Shown: piece after piece, positions 1 through 64,000 of the stretch
Layout of the letters: each line of letters opens with the position of its first letter
Numbering within the stretch: position 1 is the stretch's first letter
Assembly: GCF_928381705.1 (NCBI RefSeq)
Contig: NZ_CAKMSR010000004.1
Span: 62,001 to 126,000 of the forward strand
Direction of reading: 5' to 3'
DNA from: Rothia nasimurium
Lineage (GTDB): Bacteria; Actinomycetota; Actinomycetes; Actinomycetales; Micrococcaceae
DNA length: 64,000 nt
Position numbers and translations under genes: made by a program
Notes under the pieces: model-generated
Databases searched by the model: none
What the model was told of the DNA's origin: nothing
The model's input: the letters and a program-made list of their open reading frames with translations, nothing else

Positions 1-161
1 CGATGCAGGACGCGGACGCCGCTATGAAGGCCGGCGACTGGGCCGCCTACGGTGAAGCCCAGACCCGCCTGAACGAGGCTCTGCAGCGCGCCATTGATGC
101 TGAAGGTATCGAGGGTACTGCCACCACCGAGGCAAGCCCCAGCCCCTCACCCTCCAACTAG
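1..161 (+). CDS. UPF0182 family membrane protein, C-terminal end only
   Basis: The open frame enters from the left edge and ends at TAG 159-161. Only about 53 residues are visible. They read as an acidic helix containing MKAGDWAAYGEAQTRL, followed by a Thr/Ser/Pro-rich tail. The GDW-YGEAQ-RL pattern is typical of the extreme C terminus of UPF0182 (COG1615) proteins, which are large actinobacterial membrane proteins of unknown function with several N-terminal transmembrane segments and a big extracytoplasmic domain. None of those earlier domains is in the window, so the call rests on the tail alone. A strong hairpin follows at 191-236, so the gene ends its transcription unit. Confidence 0.75.
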   Translation, partial: MQDADAAMKAGDWAAYGEAQTRLNEALQRAIDAEGIEGTATTEASPSPSPSN

Positions 162-190
162 GAGTTAGGCTGTAGCAGGCTTAGGTAGAT

Positions 191-236
191 AAGGACGCCG
201 CCTCCCGCACTCAGCGGGCAGGTGGCGTCCTTTTGT
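191..236 (+). terminator. Rho-independent terminator with AGGACGCC arms
   Basis: Arms AAGGACGCCGCC (191-202) and GGTGGCGTCCTT (221-232) pair with one G:T wobble and are followed by TTTT. It closes the UPF0182 gene. The same AGGACGCC/GGCGTCCT arm pair recurs in three other intergenic hairpins of this window. Confidence 0.8.
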
Positions 237-307
237 GTAGAGTGCATCACAAATGCCAGTTTTGGCTTGCGCTGTGTTGGTGAAGCGCGTATAGTTATAT
301 GAGTCGC

Positions 308-384
308 CGCGGGGTGGAGCAGTTCGGTAGCTCGCCGGGCTCATAACCCGGAGGCCGCAGGTTCAAATCCTGCCCCCGCAACCA
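308..384 (+). tRNA. Initiator tRNA-fMet (CAT)
   Basis: A complete cloverleaf is visible. The acceptor begins CGCGGGG and ends CCCCGCA, the T arm is GCAGG/CCTGC around TTCAAAT, and CCA is encoded at 382-384. The anticodon loop CTCATAA carries CAT. Two initiator hallmarks are present: an unpaired C1-A72 at the top of the acceptor stem, and three consecutive G:C pairs (GGG/CCC) flanking the anticodon loop. The RNA delivers formyl-methionine to start codons. It is followed directly by a terminator. A helix-turn-helix frame on the opposite strand ends inside its T arm. Confidence 0.97.
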
Positions 385-710
385 AATAAGTCGTCCCGTT
401 CGGTATGAATCCGATCGGGGCGACTTTTTTTCTTGCCCTTTTCATCTTCCATATATTCGGAAGTGGGTACACGAGAGACTAGAAATGAGTCGCCTAGTAG
501 CTCACTAAGAGAAAGATTTAGAATCCCGCCAATGCTCAGAAGTTCGTTCATTGTAAACGAAACCTCAGCGCGCATTTTGAGTGAGACATTAGCAGCGCTA
601 ATGCTAAGACGATTAGCGAGCTCCTTCTGGGATAGGCCTTCTCGGCTTAGGGCTGGCTTGATTTTGCGAGTTATAACTTGATTGACCCCAATTGATAGGG
701 GACTAGGGGT
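363..710 (-). pseudogene. XRE-type HTH regulator fragment, no usual start codon, runs into tRNA-fMet
   Basis: The frame is open from just inside a TAA (711-713) down to a TGA at 363-365. It encodes a recognisable Cro/CI-type helix-turn-helix: LSREGLSQKELANRLSISA, then a recognition helix, then LSIGGILNLSLSELLG. No ATG, GTG or TTG occurs in frame before the HTH; the first ATG (575) lies after the recognition helix. A rare ATT start at 690-692 would be needed. The C terminus reads through the tRNA terminator, and its stop lies in the tRNA T arm. I read this as a phage- or island-type regulator truncated by recombination at the tRNA 3' end. A functional protein with a rare start is possible but less likely. 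Confidence 0.5.
388..431 (+). terminator. Terminator of tRNA-fMet
   Basis: Inverted arms AAGTCGTCCCG and CGGGGCGACTT (388-398, 416-426) are followed by a run of T. This is the transcription stop of the initiator tRNA. The opposite-strand HTH frame reads through it. Confidence 0.85.
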
Positions 711-729
711 TTATAACTGAGGAAGTAAA

Positions 730-777
730 ATAAAAAGAAACCATATCATTCCATGTCATGCAGAATGATATGGTTTC
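730..777 (-). terminator. Terminator downstream of the 85-residue membrane protein
   Basis: A perfect 15-bp inverted repeat (737-751 with 763-777, arm GAAACCATATCATTC) is followed on the minus strand by TTTTTATTTTA. It lies 22 bp beyond the stop of the gene at 799-1056, so it ends the leftward small-peptide transcription unit. Confidence 0.85.
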
Positions 778-798
778 CTTGTCAAGTGGCGGAGAGCT

Positions 799-1056
799 CT
801 AATCCTTGTTCCTGCCGATGTTCTTCTGTAGATATTCGAACCAGCCAAAAAAATTGAGCGCTAGTACGCAGGGTATTACATAGAGCAAGAGCCCTGTCCA
901 GGAGAAGGTTATGTCCTCAGTGCTGTTTCTGACCAAGAGGTCTATGTTGAACTGGAGTCGTAGGAAGTAGATGAAAAGTCCTAGTGCTAGCCCAAAAATG
1001 TTCAATGGAACAAGGTGTTTCCAGAGGGTATCTTTCGAACGGGTTGTATTGCTCAT
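799..1056 (-). CDS. Small two-helix membrane protein, unknown function
   Basis: 85 residues. The N terminus is polar (MSNTTRSKDTLWKH). Two hydrophobic segments follow, at about residues 15-32 (VPLNIFGLALGLFIYFL) and about 52-70 (WTGLLLYVIPCVLALNFF), and the tail is charged (YLQKNIGRNKD). It therefore looks like an integral membrane protein with two helices. I do not recognise the family. The ATG (1054-1056) directly abuts the TAA of a short frame ending at 1057, which suggests translational coupling. A strong terminator follows the gene. Base composition is clearly more AT-rich than the core genes, which fits an accessory origin. Confidence 0.6.
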   Translation of the reverse strand: MSNTTRSKDTLWKHLVPLNIFGLALGLFIYFLRLQFNIDLLVRNSTEDITFSWTGLLLYVIPCVLALNFFGWFEYLQKNIGRNKD

Positions 1057-1269
1057 TTATACTCTCAGATCTTTGCAAGCGTTGACGATAGCCGTGTAGC
1101 TTATGACACGTCCAAGGAGAAAACTCATTTCTTTGCCCCATCTTTCTGTAACTATGTCTTGCGTATTTTATTGGTCTTGGTTATTGAGGATTTCGCTCAT
1201 TCCTTGTGCAAACTCGGTAACTCCACCTATTAAAAACGTAAGCCTCAAGAGTAAACGTCCTTGATGAAA
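1057..1269 (-). pseudogene. Possible small gene split by one in-frame TAA
   Basis: One reading frame runs from just after a TGA (1270-1272) to a TAA at 1057-1059, interrupted only by a TAA at 1168-1170. The first part is hydrophobic and then polar, ending in EFAQGMSEILNNQDQ. The second part includes MSFLLGRVISYTAIVNACKD. The last stop abuts the ATG of the following membrane-protein gene (TAAATG). The second half alone, 23 codons from ATG 1126-1128, could act as a coupling or leader peptide. No convincing ribosome binding site is seen for either part. Both readings, a nonsense-mutated gene or chance frames, remain open. Confidence 0.3.
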
Positions 1270-1279
1270 TCAGGGAAGG

Positions 1280-1429
1280 CTAGTTGTCTAGAGGTTCACT
1301 AGCATCGTGCTCATTGAGTACTTTGATAGTTGCTGCAACCGTGGTAGCTGTCAGTACTGAGATGCTTGCGCTCGCTGCCACCAGGGTTGTGGCTATCGGG
1401 GTAATTAAATGTCTGGAATTCATCACCAT
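1280..1429 (-). CDS. 49-residue single-helix membrane peptide
   Basis: A short gene with good expression signals. ATG at 1427-1429 follows AAGGTGAACG (an AGGTG-type ribosome site), and a TACACT -10 hexamer lies at 1448-1453 on the same strand, giving a leader of only about a dozen bases. The protein starts MVMNSRHLITP. It has one hydrophobic Ala/Thr/Val-rich helix at about residues 10-34 and ends in an acidic tail, HDASEPLDN. It could be a small membrane or secreted peptide; no family is recognised. It heads the leftward unit that includes the 85-residue membrane protein. An alternative start is the ATG two codons later (1421-1423). Confidence 0.5.
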   Translation of the reverse strand: MVMNSRHLITPIATTLVAASASISVLTATTVAATIKVLNEHDASEPLDN

Positions 1430-1709
1430 CGTTCACCTTTCCGCTTTAGTGTAGCAAAAATCTGTTTGTTTTTACCCACCCTTTTTTAGGTTGCATGATT
1501 GTGACGAAGGGTTGAGTTTCATTGTTTGAGCAGGTTCGTGACTTGAGTTGAACTTTTGTGATGTAAAACTTATTAAAAATTTAAATAATTAATGTGTGCA
1601 GTCGTACCTGAAATGCTTTACCGTGATACTTTTTAGTGTCACTCATTCGCGCCAGCTTTGGGCTCGCACCCCGTGAAGGCTGGCCATCACTGCAAGAGGA
1701 GCAACAAGT
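1430..1709. promoter_or_regulatory. AT-rich intergenic region between divergent small genes
   Basis: 280 bp without a gene. On the minus strand a TACACT -10 (1448-1453) serves the 49-residue peptide. The centre (about 1565-1590) is a run of A and T. On the plus strand a GATACT-like -10 lies near 1625. It is followed by an imperfect inverted repeat (GTGATAC...GTGTCAC) and a hairpin with GCCAGC/GCTGGC arms at about 1651-1684, just before the ribosome site GAGGAG of the broken secreted gene at 1710. Confidence 0.45.
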
Positions 1710-1942
1710 ATGACTGTTGCCAATAGAAGAACCCTAACTCGCGGAGCTCTCTGGGCTGCGCCCGTCCTCCTGGCATCTGCTACGATTCCTGCCTATGCTG
1801 CCTCCCAGCTGGGAACCGCAAAGACAACCGCAGGCAAGTACTACCATATGGTTTCCACGACAACTCGACCACCGTCATGACCTATTTCGATGCCAACGGC
1901 AAGCAGACCTTCACCAAGAACACAGGTCCTTCCGGTATCTAG
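1710..1942 (+). pseudogene. Tat-signal secreted protein, frameshifted
   Basis: ATG 1710 has a good ribosome site (GAGGAGCAACAAGT) and opens with a twin-arginine signal, NRRTLTRGALWAAPVLLASA, ending AYA-AS near residue 31. The start frame stops at TGA 1878-1880. From about 1850 the frame offset by one base carries the plausible continuation GFHDNSTTVMTYFDANGKQ, ending at TAG 1940-1942. So one small indel near 1840-1850 splits a secreted protein of about 77 residues. The signal peptide is closely similar to that of the broken gene at 3574-4486 (both RRTL-RGA-WAAP), so the two are probably paralogues. Decay, phase variation or a sequencing error could all explain the shift. Confidence 0.6.
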
Positions 1943-1970
1943 GTAGGCATTGCCTATCGTTAACTAGCTG

Positions 1971-2007
1971 TACACTGTGAGGGTGCTGAATTCTTCTTGG
2001 CACCCTC
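1971..2007 (+). promoter_or_regulatory. Lipase promoter (-10) and 5' hairpin
   Basis: A TACACT -10 hexamer lies at 1971-1976. It is followed by a perfect 8-bp hairpin GAGGGTGC/GCACCCTC (1979-1986, 2000-2007). The start site would fall within the left arm, so the mRNA would begin at or inside the hairpin. No good -35 is seen. Confidence 0.4.
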
Positions 2008-2033
2008 ACTCGCATTTGTTTATTAGGGAACTC

Positions 2034-3413
2034 ATGTCTAAATACACACCACGCCACGCCGCGCCCAAAAACACTGGCAAACGCCGGGCAACCGCCCTCT
2101 CACTCACCGCTCTGCTGGCCCTGAGCATGGCCCCGGCCAACGCAACTGACACCGCGCCCCTGACAGAAAACAGCCAGGCCGTACAAGAAGCAGAAGCGCT
2201 CATTCAAGAAGCCCTCACCAGTGAAGGCAGCAGCCCTGCAGTCATCTACAACGATGCCCCCGAAGCGCTCACTAGCGTAAACTTCTACGACGCTCCGGCC
2301 CAGCTGCCCACCGCTAACGGTGCCCTCATCAAGAAGGAAAACTTCACCTTCAAGGTCGACGCCAACAACGTCATCGCCCACCCCGTAGCCCAGGCCCAGC
2401 GGATTATGTACAAGTCCACCGACCATCTGGGTAACCCCGTGGCGGTCACCGGCACCGCGCTCACCACCACCAAGCGCTGGAGCGGCCCCGGCGAGCGTCC
2501 TATCATCGCCATGGCCCCCGGCACCCAGGGCATCGGGGACTCCTGCGCCCCCTCCAACCAGTTCGCAGCGGGAACCGAGTACGAGAGCCTGGTCGTTACC
2601 TCCTTGCTGAACGCGGGCTACAACGTCGTCATCACCGACTACATCGGCCTGGGCACCGCTGGCACCCACAGCTACCTCAACCGCGTTGACCAGGGCAATG
2701 CGGTGCTGGACGCTGCCCGCGCAGCTACCGCCGTTGACCTCGGCCTGGGTAGCGCTACCTCACCCATCGGTCTCTGGGGCTACTCCCAGGGTGGCGGCGC
2801 GGTGGCGTCCGCCGGTGAACTCCAGGCTAGCTACGCCCCTGAACTCAACCTCAAGGGTATCTACGCCGGCGCCGTCCCGGCTAACCTGCAGGCCGTTACC
2901 AGCTTCATCGACGGCGGTCTTTACACCGGTTTTTCCCTGATGGGCGTAGTAGGCCTGGCCGATAGCTACGGCATCGACCTGAGCCACAAACTCTCAGCCG
3001 AAGGGCAGGCTGCCCTTGAGACAGTGCGTGACCAGTGCACCCTAGACGCCGTCGGAACCTTTGGTTTCAAGAACACCCGCACCCTCACCGCCAGCGGCCA
3101 GACCCTGGCCCGCGAAATGACCACCGACCCCCAGGTCTCCCAGATCATGGCGCAGAATAACCTGGGACAGCAGGGGCGGCACCCCGACGTGCCAATCCTT
3201 ATCGCATCCTCCTGGGGCGATGACGTGATCCCCTACCAGACCAACCGTCAGCTGGCTGCCAACTACTGCCAGCAGGGTTCTCGGGTCACCTTCTATACTC
3301 TGGCAGGTGTCACCCACGTTGCCGGTATTTTTGAAGGCATCCCCCGCGGTCTGATTTTCCTGGATCGTCAGTTCAAGGGGCTCTCCAGCATCAACTCCTG
3401 CTGGCAGTTCTAG
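2034..3413 (+). CDS. Secreted lipase (LIP / secretory lipase family)
   Basis: Predicted secreted alpha/beta-hydrolase that cleaves ester bonds of lipids. I chose ATG 2034 (MSKYTPRHAAPK) because AGGGA lies just upstream; an in-frame ATG at 1977 would overlap the promoter. Residues 1 to about 38 form a signal peptide: a basic start, a hydrophobic LTALLALSMAP core and an ANA-TDT cleavage site. The nucleophile elbow GYSQGG puts the catalytic Ser at about residue 251. A likely acid lies in SSWGDDVIPY and a likely histidine in AGVTHVAGIF, both near the C terminus. The length of 459 residues fits the PF03583 family. It is monocistronic, with a bidirectional terminator after it, and sits between two broken Tat-secreted genes in an accessory stretch. 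Substrate is not determinable; skin or oral lipids are an inference. Confidence 0.85.
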   Translation: MSKYTPRHAAPKNTGKRRATALSLTALLALSMAPANATDTAPLTENSQAVQEAEALIQEALTSEGSSPAVIYNDAPEALTSVNFYDAPAQLPTANGALIKKENFTFKVDANNVIAHPVAQAQRIMYKSTDHLGNPVAVTGTALTTTKRWSGPGERPIIAMAPGTQGIGDSCAPSNQFAAGTEYESLVVTSLLNAGYNVVITDYIGLGTAGTHSYLNRVDQGNAVLDAARAATAVDLGLGSATSPIGLWGYSQGGGAVASAGELQASYAPELNLKGIYAGAVPANLQAVTSFIDGGLYTGFSLMGVVGLADSYGIDLSHKLSAEGQAALETVRDQCTLDAVGTFGFKNTRTLTASGQTLAREMTTDPQVSQIMAQNNLGQQGRHPDVPILIASSWGDDVIPYQTNRQLAANYCQQGSRVTFYTLAGVTHVAGIFEGIPRGLIFLDRQFKGLSSINSCWQF

Positions 3414-3437
3414 CTTTTTATAAAACGTACATATAAC

Positions 3438-3477
3438 AATAGGCCCGGGCAGGGCACTACTCCTGCTCGGGCCTATT
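3438..3477. terminator. Bidirectional terminator
   Basis: Near-perfect arms AATAGGCCCGGGCAGG and CCTGCTCGGGCCTATT (3438-3453, 3462-3477). It lies between the rightward lipase and the leftward broken secreted gene. Confidence 0.8.
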
Positions 3478-3573
3478 GCACGTCTTTTTCAGGTGCCTCT
3501 CTCACAACTGAGAGGCTGACTCACGGTATAGGCTGCTCCTTACTCTCTGTTGATTAGATTAGATGGAAAAGAA

Positions 3574-4486
3574 TTAGATACCTGCTGACAGATAGCTGAC
3601 GACGCCCCAGGGGGAGGTTACGGTAACTCGATACTGAGTCTTAATGACTGCTCCGCTGGTGGTGGCGGTATCGCCGAAAGTAGCTGCCGGCATGCGGGTC
3701 ATGAAAGACACCACGCTGGCACCGGCCTGACCGTTGGCAATGTTGCTCATGACCTCAATATCCCAGCTCCAGCCGTCGCGGCCGTCTGCGGTGGTGTAGT
3801 GGTTGCCGTAGCCCCAGGTATGCATGGTGTTCTTCGTGACCATAGGAGCTTCTGCAAAACGCAGGTAGTTGTAGAGCTTTGCATAGGTGGTGTCTGCACC
3901 CTTGAAGTCGTCGTTGAGGCGAATCATGGGGACGTTTGCACCAAGTCCACGGGTGCCGTTGGAGCCATAACTTGCACCGCCGTTAGTAAAAATAAAGCGG
4001 TCACTACCGGTAGGGGTGGGGCGATAGACCACATCACCTGCAACGTTTTCGATAGTTACAGAAATGATGGTTCCCTGGCCTACACCATCGATACCGTTAA
4101 CTGAGTTGATGTTAGCATCAGACTTACCGCCTGCCGGATAGGTCGGAGGCCAGGTGTTGGCGGTTGCGTTTGATCTAGCGAGGGGGTTGCCTGCCTGAGC
4201 GGTAGGCAGCGAGTTGTCGAAAGAGAAAGCCTGCAGCCCGTTAACACAGCTGCTGGTGGGATAGACAGCCCACTCGAGTTCTTTGGCAACGGTGCCGGTG
4301 AAGTTGCCCTGAGAAGGCCAGACATTGGACCAGGGGGGGCAGAAACAATTTTGCCGTAGGTGCAGTCGTCTTCTACCGGGGGTGTGGACGCAGCAAAAGC
4401 AGGTACAGATGTGCTGGCAAGAATGACGGGGCTGCCCAGGCTGCTCCGCGTGCCAGGGTGCGACGCTGGATCTGAGGTGTAGTCAT
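3574..4486 (-). pseudogene. Tat-signal secreted surface protein with at least three frameshifts
   Basis: ATG 4484-4486 has ribosome site AGAGGA and opens MTTPQIQRRTLARGAAWAAP, a twin-arginine signal. The frame then shifts near 4432, where one G appears to be missing from a run of four. It continues in a second frame as ILASTSVPAFAASTPPVEDD with CTYGKIVSAPP. It shifts again at a run of seven G (about 4332-4338, plus strand) into ...WSNVWPSQGNFTGTVAKELEW. It shifts once more near 4190-4210 into the long final frame ending at 3574, which contains GDVVYRPTPTGSDRFIFTNG and DGRDGWSWDIEVMSN. Restored, this would be a protein of about 300 residues, secreted folded by Tat and perhaps surface-exposed. 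I do not recognise its domain. Homopolymer positions make phase variation or sequencing error possible alternatives to decay. Confidence 0.65.
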
Positions 4487-4754
4487 GGTAGTTTTCCTCT
4501 AGTGGTGGTGCAAGGTTATGGATGATTCTGCAACAGCTGTTGAAACAACCGTATCACCAAATCGTTTATTTGACACGTCCGTGTTCGAATCCTGGAGGAA
4601 GTTTTTCTGTTGCTACATAGAAAAAGCCTAGTCATATCTTTTTTGTCTAGAAACTTTGGGCTAAAAAATTATTTTTGATATCTAGCTAACTTTGTACTTG
4701 CCCCTATGAAGGGACGTTTGTGTTTCCATCTCGAGGCGGGCGGAAAGCAAAATA
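4487..4754. other. Intergenic stretch, no gene seen
   Basis: About 270 bp upstream of the broken secreted gene. It is AT-rich between about 4610 and 4690. I see no coding region, RNA gene or clear repeat in it. It presumably holds the leftward promoter of the 4486 gene, but no convincing hexamer pair stands out. Confidence 0.4.
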
Positions 4755-4790
4755 AAAGGCTGGCCGCACCTGGTGGTGCGGCCAGCCTTT
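4755..4790. terminator. Terminator downstream of the PH-domain gene
   Basis: Perfect 16-bp arms AAAGGCTGGCCGCACC / GGTGCGGCCAGCCTTT (4755-4770, 4775-4790), with T runs in both directions. It lies 21 bp beyond the leftward stop at 4812. Confidence 0.85.
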
Positions 4791-4811
4791 GTATATGAAG
4801 ACTGAGGGAGC

Positions 4812-5234
4812 TTAGGCTGCGTGAGCCCAGTGGCCTGCAAGGTCTGCTGCCAGCAGGGTTCGCAGGGTGCTGGTGTAGTCGGCAGGGATTCGGCTAAAGC
4901 GATAGCCGTCAATAGTAAGGGTGTTGCCCAGGAAGGGGAGGTGGGTCAGCTTGGCCTGATCAAGTGCATTAAGGTCAAGTGAAACGCTGTTGCCTGCCTG
5001 GAAGGAGTTCTTGAGAATCAGGACGCGCTCGTTAGTGATGACCAACAGAGAGTCGCCAAAGCTGCCAAACTTGCCGGTGGCTACATCAACAACGGTCTCA
5101 TCGCGCACCATGGAATCTGCCATGTGCAGAGCCTTGTGGAACTTCTTGAGCCCACCGTGGGAAGAATGGCGCTTGACGGCAGAGCCCAGCGAAGCGCTGG
5201 TGTAGGTGTCGGTTGCCCAGTTTGCAAAAATCAT
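4812..5234 (-). CDS. Bacterial PH-like domain protein (YokE-like)
   Basis: 140 residues from ATG 5232-5234 (MIFANWATDTYTSA), chosen because GAGGAAGAGCACC precedes it; a frame extending to 5291 lacks such a site. The middle reads DETVVDVATGKFG, then DSLLVITNERVLIL. That is the two-strand signature of small bacterial pleckstrin-homology-like domains (PF14470 type), in which a threshold sentence (E-x-V) is followed by LxxTNxRVL. No signal peptide or membrane helix is present, so it is cytoplasmic or membrane-peripheral. Function is unknown; such domains are thought to be protein- or membrane-binding modules. It stands alone, divergent from udk, with its own terminator. Confidence 0.6.
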   Translation of the reverse strand: MIFANWATDTYTSASLGSAVKRHSSHGGLKKFHKALHMADSMVRDETVVDVATGKFGSFGDSLLVITNERVLILKNSFQAGNSVSLDLNALDQAKLTHLPFLGNTLTIDGYRFSRIPADYTSTLRTLLAADLAGHWAHAA

Positions 5235-5565
5235 GGTGCTCTTCCTCAAATGGTTGGTGGGGTGGTGTACGAGCTGTACCCAACTATACACATATTTTGT
5301 CCCCCAAAGGGCAGGTTGTAGAGAAAAAATTTGTCCCCCGCTTGTCGCATCTCCTAAATTGCTCCCTGTTTGAGCTGGTAGGCCCTATATCTGGGAAAAA
5401 GCTGGGTATTAAAGTTTGGCAAAAATTTACCTGTGAAACATATAGGTAGCGACTGGGGACAAGCTGTGCCAGGATTTTGGGGGACAAAGCCGGGTAGGTG
5501 CCGTCCCCCGGGGAGCATGCCACAATAGATAGCAGTAATACTTCGACCTATAGGGCTGCACTCAC
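5235..5565. promoter_or_regulatory. Divergent intergenic region with repeated TTTGTCCCCC motifs
   Basis: 331 bp between the leftward PH-domain gene and rightward udk. It contains TTTGTCCCCC at about 5297 and 5330, GGGGACAA at about 5455, TTTGGGGGACAAA at about 5476 and CGTCCCCCGGGG at about 5502. The first two and the fourth form inverted copies about 150-180 bp apart. They could be operator sites for a regulator of either divergent gene. No RNA gene or ORF is convincing here. Confidence 0.4.
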
Positions 5566-6186
5566 ATGAAACCCCTGATTATCGGTATCGCCGGTGGCAC
5601 CGGCTCCGGCAAGACCACCCTGACCAACTCCCTACTTGAAAAGTTTGATGGCCAGGTAGGCGTGATTTATCATGACAACTACTACAAGCGCAATGACCAC
5701 CTCACCTACGAACAGCGCTGCCTGCTGAACTATGATGCGCCCGAAGCCTTCGACAATGATCTTCTAGTGACTCACCTTAAAGCCCTCATCGAGGGGCAGA
5801 CTATCGAGACCCCTGTCTACGATTTCGCGGATCACAACCGGTCAGATGAGACTCTCATCGTTGAACCCCAGCCCATCATTATCCTCGAAGGCATCCTGAT
5901 TTTTGCTGAGCCTGAAATTCGCGACCTGTGCGATATCAAGCTCTTTGTAGATACGGACGCCGATGTGCGCATCCTGCGCCGCTTGCGCCGTGACGTGATT
6001 GAGCGCGGCCGCACCATTGAATCGGTTGAAGCCCAGTACCTCACCACCGTCAAGCCCATGCATGAGCTGCATGTAGAGCCCTCAAAGCGCTATGTAGACA
6101 TGATTATCCCCGAAGGCGTCAATGTGGTGGCTCTCGATATGCTGTTCCACCGGATTACCGGCCAGATTGGTGCCCAGGCAGGTTAG
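5566..6186 (+). CDS. udk: Uridine kinase
   Basis: Phosphorylates uridine and cytidine to UMP and CMP with ATP or GTP in pyrimidine salvage; cytosolic. The P-loop GGTGSGKT lies at residues 10-17. Uridine-kinase family motifs follow: YHDNYYKRNDHLTYEQR (substrate and lid region), NYDAPEAFDNDLL, PVYDFADHNRS and IILEGILIF, then RRLRRDVIERGRTIESV near residue 140. The length of 206 residues matches the family (about 205-215). It stands alone between a divergent PH-domain gene and a bidirectional terminator shared with pspA. Start ATG 5566 gives the canonical MKPLIIGIAGG N terminus. Confidence 0.95.
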   Translation: MKPLIIGIAGGTGSGKTTLTNSLLEKFDGQVGVIYHDNYYKRNDHLTYEQRCLLNYDAPEAFDNDLLVTHLKALIEGQTIETPVYDFADHNRSDETLIVEPQPIIILEGILIFAEPEIRDLCDIKLFVDTDADVRILRRLRRDVIERGRTIESVEAQYLTTVKPMHELHVEPSKRYVDMIIPEGVNVVALDMLFHRITGQIGAQAG

Positions 6187-6244
6187 CTCTAGCCGTAAGG
6201 CGGGGGACGAACAGTTGCAAGGGGCGTCCTTGCACTTTTAGATA

Positions 6245-6287
6245 CAGATGTGGGGCCCACCTCCTTGGGAGGTGGGCCCCACATCTG
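6245..6287. terminator. Bidirectional terminator between udk and pspA
   Basis: Perfect arms CAGATGTGGGGCCCACCT / AGGTGGGCCCCACATCTG (6245-6262, 6270-6287) between convergent udk and pspA. Confidence 0.85.
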
Positions 6288-6307
6288 CTTTAACCCTTGT
6301 AGCTGTT

Positions 6308-7024
6308 TTACTGCTTGCCGGCCTTGAGGGCTGCTAGGCGGGCTTCGAGTTCTGACTGGCGGCCGAGTTCTTCAAGGTCGTTGAACTGGGCATCGAGGGA
6401 GGACGCCGCGAGCTCCTGCTGGCCACGCACGCGGGCTTCTTCGCGGCGCACCTTGTCTTCGAAGCGGGAGATTTCGCTGGTGGGGTCCATGACGTCAAAG
6501 GCCTTGAGGGCGTCGTTGACCTGGGACTGGGCAGCGGCTGACTTCTGGCGGGCTACGAGTTCATCGCGCTTACGCTTGATTTCGTTCAGCTTCTCCTTCA
6601 TCTGGGTCAGGCCGGTCTTGAGCTGTTCAACCACGGCGGTCTGAGACTCAATCTGGGGCTTAATCGCTGAAGCTTCGTTCTCTGCCTGCATCTGGCGGCC
6701 CAGGGCGATTTTGGCCAGGTTATCGAACTTGTCGGCGTTAGCGGTGTCGCCGGCGGCGCGGAACTCGTCGGCCTTGTTGGAGGCTGCCAGGGCCTTAGCG
6801 CCCCATTCGCCTGCTTCGCGCAGGTCTTCGGCGTGGTCTTCTTCGAGCATGCGTAGGTTGCCGATGGTCTGGGCGACAGCCTGTTCTGCTTCGGCGATGT
6901 TGTTGGTGTAGTCACGCACCATCTGATCGAGCATCTTCTGGGGGTCTTCAGCGGCGTCAATCAGGGCGTTGATGTTGGCCTTGGTGAGCTGGGCGATGCG
7001 GCTGAAAATGGTCTGCTTAGCCAT
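6308..7024 (-). CDS. pspA: PspA/IM30 family phage-shock protein
   Basis: 238 residues, almost wholly alpha-helical and coiled-coil. The N terminus MAKQTIFSRIAQLTKANINA forms the amphipathic, membrane-binding helix. ALIDAAEDPQKMLDQMVRDY follows, the most conserved block of PspA/Vipp1 proteins. The rest is heptad-rich (Gln, Glu, Ala, Lys) with no membrane helix. PspA proteins oligomerise on stressed membranes and preserve membrane integrity. It lies about 190 bp downstream of, and on the same strand as, a TPM-domain membrane protein, and the two may be co-transcribed. No PspB/PspC-type partner is seen. Confidence 0.93.
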   Translation of the reverse strand: MAKQTIFSRIAQLTKANINALIDAAEDPQKMLDQMVRDYTNNIAEAEQAVAQTIGNLRMLEEDHAEDLREAGEWGAKALAASNKADEFRAAGDTANADKFDNLAKIALGRQMQAENEASAIKPQIESQTAVVEQLKTGLTQMKEKLNEIKRKRDELVARQKSAAAQSQVNDALKAFDVMDPTSEISRFEDKVRREEARVRGQQELAASSLDAQFNDLEELGRQSELEARLAALKAGKQ

Positions 7025-7214
7025 GAGGGTACCTTTCGGTGGGTGAGGAAAGCATGAGCGGGCTTGCTGTGCCTTCTTTTATTCTGTCAAGACTTGGGGC
7101 AGATGGTGGTCTGCCACACCTTGTGGTTACTACGTTGTCAGCGAAAACTAAGCCTGTGCACAGGCAGGGGGCTGTGTGCGAGCAAGAGGAGAGAGGCGGA
7201 CGGACGCCGGTGGG

Positions 7215-9236
7215 CTAGAAATTGCCCCCGGCACCTCCGCCGTCGCCCCAGCTGCCTCCACCGCCGAAGCCGCCGCCAAAGGTGCCGCCGCCCATACCGC
7301 CGCCAAAGCCGCCTGAGCCAAATCCACCTGACCCGAAGCCGCCGCCGGAGCTGTGGTTGCTGCCCCCGAGTAGGGTGCCGAGCAGGATGCCGCCCAGCAT
7401 GGCTGAGTTGTAGTTGCCGCCGCCGGAGTAACCGTTGCGCTGGTTGAAGCGGTCCACATCGGAGCGGGCGATGCGCTGGGCTTCCCCTGCGAGGCGGATA
7501 GCGTCATTGGCGTGGGACAGGGCCGCGATGGGGTCGCTGTGCTGGAGCTGCTGGGCTTCGGTGAGGTGGCGTTCTGCCTCGCGGAGGCGGGTGCGGGCTT
7601 CGGCCTTTACGCCGCCTCGTCGTGCCCAGACGTATTCGCTGGCTGACGATACCTGGGCCTGGGCGGACACCAGGGTATGGCCCAGGGTTTCACGGGCGCT
7701 GCGCTCTTGTTCGTGGGTTTGGCGCACCGCATCGAGGGCAGTGTCTAGGTCTGACCGTACTTCGTGGAGCCGCTGGTTGAGCAGGTAGGGGTCAATCAGT
7801 CCGGCGGAGCGTTCGGCTCGAATCTGGCCGAGCACGGCCTGAACCCCGGCGGCAGCACCGGAGAGCTGGCTGCTGCTGCCCGCTCCGCTGCGGGCCAGCT
7901 CCTGGGCCTGGGCAACGTCGCGATCAGCCAAAATCAGGGCATTATCGAGTGAGGCTGCCATCTTGCCCAGGTCGGTTTCAGCGTGATGAATAGACTCGAG
8001 TAGCCCCCTGGCCTGGCCGAGCGCTTCTTCACCGGCACGCAGGGCAAGAATGGCCTGGCTTCGCTGGCTGGTCAGTAACTCTTCGGCCTCAGTAGCTTCT
8101 TGGCGAGCAAAGTCGAGGCGGGCCTGGGCTTCGCTGATGTTGTCTGCCACCGCCCCGAAGGCGCTGGGGGAATAGAGGGTACCGAGGCGATCGAGGGACG
8201 CCTGGGCGGCAGGAAAGAGCGGGGCTGCTGAGGCTATGCCCTGGTTGAGGGTAGCGAGAGCCTGGGGTGCTGTTTCTTCGAGCTTGCGCAGGTTGGTGAA
8301 GTTGGCAACCTGCTCGTTGAGGGCCTTCTGGGCGTCTTCGGTGCGGGCAAGAATTTCGTTCAGCCAGGCCCGCTGGTCAGCTTCAGTGTCGGGGATTTCA
8401 TCGCCCAGCTGTTTTTGTAGCTGGAAGGAGCGCTGCATGTGGTTCTTAGCCGCCTCAATAGCAGCCAGGAAGGGTTTGACCTCGTCATCGCCGTACTGTA
8501 GCCGGGCGAACTCAACTTCCTGCTGGGAGTGGGCGATGGCGTCATCGGTGGCGACCAGCTGGGCACCTGCCCGGGTACGCAGCTCTTCGATAGAGGGCAG
8601 GGGCTGGGATGAGCTAGGTTGCCCGCTGCTGCTGCCACCGGTGTTTTTACGCGCGGACGCCCGTGAGCGGCTCAAAGCCCAGGCTCCACCGCCTGCTAGA
8701 GCGGCTACGCCCAGAAGGGTAGCGCCGCCTGCCAGGGCTCCGGAGGCACCAGAGACGACAGAGCCTGACCCCAGCTCAGATTCGATACCGGTAACGGCGG
8801 CCCGAGCCGCTGCCGCATAGTCGGAGTTGGCAAGTTCAGGATAGATGTAGGTCTGATAGATTTTTTCCTGCTGGCTGTTAGAAAGCACCGAGGTGGAACC
8901 GGCCATAAAGTAGGCCTGGCGGGCTTCGGTAGCGATGACCAGTACCACGTCGTTGGTGCCCATGTTGTTGAGTGTGGCAAAGTCACTGGTCCACTCTGAA
9001 GAGGAGCTAGGGCTTTCAAACTGATCAATAGTTATAACAAAGAGATTGACCTGTTTGTCACTGGCAAGCTGGCTGATGGCGTCCTCTAGCGAGCTTGTAT
9101 TCCCCAGGGCCGAGGTTGTATCGCTCACCCGAACCCCGGCGTCCAAATCATAAGGGGCTGCCGCAAGAGCGGCGGGTGCAACCCCGAGTGCCAGAGCAGC
9201 GGCAAGAAGGGCAGAAGCAACAGGTTTGCGTGACAT
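7215..9236 (-). CDS. TPM-domain (YgcG-like) exported membrane protein with coiled coil and Gly-rich tail
   Basis: 673 residues. Order of parts: signal peptide (1 to about 26, VASALLAAALALGVAPAALA); an extracytoplasmic TPM domain at about 27-155 (VNLFVITIDQFESP, DVVLVIATEARQAYFMAGS); a transmembrane helix at about 165-190; a long charged coiled-coil region at about 205-610; and a tail after about 620 made of repeated GGFGSGG units. TPM domains occur with PspA-like proteins and in photosystem or membrane repair factors; an acid-phosphatase activity has been reported for a plant member. A role in envelope stress together with the adjacent PspA is inferred. The length is usual for actinobacterial members with this layout. 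Confidence 0.85.
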   Translation of the reverse strand: MSRKPVASALLAAALALGVAPAALAAAPYDLDAGVRVSDTTSALGNTSSLEDAISQLASDKQVNLFVITIDQFESPSSSSEWTSDFATLNNMGTNDVVLVIATEARQAYFMAGSTSVLSNSQQEKIYQTYIYPELANSDYAAAARAAVTGIESELGSGSVVSGASGALAGGATLLGVAALAGGGAWALSRSRASARKNTGGSSSGQPSSSQPLPSIEELRTRAGAQLVATDDAIAHSQQEVEFARLQYGDDEVKPFLAAIEAAKNHMQRSFQLQKQLGDEIPDTEADQRAWLNEILARTEDAQKALNEQVANFTNLRKLEETAPQALATLNQGIASAAPLFPAAQASLDRLGTLYSPSAFGAVADNISEAQARLDFARQEATEAEELLTSQRSQAILALRAGEEALGQARGLLESIHHAETDLGKMAASLDNALILADRDVAQAQELARSGAGSSSQLSGAAAGVQAVLGQIRAERSAGLIDPYLLNQRLHEVRSDLDTALDAVRQTHEQERSARETLGHTLVSAQAQVSSASEYVWARRGGVKAEARTRLREAERHLTEAQQLQHSDPIAALSHANDAIRLAGEAQRIARSDVDRFNQRNGYSGGGNYNSAMLGGILLGTLLGGSNHSSGGGFGSGGFGSGGFGGGMGGGTFGGGFGGGGSWGDGGGAGGNF

Positions 9237-9487
9237 GGGGTCTCTCTTCTGGCGGTCAGCTGTATTTGAGCTCTATTGTAGCCCCGCTCACCCTTGTTCA
9301 GGTCAGCTCCGGTGATGACGTTCACCCTCAGCTCACGGTGAGACTGCTACTTTCTGCGCCCACAGCAAACACACAGGGACGGTTCATCTTCAACACAGAC
9401 CGTTAGCGCATAGTGGGAGCTAAGAAAACACTGTATACACCTGAATCCGGTGCATACCCTCAGACCTTATAAAGAAAGCTGCTTGAG
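9237..9487. promoter_or_regulatory. Divergent promoter region of the TPM gene and the HtrA-like protease
   Basis: 251 bp without a gene. On the minus strand TACAAT (9275-9280) is a near-consensus -10 about 40 bp before the TPM start. On the plus strand TATAAAG at about 9468-9474 lies too close to the protease start to be its -10 unless the message has almost no leader. Stress-linked genes therefore share this control region. Confidence 0.4.
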
Positions 9488-10942
9488 ATGTCACAGAACT
9501 CATGGGAACCCACTCCCGATTCGTCGTCCGCTGATCGCACCGTTCCTATGAATCAGCAGCAGGTAGCGGCTTCTACCACGGGAGCCTCCAGCCAGGATGA
9601 TCCCACCGTCGCTTTCGCTGCCCAGCAGGCTCCTGCCGCCGGGGCCTACGCCTACGCAGGTGCTGCCCCGGGGGCTGCTTACACCGGTGATTACGCGGCG
9701 GTACCCGTGCAGCCCGAGCAGAACAAGGGCAAGCACGCAACCCGCACCGTCCTTGCAGCTGCAGCTATTGCTGCCCTCCTAGGCGGGGGTATTGGCGGTG
9801 GGGTAGTAGCCGCAACTTCCACCGGTTCAGCCTCAAGCATCACAACCGCCAGCTCGGGCACCACCATCGTCAATAACACCGACTCCGTCAACGCTGTCAC
9901 TGCTGCTGCTGCCAAGGCAACCCCCTCCACTGTCACCATCGCAGCCACCTCATCGAACGCGTCCGGCTCCGGCTCCGGCGTTATTCTCGATGCTGAGGGG
10001 CACATCCTCACCAACACCCACGTGGTCACCCTCGACGGGGCCACCGCTAACGCCGCCATTGAAGTTCAGCTGGCCGATGGTAGCGTTCGCTCCGCTACCG
10101 TGGTCGGCACCGACCCCACCAGCGACCTGGCCGTCATTAAGCTCGATAGCACCAGTGGCCTGACCCTCACACCCGCTACCCTGGGCGACTCTGATGCCCT
10201 GAATGTTGGCGATACCACCGTAGCCATCGGTGCACCCCTGGGACTGTCTAACACCGTGACCACCGGTATCGTCTCGAACCTGGTACGAACAATCGAGGTA
10301 GCCTCATCGGCAGCCGATGAATCCACTAGCGACTCCGGCAGCAGCACCACCGACCCCTTCGGCAGCTCGCCCTTCCAGTTTGAGATTCCCGGCCAGCAGA
10401 GTCAGAGCACCACCTCAAGCTCCACTATCGCCATCAACGTCATCCAGACCGATGCTGCGGTAAACCCCGGCAACTCCGGCGGCGCCCTCATCAACTCCAA
10501 CGGTGAAGTAATCGGTATCAACGTGGCTATTGCCTCCACCGACTCATCCAGCACCTCCACCAGCGGCAACATCGGTGTTGGCTTCGCCATCCCCATCAAC
10601 TACGCCAAGCGGGTAGCCCAGGAAATCATCGATAACGGCTCAGCCACCCACGGCATGCTAGGGGCTACCGTCTCCACCTCACCCGCCAACAACGACTCAT
10701 CCGAAGCCTTCGGCGACGGTGCCCTGATTCAGGAAGTCACCAGCGGTGGAGCCGCCGAAGCCGCCGGCCTGAAGCCAGGCGATGTTGTCACCGCCGTTGA
10801 CGGGCGCAGCATCAGCGAGGCAGCCGAGCTGACCGCCGCCGTCCGCCAGGCAGCAGCAGGTGACACCGTCACCCTCACCGTTGAGCGCAACGGCTCAACC
10901 CAGCAGGTCACCGTGACCCTGGGAGATGCCGCTAACAGCTAG
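9488..10942 (+). CDS. HtrA/DegP-like membrane-anchored serine protease with PDZ domain
   Basis: 484 residues. The N-terminal part (1-85) is cytoplasmic, low complexity and Ala/Gln/Pro-rich. One transmembrane helix lies at about 87-110. Then comes a trypsin-like protease domain with catalytic His178 (TNTHVV), Asp213 (SDLAVIKL) and Ser330 (GNSGGAL), and a C-terminal PDZ domain (about 390-475, GLKPGDVVTAVDGRSI). A Ser/Thr-rich insert at about 272-312 interrupts the protease fold between Asp and Ser. Such proteases degrade misfolded exported proteins or act in regulated proteolysis at the envelope. It is divergent from the TPM gene and is followed immediately by a structured repeat that also looks like its terminator. 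DegP, DegQ or PepD naming is not distinguishable from sequence alone. Confidence 0.92.
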   Translation: MSQNSWEPTPDSSSADRTVPMNQQQVAASTTGASSQDDPTVAFAAQQAPAAGAYAYAGAAPGAAYTGDYAAVPVQPEQNKGKHATRTVLAAAAIAALLGGGIGGGVVAATSTGSASSITTASSGTTIVNNTDSVNAVTAAAAKATPSTVTIAATSSNASGSGSGVILDAEGHILTNTHVVTLDGATANAAIEVQLADGSVRSATVVGTDPTSDLAVIKLDSTSGLTLTPATLGDSDALNVGDTTVAIGAPLGLSNTVTTGIVSNLVRTIEVASSAADESTSDSGSSTTDPFGSSPFQFEIPGQQSQSTTSSSTIAINVIQTDAAVNPGNSGGALINSNGEVIGINVAIASTDSSSTSTSGNIGVGFAIPINYAKRVAQEIIDNGSATHGMLGATVSTSPANNDSSEAFGDGALIQEVTSGGAAEAAGLKPGDVVTAVDGRSISEAAELTAAVRQAAAGDTVTLTVERNGSTQQVTVTLGDAANS

Positions 10943-10950
10943 AGACATCA

Positions 10951-11066
10951 AAGGCTCTGCAGGCTCACGCTCGCTGTCGACCCTCTTGCCTGGTTCGCTT
11001 CGCTCACGAGGCAATTCACGCCAGCCCCGGGCCAACAGCTTCGCGGTGAGTCTGCAGAGCCTTTTT
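10951..11066 (+). repeat. Dispersed structured repeat, copy 1; also a terminator
   Basis: Outer arms AAGGCTCTGCAGGCTCAC (10951-10968) and GTGAGTCTGCAGAGCCTT (11046-11063) pair over 18 bp with one G:T wobble and are followed by T's. Inside are the shared box CGACCCTCT, an inner stem TTGCCT/AGGCAA around a GGTTCGCTTCGCTCAC loop, and the shared box ATTCACGCCAGCCCCGGGCC. Two other copies keep both boxes but have different, still paired, stems. The element lies between convergent genes (htrA-like and trmL). Confidence 0.85.
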
Positions 11067-11070
11067 GTGA

Positions 11071-11538
11071 CTAAATCACCCCACCGGCAAAGCCGTGCTG
11101 GCGCCAGGCCTCAAACACCGCAATCGAGGCGCTGTTGGCCAGGTTGAGGGAGCGGCGGCCCGGAACCATCGGAATCTTGACCCGCTGGGTAACGTGCGGG
11201 TCGTTCTGTACATGCTCGGGCAGCCCGACCGACTCGGGGCCGAACATGAGTACGTCCCCCTCTTGGTAGTCAATATCAGCGAAGTTAGTGGTGGCCGTGG
11301 TGGTAAAAGCAAAGACGCGGGCCGGGGCTAGGGCCTCCCAAGCGTCCTCGAGGGTCTCGTGCACGGTCATAACTGCCAGGTCATGGTAGTCGAGGCCAGC
11401 CCGGCGCAGGTTAGCGTCCTCAAAGTTAAAACCTAGGGGCTTGACCAGGTGCAGCTCTGCGCCGGTGATAGCTGCAAGGCGAATCGCGTTACCGGTATTG
11501 CCGGGAATTTCAGGAGTATAAAAAAGAATCTTGAACAC
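11071..11538 (-). CDS. trmL: tRNA (cytidine(34)-2'-O)-methyltransferase
   Basis: A small SPOUT methyltransferase of 155 residues, the usual TrmL length. It begins FKILFYTPEIPGNTGNAIRL, the diagnostic TrmL N terminus (PxIPxNTGxxxR), and continues ITGAELHLVKPLGF. The knot forming the AdoMet site is visible as LMFGPESVGLPEHV and RVKIPMVPGRRSLNLANSA. The enzyme methylates the ribose of nucleotide 34 in certain Leu tRNAs, stabilising wobble decoding; it acts as a dimer in the cytosol. The start is GTG 11536-11538. It is convergent with the HtrA-like protease, with the structured repeat between them. Confidence 0.93.
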   Translation of the reverse strand: MFKILFYTPEIPGNTGNAIRLAAITGAELHLVKPLGFNFEDANLRRAGLDYHDLAVMTVHETLEDAWEALAPARVFAFTTTATTNFADIDYQEGDVLMFGPESVGLPEHVQNDPHVTQRVKIPMVPGRRSLNLANSASIAVFEAWRQHGFAGGVI

Positions 11539-11684
11539 CCCAACAGTTTACGCGGGCTGCACGAAATAAAAGCGCGCTGGGAGTCGTTGAGAGGGTGAAG
11601 CAGTCCATAGCCTGCCCCAAGAGCGGGGGAGTATGATGGAAGGCTGAATTGTTTTGACCAATCGCCACGGAAAGGCCAGCGCCC

Positions 11685-12917
11685 ATGCCCCGGGTCTACC
11701 TGGACCACGCCGCCACTACCCCCATGCTCCCTCAGGCTATCGAAGCCGTGGTGGAGCAGATGAAAATTGGCGGCAACCCCTCGTCCCTGCATTCAGCGGG
11801 CCGCTCTGCTCGCGCTACCGTCGAGTACGCCCGCGAGCGCATTGCCCGGGTAGCCGGCTGCGATGCCGCTGAAATTATCTTTACCTCCGGTGGTACCGAG
11901 GCTGATAACCTGGCGATCAAGGGGCTCTACTGGAAACGCCGCGAAGCCAACCCGGCTGCGACCCGCATTGTCGTTTCGGGCATCGAGCACCACGCCGTGG
12001 GCGATGCCGTTGAGTGGCTGCAGGCCCATGAGGGGGCCGAGGTGAGCTGGGTAGCTCCGGACGCTAGCGGTGTAGTCAGTGCCGAAGCGGTTCGGCAGGC
12101 GGTGGGCAAGAGCCCAGAGACGGTTGCGCTGGTGACCGTCATGTGGGCCAACAACGAGGTGGGCACCGTGCAGCCCGTCGCAGAAATCGCTGCGGTAGCT
12201 GCAGAATTTGGAATTCCCTTTCACACGGATGCCGTCCAGGCTTTTGGCACCCTGCCGGTGAACTTCAAGGAATCCGGCGCCACCACCATGGCCATCTCAG
12301 CCCACAAAATTGGCGGGCCCATGGGAATAGGCGCCCTCATCGCCACCCGCAGCGCCCAGCTCATGCCCGTACTCCACGGCGGCGGGCAGGAACGCTCCGT
12401 GCGCTCAGGAACCATTGACGCCGCCTCTATCGCGGGCTTTGGCGCAGCAGCTGCCGAAGCAGGGCAGAACCTACTCGCCGAAGCAGGCCGCCAGGCCGAA
12501 TTGCGAGACCGCCTGATTGAGGGCGTCCTCGATGCTGTCCCCGAAGCCCAGCTGCGCGGGGCCGCCCCCGAAAGCGCCCAGGACCGAGCAGCCGGCATCT
12601 TCAGCCGCCTGCCCGGCAATGCCCACTTCACCTTCCCCGGCTGCGAGGGCGATTCCCTGCTCTTCCTGCTCGATATGGCAGGGGTGGAGTCATCCACCGG
12701 CTCAGCCTGTAACGCAGGGGTGCCCCGTCCCTCCCACGTCCTGCTGGCTATGGGGCTGAGCGAGGACGAGGCCCGCGGAGCCCAGCGCTTCACCCTGGGG
12801 CACACCAGCACCGAGGACGACGTCACCGCTCTACTGGACGCCCTGCCCGGCGCCTGGGCCCAAGCCAAAAAGGCGGGCATGGCGGGCCACGCCCCGGACG
12901 CCGCCCGCTGGAACTAG
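11685..12917 (+). CDS. Cysteine desulfurase (NifS/IscS type)
   Basis: PLP enzyme that takes sulfur from cysteine as a persulfide, giving alanine. 410 residues from ATG 11685 (MPRVYLDHAATTPM). The PLP lysine is in ISAHKIGGPMG (K208). The mobile-loop cysteine that carries the persulfide is in GSACNAG (C342). FTSGGTEADNLAI and NNEVGTVQP are family signatures. It lies upstream of mnmA on the same strand, separated only by a structured repeat. This arrangement makes it the likely sulfur donor for tRNA thiolation by MnmA, as IscS is in E. coli; a role in Fe-S assembly is also possible. No IscU/SufU scaffold gene is adjacent. Confidence 0.92.
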   Translation: MPRVYLDHAATTPMLPQAIEAVVEQMKIGGNPSSLHSAGRSARATVEYARERIARVAGCDAAEIIFTSGGTEADNLAIKGLYWKRREANPAATRIVVSGIEHHAVGDAVEWLQAHEGAEVSWVAPDASGVVSAEAVRQAVGKSPETVALVTVMWANNEVGTVQPVAEIAAVAAEFGIPFHTDAVQAFGTLPVNFKESGATTMAISAHKIGGPMGIGALIATRSAQLMPVLHGGGQERSVRSGTIDAASIAGFGAAAAEAGQNLLAEAGRQAELRDRLIEGVLDAVPEAQLRGAAPESAQDRAAGIFSRLPGNAHFTFPGCEGDSLLFLLDMAGVESSTGSACNAGVPRPSHVLLAMGLSEDEARGAQRFTLGHTSTEDDVTALLDALPGAWAQAKKAGMAGHAPDAARWN

Positions 12918-12935
12918 TTCGATAAGGCGGTAGTC

Positions 12936-13030
12936 CGGGCAGGCACCTGGCCGCGACCCTCTCGGGACTCGCGCGGGGCGCTCGCCCGATTCACGCCAGC
13001 CCCGAGCCAGCGGCCAGGGCTGCCTGCCCG
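12936..13030 (+). repeat. Dispersed structured repeat, copy 3 (between the desulfurase and mnmA)
   Basis: Outer arms CGGGCAGGCA and TGCCTGCCCG (12936-12945, 13021-13030) are perfect, with a further pairing CCTGGCCGC/GCGGCCAGG just inside. The boxes shared with the other copies are CGACCCTCTCG and ATTCACGCCAGCCCCGAGCC. The inner stem is TCGGG/CCCGA. No clear T run follows, so it is less obviously a terminator here. It lies in the spacer between two rightward genes of one pathway. Confidence 0.8.
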
Positions 13031-13078
13031 CCCCACCGCCCATCAACGTCAACGATTACTGGATATAGGACTTAAAAC

Positions 13079-14272
13079 ATGAAAATTCTTGCTGCTATGA
13101 GCGGTGGCGTGGATTCGGCCGTTGCCGCCGCCCGCGCCGTTGAGGCCGGCCACGAGGTGGTTGGCGTGCACCTGGCGCTCTCCCGCATGCCCGGCACCCT
13201 GCGTACCGGCTCCCGCGGCTGCTGCACTATCGAGGACTCCATGGACGCCCGCCGGGTCTGCGACCAGCTGGGGATCCCCTTCTACGTCTGGGACTTCTCC
13301 GAGCGGTTCAAGGAAGACGTGGTCGATGACTTTATCTCCGAGTACGAGCACGGCCGCACCCCTAACCCCTGCATGCGCTGCAACGAGAAAATCAAGTTCG
13401 CTGCCCTGCTGGAGAAGGCCGTGGCCCTGGGCTTTGACGCGGTAGTGACCGGCCACTACGCCAAGGTCATTACGGACGAGAACGGCAACCGGGAGCTGCA
13501 CCGCGCAGCGACCTGGGCCAAGGATCAGTCCTATGTTCTGGGTGTGCTGACCCACGAGCAGCTCAAGCACGCCTGGTTCCCCCTGGCCGATACCCCCTCC
13601 AAGGACGAGGTGCGCGCGGAGGCCGCCGAACGCGGCTTCTCGGTAGCTAAGAAGCCCGACTCTTACGACATCTGCTTTATTCCCGAGGGCGATACCCGCG
13701 AGTGGCTCGAAGAGCACATCGACATGACCGAGGGCGATATCAAGGATACGGACGGACGCGTGCTCGGCAAGCACCGCGGCTCCCAGGCCTTTACCGTGGG
13801 ACAGCGCAAGGGCCTGGCTATTGGGCACCCTGCCCCCGACGGTAAGCCCCGCTTCGTGCTAGAAATCCGCCCCAAGACCAACGAGGTCATCGTGGGCGGT
13901 AAGGACCTGCTCGAAATTGACGAGATTCGCGGTATCCGCGAAACCTGGGCCGGTCTACCCGTAGAAGAAGCTGCAGCCTTCCTATCCGAAGAGCCCGTAG
14001 AAGGTGCCCGTTCGGCGTCCTTTGACGTCACCGCCCAGGTACGAGCCCACGCAGACCCCGTTCCCTCGACCGCCCACCTGGAATGGGTAATTGACGATGA
14101 AGCCGCTGAGCCCGGTGCCCTGCGCCTGGAAACCGTGGTGCGCCTGCACGAGAAACTGCGCGGTGTGGCTCCTGGCCAGACCATGGTGATTTACCAGGGC
14201 ACCCGCGTGCTGGGCCAGTCCACCATCGCCCGCGCCTACAGCCTCGACCGAGCTGACATCACCGCTAACTAG
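13079..14272 (+). CDS. mnmA: tRNA-specific 2-thiouridylase
   Basis: Adenylates and thiolates U34 of Lys, Glu and Gln tRNAs (s2U34) with sulfur relayed from a cysteine desulfurase. 397 residues. The PP-loop ATP motif SGGVDS lies at residues 8-13. The two catalytic cysteines are in NPCMRCN (C98) and DSYDICF (C199). GHYAKV and [10 protein letters not shown] are tRNA/ATP-site motifs, and the C-terminal beta-barrel begins after about residue 240. Compared with the E. coli enzyme there is an insertion in the C-terminal part (about residues 290-335), common in actinobacteria. Start ATG 13079 gives the canonical [13 protein letters not shown]. Context with the upstream desulfurase supports the function. 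Confidence 0.95.
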
Positions 14273-14274
14273 GT

Positions 14275-14311
14275 AAGGTTGTGCAGGCTCGCGCTCGCTG
14301 CTGAACCTTTT
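14275..14311 (+). terminator. Terminator of mnmA, resembling half a structured repeat
   Basis: Hairpin AAGGTT...AACCTT closed further by GCAG/CTGC and followed by TTTT. Its body GTGCAGGCTCGCGCTCGCTG is close to the left end of repeat copy 1 (CTGCAGGCTCACGCTCGCTG). It may be a shortened relic of that element that still terminates mnmA. Confidence 0.6.
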
Positions 14312-14397
14312 GAAGCTTCTACACCCGGATAAGTCCACAGGGTGAAATCTGTGGGCTTGCCCCTGCAAACAGCACCTGAGGTTTTTAGACTAAACAC

Positions 14398-14778
14398 ATG
14401 AACACAACTCCGAAGGCCCACGATGTGCAGGCCCACACCGATTTTGATACCCGGGCAACCTCGATGACCGGGGTTGCCCCGGCTGTCCTGGAAGAACTTT
14501 TCACTATGCGTCAGACCATCGACAACATGGACGCAGCCCTGGTGCATATTCTCGCTGAGCGTTTCCGCGCGACCCAGCGCGTCGGCCACCTCAAGGCTGA
14601 GCATTCTCTGCCGGCGGGGGACCCGGGGCGGGAGGAAGCCCAGATTAAGCGCCTGCGCTCGCTGGCTGAAGCTGCCCACCTTGACCCGGAGTTTGCCGAG
14701 AAGTTCCTGAACTTCATTATTTCTGAGGTTATAAGACACCACGAGAAGATTGCGGCTGAGGCCGAACAGAAGTCCTAG
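14398..14778 (+). CDS. Chorismate mutase, AroQ class
   Basis: Converts chorismate to prephenate, the branch point toward Phe and Tyr. 126 residues, all helical. The AroQ fold begins near residue 37 with MRQTIDNMDAALVHILAERF, then RVGHLKAEHSLP, a basic REEAQIKRLRSLAE block and a last helix FAEKFLNFIISEVIRHHEKI. The first 35 residues are an extension without a signal-peptide look, so the enzyme should be cytosolic. In related actinobacteria such small mutases work in complex with DAHP synthase; that partner is not in the window. The start is ATG 14398. It overlaps nothing and is followed after 58 bp by a MetE-like gene on the same strand. Confidence 0.85.
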   Translation: MNTTPKAHDVQAHTDFDTRATSMTGVAPAVLEELFTMRQTIDNMDAALVHILAERFRATQRVGHLKAEHSLPAGDPGREEAQIKRLRSLAEAAHLDPEFAEKFLNFIISEVIRHHEKIAAEAEQKS

Positions 14779-14836
14779 CCGCTCAATTTTCAGCCCGCAA
14801 CCTACGGCCACCGGCAGGTGGCAGAAAGAGTTCCCT

Positions 14837-15943
14837 ATGCCTGTATCGAGGCCTGCTCGTCCTGCCCTCTACCTGCCGACTGACGCCGAAATGCTGGCTG
14901 CCCGTAAGGACTTAGAGAGCCCGCTGACCTTTGAGGAGCACCTGACGGTTGGGGCTACCGGCCTTGGCCCCTGGGCTGGGAGTGATGTGCTTGATGCGGT
15001 GACCCGTATCCGCGGTGAGCTGGGGGAGCCCCATATTAGTTACCTGCCGGAGCTGGCCGACCGGGGCTACAGGGCAACCCTGCTGGCACGGTCTATCGCG
15101 GCCCTGGAAGGGCTGAGCGCGGACGGCACCGCCGCAGGTTGGCGGCTTACCGGCGGCTACGCTGCTGAGGGGGAGGCTGCCAGGTCGCTCCTGGAATCTG
15201 ATATCAATATCCTGGCGGACGTCGTGGGGAAGGAAAGCGGGGCTGCCCCCGGAACCATTAAGTTGCGTCTTCTGGGCCCGTTGAGCCTAGCTGCCAGTAC
15301 CTACTTAACCAGTGGTGAGCGCGTCCTCTCAGATCATGGTGCCCGACGCGATGTTGCCGAGGCCCAGCGGGCTGGTTTTCACGGTGTGGTGAAGCTGCTG
15401 CGGCAGGCTGTGCCCGGTGCGCAGGTGCTGGTGCAGGTAGAAGAGCCCCTGCTGGTTGAGGTGGCGGCAGGTCAGTTGCCGACCTCTAGCGGCTACCGTA
15501 CGCTGCGGGCTGTGCCGCGTCATGAGCTGGTGGCCCTGCTGGGGGCCCTGCATGATGAGCTAGAGGGCTTGGGCGCTCAGGTGGTCACCCGTACTGATTA
15601 TGTGAAGCTGCACCCTGAGGTCAGACAGACCCTTGCTATCCCCCTGCTGTCGATGGCAGGCCAGCCTACCTCGGCCTGGGAGGCCCTAGCCCCCCGCCTA
15701 GAAGCTGAGCGGGGGCTTTACCTAGAGGTCGTTGACCCGCTGGTCCGGGTGCCTGCTGGCGACCTGGCCCGGGGGCTGTGGCGCACCTGGTCGGATCTTG
15801 GTCTGGGGAAGAAGCTTCTCAACCAGCTGGTGCTGACCGAAACCGGTAGCCTGGCCGCCACCGACCCGCAGCGGGCTACTACCGTTCTGGGGCACCTAAC
15901 CGAGACAGCCCGTGCCCTGTCTGAAATCGCCCAAGACGCCTAA
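14837..15943 (+). CDS. MetE C-terminal-like (cobalamin-independent methionine synthase family) protein
   Basis: 368 residues from ATG 14837 (MPVSRPARPALYLPT). An upstream in-frame ATG at 14750 would overlap the chorismate mutase gene. A TIM-barrel-like sequence with GATGLGPWAGSDVLDAVTRI near the start, then LPELADRGYRATLLARS and KLRLLGPLSLAASTYL, matches the short actinobacterial proteins annotated as methionine synthase, vitamin-B12 independent (COG0620, UROD/MetE superfamily). Full-length MetE is about 750 residues with two barrels; this has one. I do not see the zinc-binding His/Cys set of active MetE clearly. Its reaction is therefore uncertain. Confidence 0.7.
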   Translation: MPVSRPARPALYLPTDAEMLAARKDLESPLTFEEHLTVGATGLGPWAGSDVLDAVTRIRGELGEPHISYLPELADRGYRATLLARSIAALEGLSADGTAAGWRLTGGYAAEGEAARSLLESDINILADVVGKESGAAPGTIKLRLLGPLSLAASTYLTSGERVLSDHGARRDVAEAQRAGFHGVVKLLRQAVPGAQVLVQVEEPLLVEVAAGQLPTSSGYRTLRAVPRHELVALLGALHDELEGLGAQVVTRTDYVKLHPEVRQTLAIPLLSMAGQPTSAWEALAPRLEAERGLYLEVVDPLVRVPAGDLARGLWRTWSDLGLGKKLLNQLVLTETGSLAATDPQRATTVLGHLTETARALSEIAQDA

Positions 15944-15966
15944 ACCGGCTCACCGCCTAACCCCGG

Positions 15967-15972
15967 TACACT
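15967..15972 (+). promoter_or_regulatory. Probable -10 element of the mtrA operon
   Basis: TACACT lies 39 bp upstream of the chosen mtrA start, in a short gap (69 bp) after the MetE-like gene. No clear -35 is visible. The position fits a promoter for mtrA-mtrB-lpqB. Confidence 0.4.
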
Positions 15973-16011
15973 AGGGGAAGGCCCATTGTGAACCTCACCA
16001 GGAGACCCACC

Positions 16012-16695
<684 letters not shown>

Positions 16696-16698
16696 ACA

Positions 16699-18402
16699 GT
16701 GGCTGGTACTTCACCTCGCGCGTCCGCTCGGACTACCGCCCCCGCAGGCCCCTCCCGGGCCTACGGGCCCCTGGCCAGCGCCCGCAGGCTCTGGCAGCAG
16801 TCCCTACAGTTTCGCGCTGTGGTGGCAGCGGCCGGCCTGCTGCTGGTTGCCTTCGTCTTTGTGGGCTCTTTTATCTCCCACCAGATTGCTAACTCCCTCT
16901 TCCGGGGCAACTTAGAGCAGGCCCTCGAAGAGTCGTCGGCCGGTTTTAGTAATGTGCAGACCCTGATCAACGGCTCTGATGCCACCGGCCGCACCGAGAT
17001 CCAGCGCGATGTCTCGCGTTTCTTGACCGTACTCGAGAGCAGTAGCGCCGATAGCAACCGCAACTGGGTGCTTCTCAAGGACGCGAACGCCACCACCGAT
17101 GGCTTTATCGTGGAGCAGGCCCAGAGTAGCGAGGTCACGGTCAGCGACGTGCCCCAGGCGCTCGCCCAGAGCGTGAGTGAGGGCACGGGGATTTACTGGC
17201 AGTCTTCGAGTATTACCTCAGCGGACGGACGCCGCACCCCGGTTCTGGTGGTCGGCACCAGTATCTCGATACCCCAGAACCCCGACTACTCCCTGTACCT
17301 GATTTATGACCTGTCGACCTCGCAGGCGACCGTGCAGTATATCAACCTGGTGGTTTGGGTGGGCTTCGGCGTGCTTCTGGTCGTGGTGCTAACTATCGTG
17401 TGGATGATTGCCCGTTTTGTGATTCGCCCGATTAGTTCTACCGCTATTACCGCTGAGAAACTGGCAGCCGGTGACCTTGACCAGCGTGTGCTGGTGCGCG
17501 GCCAGAACGAGACGGCGCGCCTGGGTATGTCTTTTAACCGTATGGCTGACTCCCTGCAAGACCAGATTTCTCGCCTTGAGAAGCTGTCAACCATGCAGCA
17601 GCGCTTTGTTTCTGACGTGTCGCACGAGCTGCGTACCCCGCTCACCACGGTGCGCATGGCCGCCGATATGCTGCACGATAACCGCGACAACATGGAGCCC
17701 CTCTATAAGCGCTCCACCGAGCTGCTCTATAACCAGGTGGACCGCTTCGACTCCCTGCTGGCTGACCTGCTCGAAATTTCCCGCTTCGATGCCGGCTCCC
17801 AGACCCTCGATACGGTGTCGGTCGATTTCATGGCCGTGCTCGATGAGGTACTCAAGGCCGTAGAGCCCCACCTGATTCGCACGAATACCAGTTTGACCGT
17901 GCACACCGACCACACCGAGATTATGGTCGATATGGACCACCGCCGCATTGAGCGAGTGCTGCGCAACCTGCTATTCAACGCCGTAGAGCACTCCGAGGGT
18001 CAGCCCATCGATGTATACGTGGATGCCACCGAAAGCACCCTGGGCGTTGCCGTGCGTGACCACGGTATCGGCCTGAGCCCCGAAGAAACCGAGCAGGTCT
18101 TCAACCGCTTCTGGCGGGCTGACACCTCCCGCAAACGTACCCTGGGCGGTACCGGCCTGGGGCTCTCTATCGCCGCCGAGGACGTCCGCCTGCACCAGGG
18201 CACCCTCGAAGCCTGGGGAATCAAGGGGCAGGGAGCCAGCTTCCGCATGACTATCCCCATTGACCAGGACGTGCCCATGGGCCCCTCCCCGGTCCTGCTA
18301 AGCGGCGAGCCGCTGCCCGCTCCGTCCGCTCCGGCTACCGATGCCACCCCGACCGTGAACCCCGACGCCCCAACCCCCTCGGAGCCCACCGTTGAACCCT
18401 AA
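16699..18402 (+). CDS. mtrB: Sensor histidine kinase MtrB
   Basis: 567 residues, start GTG 16699. An N-terminal Ala/Pro-rich tail precedes TM1 (about 47-72). An extracytoplasmic sensor of about 140 residues follows, then TM2 (about 214-240, VVWVGFGVLLVVVLTIVWMI), a HAMP domain (FVIRPISSTAITAEKLAAGD), a dimerisation domain with phospho-His309 in VSHELRTPLTTV, and an ATPase domain with N box NLLFNAVEHS, G1 DHGIGL and G2 GTGLGLSIA. It phosphorylates MtrA. The Pro/Ala-rich C-terminal tail (about 530-567) is poorly conserved. It overlaps the start of lpqB by 11 bp, the classic mtrAB-lpqB arrangement in which the lipoprotein modulates the kinase. Confidence 0.95.
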   Translation: MAGTSPRASARTTAPAGPSRAYGPLASARRLWQQSLQFRAVVAAAGLLLVAFVFVGSFISHQIANSLFRGNLEQALEESSAGFSNVQTLINGSDATGRTEIQRDVSRFLTVLESSSADSNRNWVLLKDANATTDGFIVEQAQSSEVTVSDVPQALAQSVSEGTGIYWQSSSITSADGRRTPVLVVGTSISIPQNPDYSLYLIYDLSTSQATVQYINLVVWVGFGVLLVVVLTIVWMIARFVIRPISSTAITAEKLAAGDLDQRVLVRGQNETARLGMSFNRMADSLQDQISRLEKLSTMQQRFVSDVSHELRTPLTTVRMAADMLHDNRDNMEPLYKRSTELLYNQVDRFDSLLADLLEISRFDAGSQTLDTVSVDFMAVLDEVLKAVEPHLIRTNTSLTVHTDHTEIMVDMDHRRIERVLRNLLFNAVEHSEGQPIDVYVDATESTLGVAVRDHGIGLSPEETEQVFNRFWRADTSRKRTLGGTGLGLSIAAEDVRLHQGTLEAWGIKGQGASFRMTIPIDQDVPMGPSPVLLSGEPLPAPSAPATDATPTVNPDAPTPSEPTVEP

Positions 18403-20086
18403 CCTTTCCCGCCGGTCAGCTCTCGGCCTGGCCCTGAGCTCTCTCGCGACCCTCACCGCCTGCGCCGCTATTCCCACCGACGGCGAAGTCAACCACTACG
18501 CCGACCCTCAGGCTACGGGCAGCACCTCCACCAGCGGCAACTCACCCGAAGGTCCTACTCCCGGGGCTCGGCCCACCGAGATCATCGAGGGTTTCTTGCA
18601 CGCCGGGGTAGGGGTGAAGGACGACTACAGCGTAGCCAGGCTCTATCTAACCGAAGACCTGGCCCAGTCCTGGAAGCCGGACGGGCGCACCCTGGTCTAC
18701 AACTCATCCTTCACCACGGCCTCCGTCAGCGACTCAAGCTACCTGGTCACCGTGCCCACGAGCACCCTGGTTGACGATAAGGGCCTGGCTACCTCCTACA
18801 CCACAGTGGCTGATACCGAGGTAGAGTTCACCCTGCGCCAGGTCGACGGGGAGTGGCGTATCTCCTCCGCTCCCGATGGAACGGTGCTGAGCAGGAATGA
18901 ATTCGCGGACGTCTTCAACCCCTTCACCCTCTACTTCTACGACCCCACCTACACCTATGCTGTGCCCGATGTGCGCTGGTTTGCCGAGCGCACCACGGTA
19001 GCTACCTCCCTGGTGAGGGTACTCCTTGAAGGGCCGGCCCCCTACCTCACCGGGGCTGTCGTGACCGCTGTACCGGCCGATACCAGCCTGACCCGCAACT
19101 CCGTCCCCATCGATAACGGGGTGGCTGATATCCAGCTTTCCGGAGGGTCAGCCCTGACCGCAGCTAGCACCCTGGAAACTGAGCGCCTGCGCACCCAACT
19201 CACCCAGACCCTCACCAACCTCGCCTCGGTCACCACGGTGCAGCTCACCATCAACGACCAAATCGTTGCGGCCCCCACCCTCGAGAACTACCGGGAACCT
19301 GCAGTCAACCCCGAAGCCGCCAGCAACATTGTGGGTATCGAAGATAACCGCCTGATTGCCCGGGCAGCCCTGGACGATACCGCCAGCCAGCAGACCATCG
19401 TAGAGACCTCGGCCCAGGCCCTCATTACCTTGCCTGCCATGAACTACACCCGTAACTACTACGCCTACACCAACACCGGGCAGAACGAGATTTGGCTGGC
19501 TAACTCCAACGGTGCCCGCTCGGTCTACCGGGGCACCCACGTTCTAGGGCCCTGCTTTGACCACCAGAACTGGCTCTGGGTGGGGGAGCAGGACGGCTCT
19601 GTTCGGGTTATCGCCGCAGGCCAGGAAGGCAGCGCCGCCCGCGAGGTCACCAGCTGGATTGAGGGGGAGCTCTTGCAGAGCATCTCTATCGCCCGCGACG
19701 GTAGCCGGGCCGTACTGGTCACCTCGGCAGCCGACGGAAGCAACTACGGGGCCTGGGTCTCGGCTATCCGCCGGTCGGCAGACGGTACCCCCACCCAGCT
19801 CCTTGACCCGGTGCGCTTGGGCGCAGAGATTAACCCGCGCGGGGCTGTATGGGTCAGTGACGTGGAGGTCTTCCTCTGGAACACCGACACTACCCAGACC
19901 GAACTGGTCTCCCTGACCGGCGAGAACACCCAGTACGATTCCCTGCAAGGCATTACCCGCATTGTCACCGGCAACGGTATTGACCAGGCAGTTGCGATGA
20001 CCAAGGACGGCGGGCTGTATATCGTAGCCGGGCTGAGCTGGACCCGCATAGAAAGCAGCCTCAGCGAAATCAACTACGCCGGCTAA
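18392..20086 (+). CDS. lpqB: Lipoprotein LpqB
   Basis: 564 residues, start TTG 18392 inside the end of mtrB. The lipoprotein signal has a twin-arginine-like start (NLSRRSALGLALSS) and lipobox LTAC with lipid-carrying Cys24. A GerMN-type domain follows at about 185-310, and the C-terminal part (about 320-560) is a beta-propeller-like LpqB domain with repeated short strands (IWLANSNGARSVYRG, QNWLWVGEQDG). Anchored outside the membrane, it interacts with the MtrB sensor in studied actinobacteria. Translational overlap with mtrB supports coupled expression. Confidence 0.93.
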   Translation: MNPNLSRRSALGLALSSLATLTACAAIPTDGEVNHYADPQATGSTSTSGNSPEGPTPGARPTEIIEGFLHAGVGVKDDYSVARLYLTEDLAQSWKPDGRTLVYNSSFTTASVSDSSYLVTVPTSTLVDDKGLATSYTTVADTEVEFTLRQVDGEWRISSAPDGTVLSRNEFADVFNPFTLYFYDPTYTYAVPDVRWFAERTTVATSLVRVLLEGPAPYLTGAVVTAVPADTSLTRNSVPIDNGVADIQLSGGSALTAASTLETERLRTQLTQTLTNLASVTTVQLTINDQIVAAPTLENYREPAVNPEAASNIVGIEDNRLIARAALDDTASQQTIVETSAQALITLPAMNYTRNYYAYTNTGQNEIWLANSNGARSVYRGTHVLGPCFDHQNWLWVGEQDGSVRVIAAGQEGSAAREVTSWIEGELLQSISIARDGSRAVLVTSAADGSNYGAWVSAIRRSADGTPTQLLDPVRLGAEINPRGAVWVSDVEVFLWNTDTTQTELVSLTGENTQYDSLQGITRIVTGNGIDQAVAMTKDGGLYIVAGLSWTRIESSLSEINYAG

Positions 20087-20154
20087 GAGAAATGGTCTGG
20101 ACCACTTATCCCCAGCCCTGGCAGGTAGCCGCCTGACCCTGCCAGGCTGGGGGT

Positions 20155-20982
20155 ATGACGTCCACCCACCCTCTTCTGCCCGATATGCTGACCAGCTGGC
20201 GGCAGACCACAGAACTCTTCTTCCCCAGGGTCTGCGCCAGCTGCCAGACCTACGGGCCCAGCATGCTGGCGTCCGCTGCCCTCTGCCCCCTCTGCGACCG
20301 GCTGGTGCGCCTGGCCACCCTCAACCTACAGACCATTACCCTGCCCGGCACGCAGCTGTCGGTGGTGTCTGCTGGCCGCTACGAGCACGAGCTGGGGCGC
20401 TGCGTCCTGGCCTATAAGGACGCCGGACGCACCGACCTGAGCCCCTACCTCGCCTCGGCCCTGGCCCGGGCTGTGACCTGCCTTCTAGAACTGAGCGAGA
20501 GCGAACTGGAGCCCGACGAGCCCATCTACCTGGTGCCCCTACCCTCCAGCCGGGCCTCGGTGCGCAGGCGGGGCTATGCCCCAGCCCCGCTCCTAGCCCG
20601 CGCGGTGCTACCCCTCCTGCGCTACCCGGCACCGGTCAAGGTGGCGGACGCGCTCGCCCAGGTTCCTGCCTGGAAGCGGGGAATGCGCGGTGCCAAAGGT
20701 GCCCAAGCCCAGAAAACACTGGGCCTCGAAGAGCGCCACCGGCAGATGCAGGGAAAACTTACCCTGGGCAAGCCTGCTCTGCACCAGCTGGGGCGTTACT
20801 ACCGTCTAGAGGGGGCCCGCTGTCTGTTGGTTGACGATGTGTTTACCACCGGAGCCTCCCTGAAGGAGGGCCACCGGGTGCTGACCAGCCAGGGCGCCAC
20901 CGTGATGGGAGGGGCAACGATTGCCTATGTTCCCAAGCGGCAGCCATATAGCACAGGGGAATCTAGGCCACCAAAATATTGA
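20155..20982 (+). CDS. ComF family phosphoribosyltransferase-like protein
   Basis: 275 residues. The N terminus carries two CxxC pairs (RVCASCQTYG and ALCPLCDRL), a zinc-ribbon-like double zinc finger of the ComF family. The C-terminal type I phosphoribosyltransferase fold has YLVPLPSSRASVRRRGYAP and the PRPP-binding loop CLLVDDVFTTGASL. ComF/GntX proteins take part in DNA uptake for natural transformation in several bacteria; in actinobacteria the gene usually sits after lpqB and its role is less clear. It lies 68 bp downstream of lpqB on the same strand. The possible link to DNA uptake is noteworthy beside the uptake-sequence-like hairpins in this window. Confidence 0.85.
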   Translation: MTSTHPLLPDMLTSWRQTTELFFPRVCASCQTYGPSMLASAALCPLCDRLVRLATLNLQTITLPGTQLSVVSAGRYEHELGRCVLAYKDAGRTDLSPYLASALARAVTCLLELSESELEPDEPIYLVPLPSSRASVRRRGYAPAPLLARAVLPLLRYPAPVKVADALAQVPAWKRGMRGAKGAQAQKTLGLEERHRQMQGKLTLGKPALHQLGRYYRLEGARCLLVDDVFTTGASLKEGHRVLTSQGATVMGGATIAYVPKRQPYSTGESRPPKY

Positions 20983-21132
20983 GCTCTTCCTGCGAAAAGA
21001 ACCGTAAAAGGCTTAAAAAATGACTTAGACCACAAAAGGGCGTAGAGTTGCGTTAAGGAATCCACAAGATAGATTCCCCAATACCCGGCAGTCACAGGGT
21101 CGGGTATTCACCCCCTGAGAATGGAGGGAATT

Positions 21133-21780
21133 GTGGAACTCAACATCACCGGCCGCAACGTCAAAGTAAGTGAACGTCTGCAGGAACACGTTGAAAGTAA
21201 AATCACCAAGTTCGAAGCCCTTGGCGACAACGTAACCGACATCGAAGTCAAGTTCACCAAGGAAGGCCAGAACGGCCCCGCCGCGATCCGAGTGGAAATC
21301 ACCGTCATCGGACGCGGCCCCGTGCTCCGAGCAGAAGCAACCGGTCAAGATAAGTTCGCAGTTTTCGACGAAACCTATGGCAAGCTCCTAGAACGCCTCC
21401 GCCGCGCCCGCGACCGTCGCAAAACCCGCCGCGCAGGGGGCAAGCACCCCATCTCGGTCTCAGAAGCCACCGGCTCACTGCCTGTCATCACCGACCAGGT
21501 CGCCCTCACCGAAATTCAGACTGACGACCTGCCGGTTGAAGAAGCAGCTTTTGCTGGCGAATACGACCTGCACGAAGAGGCAGATTCGCCCATCGAAATC
21601 CGTCAGAAGAGCTTCCCCGCCGACCACCTGACCCCTGAAGAAGCGGTTGACCGCATGGAGCTGGTTGGCCACGACTTCTTCCTCTATGTCGATAAGGCAA
21701 CCGGATCCCCCGCAGCGGTCTACCGCCGCAAGGGCTGGTCCTACGGCGTCATTACCCTCGAAGAAGGTACTACCGACTAA
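21133..21780 (+). CDS. hpf: Ribosome hibernation promoting factor, long form
   Basis: 215 residues from GTG 21133, preferred because GGAGG lies five bases upstream and the product then begins with the canonical MELNITGRNVKVSERL; an ATG four codons earlier contains that site. The N-terminal S30AE domain is at about 1-100. A basic linker RRARDRRKTRRAGGKH follows, then a C-terminal dimerisation domain (about 150-210, VVRK/SFP-type sequence IRQKSFPADHLTPEEAVDRM and GHDFFLYVDKATG). The long form dimerises 70S ribosomes into inactive 100S particles in stationary phase. It lies between comF and secA, as usual in this phylum. Confidence 0.93.
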   Translation: MELNITGRNVKVSERLQEHVESKITKFEALGDNVTDIEVKFTKEGQNGPAAIRVEITVIGRGPVLRAEATGQDKFAVFDETYGKLLERLRRARDRRKTRRAGGKHPISVSEATGSLPVITDQVALTEIQTDDLPVEEAAFAGEYDLHEEADSPIEIRQKSFPADHLTPEEAVDRMELVGHDFFLYVDKATGSPAAVYRRKGWSYGVITLEEGTTD

Positions 21781-22010
21781 GGTCGATACCCGCCCGGCCT
21801 AGGGCCCTCTGCCATACCCCTACCGCAGGTAGGGGAGCGCAGGGGGCCCTGCCCTGTGCCCGGCCCTACCCCTGTGAATCTAAAAGGTAGGCCCGTCAAG
21901 CCCACAGGTGAACGGCCCCAGCCCGTTTGCGGACTAAACTAGAATAGAGTGAGCACGGTGGGCTCACCCTGCCCACCTCCCATACCAAACCAATCAAGGA
22001 GCAAACTTCA
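21781..22010 (+). promoter_or_regulatory. hpf-secA spacer with a large hairpin
   Basis: 230 bp. A long interrupted hairpin at about 21802-21851 (AGGGCCCTCTGC/GCAGGGGGCCCT outer, CCCCTACC/GGTAGGGG inner) could terminate hpf, although no T run follows. The sequence TAGAATAGAG near 21940 resembles a -10 for secA. The secA start has ribosome site AAGGAG. Confidence 0.45.
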
Positions 22011-24662
<2,652 letters not shown>

Positions 24663-24682
24663 TTCAGCACAAGAAATCGCTC

Positions 24683-24730
24683 AGACCAAAGGCCCTGAAT
24701 CCTTGATGTAGGATTCGGGGCCTTTGGTCT
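24683..24730. terminator. Bidirectional terminator between secA and hisN
   Basis: Near-perfect 20-bp arms AGACCAAAGGCCCTGAATCC / GGATTCGGGGCCTTTGGTCT (24683-24702, 24711-24730) between convergent genes. Confidence 0.85.
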
Positions 24731-24769
24731 AGGTTGAAGCATTTAGCCCGGTCTCGTGAGACCCCGGCT

Positions 24770-25564
24770 TTAGAGGGTCTTATCGGTTCCCAGGTAGGAA
24801 AGGACGGCCTCGTGCAGGTGGCCGTTGGTGGCTAGGGCGTTGCCGCCGTGGGGGCCGTCCGCCCCAGCCAGGGAGGTGAAGCGTCCGCCTGCTTCGGTCA
24901 CGATGGGAACCAGGGCGGCCATATCGTAAAGGCCGAGTTCGGGCTCGGCGGCGGCGTCGACAACACCCTCTGCAACCATCATGTAGGACCAGAAGTCGCC
25001 GTAGGCTCGGGTCCGCCAGACGGTGTCGGTCAGGTCGATGAAGTTATCGCGCAGGCCCAAATCGCGCCAGCCGGTGAGGGATGAGTAGGAGAGGGAGGCG
25101 TCCTCGAGCTGGGCGACAGAGGAGACCGAGATGCGGGTAGCCTTGGCGAGGGAACGGCCGGTGTAGGCGCCGGTGCCTTCGGCTGCCCACCAGCGGCGCT
25201 GGAGGGCAGGGGCGGAGACGACGCCGACGACGGGCTTGCCGTGGTCGAGCAGGGCGATGAGGGTAGCCCAGACGGGCACTCCGCGCACGAAGTTCTTGGT
25301 GCCGTCGATGGGGTCGATGACCCACTGGCGGGGGGAAGACCCGGTTTCCCCGAATTCTTCACCCAGCACTGAGTCACGGGTGCGGACGCGGGAGAGCTGG
25401 GAACGGATGAGCTGCTCGGCTTCGCGGTCGGCGTCGGTGACGGGGGTGAGATCGGGTTTGGTGTCGACGGCAAAATCGTGGGAGGTGAACTTGGCCAGGG
25501 TGAGGCGGTCTACCGCATCAGCCATGATGTGGGCCAGGCGCAGGTCGTCGGTGTAGTTAGTCAT
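24770..25564 (-). CDS. hisN: Histidinol-phosphatase (inositol-monophosphatase family)
   Basis: 264 residues. Metal-site motifs of the IMPase superfamily are all present: [25 protein letters not shown], then [16 protein letters not shown] and the second metal site [19 protein letters not shown]. The sequence from [14 protein letters not shown] to NFVRG matches the actinobacterial HisN subgroup, which removes phosphate from L-histidinol phosphate in histidine synthesis, rather than the inositol phosphatases. It is a Mg2+-dependent cytosolic dimer. It follows rsgA on the same strand with a 22-bp gap, in the aroA-rsgA-hisN operon typical of this group. Other his genes are not in the window. Confidence 0.88.
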
Positions 25565-25586
25565 GGTCTCGTGTGCCTTGGTGTGT

Positions 25587-26675
25587 TTAGAGGTCTACGA
25601 CGCCGAGTTCTTTCTCAGTGTCGCCGGTTTCTTCGTCGACGCGCAGGAGCTTGCGCAGAGAGTCGAGGCGTTCTGGGCCTGCGGGGCCGGCCTGGCCCGC
25701 TTCGACGTAGGCGGTCAGGCCGCAGTCGGGGGCGGACGCCGAGTGGGTACAGCCCTTAGGGCAGTTGGCTGAGCCCGGGGCAAGGTCGGTGAAGGAGGCG
25801 ACCAGGGTGTCGGGTTCGACGTGGGCTAGACCGAAGGAACGGATACCGGGGGTGTCGATAATCCAGGTGCCGGGGGCTGACTTCTGGGGCTGGAGGGCCA
25901 GGGCTGAGGACGAGGTGTGGCGGCCGCGCCCGGTCACGGCATTCACATGCCCCGTGGCGCGTTCTGCCCCGGTCAGGGCGTTGACCAGGGTTGATTTGCC
26001 CACACCGGAGTGGCCCAGGAGCACAGAGACCGAGCCATCGAGATACTCAGAGAGCTGCTCAACGAGGGTGGTGTCGAGCCCCTCGGAGCCTTCCTCGCTG
26101 GGGGCGCGGCCGTCCTTGGACTTAGACAGCAGGATGGTCAGTTCAACGTCCCGGTAGTAGTCCAGCAGCCATTGAGGGTGTTTGAGGTCGGTCTTGGTGA
26201 TGCAGAGAATGGGGGTGAGCCCGGCGTCGAAGGCGGCTGCTAGGGACCGGTCGATAAAGCCGGTGCGGGGCTCGGGGTTTTCTGCGGCGACCACGATAAC
26301 CAGGTTGTCAGCGTTGGCAACGACGACGCGCTCGACGGGGTCGGTATCGTCGGCGCTGCGGCGTAGCAGGTTGGTGCGCTCTTCGATCCGGACGAGGCGG
26401 GCTAGAGTATCGGGCTTGCCGCTGGTATCTCCCACGAGGGCAACCTTGTCGCCCACCACGATGGGGGAGCGGCGCAGCTCGCGGGCGCGTACGGCGGTGA
26501 CGACCCGTTCGCTGCTCTTGCCCTCATCGAGGATGGCGGTGTAGCGGCCCCGGTCTACGGTGATGATACGGCCGATTTCGGCGTCCTTGTGGGCCGGGCG
26601 GTCCTTGGTGCGGGGGCGGGAGCCCTTTTTGTTGGGGCGGACGCGCACATCGCTTTCATCCCAGGAGCGGCGCAT
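25587..26675 (-). CDS. rsgA: Ribosome small-subunit maturation GTPase RsgA
   Basis: 362 residues from ATG 26673-26675, which overlaps the aroA stop as TAATG. An N-terminal OB fold ([21 protein letters not shown]) precedes a circularly permuted GTPase domain: G4 ITKTDL comes before G1 [12 protein letters not shown] and G3 [10 protein letters not shown]-terminal zinc site has [16 protein letters not shown] (Cys, Cys, His, Cys). RsgA checks the decoding centre of the 30S subunit late in assembly and is stimulated by the ribosome. Coupling to aroA by stop-start overlap is visible. The protein is somewhat longer than the E. coli one at the basic N terminus. Confidence 0.95.
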
Positions 26676-28042
26676 TAGGCGGCACCTGCCTGCCACTGAT
26701 CCAGCATGTTCTGCCACAGCCCGGTGAAGTTGGGCAGGGTCTTGGAGGTGGTCTCGACGTTCTCAACCACGATGCCCGGTACCACCAGACCCATCACGGC
26801 AGCAGCGGTTGCCATGCGGTGGTCAGCGTAGGTGCGCATGAGGGCCCCGTGAGCTACAGGGGCGGTGACGCAGATACCGTCCGCAGTTTCTTCGGCTGAA
26901 CCGCCCAGGCGGTTAATCTCGGCGGTCAGGGCGGCAAGCCGGTCGGTTTCATGGCCGCGCAGGTGGGCAATGCCGGAAAGGACGCTGGTCGCCGGTGAGA
27001 GAGCGATGAGGGCAGCAACGGTGGGGGCCAGTTCACCGGCCTCGGCCAGGTCGAGTTTAACACCGGGCAGTCCGGACGCCGCGCCGCCGGCAGGGCCGGT
27101 GACGGTCAGGTTCCCGTCAGCTAGCTCCACCTGAGCCCCGAAGAGGGGCAGAATCTTTCGCCAGTGGTCCCCACCCTGGGTAGTGGACTCGGGCCAGCGC
27201 GGAACCGTCACCGAGGCCCCTGTGGCTACCGCAGCAACCAGGAAGGGCCCAGCGTTAGAAAGATCGGGCTCAACGGTAACCTCAAAGCCAGGGAAGCCAC
27301 CGGGGGCAACCGTCCAGGTATCGGTGCCGTTGAAGTCAACGCTAATACCGAGCTCACGCATGGTCTCAACGGTCATCTCAATGTGGGGCATCGAGGGCAC
27401 CGGGCCACCCTCGTGCCGCAGCACCAGACCCCGCTCAAAACGGCAGGCAGCCAGCAGAAGGGCAGAGACAAACTGGGAAGAACCTGAAGCATCAATGGTC
27501 AGTTCGGGCACCTGCACCGAACCGGTAGAAACGACCGTAAAGGGCAGGGAGCCGCGACCGGCGTCCTCGACCTCAACCCCCAGGCCCCGCAGGGCCTCAA
27601 CCACCGGCAGCATGGGGCGAACCCGCGCATGCTCATCGCCATCGAAATGGAAAGTACCGGGCAGTAGAGCAGCAACCGGGGGCACAAAACGCATCACAGT
27701 ACCCGCCAATCCCACATCAATGGAGGCCTCACGGGCAACGGTCGCAGAAAAATCTAGGGGGGTCACCCGTAGGTCAGGGCCAAAGGCACTACCGGTTTCA
27801 ATCTCTTCAAAACGGGCACCCAGAGCAGTCAGTGCGGCCACCATTAGCCGCGAATCGCGCGAATGCAGGGGAGCGTGAATCACCGAGGGGCTATCAGCTA
27901 AAGCCGCCAGCAGCAGGTAACGATTGGTGAGCGACTTAGACCCCGGAATCTCCACCCGGGCATGGGCACCGCCGGGCACCGTCACGGTGGGCGCTAGCCA
28001 GTCTCCATCGGCAACTAAGGGCTGCTTGGTCGCATCAACCAC
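26675..28042 (-). CDS. aroA: 3-phosphoshikimate 1-carboxyvinyltransferase (EPSP synthase)
   Basis: Joins shikimate-3-phosphate and PEP to EPSP in the shikimate pathway. 455 residues. VEIPGSKSLTNRYLLLAALA (SKS and R shikimate-site residues), the loop GLAGTVMRFVPPVAALLPG (family LxxSGTxxR-type loop), DASGSSQFVSALLLAA, and C-terminal LRGHETDRLAALTAEI and DHRMATAAAVMGL are all present. The P in FVPP and the GLAGTVMR loop agree with actinobacterial enzymes. It heads the aroA-rsgA-hisN operon read leftward. A terminator at 28119 separates it from the leftward DoxX-like gene. Confidence 0.95.
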   Translation of the reverse strand: MVDATKQPLVADGDWLAPTVTVPGGAHARVEIPGSKSLTNRYLLLAALADSPSVIHAPLHSRDSRLMVAALTALGARFEEIETGSAFGPDLRVTPLDFSATVAREASIDVGLAGTVMRFVPPVAALLPGTFHFDGDEHARVRPMLPVVEALRGLGVEVEDAGRGSLPFTVVSTGSVQVPELTIDASGSSQFVSALLLAACRFERGLVLRHEGGPVPSMPHIEMTVETMRELGISVDFNGTDTWTVAPGGFPGFEVTVEPDLSNAGPFLVAAVATGASVTVPRWPESTTQGGDHWRKILPLFGAQVELADGNLTVTGPAGGAASGLPGVKLDLAEAGELAPTVAALIALSPATSVLSGIAHLRGHETDRLAALTAEINRLGGSAEETADGICVTAPVAHGALMRTYADHRMATAAAVMGLVVPGIVVENVETTSKTLPNFTGLWQNMLDQWQAGAA

Positions 28043-28118
28043 AAATAAAACCTACTTCGGAATCAGTTATTACGGCGTACTCCCTCCCTATTTTAGGTGG
28101 GCGGGGCAGCAAACAAGA

Positions 28119-28147
28119 AAACCCCGCACCGATATGATGCGGGGTTT
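28119..28147 (-). terminator. Terminator of the DoxX-like gene
   Basis: Arms AAACCCCGCA and TGCGGGGTTT (28119-28128, 28138-28147), with a TTTTC run on the minus strand. It lies 41 bp beyond the leftward stop at 28188. Confidence 0.75.
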
Positions 28148-28187
28148 ATCGAAAGTTCACGGGGTCTTACACCCGGTAGGGGCCAGC

Positions 28188-28718
28188 TTAGGCGAAGAGG
28201 TCCTCAACCTTTTTCTGGGCGTCAGAAGCGGCGTCCTGAACATCGGATGCCAGCTGGTGGGACTTCTTAGCTACCTGATCACCCAGCTTGGAAGCTCGCC
28301 AGGCCAGTGAGGGGTTACCGTCGGTATCAACAGCTGAGATAGCAATAGCGCCCAACAGGGAGCCATTGAGCACAGCAGCATTGCGGCGGGCAGTCTTCTC
28401 TTCCTTAGTCTCAGCCTCGGTAGCGCGGTACTCAACGTAGGAGTTAATAGCACCGGTAGCCAGCAGTACGCTCGCAGAAAGACGGGGCAGCTTACCCAGA
28501 GCAAAAAGGGCACCGGCAGCTACCTGAGAGCCAGCCAAAGCCTGACCCACCAGCTTCTCCTGGCCACGCAGCACAGAAAGCTGAGGGGCAGAAGTCGCAG
28601 CCAGGTTAACCACCTTAGCCAGGTGCTTAGACGATTCGGGGTCACGCAGACGGTCAACACCCGAGATGATAAAGCTTGATGCCAGCAGAGGGCGAGCAAA
28701 ACGGCGAACCAAAGACAT
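28188..28718 (-). CDS. DoxX-family membrane protein
   Basis: 176 residues from ATG 28716-28718, chosen for the strong ribosome site AAGGAGGAACTC. The N terminus RRFARPLLASSFIISGVDRL with a following DPE is typical of DoxX/DoxD-like proteins. Hydrophobic segments lie at about 5-22, 58-78, 82-95 and 118-135, then a cytoplasmic tail with many Asp, Lys and Gln (KSHQLASDVQDAASDAQKKV). DoxX proteins have been linked to redox and thiol-stress membrane complexes in mycobacteria. Divergence from the thiol-stress sigma factor sigH is therefore suggestive, but function is not shown by the sequence. Confidence 0.75.
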   Translation of the reverse strand: MSLVRRFARPLLASSFIISGVDRLRDPESSKHLAKVVNLAATSAPQLSVLRGQEKLVGQALAGSQVAAGALFALGKLPRLSASVLLATGAINSYVEYRATEAETKEEKTARRNAAVLNGSLLGAIAISAVDTDGNPSLAWRASKLGDQVAKKSHQLASDVQDAASDAQKKVEDLFA

Positions 28719-28849
28719 GAGTTCCTCCTTCACGGGGTGCGAGGCCCCATTGCGATGTATCACAGATACCTAACACTACTAAGCATACATATAGACCGGT
28801 GGGTTCAGCCACTTTATTGCACCACCAGCGCAAAATTACTTTGATGCTG

Positions 28850-28875
28850 GGGAATAAACTCGCCTCTCTGTCGTT
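28850..28875 (+). promoter_or_regulatory. Candidate SigH-dependent promoter upstream of sigH
   Basis: GGGAAT (28850-28855) and GTT (28873-28875) are separated by 17 bp (GGAATA ... CGTT), matching the SigH/SigR -35 GGAAY and -10 GTT pattern known from mycobacteria and Streptomyces. It points toward sigH, 216 bp downstream, and would make the sigma factor autoregulated. Structured repeat copy 2 would lie inside the leader. Confidence 0.55.
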
Positions 28876-28904
28876 ACACATGACGAGATTTGTTCAAGGT
28901 TTCT

Positions 28905-28998
28905 CAGGCTCACACTCGCTGTCGACCCTCTCGCTGGTTCGCTAGCGCTCACAAGCGATTCACGCCAGCCCCGAGCCAACAGCTTCGCTGTGAGCCTG
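28905..28998 (+). repeat. Dispersed structured repeat, copy 2 (sigH leader)
   Basis: Outer arms CAGGCTCACA and TGTGAGCCTG (28905-28914, 28989-28998) are perfect. The shared boxes CGACCCTCTCG and ATTCACGCCAGCCCCGAGCC are present. The inner stem is TCGCT/AGCGA around GGTTCGCTAGCGCTCACA. No T run follows. The element lies about 90 bp before the sigH start and after the candidate SigH promoter. Confidence 0.8.
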
Positions 28999-29090
28999 TT
29001 CAACCAGTACAGGCTTCGTTGTACTCGGCGCGTAGCTACGCCCATTGGCAGGTACAGTAAGACAAAAGACCACAGCACACCTGGAGGGAA

Positions 29091-29789
29091 ATGACAGCCA
29101 CGCCCCCGGCCCCCAGCACTGAACCTGCGCCGACCACCGACGTCCTCGCCCCCGAAGGCAACGAACCCGATGTACGCTCCCGCGAAACCGATGCCGAGCG
29201 CAAAGCTCGTTTCGAACGAGAAGCCCTACTGTACGTAGACCAGCTCTACGCCGCCGCCCTGCGTATGGCCCGTAACCCGCAGGACGCCGAAGACCTCGTC
29301 CAAGAGGCCTACATGAAAGCCTTCTCCGCCTTCCACCAGTACAAGCCCGGAACCAACCTCAAAGCCTGGCTCTACCGGATCCTCACCAACACCTACATCA
29401 ACGTCTACCGCAAACGCCAACGCGAGCCCTACCAGGCCAACACTGACACTGTCGAAGACTGGCAGCTAGCCCAGGCTGGAGCTCATGACTCCAAGGGCCT
29501 ACCCTCTGCGGAGAACGAAGCCCTCGCCCACCTGCCCGACAGCGATATCAAAGAGGCTCTGCAGTCCATCCCCGAAGACTTCCGCATGGCCGTCTACTAC
29601 TCCGATGTTGAAGGATTCTCCTACAAGGAAATCTCCGAGATCATGGACACCCCCATCGGCACCGTCATGTCCCGCCTGCACCGCGGCCGCAAGCTGCTCA
29701 GAGACAAACTCACTGACTACGCCGCCGAACGCGGCATCAAAACCACGACCACCGGCAAGGCCGGCGCCCGCCAAACCGCTAGGGCCTAA
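29091..29789 (+). CDS. sigH: ECF sigma factor SigH/SigR (thiol-oxidative stress)
   Basis: 232 residues. Region 2 (about 45-112) has [40 protein letters not shown] and [20 protein letters not shown]. Region 4 (about 150-205) has [20 protein letters not shown] and [20 protein letters not shown]. These blocks are nearly invariant in the SigH/SigR group that controls thioredoxin, mycothiol and proteasome genes. The disordered Pro-rich N terminus (1-40) is variable in the family. ATG 29091 follows GGAGGGAA. The next gene, 14 bp on, is its redox-sensitive zinc anti-sigma factor. A candidate SigH promoter lies at 28850. Confidence 0.94.
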
Positions 29790-29803
29790 GAAAGGAGCCA
29801 CCA

Positions 29804-30082
29804 ATGACCGCCGTACACAACCCGAGCCCTTCTACCCCCTGCGAAGAGCGCCTGGCCAAGATCTACACCTACATTGACGACCCGCTCAGCTGCCAGGACC
29901 TTGAAGAACTCCAAGCCCACCTGGCCGAATGTGAAACCTGCGCCAAGGAATACGACCTAGAGTGCATCATCCGCCAAGCAGTGCGCCGCACCTGCAAGGA
30001 AACCGCCCCCGTCGACCTCAAAAGCCGTATCCGCGCCTGCATCGACGACATCCATACCGGAGGGCACCCGGCAGCTAACTAG
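29804..30082 (+). CDS. rsrA: Mycothiol-system zinc anti-sigma factor (RsrA/RshA)
   Basis: 92 residues. The ZAS motif HxxxCxxC reads HLAECETC (His39, Cys43, Cys46), with further cysteines at Cys13, Cys30, Cys54 and later that may form the redox switch. In the family, reduced zinc-bound protein holds SigH inactive in the cytosol; disulfide stress releases zinc and the sigma factor. ATG 29804 has AAGGAG upstream. It is co-transcribed with sigH and followed by a strong terminator. Confidence 0.93.
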   Translation: MTAVHNPSPSTPCEERLAKIYTYIDDPLSCQDLEELQAHLAECETCAKEYDLECIIRQAVRRTCKETAPVDLKSRIRACIDDIHTGGHPAAN

Positions 30083-30091
30083 CCAATAACA

Positions 30092-30127
30092 AAGGGCCCC
30101 TACTCGCTTCTGCGAGTAGGGGCCCTT
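30092..30127. terminator. Bidirectional terminator after rsrA
   Basis: Perfect 16-bp arms AAGGGCCCCTACTCGC / GCGAGTAGGGGCCCTT (30092-30107, 30112-30127). It separates rsrA from the leftward bL37 gene. Confidence 0.85.
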
Positions 30128-30137
30128 GTTGATTGCC

Positions 30138-30212
30138 TTATGAGTTGGGGCGCTTACCGTGGTTAGCGCCACCCTTACGGCGATCCTTACGCTTGCGACC
30201 GCGCTTGCTCAT
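30138..30212 (-). CDS. rpmJ-like bL37: 50S ribosomal protein bL37
   Basis: A 24-residue gene that is easy to miss. ATG 30210-30212 has a very strong ribosome site (AAGGAGGCTCTC). The product is extremely basic: MSKRGRKRKDRRKGG, then ANHGKRPNS. The KRGRK start and ANHGKRPN end match the tiny actinobacterial protein bL37, first seen in mycobacterial ribosome structures, where it binds 23S rRNA near the subunit interface. It faces sigH-rsrA across a bidirectional terminator. The alternative, a chance basic ORF, is unlikely given the ribosome site and conserved ends. No established gene symbol is known to me; the symbol field is only a label. Confidence 0.82.
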   Translation of the reverse strand: MSKRGRKRKDRRKGGANHGKRPNS

Positions 30213-30370
30213 GAGAGCCTCCTTGATCAAGGTGGAGTGCCCGTCAGGATAACGGAACACAAATGGTCGATAGCACCTTGGAACAGGCACTTCTCACTAT
30301 TTTCGCATACCTTGGCTAGCTTTGCACACCCCGGGTTGGTCACAGGGGCAGGCACAAGCCAGGGGCTTCC

Positions 30371-30970
30371 TTAAACGGGCTCTGAAATCTGAAGCCAGTT
30401 GTACCAGCCGCGGTGCAGAACCAGCCAGGCGATCAGGCCGTAGCCGGACTGGCCGGGGCGGCCGTCATTTGCTGCCAGGTCATTGCGCCACTGCTCATGG
30501 TGCAGCAGGGGGTTGAAGGTATCAACGTAGACGTGGTTACGGCGGGTCACCACATCGGCGTAGGCTGCCGACAGGTCGGCAATCTTGCGGTTGCGCTCAG
30601 CATCGAGAGTGGGCGGGGGACCAACAACTAGAACCTTCACATTGTTCTGGGAGGCCATATCGACCATGTTCGCCAGGTTCAGGCGGGAGCGGGCACTGGT
30701 GAGGCCCAGGTCGATGTCGAAGGTCGAGGGGGCAATGACCAGGCGATTTTCGTGGCCCTGGGCAAAGCGACGGCTGGCTTCTTCAAACCAGCGAGCGTTG
30801 AGCTGTTCACTGCCCTCACCGGGAGCTGCCAGATTATAGGCAGAGATAGAGGCAGAGGTCTGAGGGGTACGTGCCATAACGCGCCCGAACCACCCGAGGG
30901 TGCGGGGGTCCCCGACGCCTGCGAGCAGATCATCGCCAACGGCTACAAGTCGAATTTTTCGCTGATCCAC
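30371..30970 (-). CDS. SGNH/GDSL-family hydrolase
   Basis: 199 residues from GTG 30968-30970 (VDQRKIRLVAVGDDLLAG); an ATG 50 codons earlier would add unlikely sequence. Block I of SGNH hydrolases appears as AVGDDLLAGVGDP with Asp-Asp in place of the usual Asp-Ser. Block II Gly and block III Asn are suggested by NLAAPGEGSEQL and by VVGPPPTLDAERN. The final block has DTFNPLLHHEQWRNDLAANDGRPGQSGY. In the usual GDSL motif the Ser is the nucleophile; here the corresponding residue looks like Asp. The enzyme may therefore be inactive or altered. No signal peptide is seen. It is followed by bL37 on the same strand. Confidence 0.7.
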   Translation of the reverse strand: MDQRKIRLVAVGDDLLAGVGDPRTLGWFGRVMARTPQTSASISAYNLAAPGEGSEQLNARWFEEASRRFAQGHENRLVIAPSTFDIDLGLTSARSRLNLANMVDMASQNNVKVLVVGPPPTLDAERNRKIADLSAAYADVVTRRNHVYVDTFNPLLHHEQWRNDLAANDGRPGQSGYGLIAWLVLHRGWYNWLQISEPV

Positions 30971-31144
30971 GTGTTTCTTTCTACAAGGTTGAGGGCTAGG
31001 TCGCCCCGCAACGTTGGTCTCGTTCGTTCTGTACCAGTCTAAACCCTGGAGCCTGCCAGCGCACGGTGGGCGCACCGCAAACAGGCAGTGCCCGAATCCT
31101 GACGGGCAAGATTCGGGCACTGGGAGCTGAGCGAGCGCCCTGCT

Positions 31145-34100
31145 TTATCGGTCGAATACCTCGGAGATGAGGTTATCGAGCTCGCGCTGGTGACGCTTAC
31201 CGGTACCGGCTGCGGGGGAAGCAGCGGCAGGGCGGGAAATCAGCTTCATACGGTAGTCAATCTGGGGGAGCAGGTTGACAGCCATGAAGGGCCACTGGCC
31301 CTGGTTGGCAGGTTCATCCTGAGCCCAGACCAGTTCCGCATTGGGGTAGGTAGCAATCTGCTCCTTGATCTCTGCGGACGGCAGGGGGTAGAGCTGCTCG
31401 ACTCGCACAATTGCGGTGCTCTTATCGCCGCGCTTAGCGCGCTCTGCTTCCAGATCGTAGTAGAGACGGCCCGAGACGAAGACCAGGCGGGTTACATCAG
31501 CGGGGTTCAGGTTACCCTGGTCCTCGATGACGGGCTTGAAGCTACCGCTGGTGAAGTCTTCAACCGACGAGGCAGCAGCCTTGAGGCGCAGCAGCTGCTT
31601 GGGGGTGATAACAATCAGCGGCTTGTGCGGACGGGAGTGGGCCTGACGGCGCAGCAGGTGGAAGTGGTTTGCCGGGGTCGAGGGAACAGCAACGGTCATG
31701 TTGTTCTCGGCGCACAGCTGCAGGTAGCGCTCCATACGGGCCGATGAGTGGTCAGGGCCCTGGCCCTCAAAACCGTGGGGGAGCAGCAGAACCAGTGAGG
31801 AACGCTGGGCCCACTTCTGCTCTGCTGACGAGATGAACTCATCAACGATGGTCTGGGCGCCGTTGGCGAAGTCACCGAACTGGGCCTCCCAGAGCACCAG
31901 GGAGTCCGGGCGTTCTACGGAGTAGCCGTACTCGAAGCCCATGACGCCGTACTCGGAGAGCAGGGAGTTGTAGATGGAGTACTTGCCCTGGGTTTCTGAG
32001 AGGTTGGCCAGGGGGTTCCACTCTTCGTCGGTCAGAGAGTCGTGGAGCACGGAGTGGCGCTGGACGAAGGTGCCGCGCTGGACGTCCTGACCGGTTAGGC
32101 GCACATCGCGGCCTTCCAGCAGCAGGGAGGCGAAGGCAGCAAGCTCGCCGAAGCCCCAGTTGATGTCGCCCTCGGTCGACATCTTGACGCGCTGTTCAAG
32201 CAGCTTCTTGAGCTTCTTGTGCACGGTGAAGCCCTCGGGAATCTTGCCGAAGGCCTGGCCAATCTGAGCCAGGGTCTCAGCGGAGATAGCGGTCTCGCCG
32301 GCAACGTGAACGGAGTCCTCATTCTGCTGGGCAGCAGGGCGCTCGATGTTAGAAACAGCGGCGGCATCTGCGGTGACCAGGGGAGCGGAGGACGACTGGG
32401 CCTCGTGGGTCTCGGTGAAAATCTGCTCCAGGCGGGACTGGTAGTCCTTCAGAGCGCGCTCGGCCTCGTCCTGGGAGATGTCGCCGCGGCCGACCAGGGC
32501 CTCGGTGTAAATCTTGCGGGTTGAGGGCAGTTCCTCAATCTGCTGGTACATCTTAGGCTGGGTCATCGAGGGGTCATCGGCCTCGTTGTGCCCGCGGCGG
32601 CGGTAGCAGACCAGGTCGATGACGACGTCCTTGTTGAAGGCATGACGGTAGGCGAAGGCGATGGAGCCTGCGCGAACAACGGCCTCGGGGTCGTCCGCAT
32701 TCACGTGCAGGACGGGTGCCTGAATCATACGGGCGATATCGGTGGAGTAGGTGGCGGTGCGGCCATCACGCGGGGTGGTGGTGAAGCCAACCTGGTTGTT
32801 GACCACGATGTGCACGGTGCCGCCGGTGGTGTAGCCCTCAAGCTTAGACATCTGCAGGGTTTCCAGAACGATGCCCTGACCAGCGAAGGCCGCGTCACCG
32901 TGCACCAGGATCGGCAGTACGGGGTAGTTGCCGATGCCCTGTTCAGCCAGGGTGTCCTGCTTAGCGCGGACGATACCCTCAAGCACGGTGTTGACGGCTT
33001 CCAGATGGGAGGGGTTAGCGGCCAGGTAGACCTGGGTCTGGTTACCGTTGTGGGAGGTAAAGACTCCCTCAGTGCCCAGGTGGTACTTAACGTCGCCGGA
33101 GCCACCGGTCAGGCGGGGGTCCATCTGGCCCTCAAACTCACGGAAGATCTGGGCGTAGGACTTACCTGCAATATTGGTCAGCACATTGAGGCGACCGCGG
33201 TGGGCCATACCGATACCGACCCCGTTCAGGCCAGCGTCTGCTGCTTCAGAAATAACCGAGTCAAGTAGGGGAATCAGGGATTCGCCGCCCTCCAGCGAGA
33301 AGCGCTTCTGGCCCAGGTACTTGGTCTGCAGGAAGGTTTCGAAAGCCTCCGCAGCGTTCAGGGTGCCCAGCACACGGAACTGCTCGTCACGGGAGGGCTT
33401 GGTGTAGCCGTGCTCCAAACGATCCTGGAACCACTGACGCTCTTCGGGGTTCTCGATGTGCATGTACTCGACACCCAGGGTGCGGGTGTAGGCCTCGCGC
33501 AAGAGCTCAAGAATGGTGCGCAGGGGCAGGGATTCTTTTTCGCCAAAGCCGCCGGTGGGCCAGTAACGGTCAAGGTCCCAGAGGGTCAAGCCGTAGTTTT
33601 CCAGGCGTAGATCGGGGTGGGAGAGCATCTGGTAGCCGATGGGGTTGGTCTGGGCTACCAGGTGGCCGCGTACACGGAAGGCGTGAATGAGCTGCTGGAT
33701 GCGGGCAACCTTGGAAACTTCGGCTTCGGGGTTGACCTGGTTGTCGCGGGCCCAGCGGACGGGCTCGAAGGGGATGCGCAGGTCTTCGAAGATCTGGTCG
33801 TAGAAGCCATCGCCACCGAGCAGGTAGTGCTCCACAATCTTGAGGAACTCGCCGGAGCCTGCACCCTGGATAACTCGGTGATCGTAGGTTGAGGTCAGGG
33901 TCAGAATCTTGGAGACGCCGTTGCGGGCAATGACCTTTTCTGAGGTGCCGCGGTACTCGGCAGGGTAATCCAGGGCGCCGGCGCCGATAATGGCTGCCTG
34001 GCCCTTAGAGAGACGGGGGACGGAGTGGACGGTGCCAATACCGCCGGGATTGGTGAGCGATACGGTGGTGCCGGCGAAGTCTTCAACGCCAAGCTTGCCC

Positions 34101-34891
34101 TCGCGGCCGCGCTTGACGATGTCGTTGTAGGCTTCCCAGAACTCTGAGAAGGAAAGCTTCTCTGCACCCTTGATGTTGGGCACTACCAGGTTGCGAGAAC
34201 CGTCGGGGCGGGGCAGGTCAATGGCCAGGCCAAAGTTGACGTGGGCGTGCTGGATAGCGGCGGGCTTGCCCTTGGCGTCCTCACCGTAGCTGACGTTCAT
34301 GGAGGGGAAAGCAGCAAGGGCACGGATAATGGCGTAGCCGATGATGTGGGTGAAGGAGACCTTGCCGCCTCGGGTGCGTGCCAGGTAGCTGTTGATCTCG
34401 GTACGGTTATCGATCAGCAACTTGGCGGGAATGGCACGAACGGTGGTTGCAGTGGGTACGCTCAGTGACTCATCCATGTTGCTGGCAACCGCCTTGGCGG
34501 GGCCGCGCAGGGTGACAATCTGGTCTTCTTGGGGAGCGTCGCTCACGGGTTCTTCCTTCGGGGTAGCGGGCTTGGTCGCTGAGGGGTTGCTTGCCTTGGG
34601 TGCTGCCTTCGGAGCGGACTTGGGGTCAGCTTCTGGGGCAGGGGTCTTGGGGGTAGAGGGAACTGGCGCCTTGGAGGGGACTTCGCTGGCCGGGGCGGAC
34701 GCCGCAGCAGGCTCCTTTGCCTGCTGGGTGCTAGGTGCGCTCCCGGTTGTGCCTGCCCACTGGTCAAATAGGGGCCACCATGTCTCGTCGACTGAATTGC
34801 GGTCCTGCTCGTACTTTTCAAAGAGCTCTTCGACGAGCCACTCGTTACCCGCGAACTCTTCGGGAACCGTATGTTCTGGCTGGTTTGGCAC
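31145..34891 (-). CDS. kgd: Fused 2-oxoglutarate dehydrogenase E1 / succinyltransferase (Kgd, OdhA type)
   Basis: About 1248 residues from GTG 34889-34891 (VPNQPEHTVPEEFAGNEWLV); an ATG 26 codons upstream is less likely. Order: a short N-terminal helix (NEWLVEELFEKYEQD), an Ala/Pro/Lys linker (about 50-110), an E2-type acyltransferase domain without a lipoyl domain (about 110-370, TYDHRVIQGAGSGEFL with the catalytic His), then the thiamine-diphosphate E1 domain (GMAHRGRLNVL, HGDAAFAGQGIV, RRGHNEADDPS, PHGFEGQGPDHSSARMER). It oxidatively decarboxylates 2-oxoglutarate in the TCA cycle, borrowing lipoyl groups from another E2. This fused form is characteristic of actinobacteria. GarA/OdhI regulation is known for the family but not visible here. 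Confidence 0.95.
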   Translation of the reverse strand: MPNQPEHTVPEEFAGNEWLVEELFEKYEQDRNSVDETWWPLFDQWAGTTGSAPSTQQAKEPAAASAPASEVPSKAPVPSTPKTPAPEADPKSAPKAAPKASNPSATKPATPKEEPVSDAPQEDQIVTLRGPAKAVASNMDESLSVPTATTVRAIPAKLLIDNRTEINSYLARTRGGKVSFTHIIGYAIIRALAAFPSMNVSYGEDAKGKPAAIQHAHVNFGLAIDLPRPDGSRNLVVPNIKGAEKLSFSEFWEAYNDIVKRGREGKLGVEDFAGTTVSLTNPGGIGTVHSVPRLSKGQAAIIGAGALDYPAEYRGTSEKVIARNGVSKILTLTSTYDHRVIQGAGSGEFLKIVEHYLLGGDGFYDQIFEDLRIPFEPVRWARDNQVNPEAEVSKVARIQQLIHAFRVRGHLVAQTNPIGYQMLSHPDLRLENYGLTLWDLDRYWPTGGFGEKESLPLRTILELLREAYTRTLGVEYMHIENPEERQWFQDRLEHGYTKPSRDEQFRVLGTLNAAEAFETFLQTKYLGQKRFSLEGGESLIPLLDSVISEAADAGLNGVGIGMAHRGRLNVLTNIAGKSYAQIFREFEGQMDPRLTGGSGDVKYHLGTEGVFTSHNGNQTQVYLAANPSHLEAVNTVLEGIVRAKQDTLAEQGIGNYPVLPILVHGDAAFAGQGIVLETLQMSKLEGYTTGGTVHIVVNNQVGFTTTPRDGRTATYSTDIARMIQAPVLHVNADDPEAVVRAGSIAFAYRHAFNKDVVIDLVCYRRRGHNEADDPSMTQPKMYQQIEELPSTRKIYTEALVGRGDISQDEAERALKDYQSRLEQIFTETHEAQSSSAPLVTADAAAVSNIERPAAQQNEDSVHVAGETAISAETLAQIGQAFGKIPEGFTVHKKLKKLLEQRVKMSTEGDINWGFGELAAFASLLLEGRDVRLTGQDVQRGTFVQRHSVLHDSLTDEEWNPLANLSETQGKYSIYNSLLSEYGVMGFEYGYSVERPDSLVLWEAQFGDFANGAQTIVDEFISSAEQKWAQRSSLVLLLPHGFEGQGPDHSSARMERYLQLCAENNMTVAVPSTPANHFHLLRRQAHSRPHKPLIVITPKQLLRLKAAASSVEDFTSGSFKPVIEDQGNLNPADVTRLVFVSGRLYYDLEAERAKRGDKSTAIVRVEQLYPLPSAEIKEQIATYPNAELVWAQDEPANQGQWPFMAVNLLPQIDYRMKLISRPAAASPAAGTGKRHQRELDNLISEVFDR

Positions 34892-34927
34892 TTCTCTTAC
34901 GCCTCTTCCATCTCTTGTGATTGCTGA

Positions 34928-34949
34928 GTGCCAAAACCGCTTTTGGCAC
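34928..34949. other. Perfect hairpin in the kgd leader
   Basis: GTGCCAAAA and TTTTGGCAC (9 bp, 34928-34936 and 34941-34949) around CCGC, 37 bp upstream of the kgd start. It is an operator, a leader hairpin or a rightward terminator-like structure. The rest of 34950-35143 shows no gene. Confidence 0.45.
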
Positions 34950-35143
34950 GAGGTGGGCGGGCATCGCACACTACGTTGGGCGCGTGATGTACCGCATATC
35001 TTTGTCTAGTTTAGAAGTGTTTTGGGGGTTCGTCCAACGCACTACTTTCTATGACATCTCACGTACGTGCTGTCCGGTATAAATGGGCTCACGTTTCGCA
35101 GGTGGTGAAAGGGGGCCCACTGAGTAAACCGCTAGATATTCGC

Positions 35144-35149
35144 TAGAAT
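35144..35149 (+). promoter_or_regulatory. -10 element for a possibly leaderless transcript
   Basis: TAGAAT ends eight bases before an ATG (35158), so the predicted transcription start coincides with that ATG. No strong -35 is visible. Confidence 0.45.
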
Positions 35150-35157
35150 TGACCACT

Positions 35158-35292
35158 ATGGAAGACCCTTCTAGTTGCTGTGCAAGCTCGCAGCCTTCAC
35201 GAGCGCCTAGGCGCATAGAACCCCTACACCAGACCACGGGCGTCCGCACCATGGAGCAGGCACACCTAGCCCAAGAGGCGGTGAGCGCCTAA
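35158..35292 (+). CDS. 44-residue ORF upstream of a CNNM gene, possibly a leader peptide
   Basis: A frame from ATG 35158 to TAA 35290-35292, three bases before the ATG of the CNNM-type gene. It begins MEDPSSCCASSQPSRAPRR and ends AHLAQEAVSA. It is hydrophilic, with an adjacent Cys pair and several Arg and Pro. With the TAGAAT hexamer immediately upstream, it could be the leaderless first ORF of the two-gene CNNM operon. Translation to its stop would bring ribosomes to the CNNM start, whose own ribosome site is weak. It could act as a leader peptide or be a chance frame. No family is recognised. Confidence 0.35.
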   Translation: MEDPSSCCASSQPSRAPRRIEPLHQTTGVRTMEQAHLAQEAVSA

Positions 35293-35295
35293 ATC

Positions 35296-36639
35296 ATGGA
35301 ATGGCTCCTGCTTTTAATAGGCTTTATTCTCATCCTGGGCACCGGCTTCTTTGTGGCCGTAGAATTTTCGCTGGTAGCTCTAGACCAGTCCAAGGTGCAG
35401 CAAGAAATTGACCGAGGGGACGCCGCCGGTGAGCGAGTGCTTGTCTGCCTCAAGTCCCTCTCAACCCAGCTCTCCAGCTGCCAGCTGGGCATTACCATCA
35501 CCACCCTGCTTACCGGTTACACCCTCGACAGCGGTATCAACGCCCTAGCCGGCGACACCATCGCGTCCTGGGGGCTGGCCCCCTCTGTGGCCTCGGCGCT
35601 CACCCTGATTTTCTCTATGGGTATTGCAACCTTGCTCTCCATGATTATCGGCGAGCTGGTGCCCAAGAACCTGGCGATTGCCGAGCCCTACCGCGTGGCC
35701 CGAACCCTGGCCCCGGCCCAGCTGCTCTTCACTAAGGTGATGGGCCCCATCGTCCGCACCGCGAACGGGTCAGCAAACTGGGTACTCCACCGCTTCGGTA
35801 TGGAAGCTAAGGAAGAACTCTCGGCAGCCCGTTCACCCGAAGAGCTTTCTTCAATGGTGCGCCGCTCAGCCGACCTGGGCACCCTGGACTCCGACACCGC
35901 CCGCTTCGTCGATAAGACCCTCTCCTTCGCCGAACTCACCGCAGCCGACGTCATGACCCCGCGCCGTAAGGTCATCATGCTCGAAGATACAGCCCCTGTC
36001 AGCGACGTCATCGAGCTGGCCCGCACCACCGGCCACTCCCGCTTCCCCCTCTACCGGGAAGACCAAGACAACATCGTGGGCGTCGTGCACGTGAAGAAAG
36101 CTGTGGGCCTTCCCCTCGATAAGCGCGACACGCTGGAAGCCGGAACGCTCATGGAGGACGTGCTGCAGGTGCCCGAAACCGTGCACCTGGACTCCCTGCT
36201 CATGCAGCTGCGAGAGGGCGCCCTACAGCTTGCCGTGGTGCTCGACGAGTACGGTGGCACGGCCGGCATCACCACCCTTGAAGACCTGGTTGAAGAAATC
36301 GTGGGTGAAGTCTCCGATGAACACGACACCAACTCCTTCGACGAACGCCCCCTGCGCGTGGGCAATGGCGACTACATTTTCTCGGGCCTGCTCCGCCCCG
36401 ACGAGGTCAAGGACTACATCGGCACCCTCGATGTGGATGATGACCCCGCCTACGAAACCATGGGCGGCTTCATGATGGACCACCTGGGCCGAGTTCCCGA
36501 AACCGGCGACGTGGTGCCCGTTGAGGGCGGACGCCTGCGCGTAGAAAAGATGGAACAGCGCCGGGTTGACCGCATCCGCTTTATTCCCGAAGCCCTCACC
36601 ACAGATGACCTCGCCGCTCGAAAGGAGGGGGCCCGATGA
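35296..36639 (+). CDS. CNNM/CorC-type hemolysin-family membrane protein (first copy)
   Basis: 447 residues. The N-terminal DUF21/CNNM membrane domain (about 1-200) has three or four helices: WLLLLIGFILILGTGFFVAV, then an LSSCQLGITITTLLTGYTLD re-entrant region and MIIGELVPKNLAIAEPYRVA. A CBS pair (about 215-340: VMTPRRKVIML, RFPLYREDQDNIVGVVHVKK, VVLDEYGGTAGITTLEDLVE) and a C-terminal CorC/HlyC domain (about 355-440) follow. Such proteins are Mg2+/Co2+ efflux or sensing transporters; 'hemolysin' is a historical label. It overlaps the second copy by 4 bp (ATGA), so the pair is co-translated and may form a heterodimer. Confidence 0.9.
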   Translation: MEWLLLLIGFILILGTGFFVAVEFSLVALDQSKVQQEIDRGDAAGERVLVCLKSLSTQLSSCQLGITITTLLTGYTLDSGINALAGDTIASWGLAPSVASALTLIFSMGIATLLSMIIGELVPKNLAIAEPYRVARTLAPAQLLFTKVMGPIVRTANGSANWVLHRFGMEAKEELSAARSPEELSSMVRRSADLGTLDSDTARFVDKTLSFAELTAADVMTPRRKVIMLEDTAPVSDVIELARTTGHSRFPLYREDQDNIVGVVHVKKAVGLPLDKRDTLEAGTLMEDVLQVPETVHLDSLLMQLREGALQLAVVLDEYGGTAGITTLEDLVEEIVGEVSDEHDTNSFDERPLRVGNGDYIFSGLLRPDEVKDYIGTLDVDDDPAYETMGGFMMDHLGRVPETGDVVPVEGGRLRVEKMEQRRVDRIRFIPEALTTDDLAARKEGAR

Positions 36640-37721
36640 ACGACTGGGTAGCTATCGCCCTGCTCTTTGTGCTCCTTGCCGGTAATGCCTTTTTCGTGGC
36701 CGGTGAGTTCGCCATTATGTCGACCCGCCGCTCCCAGATTGAGCCGCTGGCTGAGACCGGTAATAAGCGCGCGGTCACCGTACTTTATGCGCTGGAGAAC
36801 GTCTCGCTCATGCTGGCTACCTGCCAGCTGGGTATTACCGTCTGCTCCCTGCTGATTCTGAATGTTTCAGAGCCCGCCCTGCACCACCTGGTGTCTGCAC
36901 CCCTGGAAAGCTGGGGCATCCCTTACGAGGTGGCTAGCGCTGTAGGCTTTGCATTCGCGCTGATCCTGGTGACCTACCTGCACGTTATCTTCGGTGAGAT
37001 GGTGCCCAAGAATATGGCGGTATCGCTGGCTGCCCAGGGCGTTGCCCTGTGGATTGCCCCGCCCCTGGTCACGGTCTCGCGGGTGCTCAAGCCCCTGGTG
37101 GGCTTCCTCAACTGGATTGCCGACCATACCCTGCGCCTGATGAAGGTGGAACCTAAGGCTGAGGTGGCCTCAACCTTCACCCTTGATGAGCTTCAAAGCA
37201 TTGTGGCTCAATCAACCGCAGAGGGAACCGTGGACGATGGCTCCGGCGTGCTGTCTGGCGCCCTGGAGTTCAGCTCGAAGACCGTTGCTGAGATTATGGT
37301 GCCCGGTGACCAGCTGGTTACCATGAACTTCCCCTGTACGCCCGCTGAGCTGGAAAAGGCTGTTGCCCACACCGGCTACTCCCGCTTCGTGATGAAGGAC
37401 GAGCAAGACGGCACCTACATGGGCTACCTGCACATCAAGGACGCCCTGGTCTACGAAGCTGATCGCATGGACCAGCCCATTGCCTGGTCTAAGCTACGTC
37501 AGATGTCGATCGTCAAGCCCGAAACCGAAATCGATGAGGCTCTTGCCACCATGCAGCGAAACCGGGCCCACCTCTCCCACGTGGTTGACGCCCAAGGGCA
37601 GAGCGTTGGCGTGCTCTTCTTGGAAGACATCCTCGAAGAGCTGGTGGGGGAAATTAAGGACACTACCCAGGAGCATGTGCGCCGCCGCGAAGAGGCCGCT
37701 TCAAAGCACAGCGCCGACTAG
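36636..37721 (+). CDS. CNNM/CorC-type hemolysin-family membrane protein (second copy)
   Basis: 361 residues, ATG 36636 inside the stop of the first copy. The same layout is present in shorter form: a CNNM membrane domain (AIALLFVLLAGNAFFVAGEF, TCQLGITVCSLLILNVSEP, FGEMVPKNMAVSLAAQG) and a CBS pair (IMVPGDQLVTMNFPCTPAEL, YSRFVMKDEQDGTYMGYLHI, SHVVDAQGQSVGVLFLEDIL). The terminal CorC_HlyC domain of the first copy is missing. Tandem long and short copies are common in actinobacteria. A two-subunit Mg2+ exporter is the simplest inference. Confidence 0.88.
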   Translation: MNDWVAIALLFVLLAGNAFFVAGEFAIMSTRRSQIEPLAETGNKRAVTVLYALENVSLMLATCQLGITVCSLLILNVSEPALHHLVSAPLESWGIPYEVASAVGFAFALILVTYLHVIFGEMVPKNMAVSLAAQGVALWIAPPLVTVSRVLKPLVGFLNWIADHTLRLMKVEPKAEVASTFTLDELQSIVAQSTAEGTVDDGSGVLSGALEFSSKTVAEIMVPGDQLVTMNFPCTPAELEKAVAHTGYSRFVMKDEQDGTYMGYLHIKDALVYEADRMDQPIAWSKLRQMSIVKPETEIDEALATMQRNRAHLSHVVDAQGQSVGVLFLEDILEELVGEIKDTTQEHVRRREEAASKHSAD

Positions 37722-37757
37722 TTTCCTCTAGCTAGCTACCGGTTTCTGCCGGTGCGC

Positions 37758-37812
37758 GGACGCCCGCCTCGCCTTTCCTGCCCCGTGGCAGGGAGGAGGG
37801 GTGGGCGTCCTT
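37758..37812 (+). terminator. Terminator with GGACGCCC arms
   Basis: Outer arms GGACGCCC (37758-37765) and GGGCGTCC (37803-37810), inner TCCTGCC/GGCAGGGA, followed by TTATATT. It ends the CNNM operon. Confidence 0.75.
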
Positions 37813-37860
37813 ATATTCCTAGCGGGGCGCGGGTGTGATGCGGTGTACGCACTTTTTATT

Positions 37861-37875
37861 TGCGAACCGTTCGCA
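37861..37875 (+). promoter_or_regulatory. Candidate Zur operator before the zinc importer
   Basis: TGCGAACCGTTCGCA is a perfect 6-bp palindrome with a 3-bp spacer, 57 bp before the znuA-like start. The Zur gene lies at the far end of the same locus. The sequence is GC-richer than the classical AT-rich Zur box, so the assignment is only by position. Confidence 0.4.
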
Positions 37876-37931
37876 GAAAGGAGTAGGCTGGCAGAAGCCC
37901 TATCCCTTACTCCGTACCAAAGGACAGCGCC

Positions 37932-38891
37932 ATGCGAAAGATTTTCCCCACCGTCTCATTGCTTGCCGTATCGGCGCTGACCCTCTCTGCCTGCGGGTCA
38001 AGCGGGACGAGCGCGTCCTCGTCCTCAACCGACGGAACCCTGCAGGTCGTCACCACCACCGATGTCTATGCCGATGTGGTGGCGGCAGTCGGCGGCGATA
38101 AGGTAGAGGTCACCCCGCTCATTGCCTCAACCGCTGTGGACCCCCACTCCTACGAAGCCACCAGCCAGGACCGCCTGACCGTGAAAGACGCTGACTTGGT
38201 TGTCGTCAACGGCGGCGGCTACGATACCTTCCTCACCGAAATGGCCGGCACCGATAACCCCGACCAGATTGTGGTGAACGCGGTAGAACTCTCGGGCCTC
38301 TTTAGCGCCGACGACCTGGCCCACATGGCAGAAGAGCACAGCACCACCGGTGAAGACCACTCTGACCACGTGCACTCCTACAACGAGCATGTCTGGTACG
38401 ACCTGGACACCATGAAGAAGGTAGCTGACCAGGTAGCAGCCGACCTGGCTGAGCTCGACCCCGCCAACGCGGATGCCTACACCAGCGCAGCTGCAGCCTT
38501 CTCCACCGATGCTGACCAGCTCCTTGACCGTCTCAAGGCTATCGACACCGAAGAGCGTACCTACCTGGCGACCGAGCCTGTCTCGGGCTACATGCTGGAG
38601 GACGCCGGCTTCACCGACTCCACCCCGGCAGATTTGATCGCAGCGGTCGATAGCGAAAGCGACATCGCCCCCCTGACCCTGCAGGAAGCCAAAGACGCCC
38701 TCACCGGCGGCAGCATCGACCTGCTGGCCTTCAACGAGCAGACCCAGACCGCCCAGACCACCGAAATCTATACCTTCGCCCAGGAAGCCGGAGTTGCCAG
38801 CGTCTCCTTCACCGAGACCCTGCCCGAGAACACCGGCTACATGGACTGGATGACCCAGAACATCGACAACCTAGAAAAGGCAGTAGCATAA
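37932..38891 (+). CDS. znuA: Zinc ABC transporter substrate-binding lipoprotein
   Basis: 319 residues. The lipoprotein signal MRKIFPTVSLLAVSALTLSA ends at lipobox Cys21. The cluster 9 (TroA/ZnuA) fold has metal ligands in VDPHSYEAT, a His/Asp/Glu-rich loop at about 130-158 (HMAEEHSTTGEDHSDHVHS) and NEHVWYDLDTM, with a C-terminal LAFNEQTQTAQTTEIYT. The His-rich loop favours zinc over manganese. Anchored outside the membrane, it delivers metal to the permease. It is the first gene of znuA-znuC-znuB, with only 5 bp to the ATPase gene and a candidate operator upstream. Confidence 0.9.
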   Translation: MRKIFPTVSLLAVSALTLSACGSSGTSASSSSTDGTLQVVTTTDVYADVVAAVGGDKVEVTPLIASTAVDPHSYEATSQDRLTVKDADLVVVNGGGYDTFLTEMAGTDNPDQIVVNAVELSGLFSADDLAHMAEEHSTTGEDHSDHVHSYNEHVWYDLDTMKKVADQVAADLAELDPANADAYTSAAAAFSTDADQLLDRLKAIDTEERTYLATEPVSGYMLEDAGFTDSTPADLIAAVDSESDIAPLTLQEAKDALTGGSIDLLAFNEQTQTAQTTEIYTFAQEAGVASVSFTETLPENTGYMDWMTQNIDNLEKAVA

Positions 38892-38896
38892 AGCCT

Positions 38897-39754
38897 ATGG
38901 CTCACTCTTCTACCCAGCTCGCCCCCGCCCTTACGGTGACCGGGGGCGGGCTTTCCTTTGGCCACCGTACCCTGTGGCAGGATCTCAACCTCACCGTCGA
39001 ACAGGGCGAATATTTTGCCGTCCTGGGGCCCAATGGCTCGGGCAAATCGACCTTTATCAAGGTCATTTTGGGTCTGACCCAGCTGAGCGCCGGCAAAATT
39101 TCGGTTCTGGGTGCCCCTGCCCGCCTGGGGAACCCCGGCGTCGGCTACATTCCCCAGCAGAAGGCAATTGGTACCGAGATGCCCCTGCGGGCCCGCGATT
39201 TTGTGGGGCTGGGAGTGGACGGCCACCGCTGGGGCTTCCGTATGAAGAACCGGGCCTACCGGGAGAAGGTTGACTCCCTGCTCGATGCGGTCGGTGCCAG
39301 CGACTACGCCAACGTGCCGGTGGGGCTTCTATCGGGCGGCGAGCAGCAGCGCCTGCGTATCGCCCAGGCCCTTGCCAATGACCCCAAGATTATCCTGGCA
39401 GATGAGGCCCTGCTTTCTTTGGACCTCAACCACCAGTACGCCGTCTCTGACCTGATTCACCGCTACAACCGGGAGCACGGGGCTACGGTCGTTTTCGTGA
39501 CCCACGAAATTAACCCCATTATCGACCATGTAGACCGCCTGCTCTACCTCGCGGGCGGACGCTTCACCGTGGGGTCGGTGGAGCAGGTCATGCGGAGCGA
39601 GGTGCTCACCGACCTCTACCAGACTCCGGTATCGGTGATACAGACCAACGGCCGCTACGTGGTGGTGGGCGGCGAGCACGGGGAGCACCACTGCGCCCTA
39701 GAAACCGACCACCCCCAGCTACTTGCACCCGTGAAAGGGGGAGATAACCGATGA
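38897..39754 (+). CDS. znuC: Zinc ABC transporter ATPase
   Basis: 285 residues. Walker A GPNGSGKST (about 46-54), Q loop in VGYIPQQKAIG, signature LSGGEQQRLRIAQ, Walker B IILADEALLSLD and switch VTHEINPI. The usual DEP of Walker B is DEA here, an unusual but probably tolerated change. Pairs of this protein energise the ZnuB permease. It overlaps znuB by 4 bp (ATGA), so translation is coupled. Confidence 0.92.
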   Translation: MAHSSTQLAPALTVTGGGLSFGHRTLWQDLNLTVEQGEYFAVLGPNGSGKSTFIKVILGLTQLSAGKISVLGAPARLGNPGVGYIPQQKAIGTEMPLRARDFVGLGVDGHRWGFRMKNRAYREKVDSLLDAVGASDYANVPVGLLSGGEQQRLRIAQALANDPKIILADEALLSLDLNHQYAVSDLIHRYNREHGATVVFVTHEINPIIDHVDRLLYLAGGRFTVGSVEQVMRSEVLTDLYQTPVSVIQTNGRYVVVGGEHGEHHCALETDHPQLLAPVKGGDNR

Positions 39755-40665
39755 CTTTTGCGGACTTTATGGGCAAGGTCTTTGTCTTTGACCGCTATGG
39801 TGAGCTGGTGGCCCTGCTGAGCCAGTCCATTATCGCCGGGGCTATCTTGGGTGTTATCGGTGGCTTTGTAGGGCTCTTTGTGATGCTCCGCCGTCACGCT
39901 TTTGCGGTGCACGCCATCGCCGAGATGTCTTTTGCCGGGGCTGCCCTCTTCCTGCTCCTGGGCTATAACGTGGTCACCGGTTCCCTGGTGGGCTCCATTA
40001 TCTCTGCCCTGCTGATTGCCCTGATGGGCGCCCGAGCCCACGAAAACGATTCAATCATCGGTGCCCTGATGCCCTTTGGTCTGGGGTTGGGAATCCTCTT
40101 CCTCTCCCTCTACTCGGGCAGGGCAGCGAACAAATTCTCGCTACTGACCGGTCAGATTGTTTCTGTTGACTCTGCCCAACTGACCTCTATGATCATCGGT
40201 GGGGTAGTGATTATTGCGGCCCTGGCTATCATGTGGCGGCCGCTCATGTTCGCCTCGCTTGACCCGGTGGTTGCCTCAGCCAAGGGGGTGCCGCTGAAGG
40301 CCCTTTCCATTGCTTTCATGATTGTGCTGGGTATTGCCACAGCCCTGTCGGTGCAGGTGGTGGGCTCCCTGCTGGTTCTGGCCCTGCTGATTACCCCGGC
40401 AGCGGCAGCCCTGCAAATCACAGCCTCGCCCCTGCGCGCTCTAATTCTTTCAGTGCTCTTTGCAGAAACAGCCATGGTGGGCGGTATTCTTCTGGCTCTG
40501 GCAGGCTCCCTGCCTATCAGCCCCTACGTGACCACCCTGTCTTTCCTCATCTTCGTGGTCTGCCGCCTGGTACGAGCCGTCCGTCAGCGCTACTCAGCAT
40601 CGGGGCGCGTCCGCTCAGCTGAAGCCGCAGCAGCACCTAGCCCTGCTGGTGGGCAGAGCAGTTAG
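39751..40665 (+). CDS. znuB: Zinc ABC transporter permease
   Basis: 304 residues with eight or more hydrophobic helices. The family 'ABC-3' signature region is visible as GFVGLFVMLRRHAFAVHAIA, and the cytoplasmic EAA-like loop region as SAKGVPLKALSIAFMIVLGI. Length and helix spacing match ZnuB/TroC-type permeases. Its final 29 bp overlap the convergent regulator gene; the tail SAEAAAAPSPAGGQSS is non-conserved. Together with znuA and znuC it forms a complete importer. Confidence 0.92.
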   Translation: MTFADFMGKVFVFDRYGELVALLSQSIIAGAILGVIGGFVGLFVMLRRHAFAVHAIAEMSFAGAALFLLLGYNVVTGSLVGSIISALLIALMGARAHENDSIIGALMPFGLGLGILFLSLYSGRAANKFSLLTGQIVSVDSAQLTSMIIGGVVIIAALAIMWRPLMFASLDPVVASAKGVPLKALSIAFMIVLGIATALSVQVVGSLLVLALLITPAAAALQITASPLRALILSVLFAETAMVGGILLALAGSLPISPYVTTLSFLIFVVCRLVRAVRQRYSASGRVRSAEAAAAPSPAGGQSS

Positions 40666-41071
40666 AGCAGACCCCGGTAATCTCAATGACGTGCTTGACC
40701 TCGGTGTAGCCGTTCTTTGCCGCAATCGCCAGGGCTAGCTCTTCAAGCTCGGGAATCTCAAATTCCCGGGCAGCCCCACAGATACGGCAGAGCAGGTGAT
40801 GGTGGTGGTGCTCGGAGTCGCAGCGGCGGTAGATAGCTTCGCCGTCCTCGGTCTTGAGGGCCTCTACCTCACCGGTGCCCACCATGGACTGCAAGAGACG
40901 GTAGGTGGTTGCCAGCGACACCTTATCGCCGCGTGAGAGCATGAGCTGGTGCAGGTCTTGAGCAGAAATAAAGTCTTCGAGGGTTTCGAGGGTTGCGGTG
41001 ACTGCCCGGCGCTGTTTAGTGTTGCGAATTTCGGTGGGCTTGCTGGCTGACGACGCTGAGTTGGTGTTCAC
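40637..41071 (-). CDS. zur: Fur-family zinc regulator (Zur)
   Basis: 144 residues. A winged-helix domain (TKQRRAVTATLETLEDFISA and KVSLATTYRLLQSMVGTGEV) precedes a metal-binding dimerisation domain with RRCDSEHHHHHLLCRICGAA (His-rich, structural CxxC) and a second CSNC. The five-His stretch and position beside znuACB favour Zur over Fur. With zinc bound it would repress the importer. It is convergent with znuB, overlapping by 29 bp. Start ATG 41071. Confidence 0.9.
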   Translation of the reverse strand: MNTNSASSASKPTEIRNTKQRRAVTATLETLEDFISAQDLHQLMLSRGDKVSLATTYRLLQSMVGTGEVEALKTEDGEAIYRRCDSEHHHHHLLCRICGAAREFEIPELEELALAIAAKNGYTEVKHVIEITGVCSNCSAHQQG

Positions 41072-41256
41072 GGGTCATTCCCTCGTCTAAAATCGGTCTC
41101 TCTCTGTGCCTACTGTACACCAGGTTTCCAGGGGCAGAAACGGCCCTCGCGCGGGGCGAAAAACAACGTTTTCAGGTAACAGCGTATGTGTTCAGCAGAA
41201 AGAAACCGTCAGCTCCAACTAGTCTGACTGTGGTGGGAGCTACTAGGGTGGTAGGT

Positions 41257-41907
41257 ATGAAACTTACCAAATACACCCACTCCTGCGTCAGGCTCGAAAA
41301 GGACGGCGCCGTGCTGGTGCTCGACCCCGGAAACTTCTCCGAGGTCGAGCAGGCGCTGGACGGGGCCCACCATATTCTGGTCACCCACGTACACCCCGAT
41401 CACTTCGACGAGGGTAAAGTGGTTGCCTTTCTGCGAGAGAACCCGCAGGTCACCATTCACGCCCCCGCCGCTGTCATTGATGCCGTTCTTGCGGCCCTGC
41501 CCGAGGCCCTTGCAAAGTCGGTGGAAGCTGACGGGGAGCTGGCCCTCTCGTCCTTCTCTATCAAAACCTTCGGCGGTAACCACGCGGTGATCCACCCCCT
41601 GCTACCGGTGATCGATAACGTGGGATACCTGATTGACGATAACCTCTTCCACCCAGGGGATTCTTTTGTGGTACCCCACGGCATTGAGGTGGGTACTCTG
41701 CTGGTGCCGATTCATGCCCCCTGGAACAAGATTCAGGAGGTCATTGACTTCATTATCGCTGTGCGCGCTCCGCGGGCCTTCCAGATTCATGATTCACTGC
41801 TTGCCGAAAACGGTCGAAACATGATTGTTGGCCACGCAACCAACTTTGGTCAGAAGTACGGCACCACCTTTGAGTACCTGGCCCCCGGCCAGTCTGTAGA
41901 GATTTAG
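41257..41907 (+). CDS. MBL-fold metallo-hydrolase (UlaG-like)
   Basis: 216 residues from ATG 41257 (MKLTKYTHSCVRLEKDGAVL); an upstream GTG or ATG would add 23 weak residues. The metal motif is VTHVHPDHFDEGK (HxHxDH). FGGNHAVIHPLLPVIDNVGY holds the next ligand His, FHPGDSFVVPHGIEV an Asp, and QIHDSLLAENG a late His. The chain lacks the long insertions of ribonuclease Z or glyoxalase II. It belongs to the L-ascorbate-6-phosphate-lactonase-like group of unknown substrates. It is followed 11 bp on by a HIT protein and may share its transcript. Confidence 0.82.
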   Translation: MKLTKYTHSCVRLEKDGAVLVLDPGNFSEVEQALDGAHHILVTHVHPDHFDEGKVVAFLRENPQVTIHAPAAVIDAVLAALPEALAKSVEADGELALSSFSIKTFGGNHAVIHPLLPVIDNVGYLIDDNLFHPGDSFVVPHGIEVGTLLVPIHAPWNKIQEVIDFIIAVRAPRAFQIHDSLLAENGRNMIVGHATNFGQKYGTTFEYLAPGQSVEI

Positions 41908-41918
41908 GAGTAAGCCCC

Positions 41919-42344
41919 ATGAGCACTGTTTTTACCAAGATTATTAACCGAGAACTGCCCGGCCGTTTTATCTGGGAGGACGAGCAGGCAGTTGCCTTCT
42001 TGACCATCGAGCCCTTCCAGTATGGACACACCCTGGTGGTTCCCAAGGCTGAGATTGACCACTGGGTTGACCTACCTGAGGAGCTCTCTGCCCACCTCTT
42101 TGACGTGGCTCAGAAGGTATCGAAGGGTCTGATGAAGGCTTTTGAGCCCACCCGCGTGGGCATGATTATTGCCGGTTTTGATGTGCCCCATACCCATATT
42201 CATGTGTGGCCCGCTGTTGACCAGAGTGAGTTCACTTTCGAGCAGGCTAACCGTAACCCCGATTCAGCTGCTATGGATGAGGCTGCTGAAAAGCTGCGGG
42301 CAGCCCTGACCGAGCTGGGCTACGGCGACTCGGTAGCTTCCTAG
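41919..42344 (+). CDS. HIT-family nucleotide hydrolase
   Basis: 141 residues. The histidine triad reads HTHIHVWP near residue 89, with ELPGRFIWEDEQAVAFLTIE and HTLVVPKAEIDHWVDL upstream, as in Hint-type proteins. These hydrolyse nucleoside phosphoramidates or adenylylated compounds; the physiological substrate is unknown. The C-terminal part (about 105-141) is short. A perfect 24-bp terminator hairpin follows, whose outer arm repeats in inverted form 900 bp downstream. Confidence 0.88.
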   Translation: MSTVFTKIINRELPGRFIWEDEQAVAFLTIEPFQYGHTLVVPKAEIDHWVDLPEELSAHLFDVAQKVSKGLMKAFEPTRVGMIIAGFDVPHTHIHVWPAVDQSEFTFEQANRNPDSAAMDEAAEKLRAALTELGYGDSVAS

Positions 42345-42357
42345 CCCCTCCGCCAGG

Positions 42358-42416
42358 TAGGTACCATCTAAATCAGAAAAACCCACCAACTAGGTGGGTT
42401 TTTCTGATTTAGATGG
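42358..42416 (+). repeat. Left inverted repeat and terminator of the membrane-protein/XRE cassette
   Basis: A perfect 24-bp hairpin (42364-42387, 42393-42416; arm contains AAATCAGAAAAACCCACC) ends the HIT gene. Its left side, from TAGGTACCATCTAAATCAG through AAAAACCCACC, is repeated exactly but inverted at 43275-43304. The two 30-bp copies enclose the two-gene cassette. Confidence 0.85.
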
Positions 42417-42474
42417 TCTTTTCTGGTGTAGTGGCTGAGTGTCTGGGGCGTAGGGGCCGACGGCCTAAAAATAA

Positions 42475-42548
42475 GTAAAGTGTGTTTGACATAGCTTCGC
42501 GCCTGTATGTAAAGTTTATTTCACATCAACTGTAAAGTAACCTTTACA
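42475..42548 (+). promoter_or_regulatory. Promoter and GTAAAG operator cluster of the XRE cassette
   Basis: TTGACA (42486-42491) is a consensus -35, and TAAAGT 18 bp on is a possible -10. The motif GTAAAGT occurs at about 42475, 42509 and 42532, and the last forms the palindrome TGTAAAGTAACCTTTACA (42531-42548). These are probably binding sites for the XRE protein encoded by the second gene, giving autoregulation. Confidence 0.55.
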
Positions 42549-42560
42549 TAAGGAGATAGC

Positions 42561-43022
42561 ATGAGCATCGACAAGACCCAAAGCACCTGGGGCCGTTCTC
42601 GCTTCGGTGGTAGCCAAGCAACCCTGATACTTGTCAGTATTCTGGGTGCAACTGCACTGGCCCAGCTACTGGCCTGGGGCATTATTGTCATTAGTTCTGA
42701 GCAGGTCACCTGGTGGTGGGTGCCGGTTGCCTCGTTAGCTTTTGTTCCGGTGTTAGCCGCCACCTTTTGGGCGCTTCTGGTCGACCGAAACACCGTTAAA
42801 GGAACCACCCGCAACCCAGAATCCAGCATCGAAAACCACTGGTACGGAAAGGCAGCGGAAACTACCTTTCACCTCATGATTGCAGTGATGGGGCTGGGTG
42901 CCGGGGCTTTCGCTATCTTCGACTGGCAGGTATCGCCGTCCCTTCTGCTGGCGTCCGTCACCGTGCTGGCCATGCTGGTCTTCCTTGTGAGCTACCAGGT
43001 TTACAAGCGTAAGGGTGCATAG
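42561..43022 (+). CDS. Four-helix membrane protein paired with an XRE regulator
   Basis: 153 residues. Hydrophobic segments lie at about 17-40 (TLILVSILGATALAQLLAWG), 52-73 (VPVASLAFVPVLAATFWALL), 98-116 and 122-145; the N terminus and the VDRNTVKGTTRNPESS loop are polar, and the tail YQVYKRKGA is basic. Small four-helix proteins followed by a short HTH gene are a recurrent operon type, and their function is not known. ATG 42561 has AAGGAG upstream; three bases separate it from the XRE gene. The cassette is enclosed by inverted repeats. Confidence 0.7.
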   Translation: MSIDKTQSTWGRSRFGGSQATLILVSILGATALAQLLAWGIIVISSEQVTWWWVPVASLAFVPVLAATFWALLVDRNTVKGTTRNPESSIENHWYGKAAETTFHLMIAVMGLGAGAFAIFDWQVSPSLLLASVTVLAMLVFLVSYQVYKRKGA

Positions 43023-43025
43023 CCT

Positions 43026-43232
43026 GTGCAGAACCAGCTCAAAGAACTACGCACTGAACGGGGCTACTCTCAGCAGCAGCTCGCCGACGTGCTCGGAGTG
43101 TCACGCCAGACCGTCATCTCAATTGAAAAAGGACGTTTCGATCCGTCCCTGCCCCTGGCCTTCCAGCTCGCTGAAGTCTTCGGTTGCCGGATCGAGGATA
43201 TTTTCTTCCCCGATGCACCCGAGAACAATTAG
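43026..43232 (+). CDS. Small XRE-family HTH transcriptional regulator
   Basis: 68 residues, start GTG 43026. Nearly the whole protein is one Cro/CI-type HTH: LKELRTERGYSQQQLADVLG, then VSRQTVISIEKGRFDPSLPL, then AFQLAEVFGCRIEDIFFPD. The FDPSLPLAFQLAEVF signature belongs to the YozG/PF01381 group of minimal repressors that lack an effector domain. It probably binds the GTAAAG sites upstream of its operon. The signal to which it responds is unknown; the partner membrane protein may control it. Confidence 0.88.
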   Translation: MQNQLKELRTERGYSQQQLADVLGVSRQTVISIEKGRFDPSLPLAFQLAEVFGCRIEDIFFPDAPENN

Positions 43233-43253
43233 AAGAGAGAAAAGACCAGGAAA

Positions 43254-43304
43254 ATCGGAAAAACCCACCAACGAGGTGGGTTTTTCTGATTTAGATGGTA
43301 CCTA
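43254..43304 (+). repeat. Right inverted repeat and terminator of the XRE cassette
   Basis: Hairpin ATCGGAAAAACCCACC / GGTGGGTTTTTCTGAT (43254-43269, 43275-43290). The right side from GGTGGGTTTTTCTGATTTAG to GGTACCTA is the exact inverted complement of the left side of the copy at 42358. It lies between the XRE gene and convergent hrpA. Confidence 0.85.
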
Positions 43305-43322
43305 GGGCATGGACGGGCGGGC

Positions 43323-46300
43323 CTAAGCGTTCTTGATGGCCTCCATGGCTTCGCGCAGGGCCTTAGCCACCCGCTTCTCACTGACGGTGTAGGCGGTGCC
43401 GAGCTCCTGGGCGAAGAAGCTGACGCGCAGTTCCTCAATCATCCAGCCCACCTGCTCCAGCTCGGGAGTCGGCACCGTGCCTCCTGGCAGGGACTGCACA
43501 GCCTTGTCGTAGGCGTCCTCTAGTTCCTGCACGGTCAGCATGAGCTGGTTATCCCGGTTGACGTTCGGCCCCAGCTTTTCAATGCGCTTGGTGATGGCCT
43601 TAAGGTAGCGGGGCAGATGATGAAGCTGCACCGCACCGGTGGACGCCACAAAGCCCGGGTAAACCAGGTTCTCCAGCTGGCTCTTCATGTCGCTCATGGC
43701 GTGAATGACCGCAAGCGAGGTGGACTTCTTAATGAGCTTCTGCACCTTAGCTGTTTCCGACAGAATATCGGCAACCAGCTTGGTCATCACGAATACCGTG
43801 TCAATGAGCTCAGCCCGCACGCTGTTGAACAGGGCAGTGTACTCCTCCCTGGTAAAAGGCGGGGTAGCGGGTACCAGCTGGTCAATAGCGGCTACCGTAC
43901 AGTCACTAATGAGGGCTTCAATTGACCCGTGGGGGTTCTGCGTAAACACTAGCTTTTCGCGGTTGTTCAGGTGCTCTGAAACATAGCGCTCGGGCGAGGG
44001 AGTATTGAGTTTGAGCAGGCGAATCACACCCCCGCGCTGGGCTCGGGTAGCTTCAGCCTCGGTGGGGAAGATCCGCACAGCAACGGACGCCCCCTCATCC
44101 ACCAGGGCCGGGTAGCCTGCTACCGTCTGGGTAGCAATGACGCGCTCGACCTTGCGGGGTAGGTCCTGTTCCGGCCAGTCGGTTAGGCCCGAGACTTCCC
44201 GCACGGCTTTGCTGCCCACCGCCTGTTCCGGGGCGGACGCCTGTGCCCCCTTGACACCTGCACCCCGGCTCCCAGCCGCGCTGGGAGCCGCAGAGGGTGC
44301 AGAGCCGCCGCGGGCGTCCTGACCCTTCTTACCACCGGCGGCCATGGCCGCCATCTTGCCCATGGTCTCGGGGCTTGCACCCAGAGAAGCTGCCAGGGCA
44401 GAGCGAATCTCGGCGTGCAAAAGGCCCTGGAGTTCCACTAAATCCTTGCCCTCGCCCAGAATCTTATTCTGGTGGTTGCGCACCTGGAAGGTGAAGCGCA
44501 GGTGCTCGGGTACCGCATCCCAATTGAACTCGGCCGGGTCGACCACATGCCCGCGCAGGCGGCGCAGCACCAGGGCCAGGGCCTCAGTGAGGGAATCAGC
44601 AGCGGGGGAGTAGTCGGCGTTGAGTTTCTCGACGGCCTGGCGGGCAACGTCCGGGGCCGGAACAAAATTCTTGCGAATCTGCTTGGGTAGGGACTTAATC
44701 AGGGCCGTCACCAGCTCCTCCCGCAGACCCGGAATCAGCCACTCAAAAGGAGCCGGTTCAAGCTGCCCTAAGAAGAGCACCGGAACCTGCACCGCGATGC
44801 CGTCCGTCTGCGTCTGGGACGAGCGCACCCCACCAATCTGCACGCTGGGGGCGTACTCGTAGCGCAGGTCAAGGGCCAGCTCCCCGCCGGAAGTGCGGGC
44901 AGTCCAGGTGCGGGGGAAGAGGGACTCGTCGTAATCGGCGGCCTCTTCGTCAATCAGGTTTTCGGGGGTGAAATCCAGCAGGTGCTCATTGACCCGGCGT
45001 TCCTCCTTCCACCAGCGGTCAAAGTGGCGCTCAGAGACAACGTGCTCGGGTATGCGGGCGTTATAGAAGTCGAAGAGGACAGCGTCATCGACCCGCAGGT
45101 CGCGGCGGCGCAGACGAGCCTCAAGCTCCTCAACCTCAGCCAGAGCCTTCTGATTGCGGGCAAAGAAGCGGTGGCGGGTCTGCCAGTCGCCCTCTACCAG
45201 GGCAGACTGAATGAAAATCTCGCGGGCAGCTACCGGGTCAACCCTCCAGTACTGGATACGCCGGTCGGCAATGATGGGCAGCCCAAAGAGGGTAACCTTC
45301 TCGTGGGCTAGCACAGAGCCCTGGCGGGACGACCAGTGCGGGTCAGAGTAGGAATGCTTGAGCAGGGGCCCAGCCAGCTCCTCAACCCACTCGGGCTCAA
45401 TCTGGGCATTCACCCGCGCCCAGAGACGGGATGTCTCCACCAGCTCGGCAGATACCAGCCAGACCGGGTTCTTCTTAAAGAGGGCAGAACCGGGGAAAAT
45501 CGCAAAACGGGTGCCGCGGGCGCCCCGGTACTCGTGGCGGTTCTGCTCATCCTGCATACCAATGTGCGACAGCAGGCCAGAGAGCAGGGACTTATGCACC
45601 TCGGTCTCACTAGCAGCCGGGTCAATATCGCGCCCGCCCTCAACCGTAATACCGGCCGAGCGGCCAATCTCCCGCAGCTGGGCAAAGAGATCCTGCCACT
45701 CACGAATACGCAGGAAGTTTAGATACTCCCGGTGGCACATCTTGCGGAACTGACTCGATGACAGCTCGGCCTGCTTCTCATTGATGTACTGCCAGAGCAA
45801 GAGGAAGGACGTGAAGTCGGACTTCTCATCCTTATAGCGGGCGTGCAGGGAATCGGCCTCGCCGCGGTGCTCGGCGGGGCGCTCGCGGGGGTCCTGAATG
45901 GTCAGGGCAGCAGCCAGCACCATGATTTCCTTGGCAACACCCCGCTTGGAACCCTCCACAATCATGCGGGCTAGGCGGGGGTCAACGGGCAGGGCTGCCA
46001 TGGCGCGCCCAGCGGCAGTGAGCGGTGAGGACGGACGCCGCCCCCCTCTACCGCGTGCCCCGCGCGTATCGCGGGGGAGGGCGTCCGCACCCTCACGGCC
46101 GGGGGTAGCAAGAGCTCCTAGCTCGCGCAGCAGGTTAACGCCGTCGTTGATAGCGCGGGTTTCGGGCGGCTGAACGAAGGGGAACTTCTCAATATCGGCG
46201 GGGGACTTAACCACGCCGATTGCGGTCATCTGCAGAATGACCGCGGCCAGGTTGGTGCGGAGAATCTCGGGGTCGGTGAACTCGGCCCTGGCCTGGAAGT

Positions 46301-47756
46301 CCTCTTCGGAGTAGAGGCGGATGGCGATACCGTCAGAGACACGGCCACAACGGCCCGAACGCTGATTGGCGGAGGCCTGCGAAATGCGCTCGATGGGTAG
46401 GCGCTGCACCTTGGTCCGCGCGGAGTAGCGCGAGATACGGGCGGTGCCGGTGTCGATCACGTACTTGATGCCGGGCACGGTCAGGGAGGTTTCCGCCACG
46501 TTGGTTGCCAGCACGATGCGGGGCCGGCCACCGGGTTTGAAAACCCTGTGCTGCTCAGCCATCGACAGGCGGGCGTAGAGGGGCAGCACCTCGTAGTCGG
46601 CCAGGCGGCGGGTGGATCGCACCATATCCTCGATAGCGTCGGCCGCGTCGCGGATTTCGCGCTCGCCCGAGAAGAAAATCAGAATGTCGCCGGGGGCTTC
46701 TTCAGAAAGCTCCCGGATGGCGTCAAGCACGCCCTCAATCGGGTCGCGGTCGTCGTCCTCGAGGCCGTCACCGGCGTCCGCCTCGTCCTCTCCGCCGTCG
46801 CCGGTGCGCGGCTCGCTCAGCGGGCGGTAGCGGATCTCGACCGGGTAGGTGCGGCCGGAGACCTCAATGATGGGCGGGGCATCATCGGGTAGGGTTGCCT
46901 CGGCGATTTCTTTTTCCTCGGGGCTGAGGGTCTCGTCGACGATGCCGACACCGGGTACAAAGCTGGGGGAGAAGTGGCGGGCGAAACGCTCGGGGTCAAT
47001 GGTGGCTGAGGTAATGACGATTTTCAGGTCGGGGCGCTGCGGCATAATGCGCTTGAGGTAGCCCAGAATGAAGTCAATGTTGAGGGAACGTTCGTGGGCC
47101 TCATCAATGATGATGGCCGAGTACTGGCGTAGCAGCCGGTCGTTTTGGATTTCGGCCAGCAAAATACCGTCGGTCATGAGCTTGATAGCGGAGCCCTCGC
47201 CCACCTCGGAGGTAAAGCGCACCTGGTAGCCGACCGTCTCACCGATCTTCTGGCCCAGTTCCTCAGCGATGCGTTCTGCTACCGAGCGGGCTGCCAGTCG
47301 GCGGGGCTGGGTATGGCCAATCATGCCCTTCTCCGCCAGACCCAGTTCAAGGAGCATCTTGGGGAGCTGGGTGGTCTTACCCGAGCCGGTTTCACCCGCA
47401 ACGATGGTGACCTGGTTGTCGCGGATAGCTGCCATGATGTCGTCCCGGCGGGCAGAGACGGGCAGGCCCTCGGGATAGGTGATTTTTTCGGGAATCAGCG
47501 GGGTGTAGGGACGGCGCTGGTTCGGTTTCTTCCCGCCCTGCTTGCCCCGGGGGGCTGAGCTGCGGCCGCGGCGCTGGGAGCGGGCGGGTGCGTCCGCCCC
47601 CTCACGAGGGCTGGACGCCTGCTTCCCCCTGCCACCGCGCTTTTCGGCGGTCTGGGGTTCGGTGGGCTCGGATGCGCGGACGCCCGCGCCGTGCATAGCA
47701 GCGGCGATAGCGGAGAGGGGCTGGGCAGGAGTGCGGGAAGAATCTGAACTAGACAT
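43323..47756 (-). CDS. hrpA: ATP-dependent RNA helicase HrpA
   Basis: 1477 residues from ATG 47754-47756 (MSSSDSSRTPAQPLS), chosen for GAGGGCAGT upstream. After a basic, disordered N terminus (1-90) come the DEAH helicase motifs: I GETGSGKTTQLPK, Ia HTQPRRLAARSVAERIAEEL, II DEAHERS, III TSATIDPERF, then FFSGEREIRD, LATNVAETSLTVPGI and QRSGRCGRVSDG. HA2/winged-helix, OB-fold and a long HrpA-specific C-terminal region follow. A Ala/Gly/Ser-rich insert lies in the C-terminal half (about residues 1140-1200). HrpA proteins act in RNA processing and have been shown to rescue collided ribosomes in E. coli. It is a solitary gene, divergent from higBA. Confidence 0.93.
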   Translation of the reverse strand: MSSSDSSRTPAQPLSAIAAAMHGAGVRASEPTEPQTAEKRGGRGKQASSPREGADAPARSQRRGRSSAPRGKQGGKKPNQRRPYTPLIPEKITYPEGLPVSARRDDIMAAIRDNQVTIVAGETGSGKTTQLPKMLLELGLAEKGMIGHTQPRRLAARSVAERIAEELGQKIGETVGYQVRFTSEVGEGSAIKLMTDGILLAEIQNDRLLRQYSAIIIDEAHERSLNIDFILGYLKRIMPQRPDLKIVITSATIDPERFARHFSPSFVPGVGIVDETLSPEEKEIAEATLPDDAPPIIEVSGRTYPVEIRYRPLSEPRTGDGGEDEADAGDGLEDDDRDPIEGVLDAIRELSEEAPGDILIFFSGEREIRDAADAIEDMVRSTRRLADYEVLPLYARLSMAEQHRVFKPGGRPRIVLATNVAETSLTVPGIKYVIDTGTARISRYSARTKVQRLPIERISQASANQRSGRCGRVSDGIAIRLYSEEDFQARAEFTDPEILRTNLAAVILQMTAIGVVKSPADIEKFPFVQPPETRAINDGVNLLRELGALATPGREGADALPRDTRGARGRGGRRPSSPLTAAGRAMAALPVDPRLARMIVEGSKRGVAKEIMVLAAALTIQDPRERPAEHRGEADSLHARYKDEKSDFTSFLLLWQYINEKQAELSSSQFRKMCHREYLNFLRIREWQDLFAQLREIGRSAGITVEGGRDIDPAASETEVHKSLLSGLLSHIGMQDEQNRHEYRGARGTRFAIFPGSALFKKNPVWLVSAELVETSRLWARVNAQIEPEWVEELAGPLLKHSYSDPHWSSRQGSVLAHEKVTLFGLPIIADRRIQYWRVDPVAAREIFIQSALVEGDWQTRHRFFARNQKALAEVEELEARLRRRDLRVDDAVLFDFYNARIPEHVVSERHFDRWWKEERRVNEHLLDFTPENLIDEEAADYDESLFPRTWTARTSGGELALDLRYEYAPSVQIGGVRSSQTQTDGIAVQVPVLFLGQLEPAPFEWLIPGLREELVTALIKSLPKQIRKNFVPAPDVARQAVEKLNADYSPAADSLTEALALVLRRLRGHVVDPAEFNWDAVPEHLRFTFQVRNHQNKILGEGKDLVELQGLLHAEIRSALAASLGASPETMGKMAAMAAGGKKGQDARGGSAPSAAPSAAGSRGAGVKGAQASAPEQAVGSKAVREVSGLTDWPEQDLPRKVERVIATQTVAGYPALVDEGASVAVRIFPTEAEATRAQRGGVIRLLKLNTPSPERYVSEHLNNREKLVFTQNPHGSIEALISDCTVAAIDQLVPATPPFTREEYTALFNSVRAELIDTVFVMTKLVADILSETAKVQKLIKKSTSLAVIHAMSDMKSQLENLVYPGFVASTGAVQLHHLPRYLKAITKRIEKLGPNVNRDNQLMLTVQELEDAYDKAVQSLPGGTVPTPELEQVGWMIEELRVSFFAQELGTAYTVSEKRVAKALREAMEAIKNA

Positions 47757-47821
47757 ACTGCCCTCTATTTTAGGGCAGAGCCGGCACGAACGGTCAGGTT
47801 TCACTGGTCGCGTGAAGCCTA

Positions 47822-47880
47822 TCGACTATAGTCGACAAAAATATCAAAAAAGAGAAGTTTATCGACTATAGTCGATAAAC
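47822..47880. promoter_or_regulatory. Paired ATCGACTATAGTCGAT palindromes between hrpA and higBA
   Basis: TCGACTATAGTCGA at 47822-47835, and a perfect 24-bp palindrome at 47857-47880 with the same core, have centres 40 bp apart (about four helical turns). Each includes TATAGT on both strands, so they may overlap -10 elements. Likely operators for the HigA protein or for another repressor of the divergent genes. Confidence 0.65.
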
Positions 47881-47929
47881 TTTCGGTTCGTTGGTGTGAT
47901 AAATGGGTTTAAGCCAGCCTACCTATTGA

Positions 47930-47952
47930 GCTATAACGTCTCGCGTTATAGC
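47930..47952. promoter_or_regulatory. Third inverted repeat, just before higB
   Basis: GCTATAACG and CGTTATAGC (9 bp, perfect) around TCTCG, ending eight bases before the higB ATG. Its sequence differs from the two upstream palindromes. A second operator type or a structure at the message start is possible. Confidence 0.55.
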
Positions 47953-47960
47953 CTGGAGCT

Positions 47961-48242
47961 ATGATTCAATCTTTCGCAGATCGAAACACGGAGAAGCTAG
48001 CCCAGCGCCAGCGGGTTCCCGTTTTTGACACGCGCATTGAACGAGTTGCTCTAAGGAAACTGAGATTATTGGATGCCGCTACATCACTCAATGACTTGAG
48101 AGTGCCCCCGGGTAACCGTCTGGAAGCTCTCAAAGGTGATAGGGCTGGGCAACATAGTATAAGAATTAATGATCAATGGAGAATCTGTTTTACCTGGACT
48201 CATGCAGGGCCCGAAGGAGTTGAAATCGTTGATTACCATTAG
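47961..48242 (+). CDS. higB: HigB-type toxin (RelE/ParE superfamily)
   Basis: 93 residues. MIQSFADRNTEKLAQRQRVP, then DTRIERVALRKLRLLDAATS, LRVPPGNRLEALKGDRAGQH, and the core end SIRINDQWRICFTWTHAGPE with a terminal VEIVDYH are the HigB signature (PF05015). HigB toxins cleave mRNA at the ribosome. Both the gene order (toxin first) and the overlap with the following antitoxin gene are typical of higBA. Base composition is more AT-rich than neighbours, fitting acquisition. Start ATG 47961, with GGAGCT just before it. Confidence 0.92.
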   Translation: MIQSFADRNTEKLAQRQRVPVFDTRIERVALRKLRLLDAATSLNDLRVPPGNRLEALKGDRAGQHSIRINDQWRICFTWTHAGPEGVEIVDYH

Positions 48243-48528
48243 TTTGCCTCCGGTACACCCTGGGGAGGTTCTCTTTGAAGATTTTATGGAACCCCTTAGT
48301 GTGAGCCAGAACCAGGTTGCCCGAGCCATAGGAGTCTCACCGCGTCGGATTAACGACATTGTGCATGGTAGGCGAGCAGTAACAGCTGATACTGCGGCCC
48401 GGCTGTCTCGTTATTTTGGTACGAGTGCTGAGTTTTGGCTCAATCTACAGGCCCGGTATGAGCTGGATATGCTTGAAGAAACAAAGGCTGAGACTTTGGC
48501 AGCTATCGTTCCATTGAACGCTGCCTAG
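48229..48528 (+). CDS. higA: HigA-type antitoxin
   Basis: 99 residues from TTG 48229, nine bases after AAGGAG and overlapping the higB stop by 14 bp. This start gives MITISLPPVHPGEVLFEDFM, the normal HigA N terminus. An ATG at 48202 would add nine residues. The XRE-type HTH is LSVSQNQVARAIGVSPRRIN, followed by DIVHGRRAVTADTAARLSRY and SAEFWLNLQARYELDMLEE. It neutralises HigB and represses the operon, most likely through the palindromes upstream. Confidence 0.92.
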   Translation: MITISLPPVHPGEVLFEDFMEPLSVSQNQVARAIGVSPRRINDIVHGRRAVTADTAARLSRYFGTSAEFWLNLQARYELDMLEETKAETLAAIVPLNAA

Positions 48529-48533
48529 AGACG

Positions 48534-48585
48534 AGGACGCCCCGCCCTCCTGCCCTGGGGCAGGGGAGCGGGGCGCAGGCGTCCT
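48534..48585. terminator. Bidirectional terminator with AGGACGCC arms
   Basis: AGGACGCC (48534-48541) and GGCGTCCT (48578-48585) flank inner CCCGCCC..., CCTGCCC/GGGCAGG pairing. It lies between convergent higA and deoD, with the deoD stop 11 bp away. Confidence 0.7.
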
Positions 48586-48595
48586 GACAGAAAAG

Positions 48596-49318
48596 TTAGA
48601 GGCTGGCAGCGACGGGCAGGACGAGCTCCATCATGTCGGTGAAAGCGGTCTGACGCTGCTCGGCGGTAGTCTCAACACCCTTGAAGAGGTGGTCTGAGAC
48701 AGTGAAAACAGAGAGGGCCTGCACACCGGCGGCGGCAGCCACAGCGTAGATACCGGCGGTTTCCATCTCAACAGCCAGCACACCCATCTCAGCCCACTTA
48801 GAGGCGTCAGAGAAATCAGAGCGGTAGAAAACGTCAGAAGACAGCACGTTACCCACGTTGAGGGTCTTGCCCTGGGCCTCGGCCTCCTTGGCCACAGCCG
48901 ACAGCAGGGGCCAGGACGCGGTGGGGGCAAAGGTGCCGGGGAGCTTGTAGTGGTGCATGAAGTTGGAATCGGTCGAAGCTGCTGAGGCCACGACTAGATC
49001 AAAAAGGTCAAGGCCCTCAGCCATACCACCGCAGGTACCGATACGGATCAGGTTCTTCACGCCAAAGGTGTGAATCAGCTCGTGGGCGTAGAGGCTGGCC
49101 GAAGGGATGCCCATGCCGGTACCCATGACCGAAATACGTTGGCCCTTGTAGTCGCCGGTGAAGCCGAACATGTTGCGCACGGTGTTGAACTGTACGACGT
49201 TCTCAAGGTAGGTATCGGCAATGAACTTGGCGCGCAGGGGGTCTCCGGGCAGCAGGATGGTTTCGGCAATTTCAGCGCCGTTCGGGGCAATGTGCGGGGT
49301 ATTGACGGCTTCTGCCAT
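48596..49318 (-). CDS. deoD: Purine-nucleoside phosphorylase, DeoD type
   Basis: Splits purine ribo- and deoxyribonucleosides with phosphate in salvage. 240 residues, hexameric type: NTPHIAPNGAEIAETILLPG and DPLRAKFIADTYLENVVQFN hold the phosphate and base site, GMGIPSASLYAHELIHTFG the core, GVLAVEMETAGIYAVAAAAG the ribose-site Glu, and TVSDHLFKGVETTAEQR the catalytic Asp. Length matches DeoD (about 235-240). It is transcribed alone, leftward. Confidence 0.95.
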   Translation of the reverse strand: MAEAVNTPHIAPNGAEIAETILLPGDPLRAKFIADTYLENVVQFNTVRNMFGFTGDYKGQRISVMGTGMGIPSASLYAHELIHTFGVKNLIRIGTCGGMAEGLDLFDLVVASAASTDSNFMHHYKLPGTFAPTASWPLLSAVAKEAEAQGKTLNVGNVLSSDVFYRSDFSDASKWAEMGVLAVEMETAGIYAVAAAAGVQALSVFTVSDHLFKGVETTAEQRQTAFTDMMELVLPVAASL

Positions 49319-49437
49319 GTCATTCTCTTTTCAGGTGCGAAAGGGTGGGGTTTTCGCCCCTAGTCTACCCGGCTTCATATAAGCAACCCTACTTAGTAAT
49401 TTGGTAGGGTGGGAGGGAACGCCGAAAGGAGTAGTCA

Positions 49438-49833
49438 ATGAAGAAAGCACTCTATCTCACCCTGGTCGCAGCTTTTGGTGCCTCGATTAGCGGCGTCATC
49501 GGTCTGTTGCGGGCCTTCGCGCTCCCAGAGCAAGAACTGACGCCCTATCTTATCGGTATGACGATTGGGGCAGTTGCCCTGACTTTCATCAGCCTAGCTG
49601 CCCTGCGTTTCCCCGGCTCCGACCTTCACCTGATCTACCGTCGACAGTTTACGGCTCGCCCCTCCGGGGCCTTCCTGCTGGGCGCGGTGTTCGGGCTAGG
49701 AATAAGCCTACCCCGCATCGACCCGCAGGACTTTATCTTCGATGCTATCTTCTCTATCATTTTTGCCCTGGTTATCGGAGTGATAGCAGCAGTCTGGGTT
49801 GCCTTCCGTCGGCCTGCTCCTGACCTAAACTAG
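49438..49833 (+). CDS. Small membrane protein, unknown function
   Basis: 131 residues with four hydrophobic segments at about 5-25 (LTLVAAFGASISGVIGLLRA), 38-58, 80-95 (FLLGAVFGLGISLP) and 102-123 (IFSIIFALVIGVIAAVWVAF). The loops are short and the tail RRPAPDLN is polar. I do not recognise the family. ATG 49438 is preceded by AAAGGAGTAGTCA, a strong ribosome site, and the stop lies four bases before the GNAT-VOC fusion gene, so the two are likely co-expressed. Confidence 0.6.
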   Translation: MKKALYLTLVAAFGASISGVIGLLRAFALPEQELTPYLIGMTIGAVALTFISLAALRFPGSDLHLIYRRQFTARPSGAFLLGAVFGLGISLPRIDPQDFIFDAIFSIIFALVIGVIAAVWVAFRRPAPDLN

Positions 49834-49837
49834 GCAC

Positions 49838-50827
49838 ATGGAGCTACGCTACTGGGCACTCATCGACGCCCCTGACCTTTACTCGATTTACCGCACATCA
49901 TCAGGCCTCGAGCGGCAGATGCCAGCCCTCGCCAGCGAAGAGGACGCCCGGAACCTCATCGAAACCAGCTACCTACCGGCTGAAAACCGGGCTATTTTCT
50001 GCCTCAGTGACGAGGGACGGCCCGCAGGGCTCATCGGGCTGAACTTTACGGCCCGCAGCGATACCGGAGCCTGGGACAGGGCCTGGGTCTACTACTGGCT
50101 AGCTGACCCCTATCGCGGGCAGGGCTACACAAAAGCGGCTCTCACGGCGGTGTGCGCCTGGGCCCTGGGCGATCCCAACCCCGCACCAACCCTACCTACT
50201 CTCGATACCGGCCTGCTGGCGTCCCTACCCTCACCCCGCCTCCGCCGTCTGGAACTGGGCTACCGCGCCAACAACCTCGCGAGCGGAGCCGTTGCCGCCG
50301 CAGCCGGATTCCAGGTTGAAGGGATTGAGCGGGAGAAATTTCTCTACGCCGGGCAGACCTACGACGCGGTGATAGCCGCTAGGCTCCGCAGGGGCGGACG
50401 CACTCCGGCCAGTCTGAGCTGCCAGGAGGCAGTTTCCCGCCCCGGCTTCCACCACGTTGAACTCTGGATCGAATCCCTGGCAACAGCCCTACCATCCTGG
50501 GCCTGGCTCACCCAGCAACTAGGGTGGACGACCTACCAGGAGTGGCCCGGCGGAATCTCCTGGCAGGCTCATGATGGCTCCTACCTCGTCCTCGAAGAAT
50601 CCCCCGATACCACCGGCCCCCATAACCGCACCCACGCCGGTCTCAACCACCTGGCCTTCACAGTGCCGTCCGCAGCCTTGCTCGATAAGCTCCGTAGCGA
50701 GGCTACCAGCCACGGCTGGAGTGAACTCTTCGCAGACCGATATCCGCACGCAGGCGGCCCCGACCACTACGCCCTCTACCTCGAAAATAAGCAGGGGTTT
50801 GAAGTGGAACTCGTCGCCCCAAACTAA
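49838..50827 (+). CDS. GNAT acetyltransferase fused to a VOC (glyoxalase/bleomycin-resistance) domain
   Basis: 329 residues, two folds. Residues 1 to about 185 are a RimJ/RimL-type GNAT domain: MELRYWALIDAPDLYSIYRT, YYWLADPYRGQGYTKAALTA (acetyl-CoA loop, RGQGYT), and LELGYRANNLASGAVAAAAG before FQVEGIEREKF. Residues about 205-329 are a VOC domain: PGFHHVELWIESLATALPSW (N-terminal metal His), ISWQAHDGSYLVLEESPDTT, GLNHLAFTVPS (second His) and YALYLENKQGFEVELVAPN (Glu ligand). The fusion suggests that an acetylation and a metal-assisted reaction or binding act on one small molecule, perhaps a drug or an aldehyde adduct. That is inference; neither half reveals its substrate. Confidence 0.8.
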   Translation: MELRYWALIDAPDLYSIYRTSSGLERQMPALASEEDARNLIETSYLPAENRAIFCLSDEGRPAGLIGLNFTARSDTGAWDRAWVYYWLADPYRGQGYTKAALTAVCAWALGDPNPAPTLPTLDTGLLASLPSPRLRRLELGYRANNLASGAVAAAAGFQVEGIEREKFLYAGQTYDAVIAARLRRGGRTPASLSCQEAVSRPGFHHVELWIESLATALPSWAWLTQQLGWTTYQEWPGGISWQAHDGSYLVLEESPDTTGPHNRTHAGLNHLAFTVPSAALLDKLRSEATSHGWSELFADRYPHAGGPDHYALYLENKQGFEVELVAPN

Positions 50828-50847
50828 CCCGCACTTAGTCTGAAAAC

Positions 50848-50865
50848 CCCGCAACTAGTTGCGGG
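50848..50865 (+). terminator. Short palindromic terminator of the fusion gene
   Basis: CCCGCAACTAGTTGCGGG is a perfect palindrome 21 bp after the stop of the GNAT-VOC gene. No T run follows, so strength is uncertain. Confidence 0.5.
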
Positions 50866-50909
50866 TAAAACAGAATAAATGCGGGGAAGAAGGCGGACGC
50901 CGGGCACAA

Positions 50910-50960
50910 AAAAGAGAAGGTATGCCAAAATGCGCGAAGCGCTGGCATACCTTCTCTTTT
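50910..50960 (-). terminator. Terminator of tRNA-Arg
   Basis: Arms AAAAGAGAAGGTATGCCA and TGGCATACCTTCTCTTTT (50910-50927, 50943-50960), with TTTTTT on the minus strand. It directly follows the tRNA 3' end and can even pair with part of it. Confidence 0.85.
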
Positions 50961-50962
50961 TG

Positions 50963-51035
50963 TGCCCTCGAAAGGATTCGAACCTTCGACACCCAGCTCC
51001 GGAAACTGGTGCTCTATCCACTGAGCTACGAGGGC
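50963..51035 (-). tRNA. tRNA-Arg (CCG)
   Basis: A 73-base cloverleaf: acceptor GCCCTCG/CGAGGGC with discriminator A, D arm with TAGCTCAGTGGATAGAGC, anticodon stem CCAGT/GCTGG around TTCCGGA giving anticodon CCG, and T arm GAAGG/CCTTT around TTCGAAT. CCA is not encoded. It decodes CGG codons. argS lies about 1 kb downstream on the other strand, probably by chance. Confidence 0.95.
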
Positions 51036-51156
51036 AACACTGAACCTTCACAATAGATAGTGAAACTCAGACCTGATTACTCTATCAGAAACCCCACCCC
51101 ACAACACAAACCGATTACAGTAGGAACAAAGACCAGCGCACCGAAGGGCTGAATCA

Positions 51157-52071
51157 ATGACCACACTCACCGGCAACTACGCGGGAACCAACCACCCCTC
51201 CCAGACTTTTGACTTCTACCCGCCCAGCGCGCCAACCGGTGAACACCACCCCGTGCCCCTGCTCATCTACGTCCACGGCGGAGCCTGGCGATTCGGCGAT
51301 AAATCCTCCTTCCTGCTAGCTGATAACGGTCTGCACCGCGTCCGCGAACGCTTCGCCCACGCAGGCTACGCCACCGCCTCCATCAACTACCGCCTCAGTC
51401 ACGAAGCCCTCTTCCCCGCCCAAATCAACGACCTCAAAACAGCCATCCGCTACTTCAAAACCAGGGCCGAAGACTTCGGAATCGACCCCAACCGTATCGT
51501 CCTCGCAGGCGGATCGGCGGGCGGGCACCTGGTCCAGCTAGCCGCCGCCACCGGCCACCTGAACGAGCCCTACCTCGAAGGCCTCTCAGCCAGCGCGCTC
51601 GCTGCCCGAACCATCGCCGGTGAGCCGGACTCGTCCGTCCGCTGTGCCGTCTCCATCTACGGGGTTAGCGATCTGCGCACCATCTTCGACGACCGCGTCG
51701 CCTGGGGGTTCCCCTATGACCACCCCGAGGACGACGGGGCGGAATGGCGTCTGCTTGGCTCCACCTACCCTGCCCCGGTAGGCACTCCAGCAGAGGTCAA
51801 TTGGGCCAAGGCCCACCCCATCGACTACGCCAGAGAGGCAAAGAAAACAGGGGAGCGAACCCACGCCCCGGTCTACTACATCCACGGCAGCGGGGACACC
51901 TGCGTGCCTCCCAACCAGTCCGTCGAGGCCCACCGTGCCCTCTCAGCCGCCGGAATCGCCACCGAACTGACCCTGATTGGCGAGGCGGAGCACTCCGACC
52001 CGGCAATCTACGCCAGCGAGAGCGCCTGGGAACATATCATTCGCTGGGTAGGTCTACAGCTCACCCTGTAG
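51157..52071 (+). CDS. Alpha/beta-hydrolase (carboxylesterase / BD-FAE type)
   Basis: 304 residues, no signal peptide, cytosolic. Oxyanion-hole motif [15 protein letters not shown] is at about 45-58. The nucleophile elbow [16 protein letters not shown] places the Ser near residue 119. ISYGVSDLR-like text is followed by a C-terminal Asp in [20 protein letters not shown] and His in EAEHSDPA. This is the layout of small esterases related to kynurenine formamidase and feruloyl-esterase-like hydrolases. The exact substrate is not determinable. It lies 11 bp before argS on the same strand, so read-through transcription is likely. Confidence 0.85.
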
Positions 52072-52081
52072 ACTTGACCCT

Positions 52082-53743
52082 ATGACTCCCGAAGAACTCT
52101 CAAGTGCAATTGACGGCGCGCTGACCGCAGCGTTCGAAGCCGGCGAACTGACCCTGACCGACGGCGAAACCGCCCCCGCTGTGCGCGTAGAGCGCCCTAA
52201 GAACCGCGACCACGGCGACTGGGCCACCAACATCGCCCTGCAGATTTCTAAGAAGGTGGGGAAGAACCCCCGCGAGGTAGCCCAGATCCTGGCTGCCCGA
52301 ATCACCGAGATTGCCGGCGTGGCAAGCGTAGACATCGCTGGCCCCGGCTTCCTCAACATCACCCTAGACGCTGCCGCGGCGGGTGAGCTGGCCAAGACCA
52401 TCGTTGAGCAGGGCTCAGCTTTTGGTACCAACGAAACCCTGGCCGGCCAGACCATCAACCTGGAGTTCGTCTCCGCTAACCCCACCGGCCCCATTCACCT
52501 GGGCGGTACCCGCTGGGCCGCTGTGGGTGACTCCCTGGCCCGTATCTTCATCTCCCAGGGCGCCAAGGTCGTGCGTGAATACTACTTCAACGACCACGGC
52601 AACCAGATTGACCGCTTTGCTCGCTCCCTGCTGGCCCGCGCCAAGGGTGAAGCCGCCCCCGAGGACGGCTACGGCGGTGAGTACATCACCGATATCGCCA
52701 ACCGGGTGCTAGAGGTCCGCCCCGACGCTCTTGAGGCTGAAGACCCCCAGGAAGTCTTCCGCGCCACCGGTGTTGAGTTCATGTTTGAGGACATCAAGGC
52801 CTCTCTGCATGACTTCCACGTTGACTTCGACGTTTACTTCCACGAGAACTCCCTCTTTGAAAACGGCAAGGTCGATGAGCTGCTTGAAAAGCTCAAGGAA
52901 TCTGAGAACCTTTACTTCAAGGACGGCGCCTGGTGGCTTAAGTCCACCGATTTCGGTGACGATAAGGACCGCGTGGTTATCAAGTCTGACGGCAACGCCG
53001 CCTACATCGCCGGTGACATCGCCTACTTCCAGGACAAGACCAAGCGCGAAGAGAACCCCGCTGACCTGGCAATCTACATGCTGGGTGCTGACCACCACGG
53101 CTATGTAGCCCGCCTCAAGGCCGCTGCCGCTGCCCTGGGCGATGACCCCAACATGGTTGAGGTCATGATTGGCCAGATGGTTAACCTGGTCAAGGACGGT
53201 ACGCCCGTGCGTATGTCTAAGCGTGCCGGTACCGTCGTGACCCTGGAAGACCTGGTTGAAATCGTGGGCGTGGATGCAGCCCGCTACTCCCTGACCCGCT
53301 ACTCGGTAGACTCCAACATCGATATCGACCTGGATCTGCTGACCAAGCAGTCCAACGAGAACCCGGTCTTCTACGTGCAGTACGCCCACGCCCGCACCTG
53401 CGCTATTGCCCGCAACGCTGAGGCAGCCGGCGTCACCACCGACTCCGTCGATACCGCCCTGCTGAACTCAGAGGCAGACTCAGCCCTGCTCGCTGCCCTG
53501 GGCCAGTTCGCCGGTGCCGTCAAGGAGGCCGCTGACTTCCGTGAGCCCCACCGCGTGGCCCGCTACCTGGAAACCCTGGCCGGCGCCTACCACCGCTGGT
53601 ACGGTGTCTCCCACGTTGCCCCCAAGGGCGATGAAGAGGTCACCGACCTGCACCGCACCCGCCTGCTGCTGAACAATGCAACCCGCCAGGTACTGGGCAA
53701 CGGCTTAGGCCTGCTGGGCGTCAGCGCACCGGAGAAGATGTAA
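52082..53743 (+). CDS. argS: Arginyl-tRNA synthetase
   Basis: Class I synthetase, 553 residues. An N-terminal additional domain (1 to about 115) is followed by the HIGH-like motif [20 protein letters not shown] (His at 139). [20 protein letters not shown] is the family's tRNA and amino-acid site, [19 protein letters not shown] and KMSK-like [16 protein letters not shown] (about 377-382) follow, and the DALR anticodon-binding domain (from about 435, [20 protein letters not shown]) ends in LGVSAPEKM. The stop (TAA) is immediately followed by the lysA ATG, so the two are translated in tandem. Confidence 0.97.
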
Positions 53744-55228
53744 ATGGGCGCAGAATCCGCACTGTTCAAGCCCGACTGGCTGAGCTACCCGTCTGCCCCG
53801 GCCGACCTCGACCCGGTGATTTGGAAGCCCTCCTTCACCCGCTCCGAGAGTGGCGAGCTTGAGGTGGACGGCACCCCCGTCAGCCGCCTGGTTGCCGACT
53901 TTGGCACCCCCGAGTACGTCTTTTCTGAGACCACCTTCCGCGCCCGCGCCGCTGAGTTCCGTTCCGCCTTTGAGACGGCTTTTGAGAAGCACGGGGCTGA
54001 GGTCTCGGTCTACTACGCCGGGAAGTCCTTCCTGGCGACTGCCGTGGCCAAGTGGGCTGAGGAAGAGGGCCTGTGCCTTGATACCGCGAGTGGCGGTGAG
54101 CTGGCGATTGCCATGCGGGCCGGGGTACCCGGTGCGAAAATCGCCCTGCACGGTAACAACAAGTCGGCGGGCGAGATTGCCCGCGCCCTGCGCTACGGGG
54201 TAGGACGCCTGGTGGCCGACTCGGTGCCCGAGGTGCAGCTGATTGCGAAGGTAGCAGCCGAGTTGGGCGTCACCGCCCCGGTCATGCTCCGCGTGACCCC
54301 CGGCGTCCACGCCTCGACTCACGACTTCATTGCTACCGCCCACGAGGATCAGAAGTTTGGCCAGTCTCTGGCAGCCGGTACCGCGCCGCTGGCAGGTCTG
54401 TCGCTTGAAGAGCTGACCGAGCTGGGAATTACCGCAGACGATGCCTACGCCACCGTGGCTGCCGCTCTGGCCCTGGCCAGTGAGCACATTGACCTGCGCG
54501 GTTTGCACTGCCACATCGGCTCCCAGATTTTTGAGGCCGAGGGCTTCGGTAAGGCCGCTGAGAAGGTGCTGACCTACATGCAGCAACTCAACGAGCGCTT
54601 TGGCGTGGTGCTGCCCGAGATTGACCTGGGTGGCGGCTACGGTATCGGCTACACCGAGCAGGACACCCCGCGCGGTTCTGCCGATATTGCTACCGAGCTG
54701 GCTGACATGGTCTCTAAGACCTGCTCCAACGTGGGTATGGCGATTCCCCACCTGTCTTTTGAGCCGGGTCGCTCCATCTCGGGGCCCTCGGGTATTACCC
54801 TCTACACTGTCGGTACTATCAAAGACGTTGCGATTGAGGACGAGCACGGAGATACCCGCGTGCGCCGCTACGTCTCGGTCGATGGCGGCATGAGCGATAA
54901 TCCCCGCCCGGTACTCTACGAGTCCGATTACGCCGTGACCTTGGCCAACCGGGCCCCGGAAGGGGAACAGATTCTGTCTCGCGTGGTGGGTAAGCACTGC
55001 GAATCTGGCGATATCGTGATTCGTTACTGCTACCTGCCAGCTGGCCTGGCAGCGGGCGACATTCTGGCTGTTCCGGCCACCGGCGCCTACAACCACGTCA
55101 TGGCCTCTAACTACAACTACCTGACCCGCCCGCCGGTGATCGCAACGGCAGCAGGTAAGGAACCCCGCGCCATCATCCGCCGCGAAACCGAAGAGGACAT
55201 GCTAGCCCGGGACTTGGGCCTGGTCTAG
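53744..55228 (+). CDS. lysA: Diaminopimelate decarboxylase
   Basis: The last step of lysine synthesis, meso-DAP to lysine; PLP-dependent, cytosolic. 494 residues. PLP lysine motif VYYAGKSFLATAVAKW (about residue 93), AGDILAVPATGAYNHVMASN near the C terminus, ECH-type GKHCESGDIV with the catalytic Cys, and GGGYGIGYTEQDTP for the phosphate site are visible. Length is longer than average (about 420) because of insertions typical of actinobacterial LysA. It starts directly at the argS stop and ends at a strong AGGACGCC hairpin. Confidence 0.95.
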   Translation: MGAESALFKPDWLSYPSAPADLDPVIWKPSFTRSESGELEVDGTPVSRLVADFGTPEYVFSETTFRARAAEFRSAFETAFEKHGAEVSVYYAGKSFLATAVAKWAEEEGLCLDTASGGELAIAMRAGVPGAKIALHGNNKSAGEIARALRYGVGRLVADSVPEVQLIAKVAAELGVTAPVMLRVTPGVHASTHDFIATAHEDQKFGQSLAAGTAPLAGLSLEELTELGITADDAYATVAAALALASEHIDLRGLHCHIGSQIFEAEGFGKAAEKVLTYMQQLNERFGVVLPEIDLGGGYGIGYTEQDTPRGSADIATELADMVSKTCSNVGMAIPHLSFEPGRSISGPSGITLYTVGTIKDVAIEDEHGDTRVRRYVSVDGGMSDNPRPVLYESDYAVTLANRAPEGEQILSRVVGKHCESGDIVIRYCYLPAGLAAGDILAVPATGAYNHVMASNYNYLTRPPVIATAAGKEPRAIIRRETEEDMLARDLGLV

Positions 55229-55239
55229 GCTTTGTCATC

Positions 55240-55297
55240 AGGACGCCGCCCCGCGCCCTAGCCGTCAAAGGGCAGGGGAGCGGGGCGGTGGCGTCCT
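55240..55297 (+). terminator. Terminator with AGGACGCC arms after lysA
   Basis: AGGACGCC (55240-55247) and GGCGTCCT (55290-55297) extend with GCCCCGC/GCGGGGC. It separates lysA from hom. The arms repeat the motif seen at 191, 37758 and 48534. Confidence 0.75.
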
Positions 55298-55411
55298 GTC
55301 ATAAACCACTCCGTGAGAAAATAAAGTTCATACTCTGGGTTACGCTGTCTTACCCGCTAGCATGGTGAGCGTACCCCTGAACCTATTTCCCATCTACGTC
55401 AGGAGACGCTC

Positions 55412-56698
55412 TTGGGCAACACCACCATCAAAGTAGCGCTACTGGGCGCCGGCAACGTCGGCTCACAGGTAGCCCGCATGCTCACCGAAGATGCCGAGTC
55501 CCTGCAAGACCGCATTGGTGCGCCGGTTGAGCTCATCGGTATTGCCGTGCGCGATACCTCAGCCAAGCGCCACTATGAGGCTGCACCTGAGCTCTACACC
55601 ACCGATGCTGAGGCGCTGATTGACGCCGCCGATGTGGTCATTGAACTGACCGGCGGTATCGAGCCTGCCCGCACCCGCATCCTGCGCGCCCTGACCGCTG
55701 GCAAGTCGGTGGTATCGGGTAACAAGGCCCTGCTGGCTAAGCACGGTGTAGAACTGGCTGCTGCCGCCGCTAAGAGCGGGGCCCAGCTCTCCTACGAGGC
55801 AGCGGTTGCCGGTGCTATCCCCATCCTGCGCCCCCTGCGCGACTCTCTGGCCGGTGATCAGATCACCCGCGTGCTGGGTATCATGAACGGCACCACCAAC
55901 TACATCCTGGACCAGATGGACACCACCGGCGCCCAGTTCACCGATGCCCTGGCCGAGGCCCAGCGCCTGGGCTACGCCGAAGCTGACCCCACTGCCGATA
56001 TCGAGGGCCACGACGCCGCCTCTAAGGCCGCAATCGTTGCCTCCCTGGCCTTCCACTCTGACTTCACCATCGACGACGTCCACTGCGAGGGCATTACCTC
56101 CATCACCGCTGACGACGTGGCGGCAGCCGCTGCCGACGGCTATGTCATCAAGCTCCTGGCGGTCTGCGAAAAGGACGGCGAGGGCGTTAACATCCGCGTA
56201 AACCCCACCCTGGTGCCCCGCAGTCATCCGCTGGCCTCGGTCCACGGGGCTTTCAACGCGGTCTTCGTACAGGCTGAAAATGCCGGTGAGCTCATGTTCT
56301 ACGGCCCCGGCGCAGGTGGCGCTCCCACCGCCTCTGCGGTACTGGGTGACTTCGTTTCCCTGGCCCGCCGCCTGGTGCTCGGTGGCCCGGGTATCCCCGA
56401 GTCCTCCCACGCTAACCTGGTGGCAACCCCCATGAACGACGTTGTCTCCCGCTACTCTGTGGGCATCGTCGTGGAAGATAAGCTGGGTGTTTTGGCCAAC
56501 ATCGCCCGGATCTTTGCCGAGCACGGTGTCTCTATCGAGACCATGCGCCAGGCTAAGGGAACCGGCGACGGCACCAGCGCCTCCATTCGTATCGTCACCC
56601 ACCGTGCTACCGACGCTAACCTGCGAAAGACCATGGCGGTAGTCGATGCCCTCGATACCGTCCGCGACATCACCTCCGTTATCCGCGTAGAAGGCTAA
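55412..56698 (+). CDS. hom: Homoserine dehydrogenase
   Basis: Reduces aspartate semialdehyde to homoserine with NAD(P)H, on the way to Thr, Met and Ile. 428 residues. The NAD site is VALLGAGNVGSQVARMLTED. TGGIEPARTRILRALTAGKS and SYEAAVAGAIPILRPLRDSL follow, with GIMNGTTNYILDQMDTTGAQ, YAEADPTADIEGHDAASKAA holding the catalytic Asp/Lys region, and a C-terminal ACT domain (about 350-420, VVEDKLGVLANIARIFAEHG) for threonine feedback. The start is TTG 55412, with AGGAGACGC upstream. It is first of the hom-thrB unit. Confidence 0.95.
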   Translation: MGNTTIKVALLGAGNVGSQVARMLTEDAESLQDRIGAPVELIGIAVRDTSAKRHYEAAPELYTTDAEALIDAADVVIELTGGIEPARTRILRALTAGKSVVSGNKALLAKHGVELAAAAAKSGAQLSYEAAVAGAIPILRPLRDSLAGDQITRVLGIMNGTTNYILDQMDTTGAQFTDALAEAQRLGYAEADPTADIEGHDAASKAAIVASLAFHSDFTIDDVHCEGITSITADDVAAAAADGYVIKLLAVCEKDGEGVNIRVNPTLVPRSHPLASVHGAFNAVFVQAENAGELMFYGPGAGGAPTASAVLGDFVSLARRLVLGGPGIPESSHANLVATPMNDVVSRYSVGIVVEDKLGVLANIARIFAEHGVSIETMRQAKGTGDGTSASIRIVTHRATDANLRKTMAVVDALDTVRDITSVIRVEG

Positions 56699-56710
56699 AC
56701 ACCGATTCTT

Positions 56711-57727
56711 ATGTCACTTCCCATGATCGACGGCTCAGACGAGCCCTTCGTCCAGCCCGATGTAATCCCCGTTGGCGCGCGCGTGACCGTCAAGGTCCCG
56801 GCCTCTTCAGCCAATCTCGGCCCCGGCTACGACTCTCTCGGTCTGGCCCTGGCCCACTATGATGACCTGACGGTCACCCGCGTGCCCGGGGTGGGGGAGC
56901 TGACCTTCGATCTCACCGGTGAGGGGGCGGACGAGGTTCCGCAGGACGCCAGCCACCTGGTCATCAAGGCCATGGTGACTGCCTGGAAGGCAGTGGGGCT
57001 TTTTGAGCTACCCTCCCTACACGTTCAGGCCCATAACCGCATCCCGCATTCTCGCGGTATGGGGTCATCCGCTTCAGCCATCGTGGCCGGCGTGACCGCA
57101 GCGAACGGCCTGCTCCCCGCTGAGCTCCAGCTTGATGACGAGGCCGTGCTACAGATTTGTTCGGGCATGGAAGGCCACCCCGATAACGTGGCCCCCTCCC
57201 TCTATGGCCACGTTGTGATCTCCTACGGGGACGACTCGGGCTGGCACTCCCTGCCCGTACCGGCCCACGAGAACGTACTGCCGGTCATCGCAATTCCTGA
57301 CTACGAGGTGCCGACCAAGGTAGCCCGCGGCCTCATTCCCGAGACTGTTCCCCACCGGGAAGCCGCCGCCAACTCCGGCCGTGCGGCCCTGCTGACCCAG
57401 GCACTGGCGTCCTACCCCGACTACCTACTGCCCGCAACCAGCGACCTGCTGCACCAGTCCTACCGCGCCGTTGCCATGAAGCCCTCAGCGGCCCTGGTTA
57501 AGTACCTGCGCGGCAAGGGTTTTGCTGCGGTGATCTCGGGGGCAGGCCCCACCGTCATGGCCCTGGCCAACGGGGCGGACGAACGCGCCCGAGTTCGCGA
57601 AGCTATTGAGGCTTTCGCCACCGAAAGCGAGCCTAATCAGCACGAGAGTCGGGCTGTAAGCTGGCGGGTGCTCGATATCGATATCGACACTAAAGGTGTT
57701 ATGCTTACTTATAAGGAAACCGCCTAG
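56711..57727 (+). CDS. thrB: Homoserine kinase
   Basis: Phosphorylates homoserine; GHMP-kinase fold, 338 residues. Substrate start VKVPASSANLGPGYDSLGLA, ATP loop IPHSRGMGSSASAIVAGVTA (about 112-130) and C-terminal KGFAAVISGAGPTVMALANG are all present. It follows hom by 12 bp. The threonine synthase gene thrC, usually between hom and thrB in actinobacteria, is not here or anywhere in the window. Confidence 0.95.
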   Translation: MSLPMIDGSDEPFVQPDVIPVGARVTVKVPASSANLGPGYDSLGLALAHYDDLTVTRVPGVGELTFDLTGEGADEVPQDASHLVIKAMVTAWKAVGLFELPSLHVQAHNRIPHSRGMGSSASAIVAGVTAANGLLPAELQLDDEAVLQICSGMEGHPDNVAPSLYGHVVISYGDDSGWHSLPVPAHENVLPVIAIPDYEVPTKVARGLIPETVPHREAAANSGRAALLTQALASYPDYLLPATSDLLHQSYRAVAMKPSAALVKYLRGKGFAAVISGAGPTVMALANGADERARVREAIEAFATESEPNQHESRAVSWRVLDIDIDTKGVMLTYKETA

Positions 57728-58048
57728 CGCGCTCCAGCACTATTTGTGCCCGGGCTCGCCTGTGTTGGCCTCATCCCACGGTTTGGCAGGTCTGTAGAAG
57801 CCTCAGCAGGTTCAACCGTTCATTTACGTCTTTCACTGAACTAGTGGGGGGCGTTCCCTTGCCGGGTATCCCGTCAGCTACCGTTTGGTGCAGCCGGGTG
57901 CCCGAACCCGGGTCACCTGATACTCTCGCTTTCCCAGCGACAGCGTCACCTGACCCCTGAAACTATCACTCGCCCGCTCTGGGCATGGCGCATCTGTTGC
58001 GCCAGAACAACCCGCGAAATCAACGACATTTCGAGAGAAGGAATCTTC
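57728..58048 (+). promoter_or_regulatory. Long rho leader region
   Basis: 321 bp between thrB and the rho start without a gene. It is structured: GGTGCCCGAACCCGGGTCACC-like pairing near 57895-57920 (CCCGGGT/ACCCGGG partial), a direct repeat GTCACCTGA at about 57912 and 57947, a CAGCGACAGCG stem near 57938, and TGTTGCG.../AACAACCCGCG near 57992-58010. A long structured leader before rho is consistent with autogenous attenuation by Rho, known in other bacteria. No clear terminator for thrB is seen. Confidence 0.4.
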
Positions 58049-60145
58049 GTGGCAGAAAACACCGACCTGACCGCAGGTACGGAGGCCGCAGCAGCGGCTG
58101 AGCAGAAGTCCCCCAGTCTGAGCACCCTCAAACTCGCTCAGCTCCAGTCCCTGGCTTCCCAGCTAGGTATTACCGGCGCCCGCCGCATGCGTAAATCAGA
58201 CCTGGTTGAGGCCATTTCAGCCCACCAGCGTGGCTCAGCTGTAGCCGACCGTCCTGCTGAAACCGCAGATCAGGCAGAGAAGCCTAAGCGCACCCGTACC
58301 CGCAAGACCGCAGCCGAGAAGGCTGCCGAAGCAGAAGCTCCCGCCGAGGCTCAGCCTGAGGCAGAGAAGCCCAAGCGCACCCGCACCCGCAAGACCGCAG
58401 CTGAAAAGGCTGCCGAAGCAGAGCAGCCCAAGGGGCAGGACGCCGCCGAAGCCGCTGACGCACCTGCTGAAGCTACTTCTGAGAAGCCCGCTACTAAGCG
58501 TCGCGGTAACCGCCGCGCCACCAGCTCAACCGTAGCTGCTGAATCCCAGAAGGAAACCAAGCCCGATACCTCTGCCCTTGAGGCGGTTGAAGCTGCCCTT
58601 GACGGTCTGGAGTCTCAGAAGGCTGCCCGCAATGAGCAGAACGAGGGCGAAGAGGGTGCCAAGCGCACCCGTACCCGCACCCGTACCGACCGTCGTCGCA
58701 AGAACGAGGGCGAGAACGTCGATTCTGCCGAGCAGAACGACACTACCGCTGAGAACGGCGAGAAGAACGAGCGTTTTGAGCGCAAGAACCGTCGTGACCG
58801 CAACGACCGCGATAACCGTCAGGACCGCGGCGATAAGCAGGATCGCGAGAACCGCGACCGCGGCGGCAAGAACGACCGCCAGAACAACAACGGCCCCGAC
58901 GAAGACCGCCGTAACAACCGCAAGAACCGCCGCGACCGTCAGGCAGAGCGCCGCGAACGCCGTAACAACCGCCGCGACGACTACGAGCCCGAGATTAGCG
59001 AAGACGACGTACTGATTCCCGTCGCCGGTGTGCTCGACGTCCTCGACAACTACGCTTTCGTACGTACCTCCGGCTACCTGCCCGGCACCAACGACGTTTA
59101 CGTTTCCCTGGCCCAGGTCAAGCGTTACGGCCTGCGCAAGGGTGACGCTGTGGTCGGTACCATCCGCGCCCCCCGCGAAGGCGATAACAACAACCGCCAG
59201 AAGTTCAACGCCCTGGTACAGCTGACCTCCATCAACGGCCTGACCCCCGAAGAGTCCAAGGGCCGCCGCGAATTCAACAAGCTCACCCCGCTCTACCCCA
59301 AGGAGCGCCTGCGCCTGGAGACCGACCCCAAGAAGCTCGGTACCCGCGTTATCGACCTGATTGCCCCCATCGGTAAGGGCCAGCGCGGCCTGATTGTGGC
59401 ACCTCCCAAGGCCGGTAAGACCTTGATGCTGCAGTCCATCGCCAACGCGATTACCACCAACAACCCCGAGGTTCACCTCATGATGGTTCTGGTAGACGAG
59501 CGCCCCGAAGAAGTCACCGACATGCAGCGCACCGTCAACGGTGAAGTGATCGCTTCCACCTTTGACCGCCCGGCAGATGACCACACCACCGTTGCCGAGC
59601 TCGCCATCGAGCGCGCCAAGCGCCTGGTGGAGCAGGGCCGCGACGTCGTCGTCCTGCTGGACTCCATGACCCGCCTGGGCCGTGCCTACAACCTGGCAGC
59701 GCCCGCCTCAGGTCGTATCCTCTCCGGTGGTGTGGACGCAGCTGCCCTCTACCCGCCCAAGAAGTTCTTCGGTGCTGCCCGCAACATCGAAGAAGGCGGC
59801 TCACTGACCATTCTGGCGACCGCCCTGGTCGAGACCGGCTCCAAGATGGACGAGGTCATCTTCGAAGAATTCAAGGGTACCGGCAACATGGAACTGCGCC
59901 TTTCCCGCCAGCTGGCAGACAAGCGTATTTTCCCCGCCATCGACCTCAACGCGTCCTCAACCCGCCGCGAAGAGGCCCTGCTCTCACCCGACGAGGTCAA
60001 GATCATGTGGCGCCTGCGCCGCGTGCTGGCCGGCATGGACCAGGAACAGTCCCTGTCTGTTCTGCTCTCCAAGCTGCGCGAGACCCAGTCCAACGTCGAA
60101 TTCCTGCTCACCGTTGCTAAGAGCGGCCTGGGCCACGGCGAATAA
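58049..60145 (+). CDS. rho: Transcription termination factor Rho with large disordered insert
   Basis: 698 residues from GTG 58049, against about 420 for E. coli Rho. Order: Rho-N SAP-like domain (about 25-60, LSTLKLAQLQSLASQLGITG), then an insert of about 250 residues with two near copies of KRTRTRKTAAEKAAEAE and long stretches of Arg, Asn, Asp and Glu (about 75-310), a cold-shock RNA-binding domain (about 325-395, GVLDVLDNYAFVRTSGYLPG), and the hexameric ATPase with P-loop APPKAGKT (451-458), VDERPEEVTDM and DSMTRLGRAYN. Such inserts are characteristic of high-GC actinobacteria and add RNA-binding ability. The factor terminates untranslated transcripts. Confidence 0.95.
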   Translation: MAENTDLTAGTEAAAAAEQKSPSLSTLKLAQLQSLASQLGITGARRMRKSDLVEAISAHQRGSAVADRPAETADQAEKPKRTRTRKTAAEKAAEAEAPAEAQPEAEKPKRTRTRKTAAEKAAEAEQPKGQDAAEAADAPAEATSEKPATKRRGNRRATSSTVAAESQKETKPDTSALEAVEAALDGLESQKAARNEQNEGEEGAKRTRTRTRTDRRRKNEGENVDSAEQNDTTAENGEKNERFERKNRRDRNDRDNRQDRGDKQDRENRDRGGKNDRQNNNGPDEDRRNNRKNRRDRQAERRERRNNRRDDYEPEISEDDVLIPVAGVLDVLDNYAFVRTSGYLPGTNDVYVSLAQVKRYGLRKGDAVVGTIRAPREGDNNNRQKFNALVQLTSINGLTPEESKGRREFNKLTPLYPKERLRLETDPKKLGTRVIDLIAPIGKGQRGLIVAPPKAGKTLMLQSIANAITTNNPEVHLMMVLVDERPEEVTDMQRTVNGEVIASTFDRPADDHTTVAELAIERAKRLVEQGRDVVVLLDSMTRLGRAYNLAAPASGRILSGGVDAAALYPPKKFFGAARNIEEGGSLTILATALVETGSKMDEVIFEEFKGTGNMELRLSRQLADKRIFPAIDLNASSTRREEALLSPDEVKIMWRLRRVLAGMDQEQSLSVLLSKLRETQSNVEFLLTVAKSGLGHGE

Positions 60146-60160
60146 GGAAAGGACATCACC

Positions 60161-61243
60161 GTGATTGAATCTATCCAGGGTCTGCTCGACGAGCACGCAG
60201 ACCTCCAGAAGCAGCTGGCTGACCCAGCCGTCCACGCTGACCAGGGTAAGGCCCGTAAGCTGGGTCGCCGCTACTCAGAGCTCAACGGCATCGTTGAAGC
60301 CTACAACCGCGTCAACACCCTGCGCGACGACATCGAAGCTGCCCGCGAGATGGCTGCCGAAGACCCCGACTTTGCTGACGAGGTCAAGGAGCTTGAAGCC
60401 CAGCTGCCCGAGGCTGAAGAGAAGCTGCGCCGTCTGCTGATTCCCCGTGATCCGGACGACGGCCGCAACGTCATTCTCGAAGTCAAGGGTGGCGAAGGTG
60501 GCGACGAGGCTTCCCTCTTCGCTGCTGACCTGTTGCGCATGTACACCCGCTACGCTGAATCCAAGGGCTGGAAGACTGAGATGATCTCCTCCCAGACCAC
60601 CGATGTTGGCGGTTACAAGGACGCCCAGGTAGCTATCAAGGGTACCTCGAATGACCCCGCTGAGGGCGTCTGGGCCCACCTCAAGTACGAGGGTGGCGTG
60701 CACCGCGTGCAGCGTGTTCCGGCGACCGAGTCCCAGGGCCGTATCCACACCTCAGCTGCCGGTGTGCTGGTCTTCCCCGAGGTCGATGAGCCCGAGGAAA
60801 TCGAGATCAACCAGAACGACCTGAAGATTGACGTCTACCGCTCATCAGGCCCCGGTGGTCAGTCGGTGAACACCACCGACTCCGCTGTGCGTATTACCCA
60901 CCTGCCCACCGGCATCGTGGTTGCTATGCAGAACGAGAAGTCTCAGATTCAGAACCGTGAAGCTGCCATGCGCGTGCTCCGGGCCCGCCTGCTGGCCTGG
61001 CAGCAGGAGCAGATTGATGCTGAGAACGCCGAGAAGCGCCACTCCCAGGTGCGCACTATGGACCGTTCTGAGCGCATCCGCACCTACAACTTCCCCGAAA
61101 ACCGTATTGCCGACCACCGCACCGGCTACAAGGCCTACAACCTGGACGCCGTCCTCAACGGTGACCTTGAGGCAGTTGTGCAGTCCGCTATCGAGATGGA
61201 CGAGGCCGCCCGCCTTGAGAAGCTCGGTCAGGAAGACAAGTAA
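60161..61243 (+). CDS. prfA: Peptide chain release factor 1
   Basis: Recognises UAA and UAG and releases the finished protein. 360 residues, start GTG 60161. The codon-recognition domain contains the PxT-type loop ([10 protein letters not shown] with VPATESQG just before), and the GGQ motif lies at 232-234 in [10 protein letters not shown]. It is methylated at that Gln by PrmC, encoded 2 bp downstream. RF1-type features (no programmed frameshift, PxT rather than SPF) identify it over RF2. It follows rho by 15 bp. Confidence 0.97.
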
Positions 61244-61245
61244 GA

Positions 61246-62169
61246 GTGGCTGATTTTAGCCTGGAGCCCGGCGAAGAGCTTGATTCAGCCCTTCGCCGGG
61301 CTGCGCTCTATCTTGGCGCAGCCGGTATTGACTCGGCTGCGGTGGACGCGCAGCTTCTTGCTGCTTATCTACTGGAGAAGGACGCCGGTGAGCCGGTATC
61401 GCGGGGCCGTGTTCAGTCCCTGGCCCTGCTGGGGCATGCGGTGCCTGAGGGCTTTGCCCGTCTGGTGACCCTGCGCGGTGAGCGTCTACCGCTTCAACAC
61501 CTGACCGGCCAGGCCCACTTCCGGGGCCTGACCCTGTCGGTGGGGCCGGGGGTTTTTGTGCCCCGACCCGAGACCGAGCTGCTGGTGGAGCACGCCCTCA
61601 CCGCCTACCGGGGCATGGCTGAGGCCCTGCCCGCCCAGCCCCTGGTGGTTGACCTGTGTACCGGGTCAGGTGCCATTGCAGCTGCCCTTGCTACCGAGCT
61701 AGCCGCAGATGAGCAGGTGCCGCCCCCGCGCGTCCTTGCCGTTGAACTCTCGACCGACGCTGCCGCCTGGGCCGAGCGTAACCTGGGCCCCGCCGGGGTG
61801 GAACTGGTAGCGGGCGATGCCCGCACGGCCCTGCCCGGGTACGAGGGAACCGTGACCCTGGTGGCTTCCAACCCGCCCTATATCCCTGCCGGGGCAATTC
61901 CTAAAGATCCAGAGGTTCGCGACCACGACCCGGCCCTGGCCCTCTACGGCGGGGGAGAGGACGGTATGGAGTTACCTACCGCCATCGCAGCCCGAGCCTA
62001 TGCTCTTCTTGCTCCCGGTGGCTACCTGATTATGGAGCACGCCGAAACCCAGCGGGAACTGATGCGTCAGGCCCTTGCCGCCGCCGGCTTTGAAGGTATC
62101 GAATCTATTGACGATTTCGCGGGTAAACCCCGTCACACCTCGGGCTATAAACCGCTACCAGGCACCTAA
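61246..62169 (+). CDS. prmC: Release factor glutamine methyltransferase
   Basis: N5-methylates the Gln of the GGQ motif in release factors using AdoMet. 307 residues. Start GTG 61246, two bases after the prfA stop. An N-terminal helical domain (1 to about 90) is followed by VPRPETELLVEHALTAYRGM, AdoMet motif I VVDLCTGSGAIAAALATELA, and the active-site NPPY at 209-212 (VASNPPYIPAGAI). The C terminus is the standard GYLIMEHAETQRELMRQALA and RHTSGYKPLPGT. Co-transcription with prfA is functional and conserved. Confidence 0.95.
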   Translation: MADFSLEPGEELDSALRRAALYLGAAGIDSAAVDAQLLAAYLLEKDAGEPVSRGRVQSLALLGHAVPEGFARLVTLRGERLPLQHLTGQAHFRGLTLSVGPGVFVPRPETELLVEHALTAYRGMAEALPAQPLVVDLCTGSGAIAAALATELAADEQVPPPRVLAVELSTDAAAWAERNLGPAGVELVAGDARTALPGYEGTVTLVASNPPYIPAGAIPKDPEVRDHDPALALYGGGEDGMELPTAIAARAYALLAPGGYLIMEHAETQRELMRQALAAAGFEGIESIDDFAGKPRHTSGYKPLPGT

Positions 62170-62184
62170 GAATGTGAAAGAATA

Positions 62185-63255
62185 ATGAGCGTGAAAGCAA
62201 CCATTGTTAGTGCAACCGACCCTGAGACCCTGGGCGACGCCATCGCGACCGCCAACTCAGCAATCGGCGCAGCCAAGACCATCGTGATTCCTACCGACAC
62301 CGTGTACGGTATCGCCACCGACGCCTTCTCCGTTGAGGGCGTTGGGAACCTGCTTGCCGCTAAGGGCCGTACCCGGCAGATGCCCCCGCCGGTACTCATT
62401 TACGACCAGTCTGTGCTGCCGGGTTTGGCCGACGAAATTTCCGAGGACGCCCGCGCCCTGGCTACCGAGTTCTGGCCCGGTGCTCTCACCCTGATTTTCT
62501 ATTCTCAGCCCTCCCTGAACTGGGACCTGGGCGAGACCCAGGGCACCGTTGCCCTGCGCGTGCCTAACGACCCTGTAGCTATTGAGCTTCTGAAAAACCT
62601 GGGCCCTCTGGCTGTTTCTTCAGCCAATAAGACCGGGCGCCCGGCAGCTACAACCGCCCAGGAAGCCATGGCCCAGCTGGGCGATGACGTAGCCGTTATC
62701 TTTGACGGTGGACCCCGCCCCGAGAACCGTCCTGAGGGCTTTGAAGCCAAGGACGCCCTACCTTCGACCATCGTTGACTGTACCTCTGACCGCCTGGTTG
62801 TGGTGCGTGAGGGTGCAATTTCAGTAGAGCGCCTGCGCGAGGTCGTACCCGGTGTGCTAACCCGCGCTGAGTTTGAGGCCCAGGAGAAGGCCCGCCGCGA
62901 AGCTGAGTCAGCTCTGGTAGCAAGCTCAGAGGCAATGGAAGATACCGAGTTTTCTCCCCGCCAGGTGGATGAGCCTGAGACAAAAGAGGTTGAGGCTGCC
63001 TCCCGCCAGGCCGCCGCTCCTGTAGCTGGTTCGCTCGCTGCGGGTCTGGTAGGCGGTGCTAGTGGCACTGTAGCCGTTGACCAGCGCCGTACGGCAAGCG
63101 CTCATGCTCCCGAAACCCGCGTGGTACAAGACAACACCAAGCCCTACTCGGTGGCCGATGCCCGTTCGCTGGTGTTCGGCACCCAGAAAGAAGCCCCCAC
63201 CGAACCGCTGACCGAAGCGGATGGCGAGGGCAAAGAAGGCACTCCTACCGTCTAG
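62185..63255 (+). CDS. L-threonylcarbamoyladenylate synthase (TsaC/Sua5 family)
   Basis: Makes threonylcarbamoyl-AMP for the t6A37 modification of ANN-decoding tRNAs. 356 residues. The YrdC domain occupies about 1-215: KTIVIPTDTVYGIATDAFSV, AAKGRTRQMPPPVLIYDQSV, LATEFWPGALTLIFYSQPSL, VALRVPNDPVAIELLKNLGP and VSSANKTGRPAATTAQEAMA. The Sua5-type C-terminal domain is not recognisable; instead there is a low-complexity Ala/Glu-rich tail (about 225-356). Start ATG 62185. Its TAG overlaps the convergent epimerase's TAG within CTAG. Confidence 0.9.
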   Translation: MSVKATIVSATDPETLGDAIATANSAIGAAKTIVIPTDTVYGIATDAFSVEGVGNLLAAKGRTRQMPPPVLIYDQSVLPGLADEISEDARALATEFWPGALTLIFYSQPSLNWDLGETQGTVALRVPNDPVAIELLKNLGPLAVSSANKTGRPAATTAQEAMAQLGDDVAVIFDGGPRPENRPEGFEAKDALPSTIVDCTSDRLVVVREGAISVERLREVVPGVLTRAEFEAQEKARREAESALVASSEAMEDTEFSPRQVDEPETKEVEAASRQAAAPVAGSLAAGLVGGASGTVAVDQRRTASAHAPETRVVQDNTKPYSVADARSLVFGTQKEAPTEPLTEADGEGKEGTPTV

Positions 63256-64000
63256 TTTTCAAACTTGCGGTCCTGCCTGGTGCCCAGTGCGCTGTGGGCG
63301 GTGCGAAGCACCTCGCTCACCCGTGCTTGGGGCACCAGGCCATTTTTTTGAGCCCACGAATCGTCAATATCCTGACCGAACCACATCACCTCAACCCGGC
63401 GGACGGGCCCGGTCAGGCGGTCCCCCAGGAGCTCAGAGACCCTGTAGCCGGTGGCTACCAGAGCCCGGCAGAGGGGGGCCGGTAGGTGTAGGGGGCGGCG
63501 GCGTCCTGCGTCAATAAGGACGGACTCGGTGGTTGCCCCTTCCCAGGGCTGCATTACGATGGCGGGCAGAGGGCCGGTGAAACTGGCTACCCGGTAGACG
63601 AATTCTGCCAGGGCGTAGTTGGAGGAGACCGGGGTGCGCCGCGGGGTGCGCCCTGCGACGGACGCCAGTGGGGAGGAAGCAATTTTTGCGAAAGCCTCGG
63701 TGGTGCGGCGGCCACGGCCCTGCACACTCGTGGCCCGGATAATGCAGATATCAACCGCGTGATCCCCGGCTACAGCGACGGGGGAGTGAGAAGGAGCCGC
63801 CGGGAATTCCGACGCTTCAGAGCCGGGAGCCTGCCCCTGAGCAGCTGTTTCTTCGATAAAGGCCCGCAGGGTCAGAAGCACCTCTTCGCCCAGGGCCTTC
63901 GAGAAAGAGTAGGCAGAGAAAGGCTGTGGTTCTGCCTCTGCACTGAGCACAGGGACCGGCCCTAAGACAGCAGCAGAGCTCAGGTGGATTACCCTGCTGA
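63252..64000 (-). CDS. NAD-dependent epimerase/dehydratase family protein, partial
   Basis: The frame enters from the right edge and ends at 63252. About 249 residues are visible. VIHLSSAAVLGPVPVLSAE has the extended-SDR substrate-site serine, and SAYSFSKALGEEVLL the YxxxK catalytic pair. CIIRATSVQGRGRRTTEAFA and a C-terminal part HLPAPLCRALVATGYRVSEL follow. The N-terminal Rossmann GxxGxxG lies outside the window. Such enzymes modify nucleotide sugars or similar; the substrate cannot be told from here. An insert of about 15 residues (EETAAQGQAPGSEASEF) is unusual. It ends convergently with the tsaC-like gene. Confidence 0.8.
   Translation of the reverse strand, partial: SRVIHLSSAAVLGPVPVLSAEAEPQPFSAYSFSKALGEEVLLTLRAFIEETAAQGQAPGSEASEFPAAPSHSPVAVAGDHAVDICIIRATSVQGRGRRTTEAFAKIASSPLASVAGRTPRRTPVSSNYALAEFVYRVASFTGPLPAIVMQPWEGATTESVLIDAGRRRPLHLPAPLCRALVATGYRVSELLGDRLTGPVRRVEVMWFGQDIDDSWAQKNGLVPQARVSEVLRTAHSALGTRQDRKFEN

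Follow-up and report, generated by a model that had tools for sequence, protein, structure and literature searches.

A dispersed family of REP-like hairpin repeats with conserved internal boxes in Rothia

Background

Small intergenic palindromes that occur in tens of copies, lie at gene 3' ends and fold in a strand-specific manner are known as REP, BIME and REPIN sequences with RAYT (TnpA-REP), and the element described here resembles them in all these respects. It is unlike them in being conserved inside and variable in its arms, in its size (about 100-190 bp, with internal boxes) and in the lack of a Y1 match in the Rothia genome that carries it. The mobile GC clusters, or double hairpin elements, of fungal mitochondria are nested hairpins that spread, and the enzyme responsible is not known. 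The Rothia element likewise has hairpins nested in hairpins, but it lies on a bacterial chromosome and has a conserved internal loop and tandem G·A at its stem junctions. With the structured RNAs of Rfam it shares conserved loops and covarying stems; unlike them, it has no match there and shows a strand bias that is independent of neighbouring transcription.

Arthrobacter is a genus of the family to which Rothia belongs. REP counts are tabulated for Arthrobacter livingstonensis in PMC12306157, which gave no match to the term Rothia. The title of PMC3733652 gives GTAG or CGTC as the tag at the foot of the REP hairpin, and the terms Rothia, Micrococc-, Arthrobacter and Actinobacteria had no match in that source. 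The literature searched, which lay mostly outside subscription journals, held no published description of the element.

Results and discussion

Three copies in the window

The window (the whole stretch of 64,000 nucleotides of Rothia nasimurium that was analysed, C4:62001-126000) contains three copies of the element. A preliminary description had reported three intergenic copies with two shared boxes, and this was borne out. Box 2 (20 bases, up to three mismatches) has exactly three matches in the window, at 11014, 12989 and 28958, all on the plus strand, against a mean of 0.02 in shuffled sequence, where three were never reached in any shuffle; box 1 is matched exactly at each copy, at 10978, 12954 and 28923. 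Taken alone and with up to one mismatch, box 1 shows no excess over chance in the window (25 matches, 20 expected). The inner and outer stems quoted in that description were found in place, and open frames and Pfam confirmed the intergenic position of all three copies, which are composed as follows.

10950..11066, folding strand minus: copy 1, full hairpin, between convergent neighbours
10978..10986, plus strand: box 1 of copy 1, CGACCCTCT (minus strand AGAGGGUCG)
10987..11013, minus strand: inner hairpin of copy 1, with variable stem, tandem G·A and GC..GC cap
11014..11033, plus strand: box 2 of copy 1, ATTCACGCCAGCCCCGGGCC (the minus strand contains GGGGCUGGCGUGAAU)
12935..13030, folding strand minus: copy 2, in the interval between an iscS-like gene and mnmA
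12954..12962, plus strand: box 1 of copy 2
12989..13008, plus strand: box 2 of copy 2
28905..28998, folding strand minus: copy 3, in a divergent interval 5' of a sigma-70 gene
28923..28931, plus strand: box 1 of copy 3
28958..28977, plus strand: box 2 of copy 3

According to open frames and Pfam, copy 1 has the gene for a trypsin/PDZ protease (+) on one side and that for a SpoU methylase (-) on the other, and its plus strand terminates in a T-tract, as a terminator would. Copy 2 follows an aminotransferase-V (iscS-like) gene (+) and precedes mnmA (+); its folding strand is antisense to both of these tandem neighbours, and its arms share no relationship with those of copies 1 or 3. Copy 3 lies inside a divergent interval (window 28764-29090) upstream of the sigma-70 gene (+), on the other side of which is a frame on the minus strand with a weak DoxX match (23.4 bits, Pfam cut-off 23.6). 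The common orientation reported for the copies holds in the window only, as box 2 has 23 forward and 14 reverse matches genome-wide. Just as the preliminary description recognised no known family, a search of the whole window against Rfam returned two tRNAs only and nothing at the elements, and a search of 10850-13150 (copies 1 and 2) with E up to 5 returned two weak unrelated matches.

Structure of the element

Read 5' to 3' on the minus strand, the element consists of an outer stem, stem P1, GGCUCGGGGCUGGCGUGAAU, stem P2, tandem G·A and a GC-capped hairpin, followed by P2', AGAGGGUC, P1' and the second strand of the outer stem. By our own reading of the folds, the conserved internal loop is asymmetric, with about 15 nt on one side and 3 nt on the other. 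The AGAGGG of box 1 is invariant in 40 of 40 aligned copies, a motif already included in the pattern by which the copies were selected.

Conserved boxes with covarying stems, as claimed earlier, were supported by several measures. In the alignment of 40 copies, 87.1% of cells pair and 10 of the 14 modelled pairs show a double change. The covariation score, for a structure set by hand on alignment A2 (outer helix paired in 75.8% of cells), is 0.335, against 0.145 in shuffled alignments and at most 0.085 when the partner is slid by 1-3 columns. Because the arms vary in length, RNAalifold, run on a longer alignment, recovered part of the structure only: 16 pairs, of which 12 show double changes, at -11.6 kcal/mol. 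All 76 copies examined, which come from several Rothia genomes, keep at least 20 cross pairs between their arms, so that no added copy was found whose stems had ceased to pair; a false hit, L119, was excluded from the 76-copy fold, mismatch and arm sets.

Two types of outer arm can be distinguished. Type A copies have related arms, and some of them extend to an end stem, GGGGCTTATTCA/TGAATAAGCCCC; the arms of type B copies are mostly unrelated to each other. A rough sorting by the motif AGCGAA, in which related copies were included, gave type B arms a near-random median identity of 0.43 (random, 0.38), with at least five type-A-like copies, including window copy 1, placed in type B. Re-sorting yielded 35 type A and 41 type B copies, or 15 and 35 after removal of redundancy. 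In the 35 non-redundant type B copies the arms pair over 24.5 bp (minimum 20) with their own partners and over 12.0 bp (sd 7.6, maximum 26) in 1190 swapped combinations; the corresponding values for non-redundant type A are 24.3 and 18.7 bp. The swapped-arm control thus agrees with the covariation score.

Further cores are also found. The marker motif of a type C core is also dispersed, with 12 matches in the own genome (G000) and presence in 12 of 35 genomes, each of which also has the main core, and this core occupies the outer unit of the main one, as in L356 with its GGGGCTTATTCA end. A type D variant (GGGGCTGGCGATGAAT..GAATGGTTGCGGG) with arms of its own is seen in L310, L311 and L312, followed by a partial inverted self-copy. 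The 3' half (box 2 and 3' arm) is repeated in tandem at L026:1400-1690, L029:1480-1660 and L085 (minus strand), and some of the repeats have a shorter loop without the inner hairpin.

Distribution in Rothia and beyond

The own genome (2.6 Mb) has 37 matches to box 2 and none to the reversed-pattern control. A covariance model of 76 positions, built on 40 copies, finds 75 matches in it at E<=0.01 and 69 at E<=0.001, among which the window holds only the three known copies. The element is therefore a real dispersed family, as first proposed, and extends well past the copies from which it was described. Among 35 Rothia genomes, 20 are positive at E<=0.001 with 1 to 87 copies each, three of them carrying just 1 to 3.

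A family-level search with stricter filters, in which up to 16 candidates were scored per genome, matched 17 of 295 genomes: 15 Rothia, the own genome included, and two weak cases in genus g12. One of these two, at L182:1470-1620, is a diverged single copy, assigned to G237 by score, with its core enclosed in a long outer hairpin. This copy looks real, and suggests that the family predates Rothia or was transferred. At the order level 6 of 396 genomes matched, three of them outside the family and judged to be chance. The order-level matches in G613, G633 and G642 were rejected as probable chance matches, since their single-sequence folds, judged by eye, have no long regular outer hairpin.

Strand specificity

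The preliminary description read the plus strand, and on this point it probably has to be revised: it is the complement that keeps the fold. In all 76 copies the minus strand gives the more stable fold (mean -71.5 kcal/mol, plus strand -57.3), and the near-invariant symmetrical TC/TC mismatch of the inner hairpin becomes tandem G·A on it; at this junction a loose GA..GA pattern is present in 75 of the 76. Mismatches were also counted independently of wobble, by forbidding G-U pairs and scoring isolated arm mismatches between Watson-Crick pairs. On the minus strand the 76 copies, related ones included, have 67 G·T, 7 A·C and 23 other mismatches, and the plus-strand fold gives the mirror result (6 G·T, 61 A·C). 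Per copy, 49 have G·T only, 1 has A·C only, 5 have both and 21 neither, and the ratio is alike in the outer (35:4) and inner (32:3) zones. The p value for these ungrouped copies (about 1e-13) is overstated because the copies are related; in the non-redundant sets G·T:A·C is 14:1 for 15 type A copies (p 0.001) and 26:5 for 35 type B copies (p 0.0002).

The bias also holds where both flanking genes are antisense to the folding strand (15:3 at 27 distinct sites, p 0.008; 24:3 in 41 copies, related ones included), as it does at 37 convergent sites (17:3). The constraint is therefore independent of neighbouring transcription and is not accounted for by read-through RNA. An unbiased scan for 2x2 internal loops in 220 kb of the own genome and 200 kb of G287 found no excess of GA/GA or TC/TC. 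Strict counts of the two were 1 and 0 (own) and 0 and 0 (G287), and loose counts 4 and 3 (own) and 0 and 2 (G287), the loose reversed-sequence control giving 2 and 5 and 3 and 2, respectively. The GA/GA motif thus gives no genome-wide signal, in a scan too weak to detect the few copies in these stretches.

Homologous copies were compared within 21 of 29 groups, the rest being dropped for divergent arms. Watson-Crick to G·T differences number 25 against 6 from Watson-Crick to A·C (p 0.0009), alongside 18 Watson-Crick/other and 8 G·T/other columns. Of all the results, this grouped comparison argues most strongly against a repeat that is purely passive, and the bias in it could reflect either a function maintained by continuing selection in place or gene conversion among copies. 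Compensatory double changes between homologous copies were 0 in 639 pairs, which speaks against selection in place; compensation is therefore shown solely between different copies.

Gene context and turnover

Using a home-made gene caller, the context of 34 of the 75 own-genome matches was covered: 16 are convergent, 12 tandem, 2 divergent and 4 have one neighbour missing. The folding strand is antisense in 10 of the tandem copies and sense in 2. In all genomes together, 132 copies (related ones included) comprise 50 convergent, 41 tandem antisense, 16 tandem sense, 8 divergent and 17 incomplete cases; the 95 distinct sites comprise 37, 27, 11, 6 and 14, respectively. The preference of tandem sites for an antisense folding strand (27 against 11, p 0.014) is a bias that our best explanation leaves unaccounted for. 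Regarding replication, there is no leading or lagging strand preference among 51 matches in one closed genome (23 against 28, counted by hand with the origin assumed at base 1).

Copies differ among strains that diverge by about 5-6%. Synteny was followed in stretches of 180-220 kb from each of six genomes, with every homologous copy counted. For 31 of these 34 copies the site could be located in another genome, and in 25 of these cases at least one relative lacks the core concerned, absence meaning that the box motif is missing and thus including sites with a different core. Many absences are deletions, and the losses look like short-homology deletions. Among the sites listed, four kinds of change occur: loss of the core, loss of the whole hairpin, exchange of the core, and nesting of a hairpin in the cap, the last at about 42 kb of C4 in the own genome (compared with G214 and G184). 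The empty sites listed show by eye no clear target-site duplication, and the AGCGA direct repeat is internal rather than at the ends. The outer arms may have arisen as inverted copies of the flank: at the one locus considered, the 3' arm is single-copy in three relatives, but these carry another element there.

At the site of copy 1, the full core is also found in G258, an outer hairpin without core in G287, G184 and G214, and in G173 the whole hairpin is gone and has taken the methylase gene's original stop codon with it. The outer hairpin might be an ancestral terminator that the core entered, but the remnants keep type A inner arm letters; one AGCGA repeat is retained in G287 and G184, and G214 reads AGCGC. 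Loss by slippage is therefore at least as likely as a core jumping in. The interval of copy 2 contains partial copies, duplications and an element in the opposite orientation in relatives. Duplicated gene ends and partial copies are seen between iscS and mnmA in L205, L206 and L201 (G132, G250 and G296), with a second element of opposite orientation and different arms in L205 and L206; these rearrangements look like template switching at hairpins. At the site of copy 3, G173 has a different, type C, core of about 140 nt inside matching arms, and the site is empty with similar sequence in G287, G214, G258 and G184. As these four include the outgroup, copy 3 is a gain or import in the own genome and G173, probably a recent gain common to both. 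Two of the four empty genomes fall outside the cluster of the own genome, G173, G258 and G287, and, as the inner-strain tree is nearly star-like, the own genome and G173 need not have the gain by common descent. This probable recent gain may have altered the promoter region of the sigma-70 gene.

Several element-free Rothia gene ends carry long, near-perfect hairpins of about 14-20 bp whose unrelated arms differ between close relatives (L317, L318 and L320; also, where G258 has its copy at about 260 kb of C2, the corresponding sites of G184 and G214). Rothia terminators themselves seem to turn over fast.

Search for a mobilizing enzyme

Three families were searched for in the 35 Rothia genomes. 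Y1 transposase (PF01797) was matched in 3 genomes and is missing from the own genome and from 17 of the 20 that carry the element; reverse transcriptase, sought as a sign of a group II intron or other retroelement, was matched in 4 (3 over the cut-off) and IS110 Transposase_20 (PF02371) in 3, neither of them in the own genome. No transposase is linked to the element among these three families. In the six stretches of 180-220 kb, the end motif never accompanied a transposase from which it could derive; a single match, which looks like chance, falls in a frame resembling an IS3 transposase. A constant tag at the hairpin foot was not seen either, as the 40-copy alignment A1 has no invariant column outside the boxes and type B arms are near random. 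Lacking both the tag and the Y1 transposase, the element is not a member of the REP/RAYT group. MITEs are resembled in the GGGGCTTATTCA/TGAATAAGCCCC end stem of some type A copies and in presence or absence between strains; unlike MITEs, the element showed no related autonomous element in the six stretches searched, and its type B has no constant ends.

Origin of the element

The elements form a new family of REP-like hairpin repeats: they are dispersed, covary between copies, are biased to one folding strand, are present or absent between relatives and exchange cores. Among the three options of the preliminary description (non-coding RNA, REP-like repeat, protein-binding hairpin), the REP-like repeat fits best. 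We favour, at a probability of about 0.62, a non-autonomous, hairpin-forming dispersed repeat of a Rothia clade, of the REP/MITE kind and not itself REP, whose copying or movement proceeds through one folded strand. The unit would spread in the form of single-stranded DNA or RNA, or template switching would copy it in that form, so that selection would see the pairing of that strand. Copies lie mostly behind genes, and their cores are exchanged or nested within existing hairpins; type B arms probably represent either the terminator hairpin of the host gene or what an older element left as its arms. Very stable motifs of single-stranded DNA include tandem 5'-PyGAPu-3' steps and GCGAAGC, and these would suit a folded DNA intermediate; because tandem G·A steps are stable in RNA as well, the two kinds of intermediate are not separated. 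A more tentative proposal is that of mobile hairpin modules without a dedicated transposase, in which one folded strand inserts or template-switches into the loops of other hairpins and arms and cores are interchangeable. The targets would be host terminators or the modules themselves, and nested hairpins would be joined by tandem G·A steps.

Other explanations account for parts of the data. A structured RNA of the minus strand (ligand-binding, ribozyme or protein-binding), with the boxes as an active internal loop, would fit the asymmetric loop, the tandem G·A, the wobble-tolerant covarying stems and the G·T bias between homologous copies. It is nevertheless unlikely, given that the bias persists at sites antisense to both neighbours, that copies are dispensable and present or absent at homologous sites, that cores are replaced in relatives, that Rfam has no match and that homologous copies lack double compensatory changes; an ordinary non-coding RNA, one of the options first put forward, is thus disfavoured, and so is a cis-regulatory RNA. 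That a plus-strand gene ends 27-172 nt from the core in 29 of 34 own copies, that copy 1 has a T-tract and that several core-free relatives have long unrelated hairpins at the matching gene end would suit ordinary host terminators that share an apical domain by chance, the domain having spread through recombination between terminators. Terminator use of some copies is indeed a competing reason for the upkeep of the stems. But invariant boxes are unnecessary for termination, the terminator's own transcript (plus strand) is the less well folding strand, and copy 3 is among those flanked by divergent genes (2 of 34 own copies, 6 of 95 sites), which makes this origin quite unlikely. A REP/REPIN-type element that depends on a Y1 (RAYT) transposase for its movement agrees in size, copy number, intergenic hairpins and single-strand specificity; with PF01797 unmatched in most positive genomes and no constant tag beside the arms, we regard it as very improbable. 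Least probable of all is a site kept for a host protein of replication or repair that recognises folded single-stranded DNA or RNA: the one-strand bias and invariant boxes would be expected, but the copies are dispensable and show no leading or lagging preference.

Conclusions

Covariation and wobble are insufficient alone to prove a functional RNA, and strand and gene context need to be checked. With tens of copies per genome that vary between strains, the Rothia family offers a natural experiment in the origin, exchange of parts and disappearance of small palindromic repeats. Should it turn out to need no transposase, the family would show that hairpins can spread in bacteria via structure alone.
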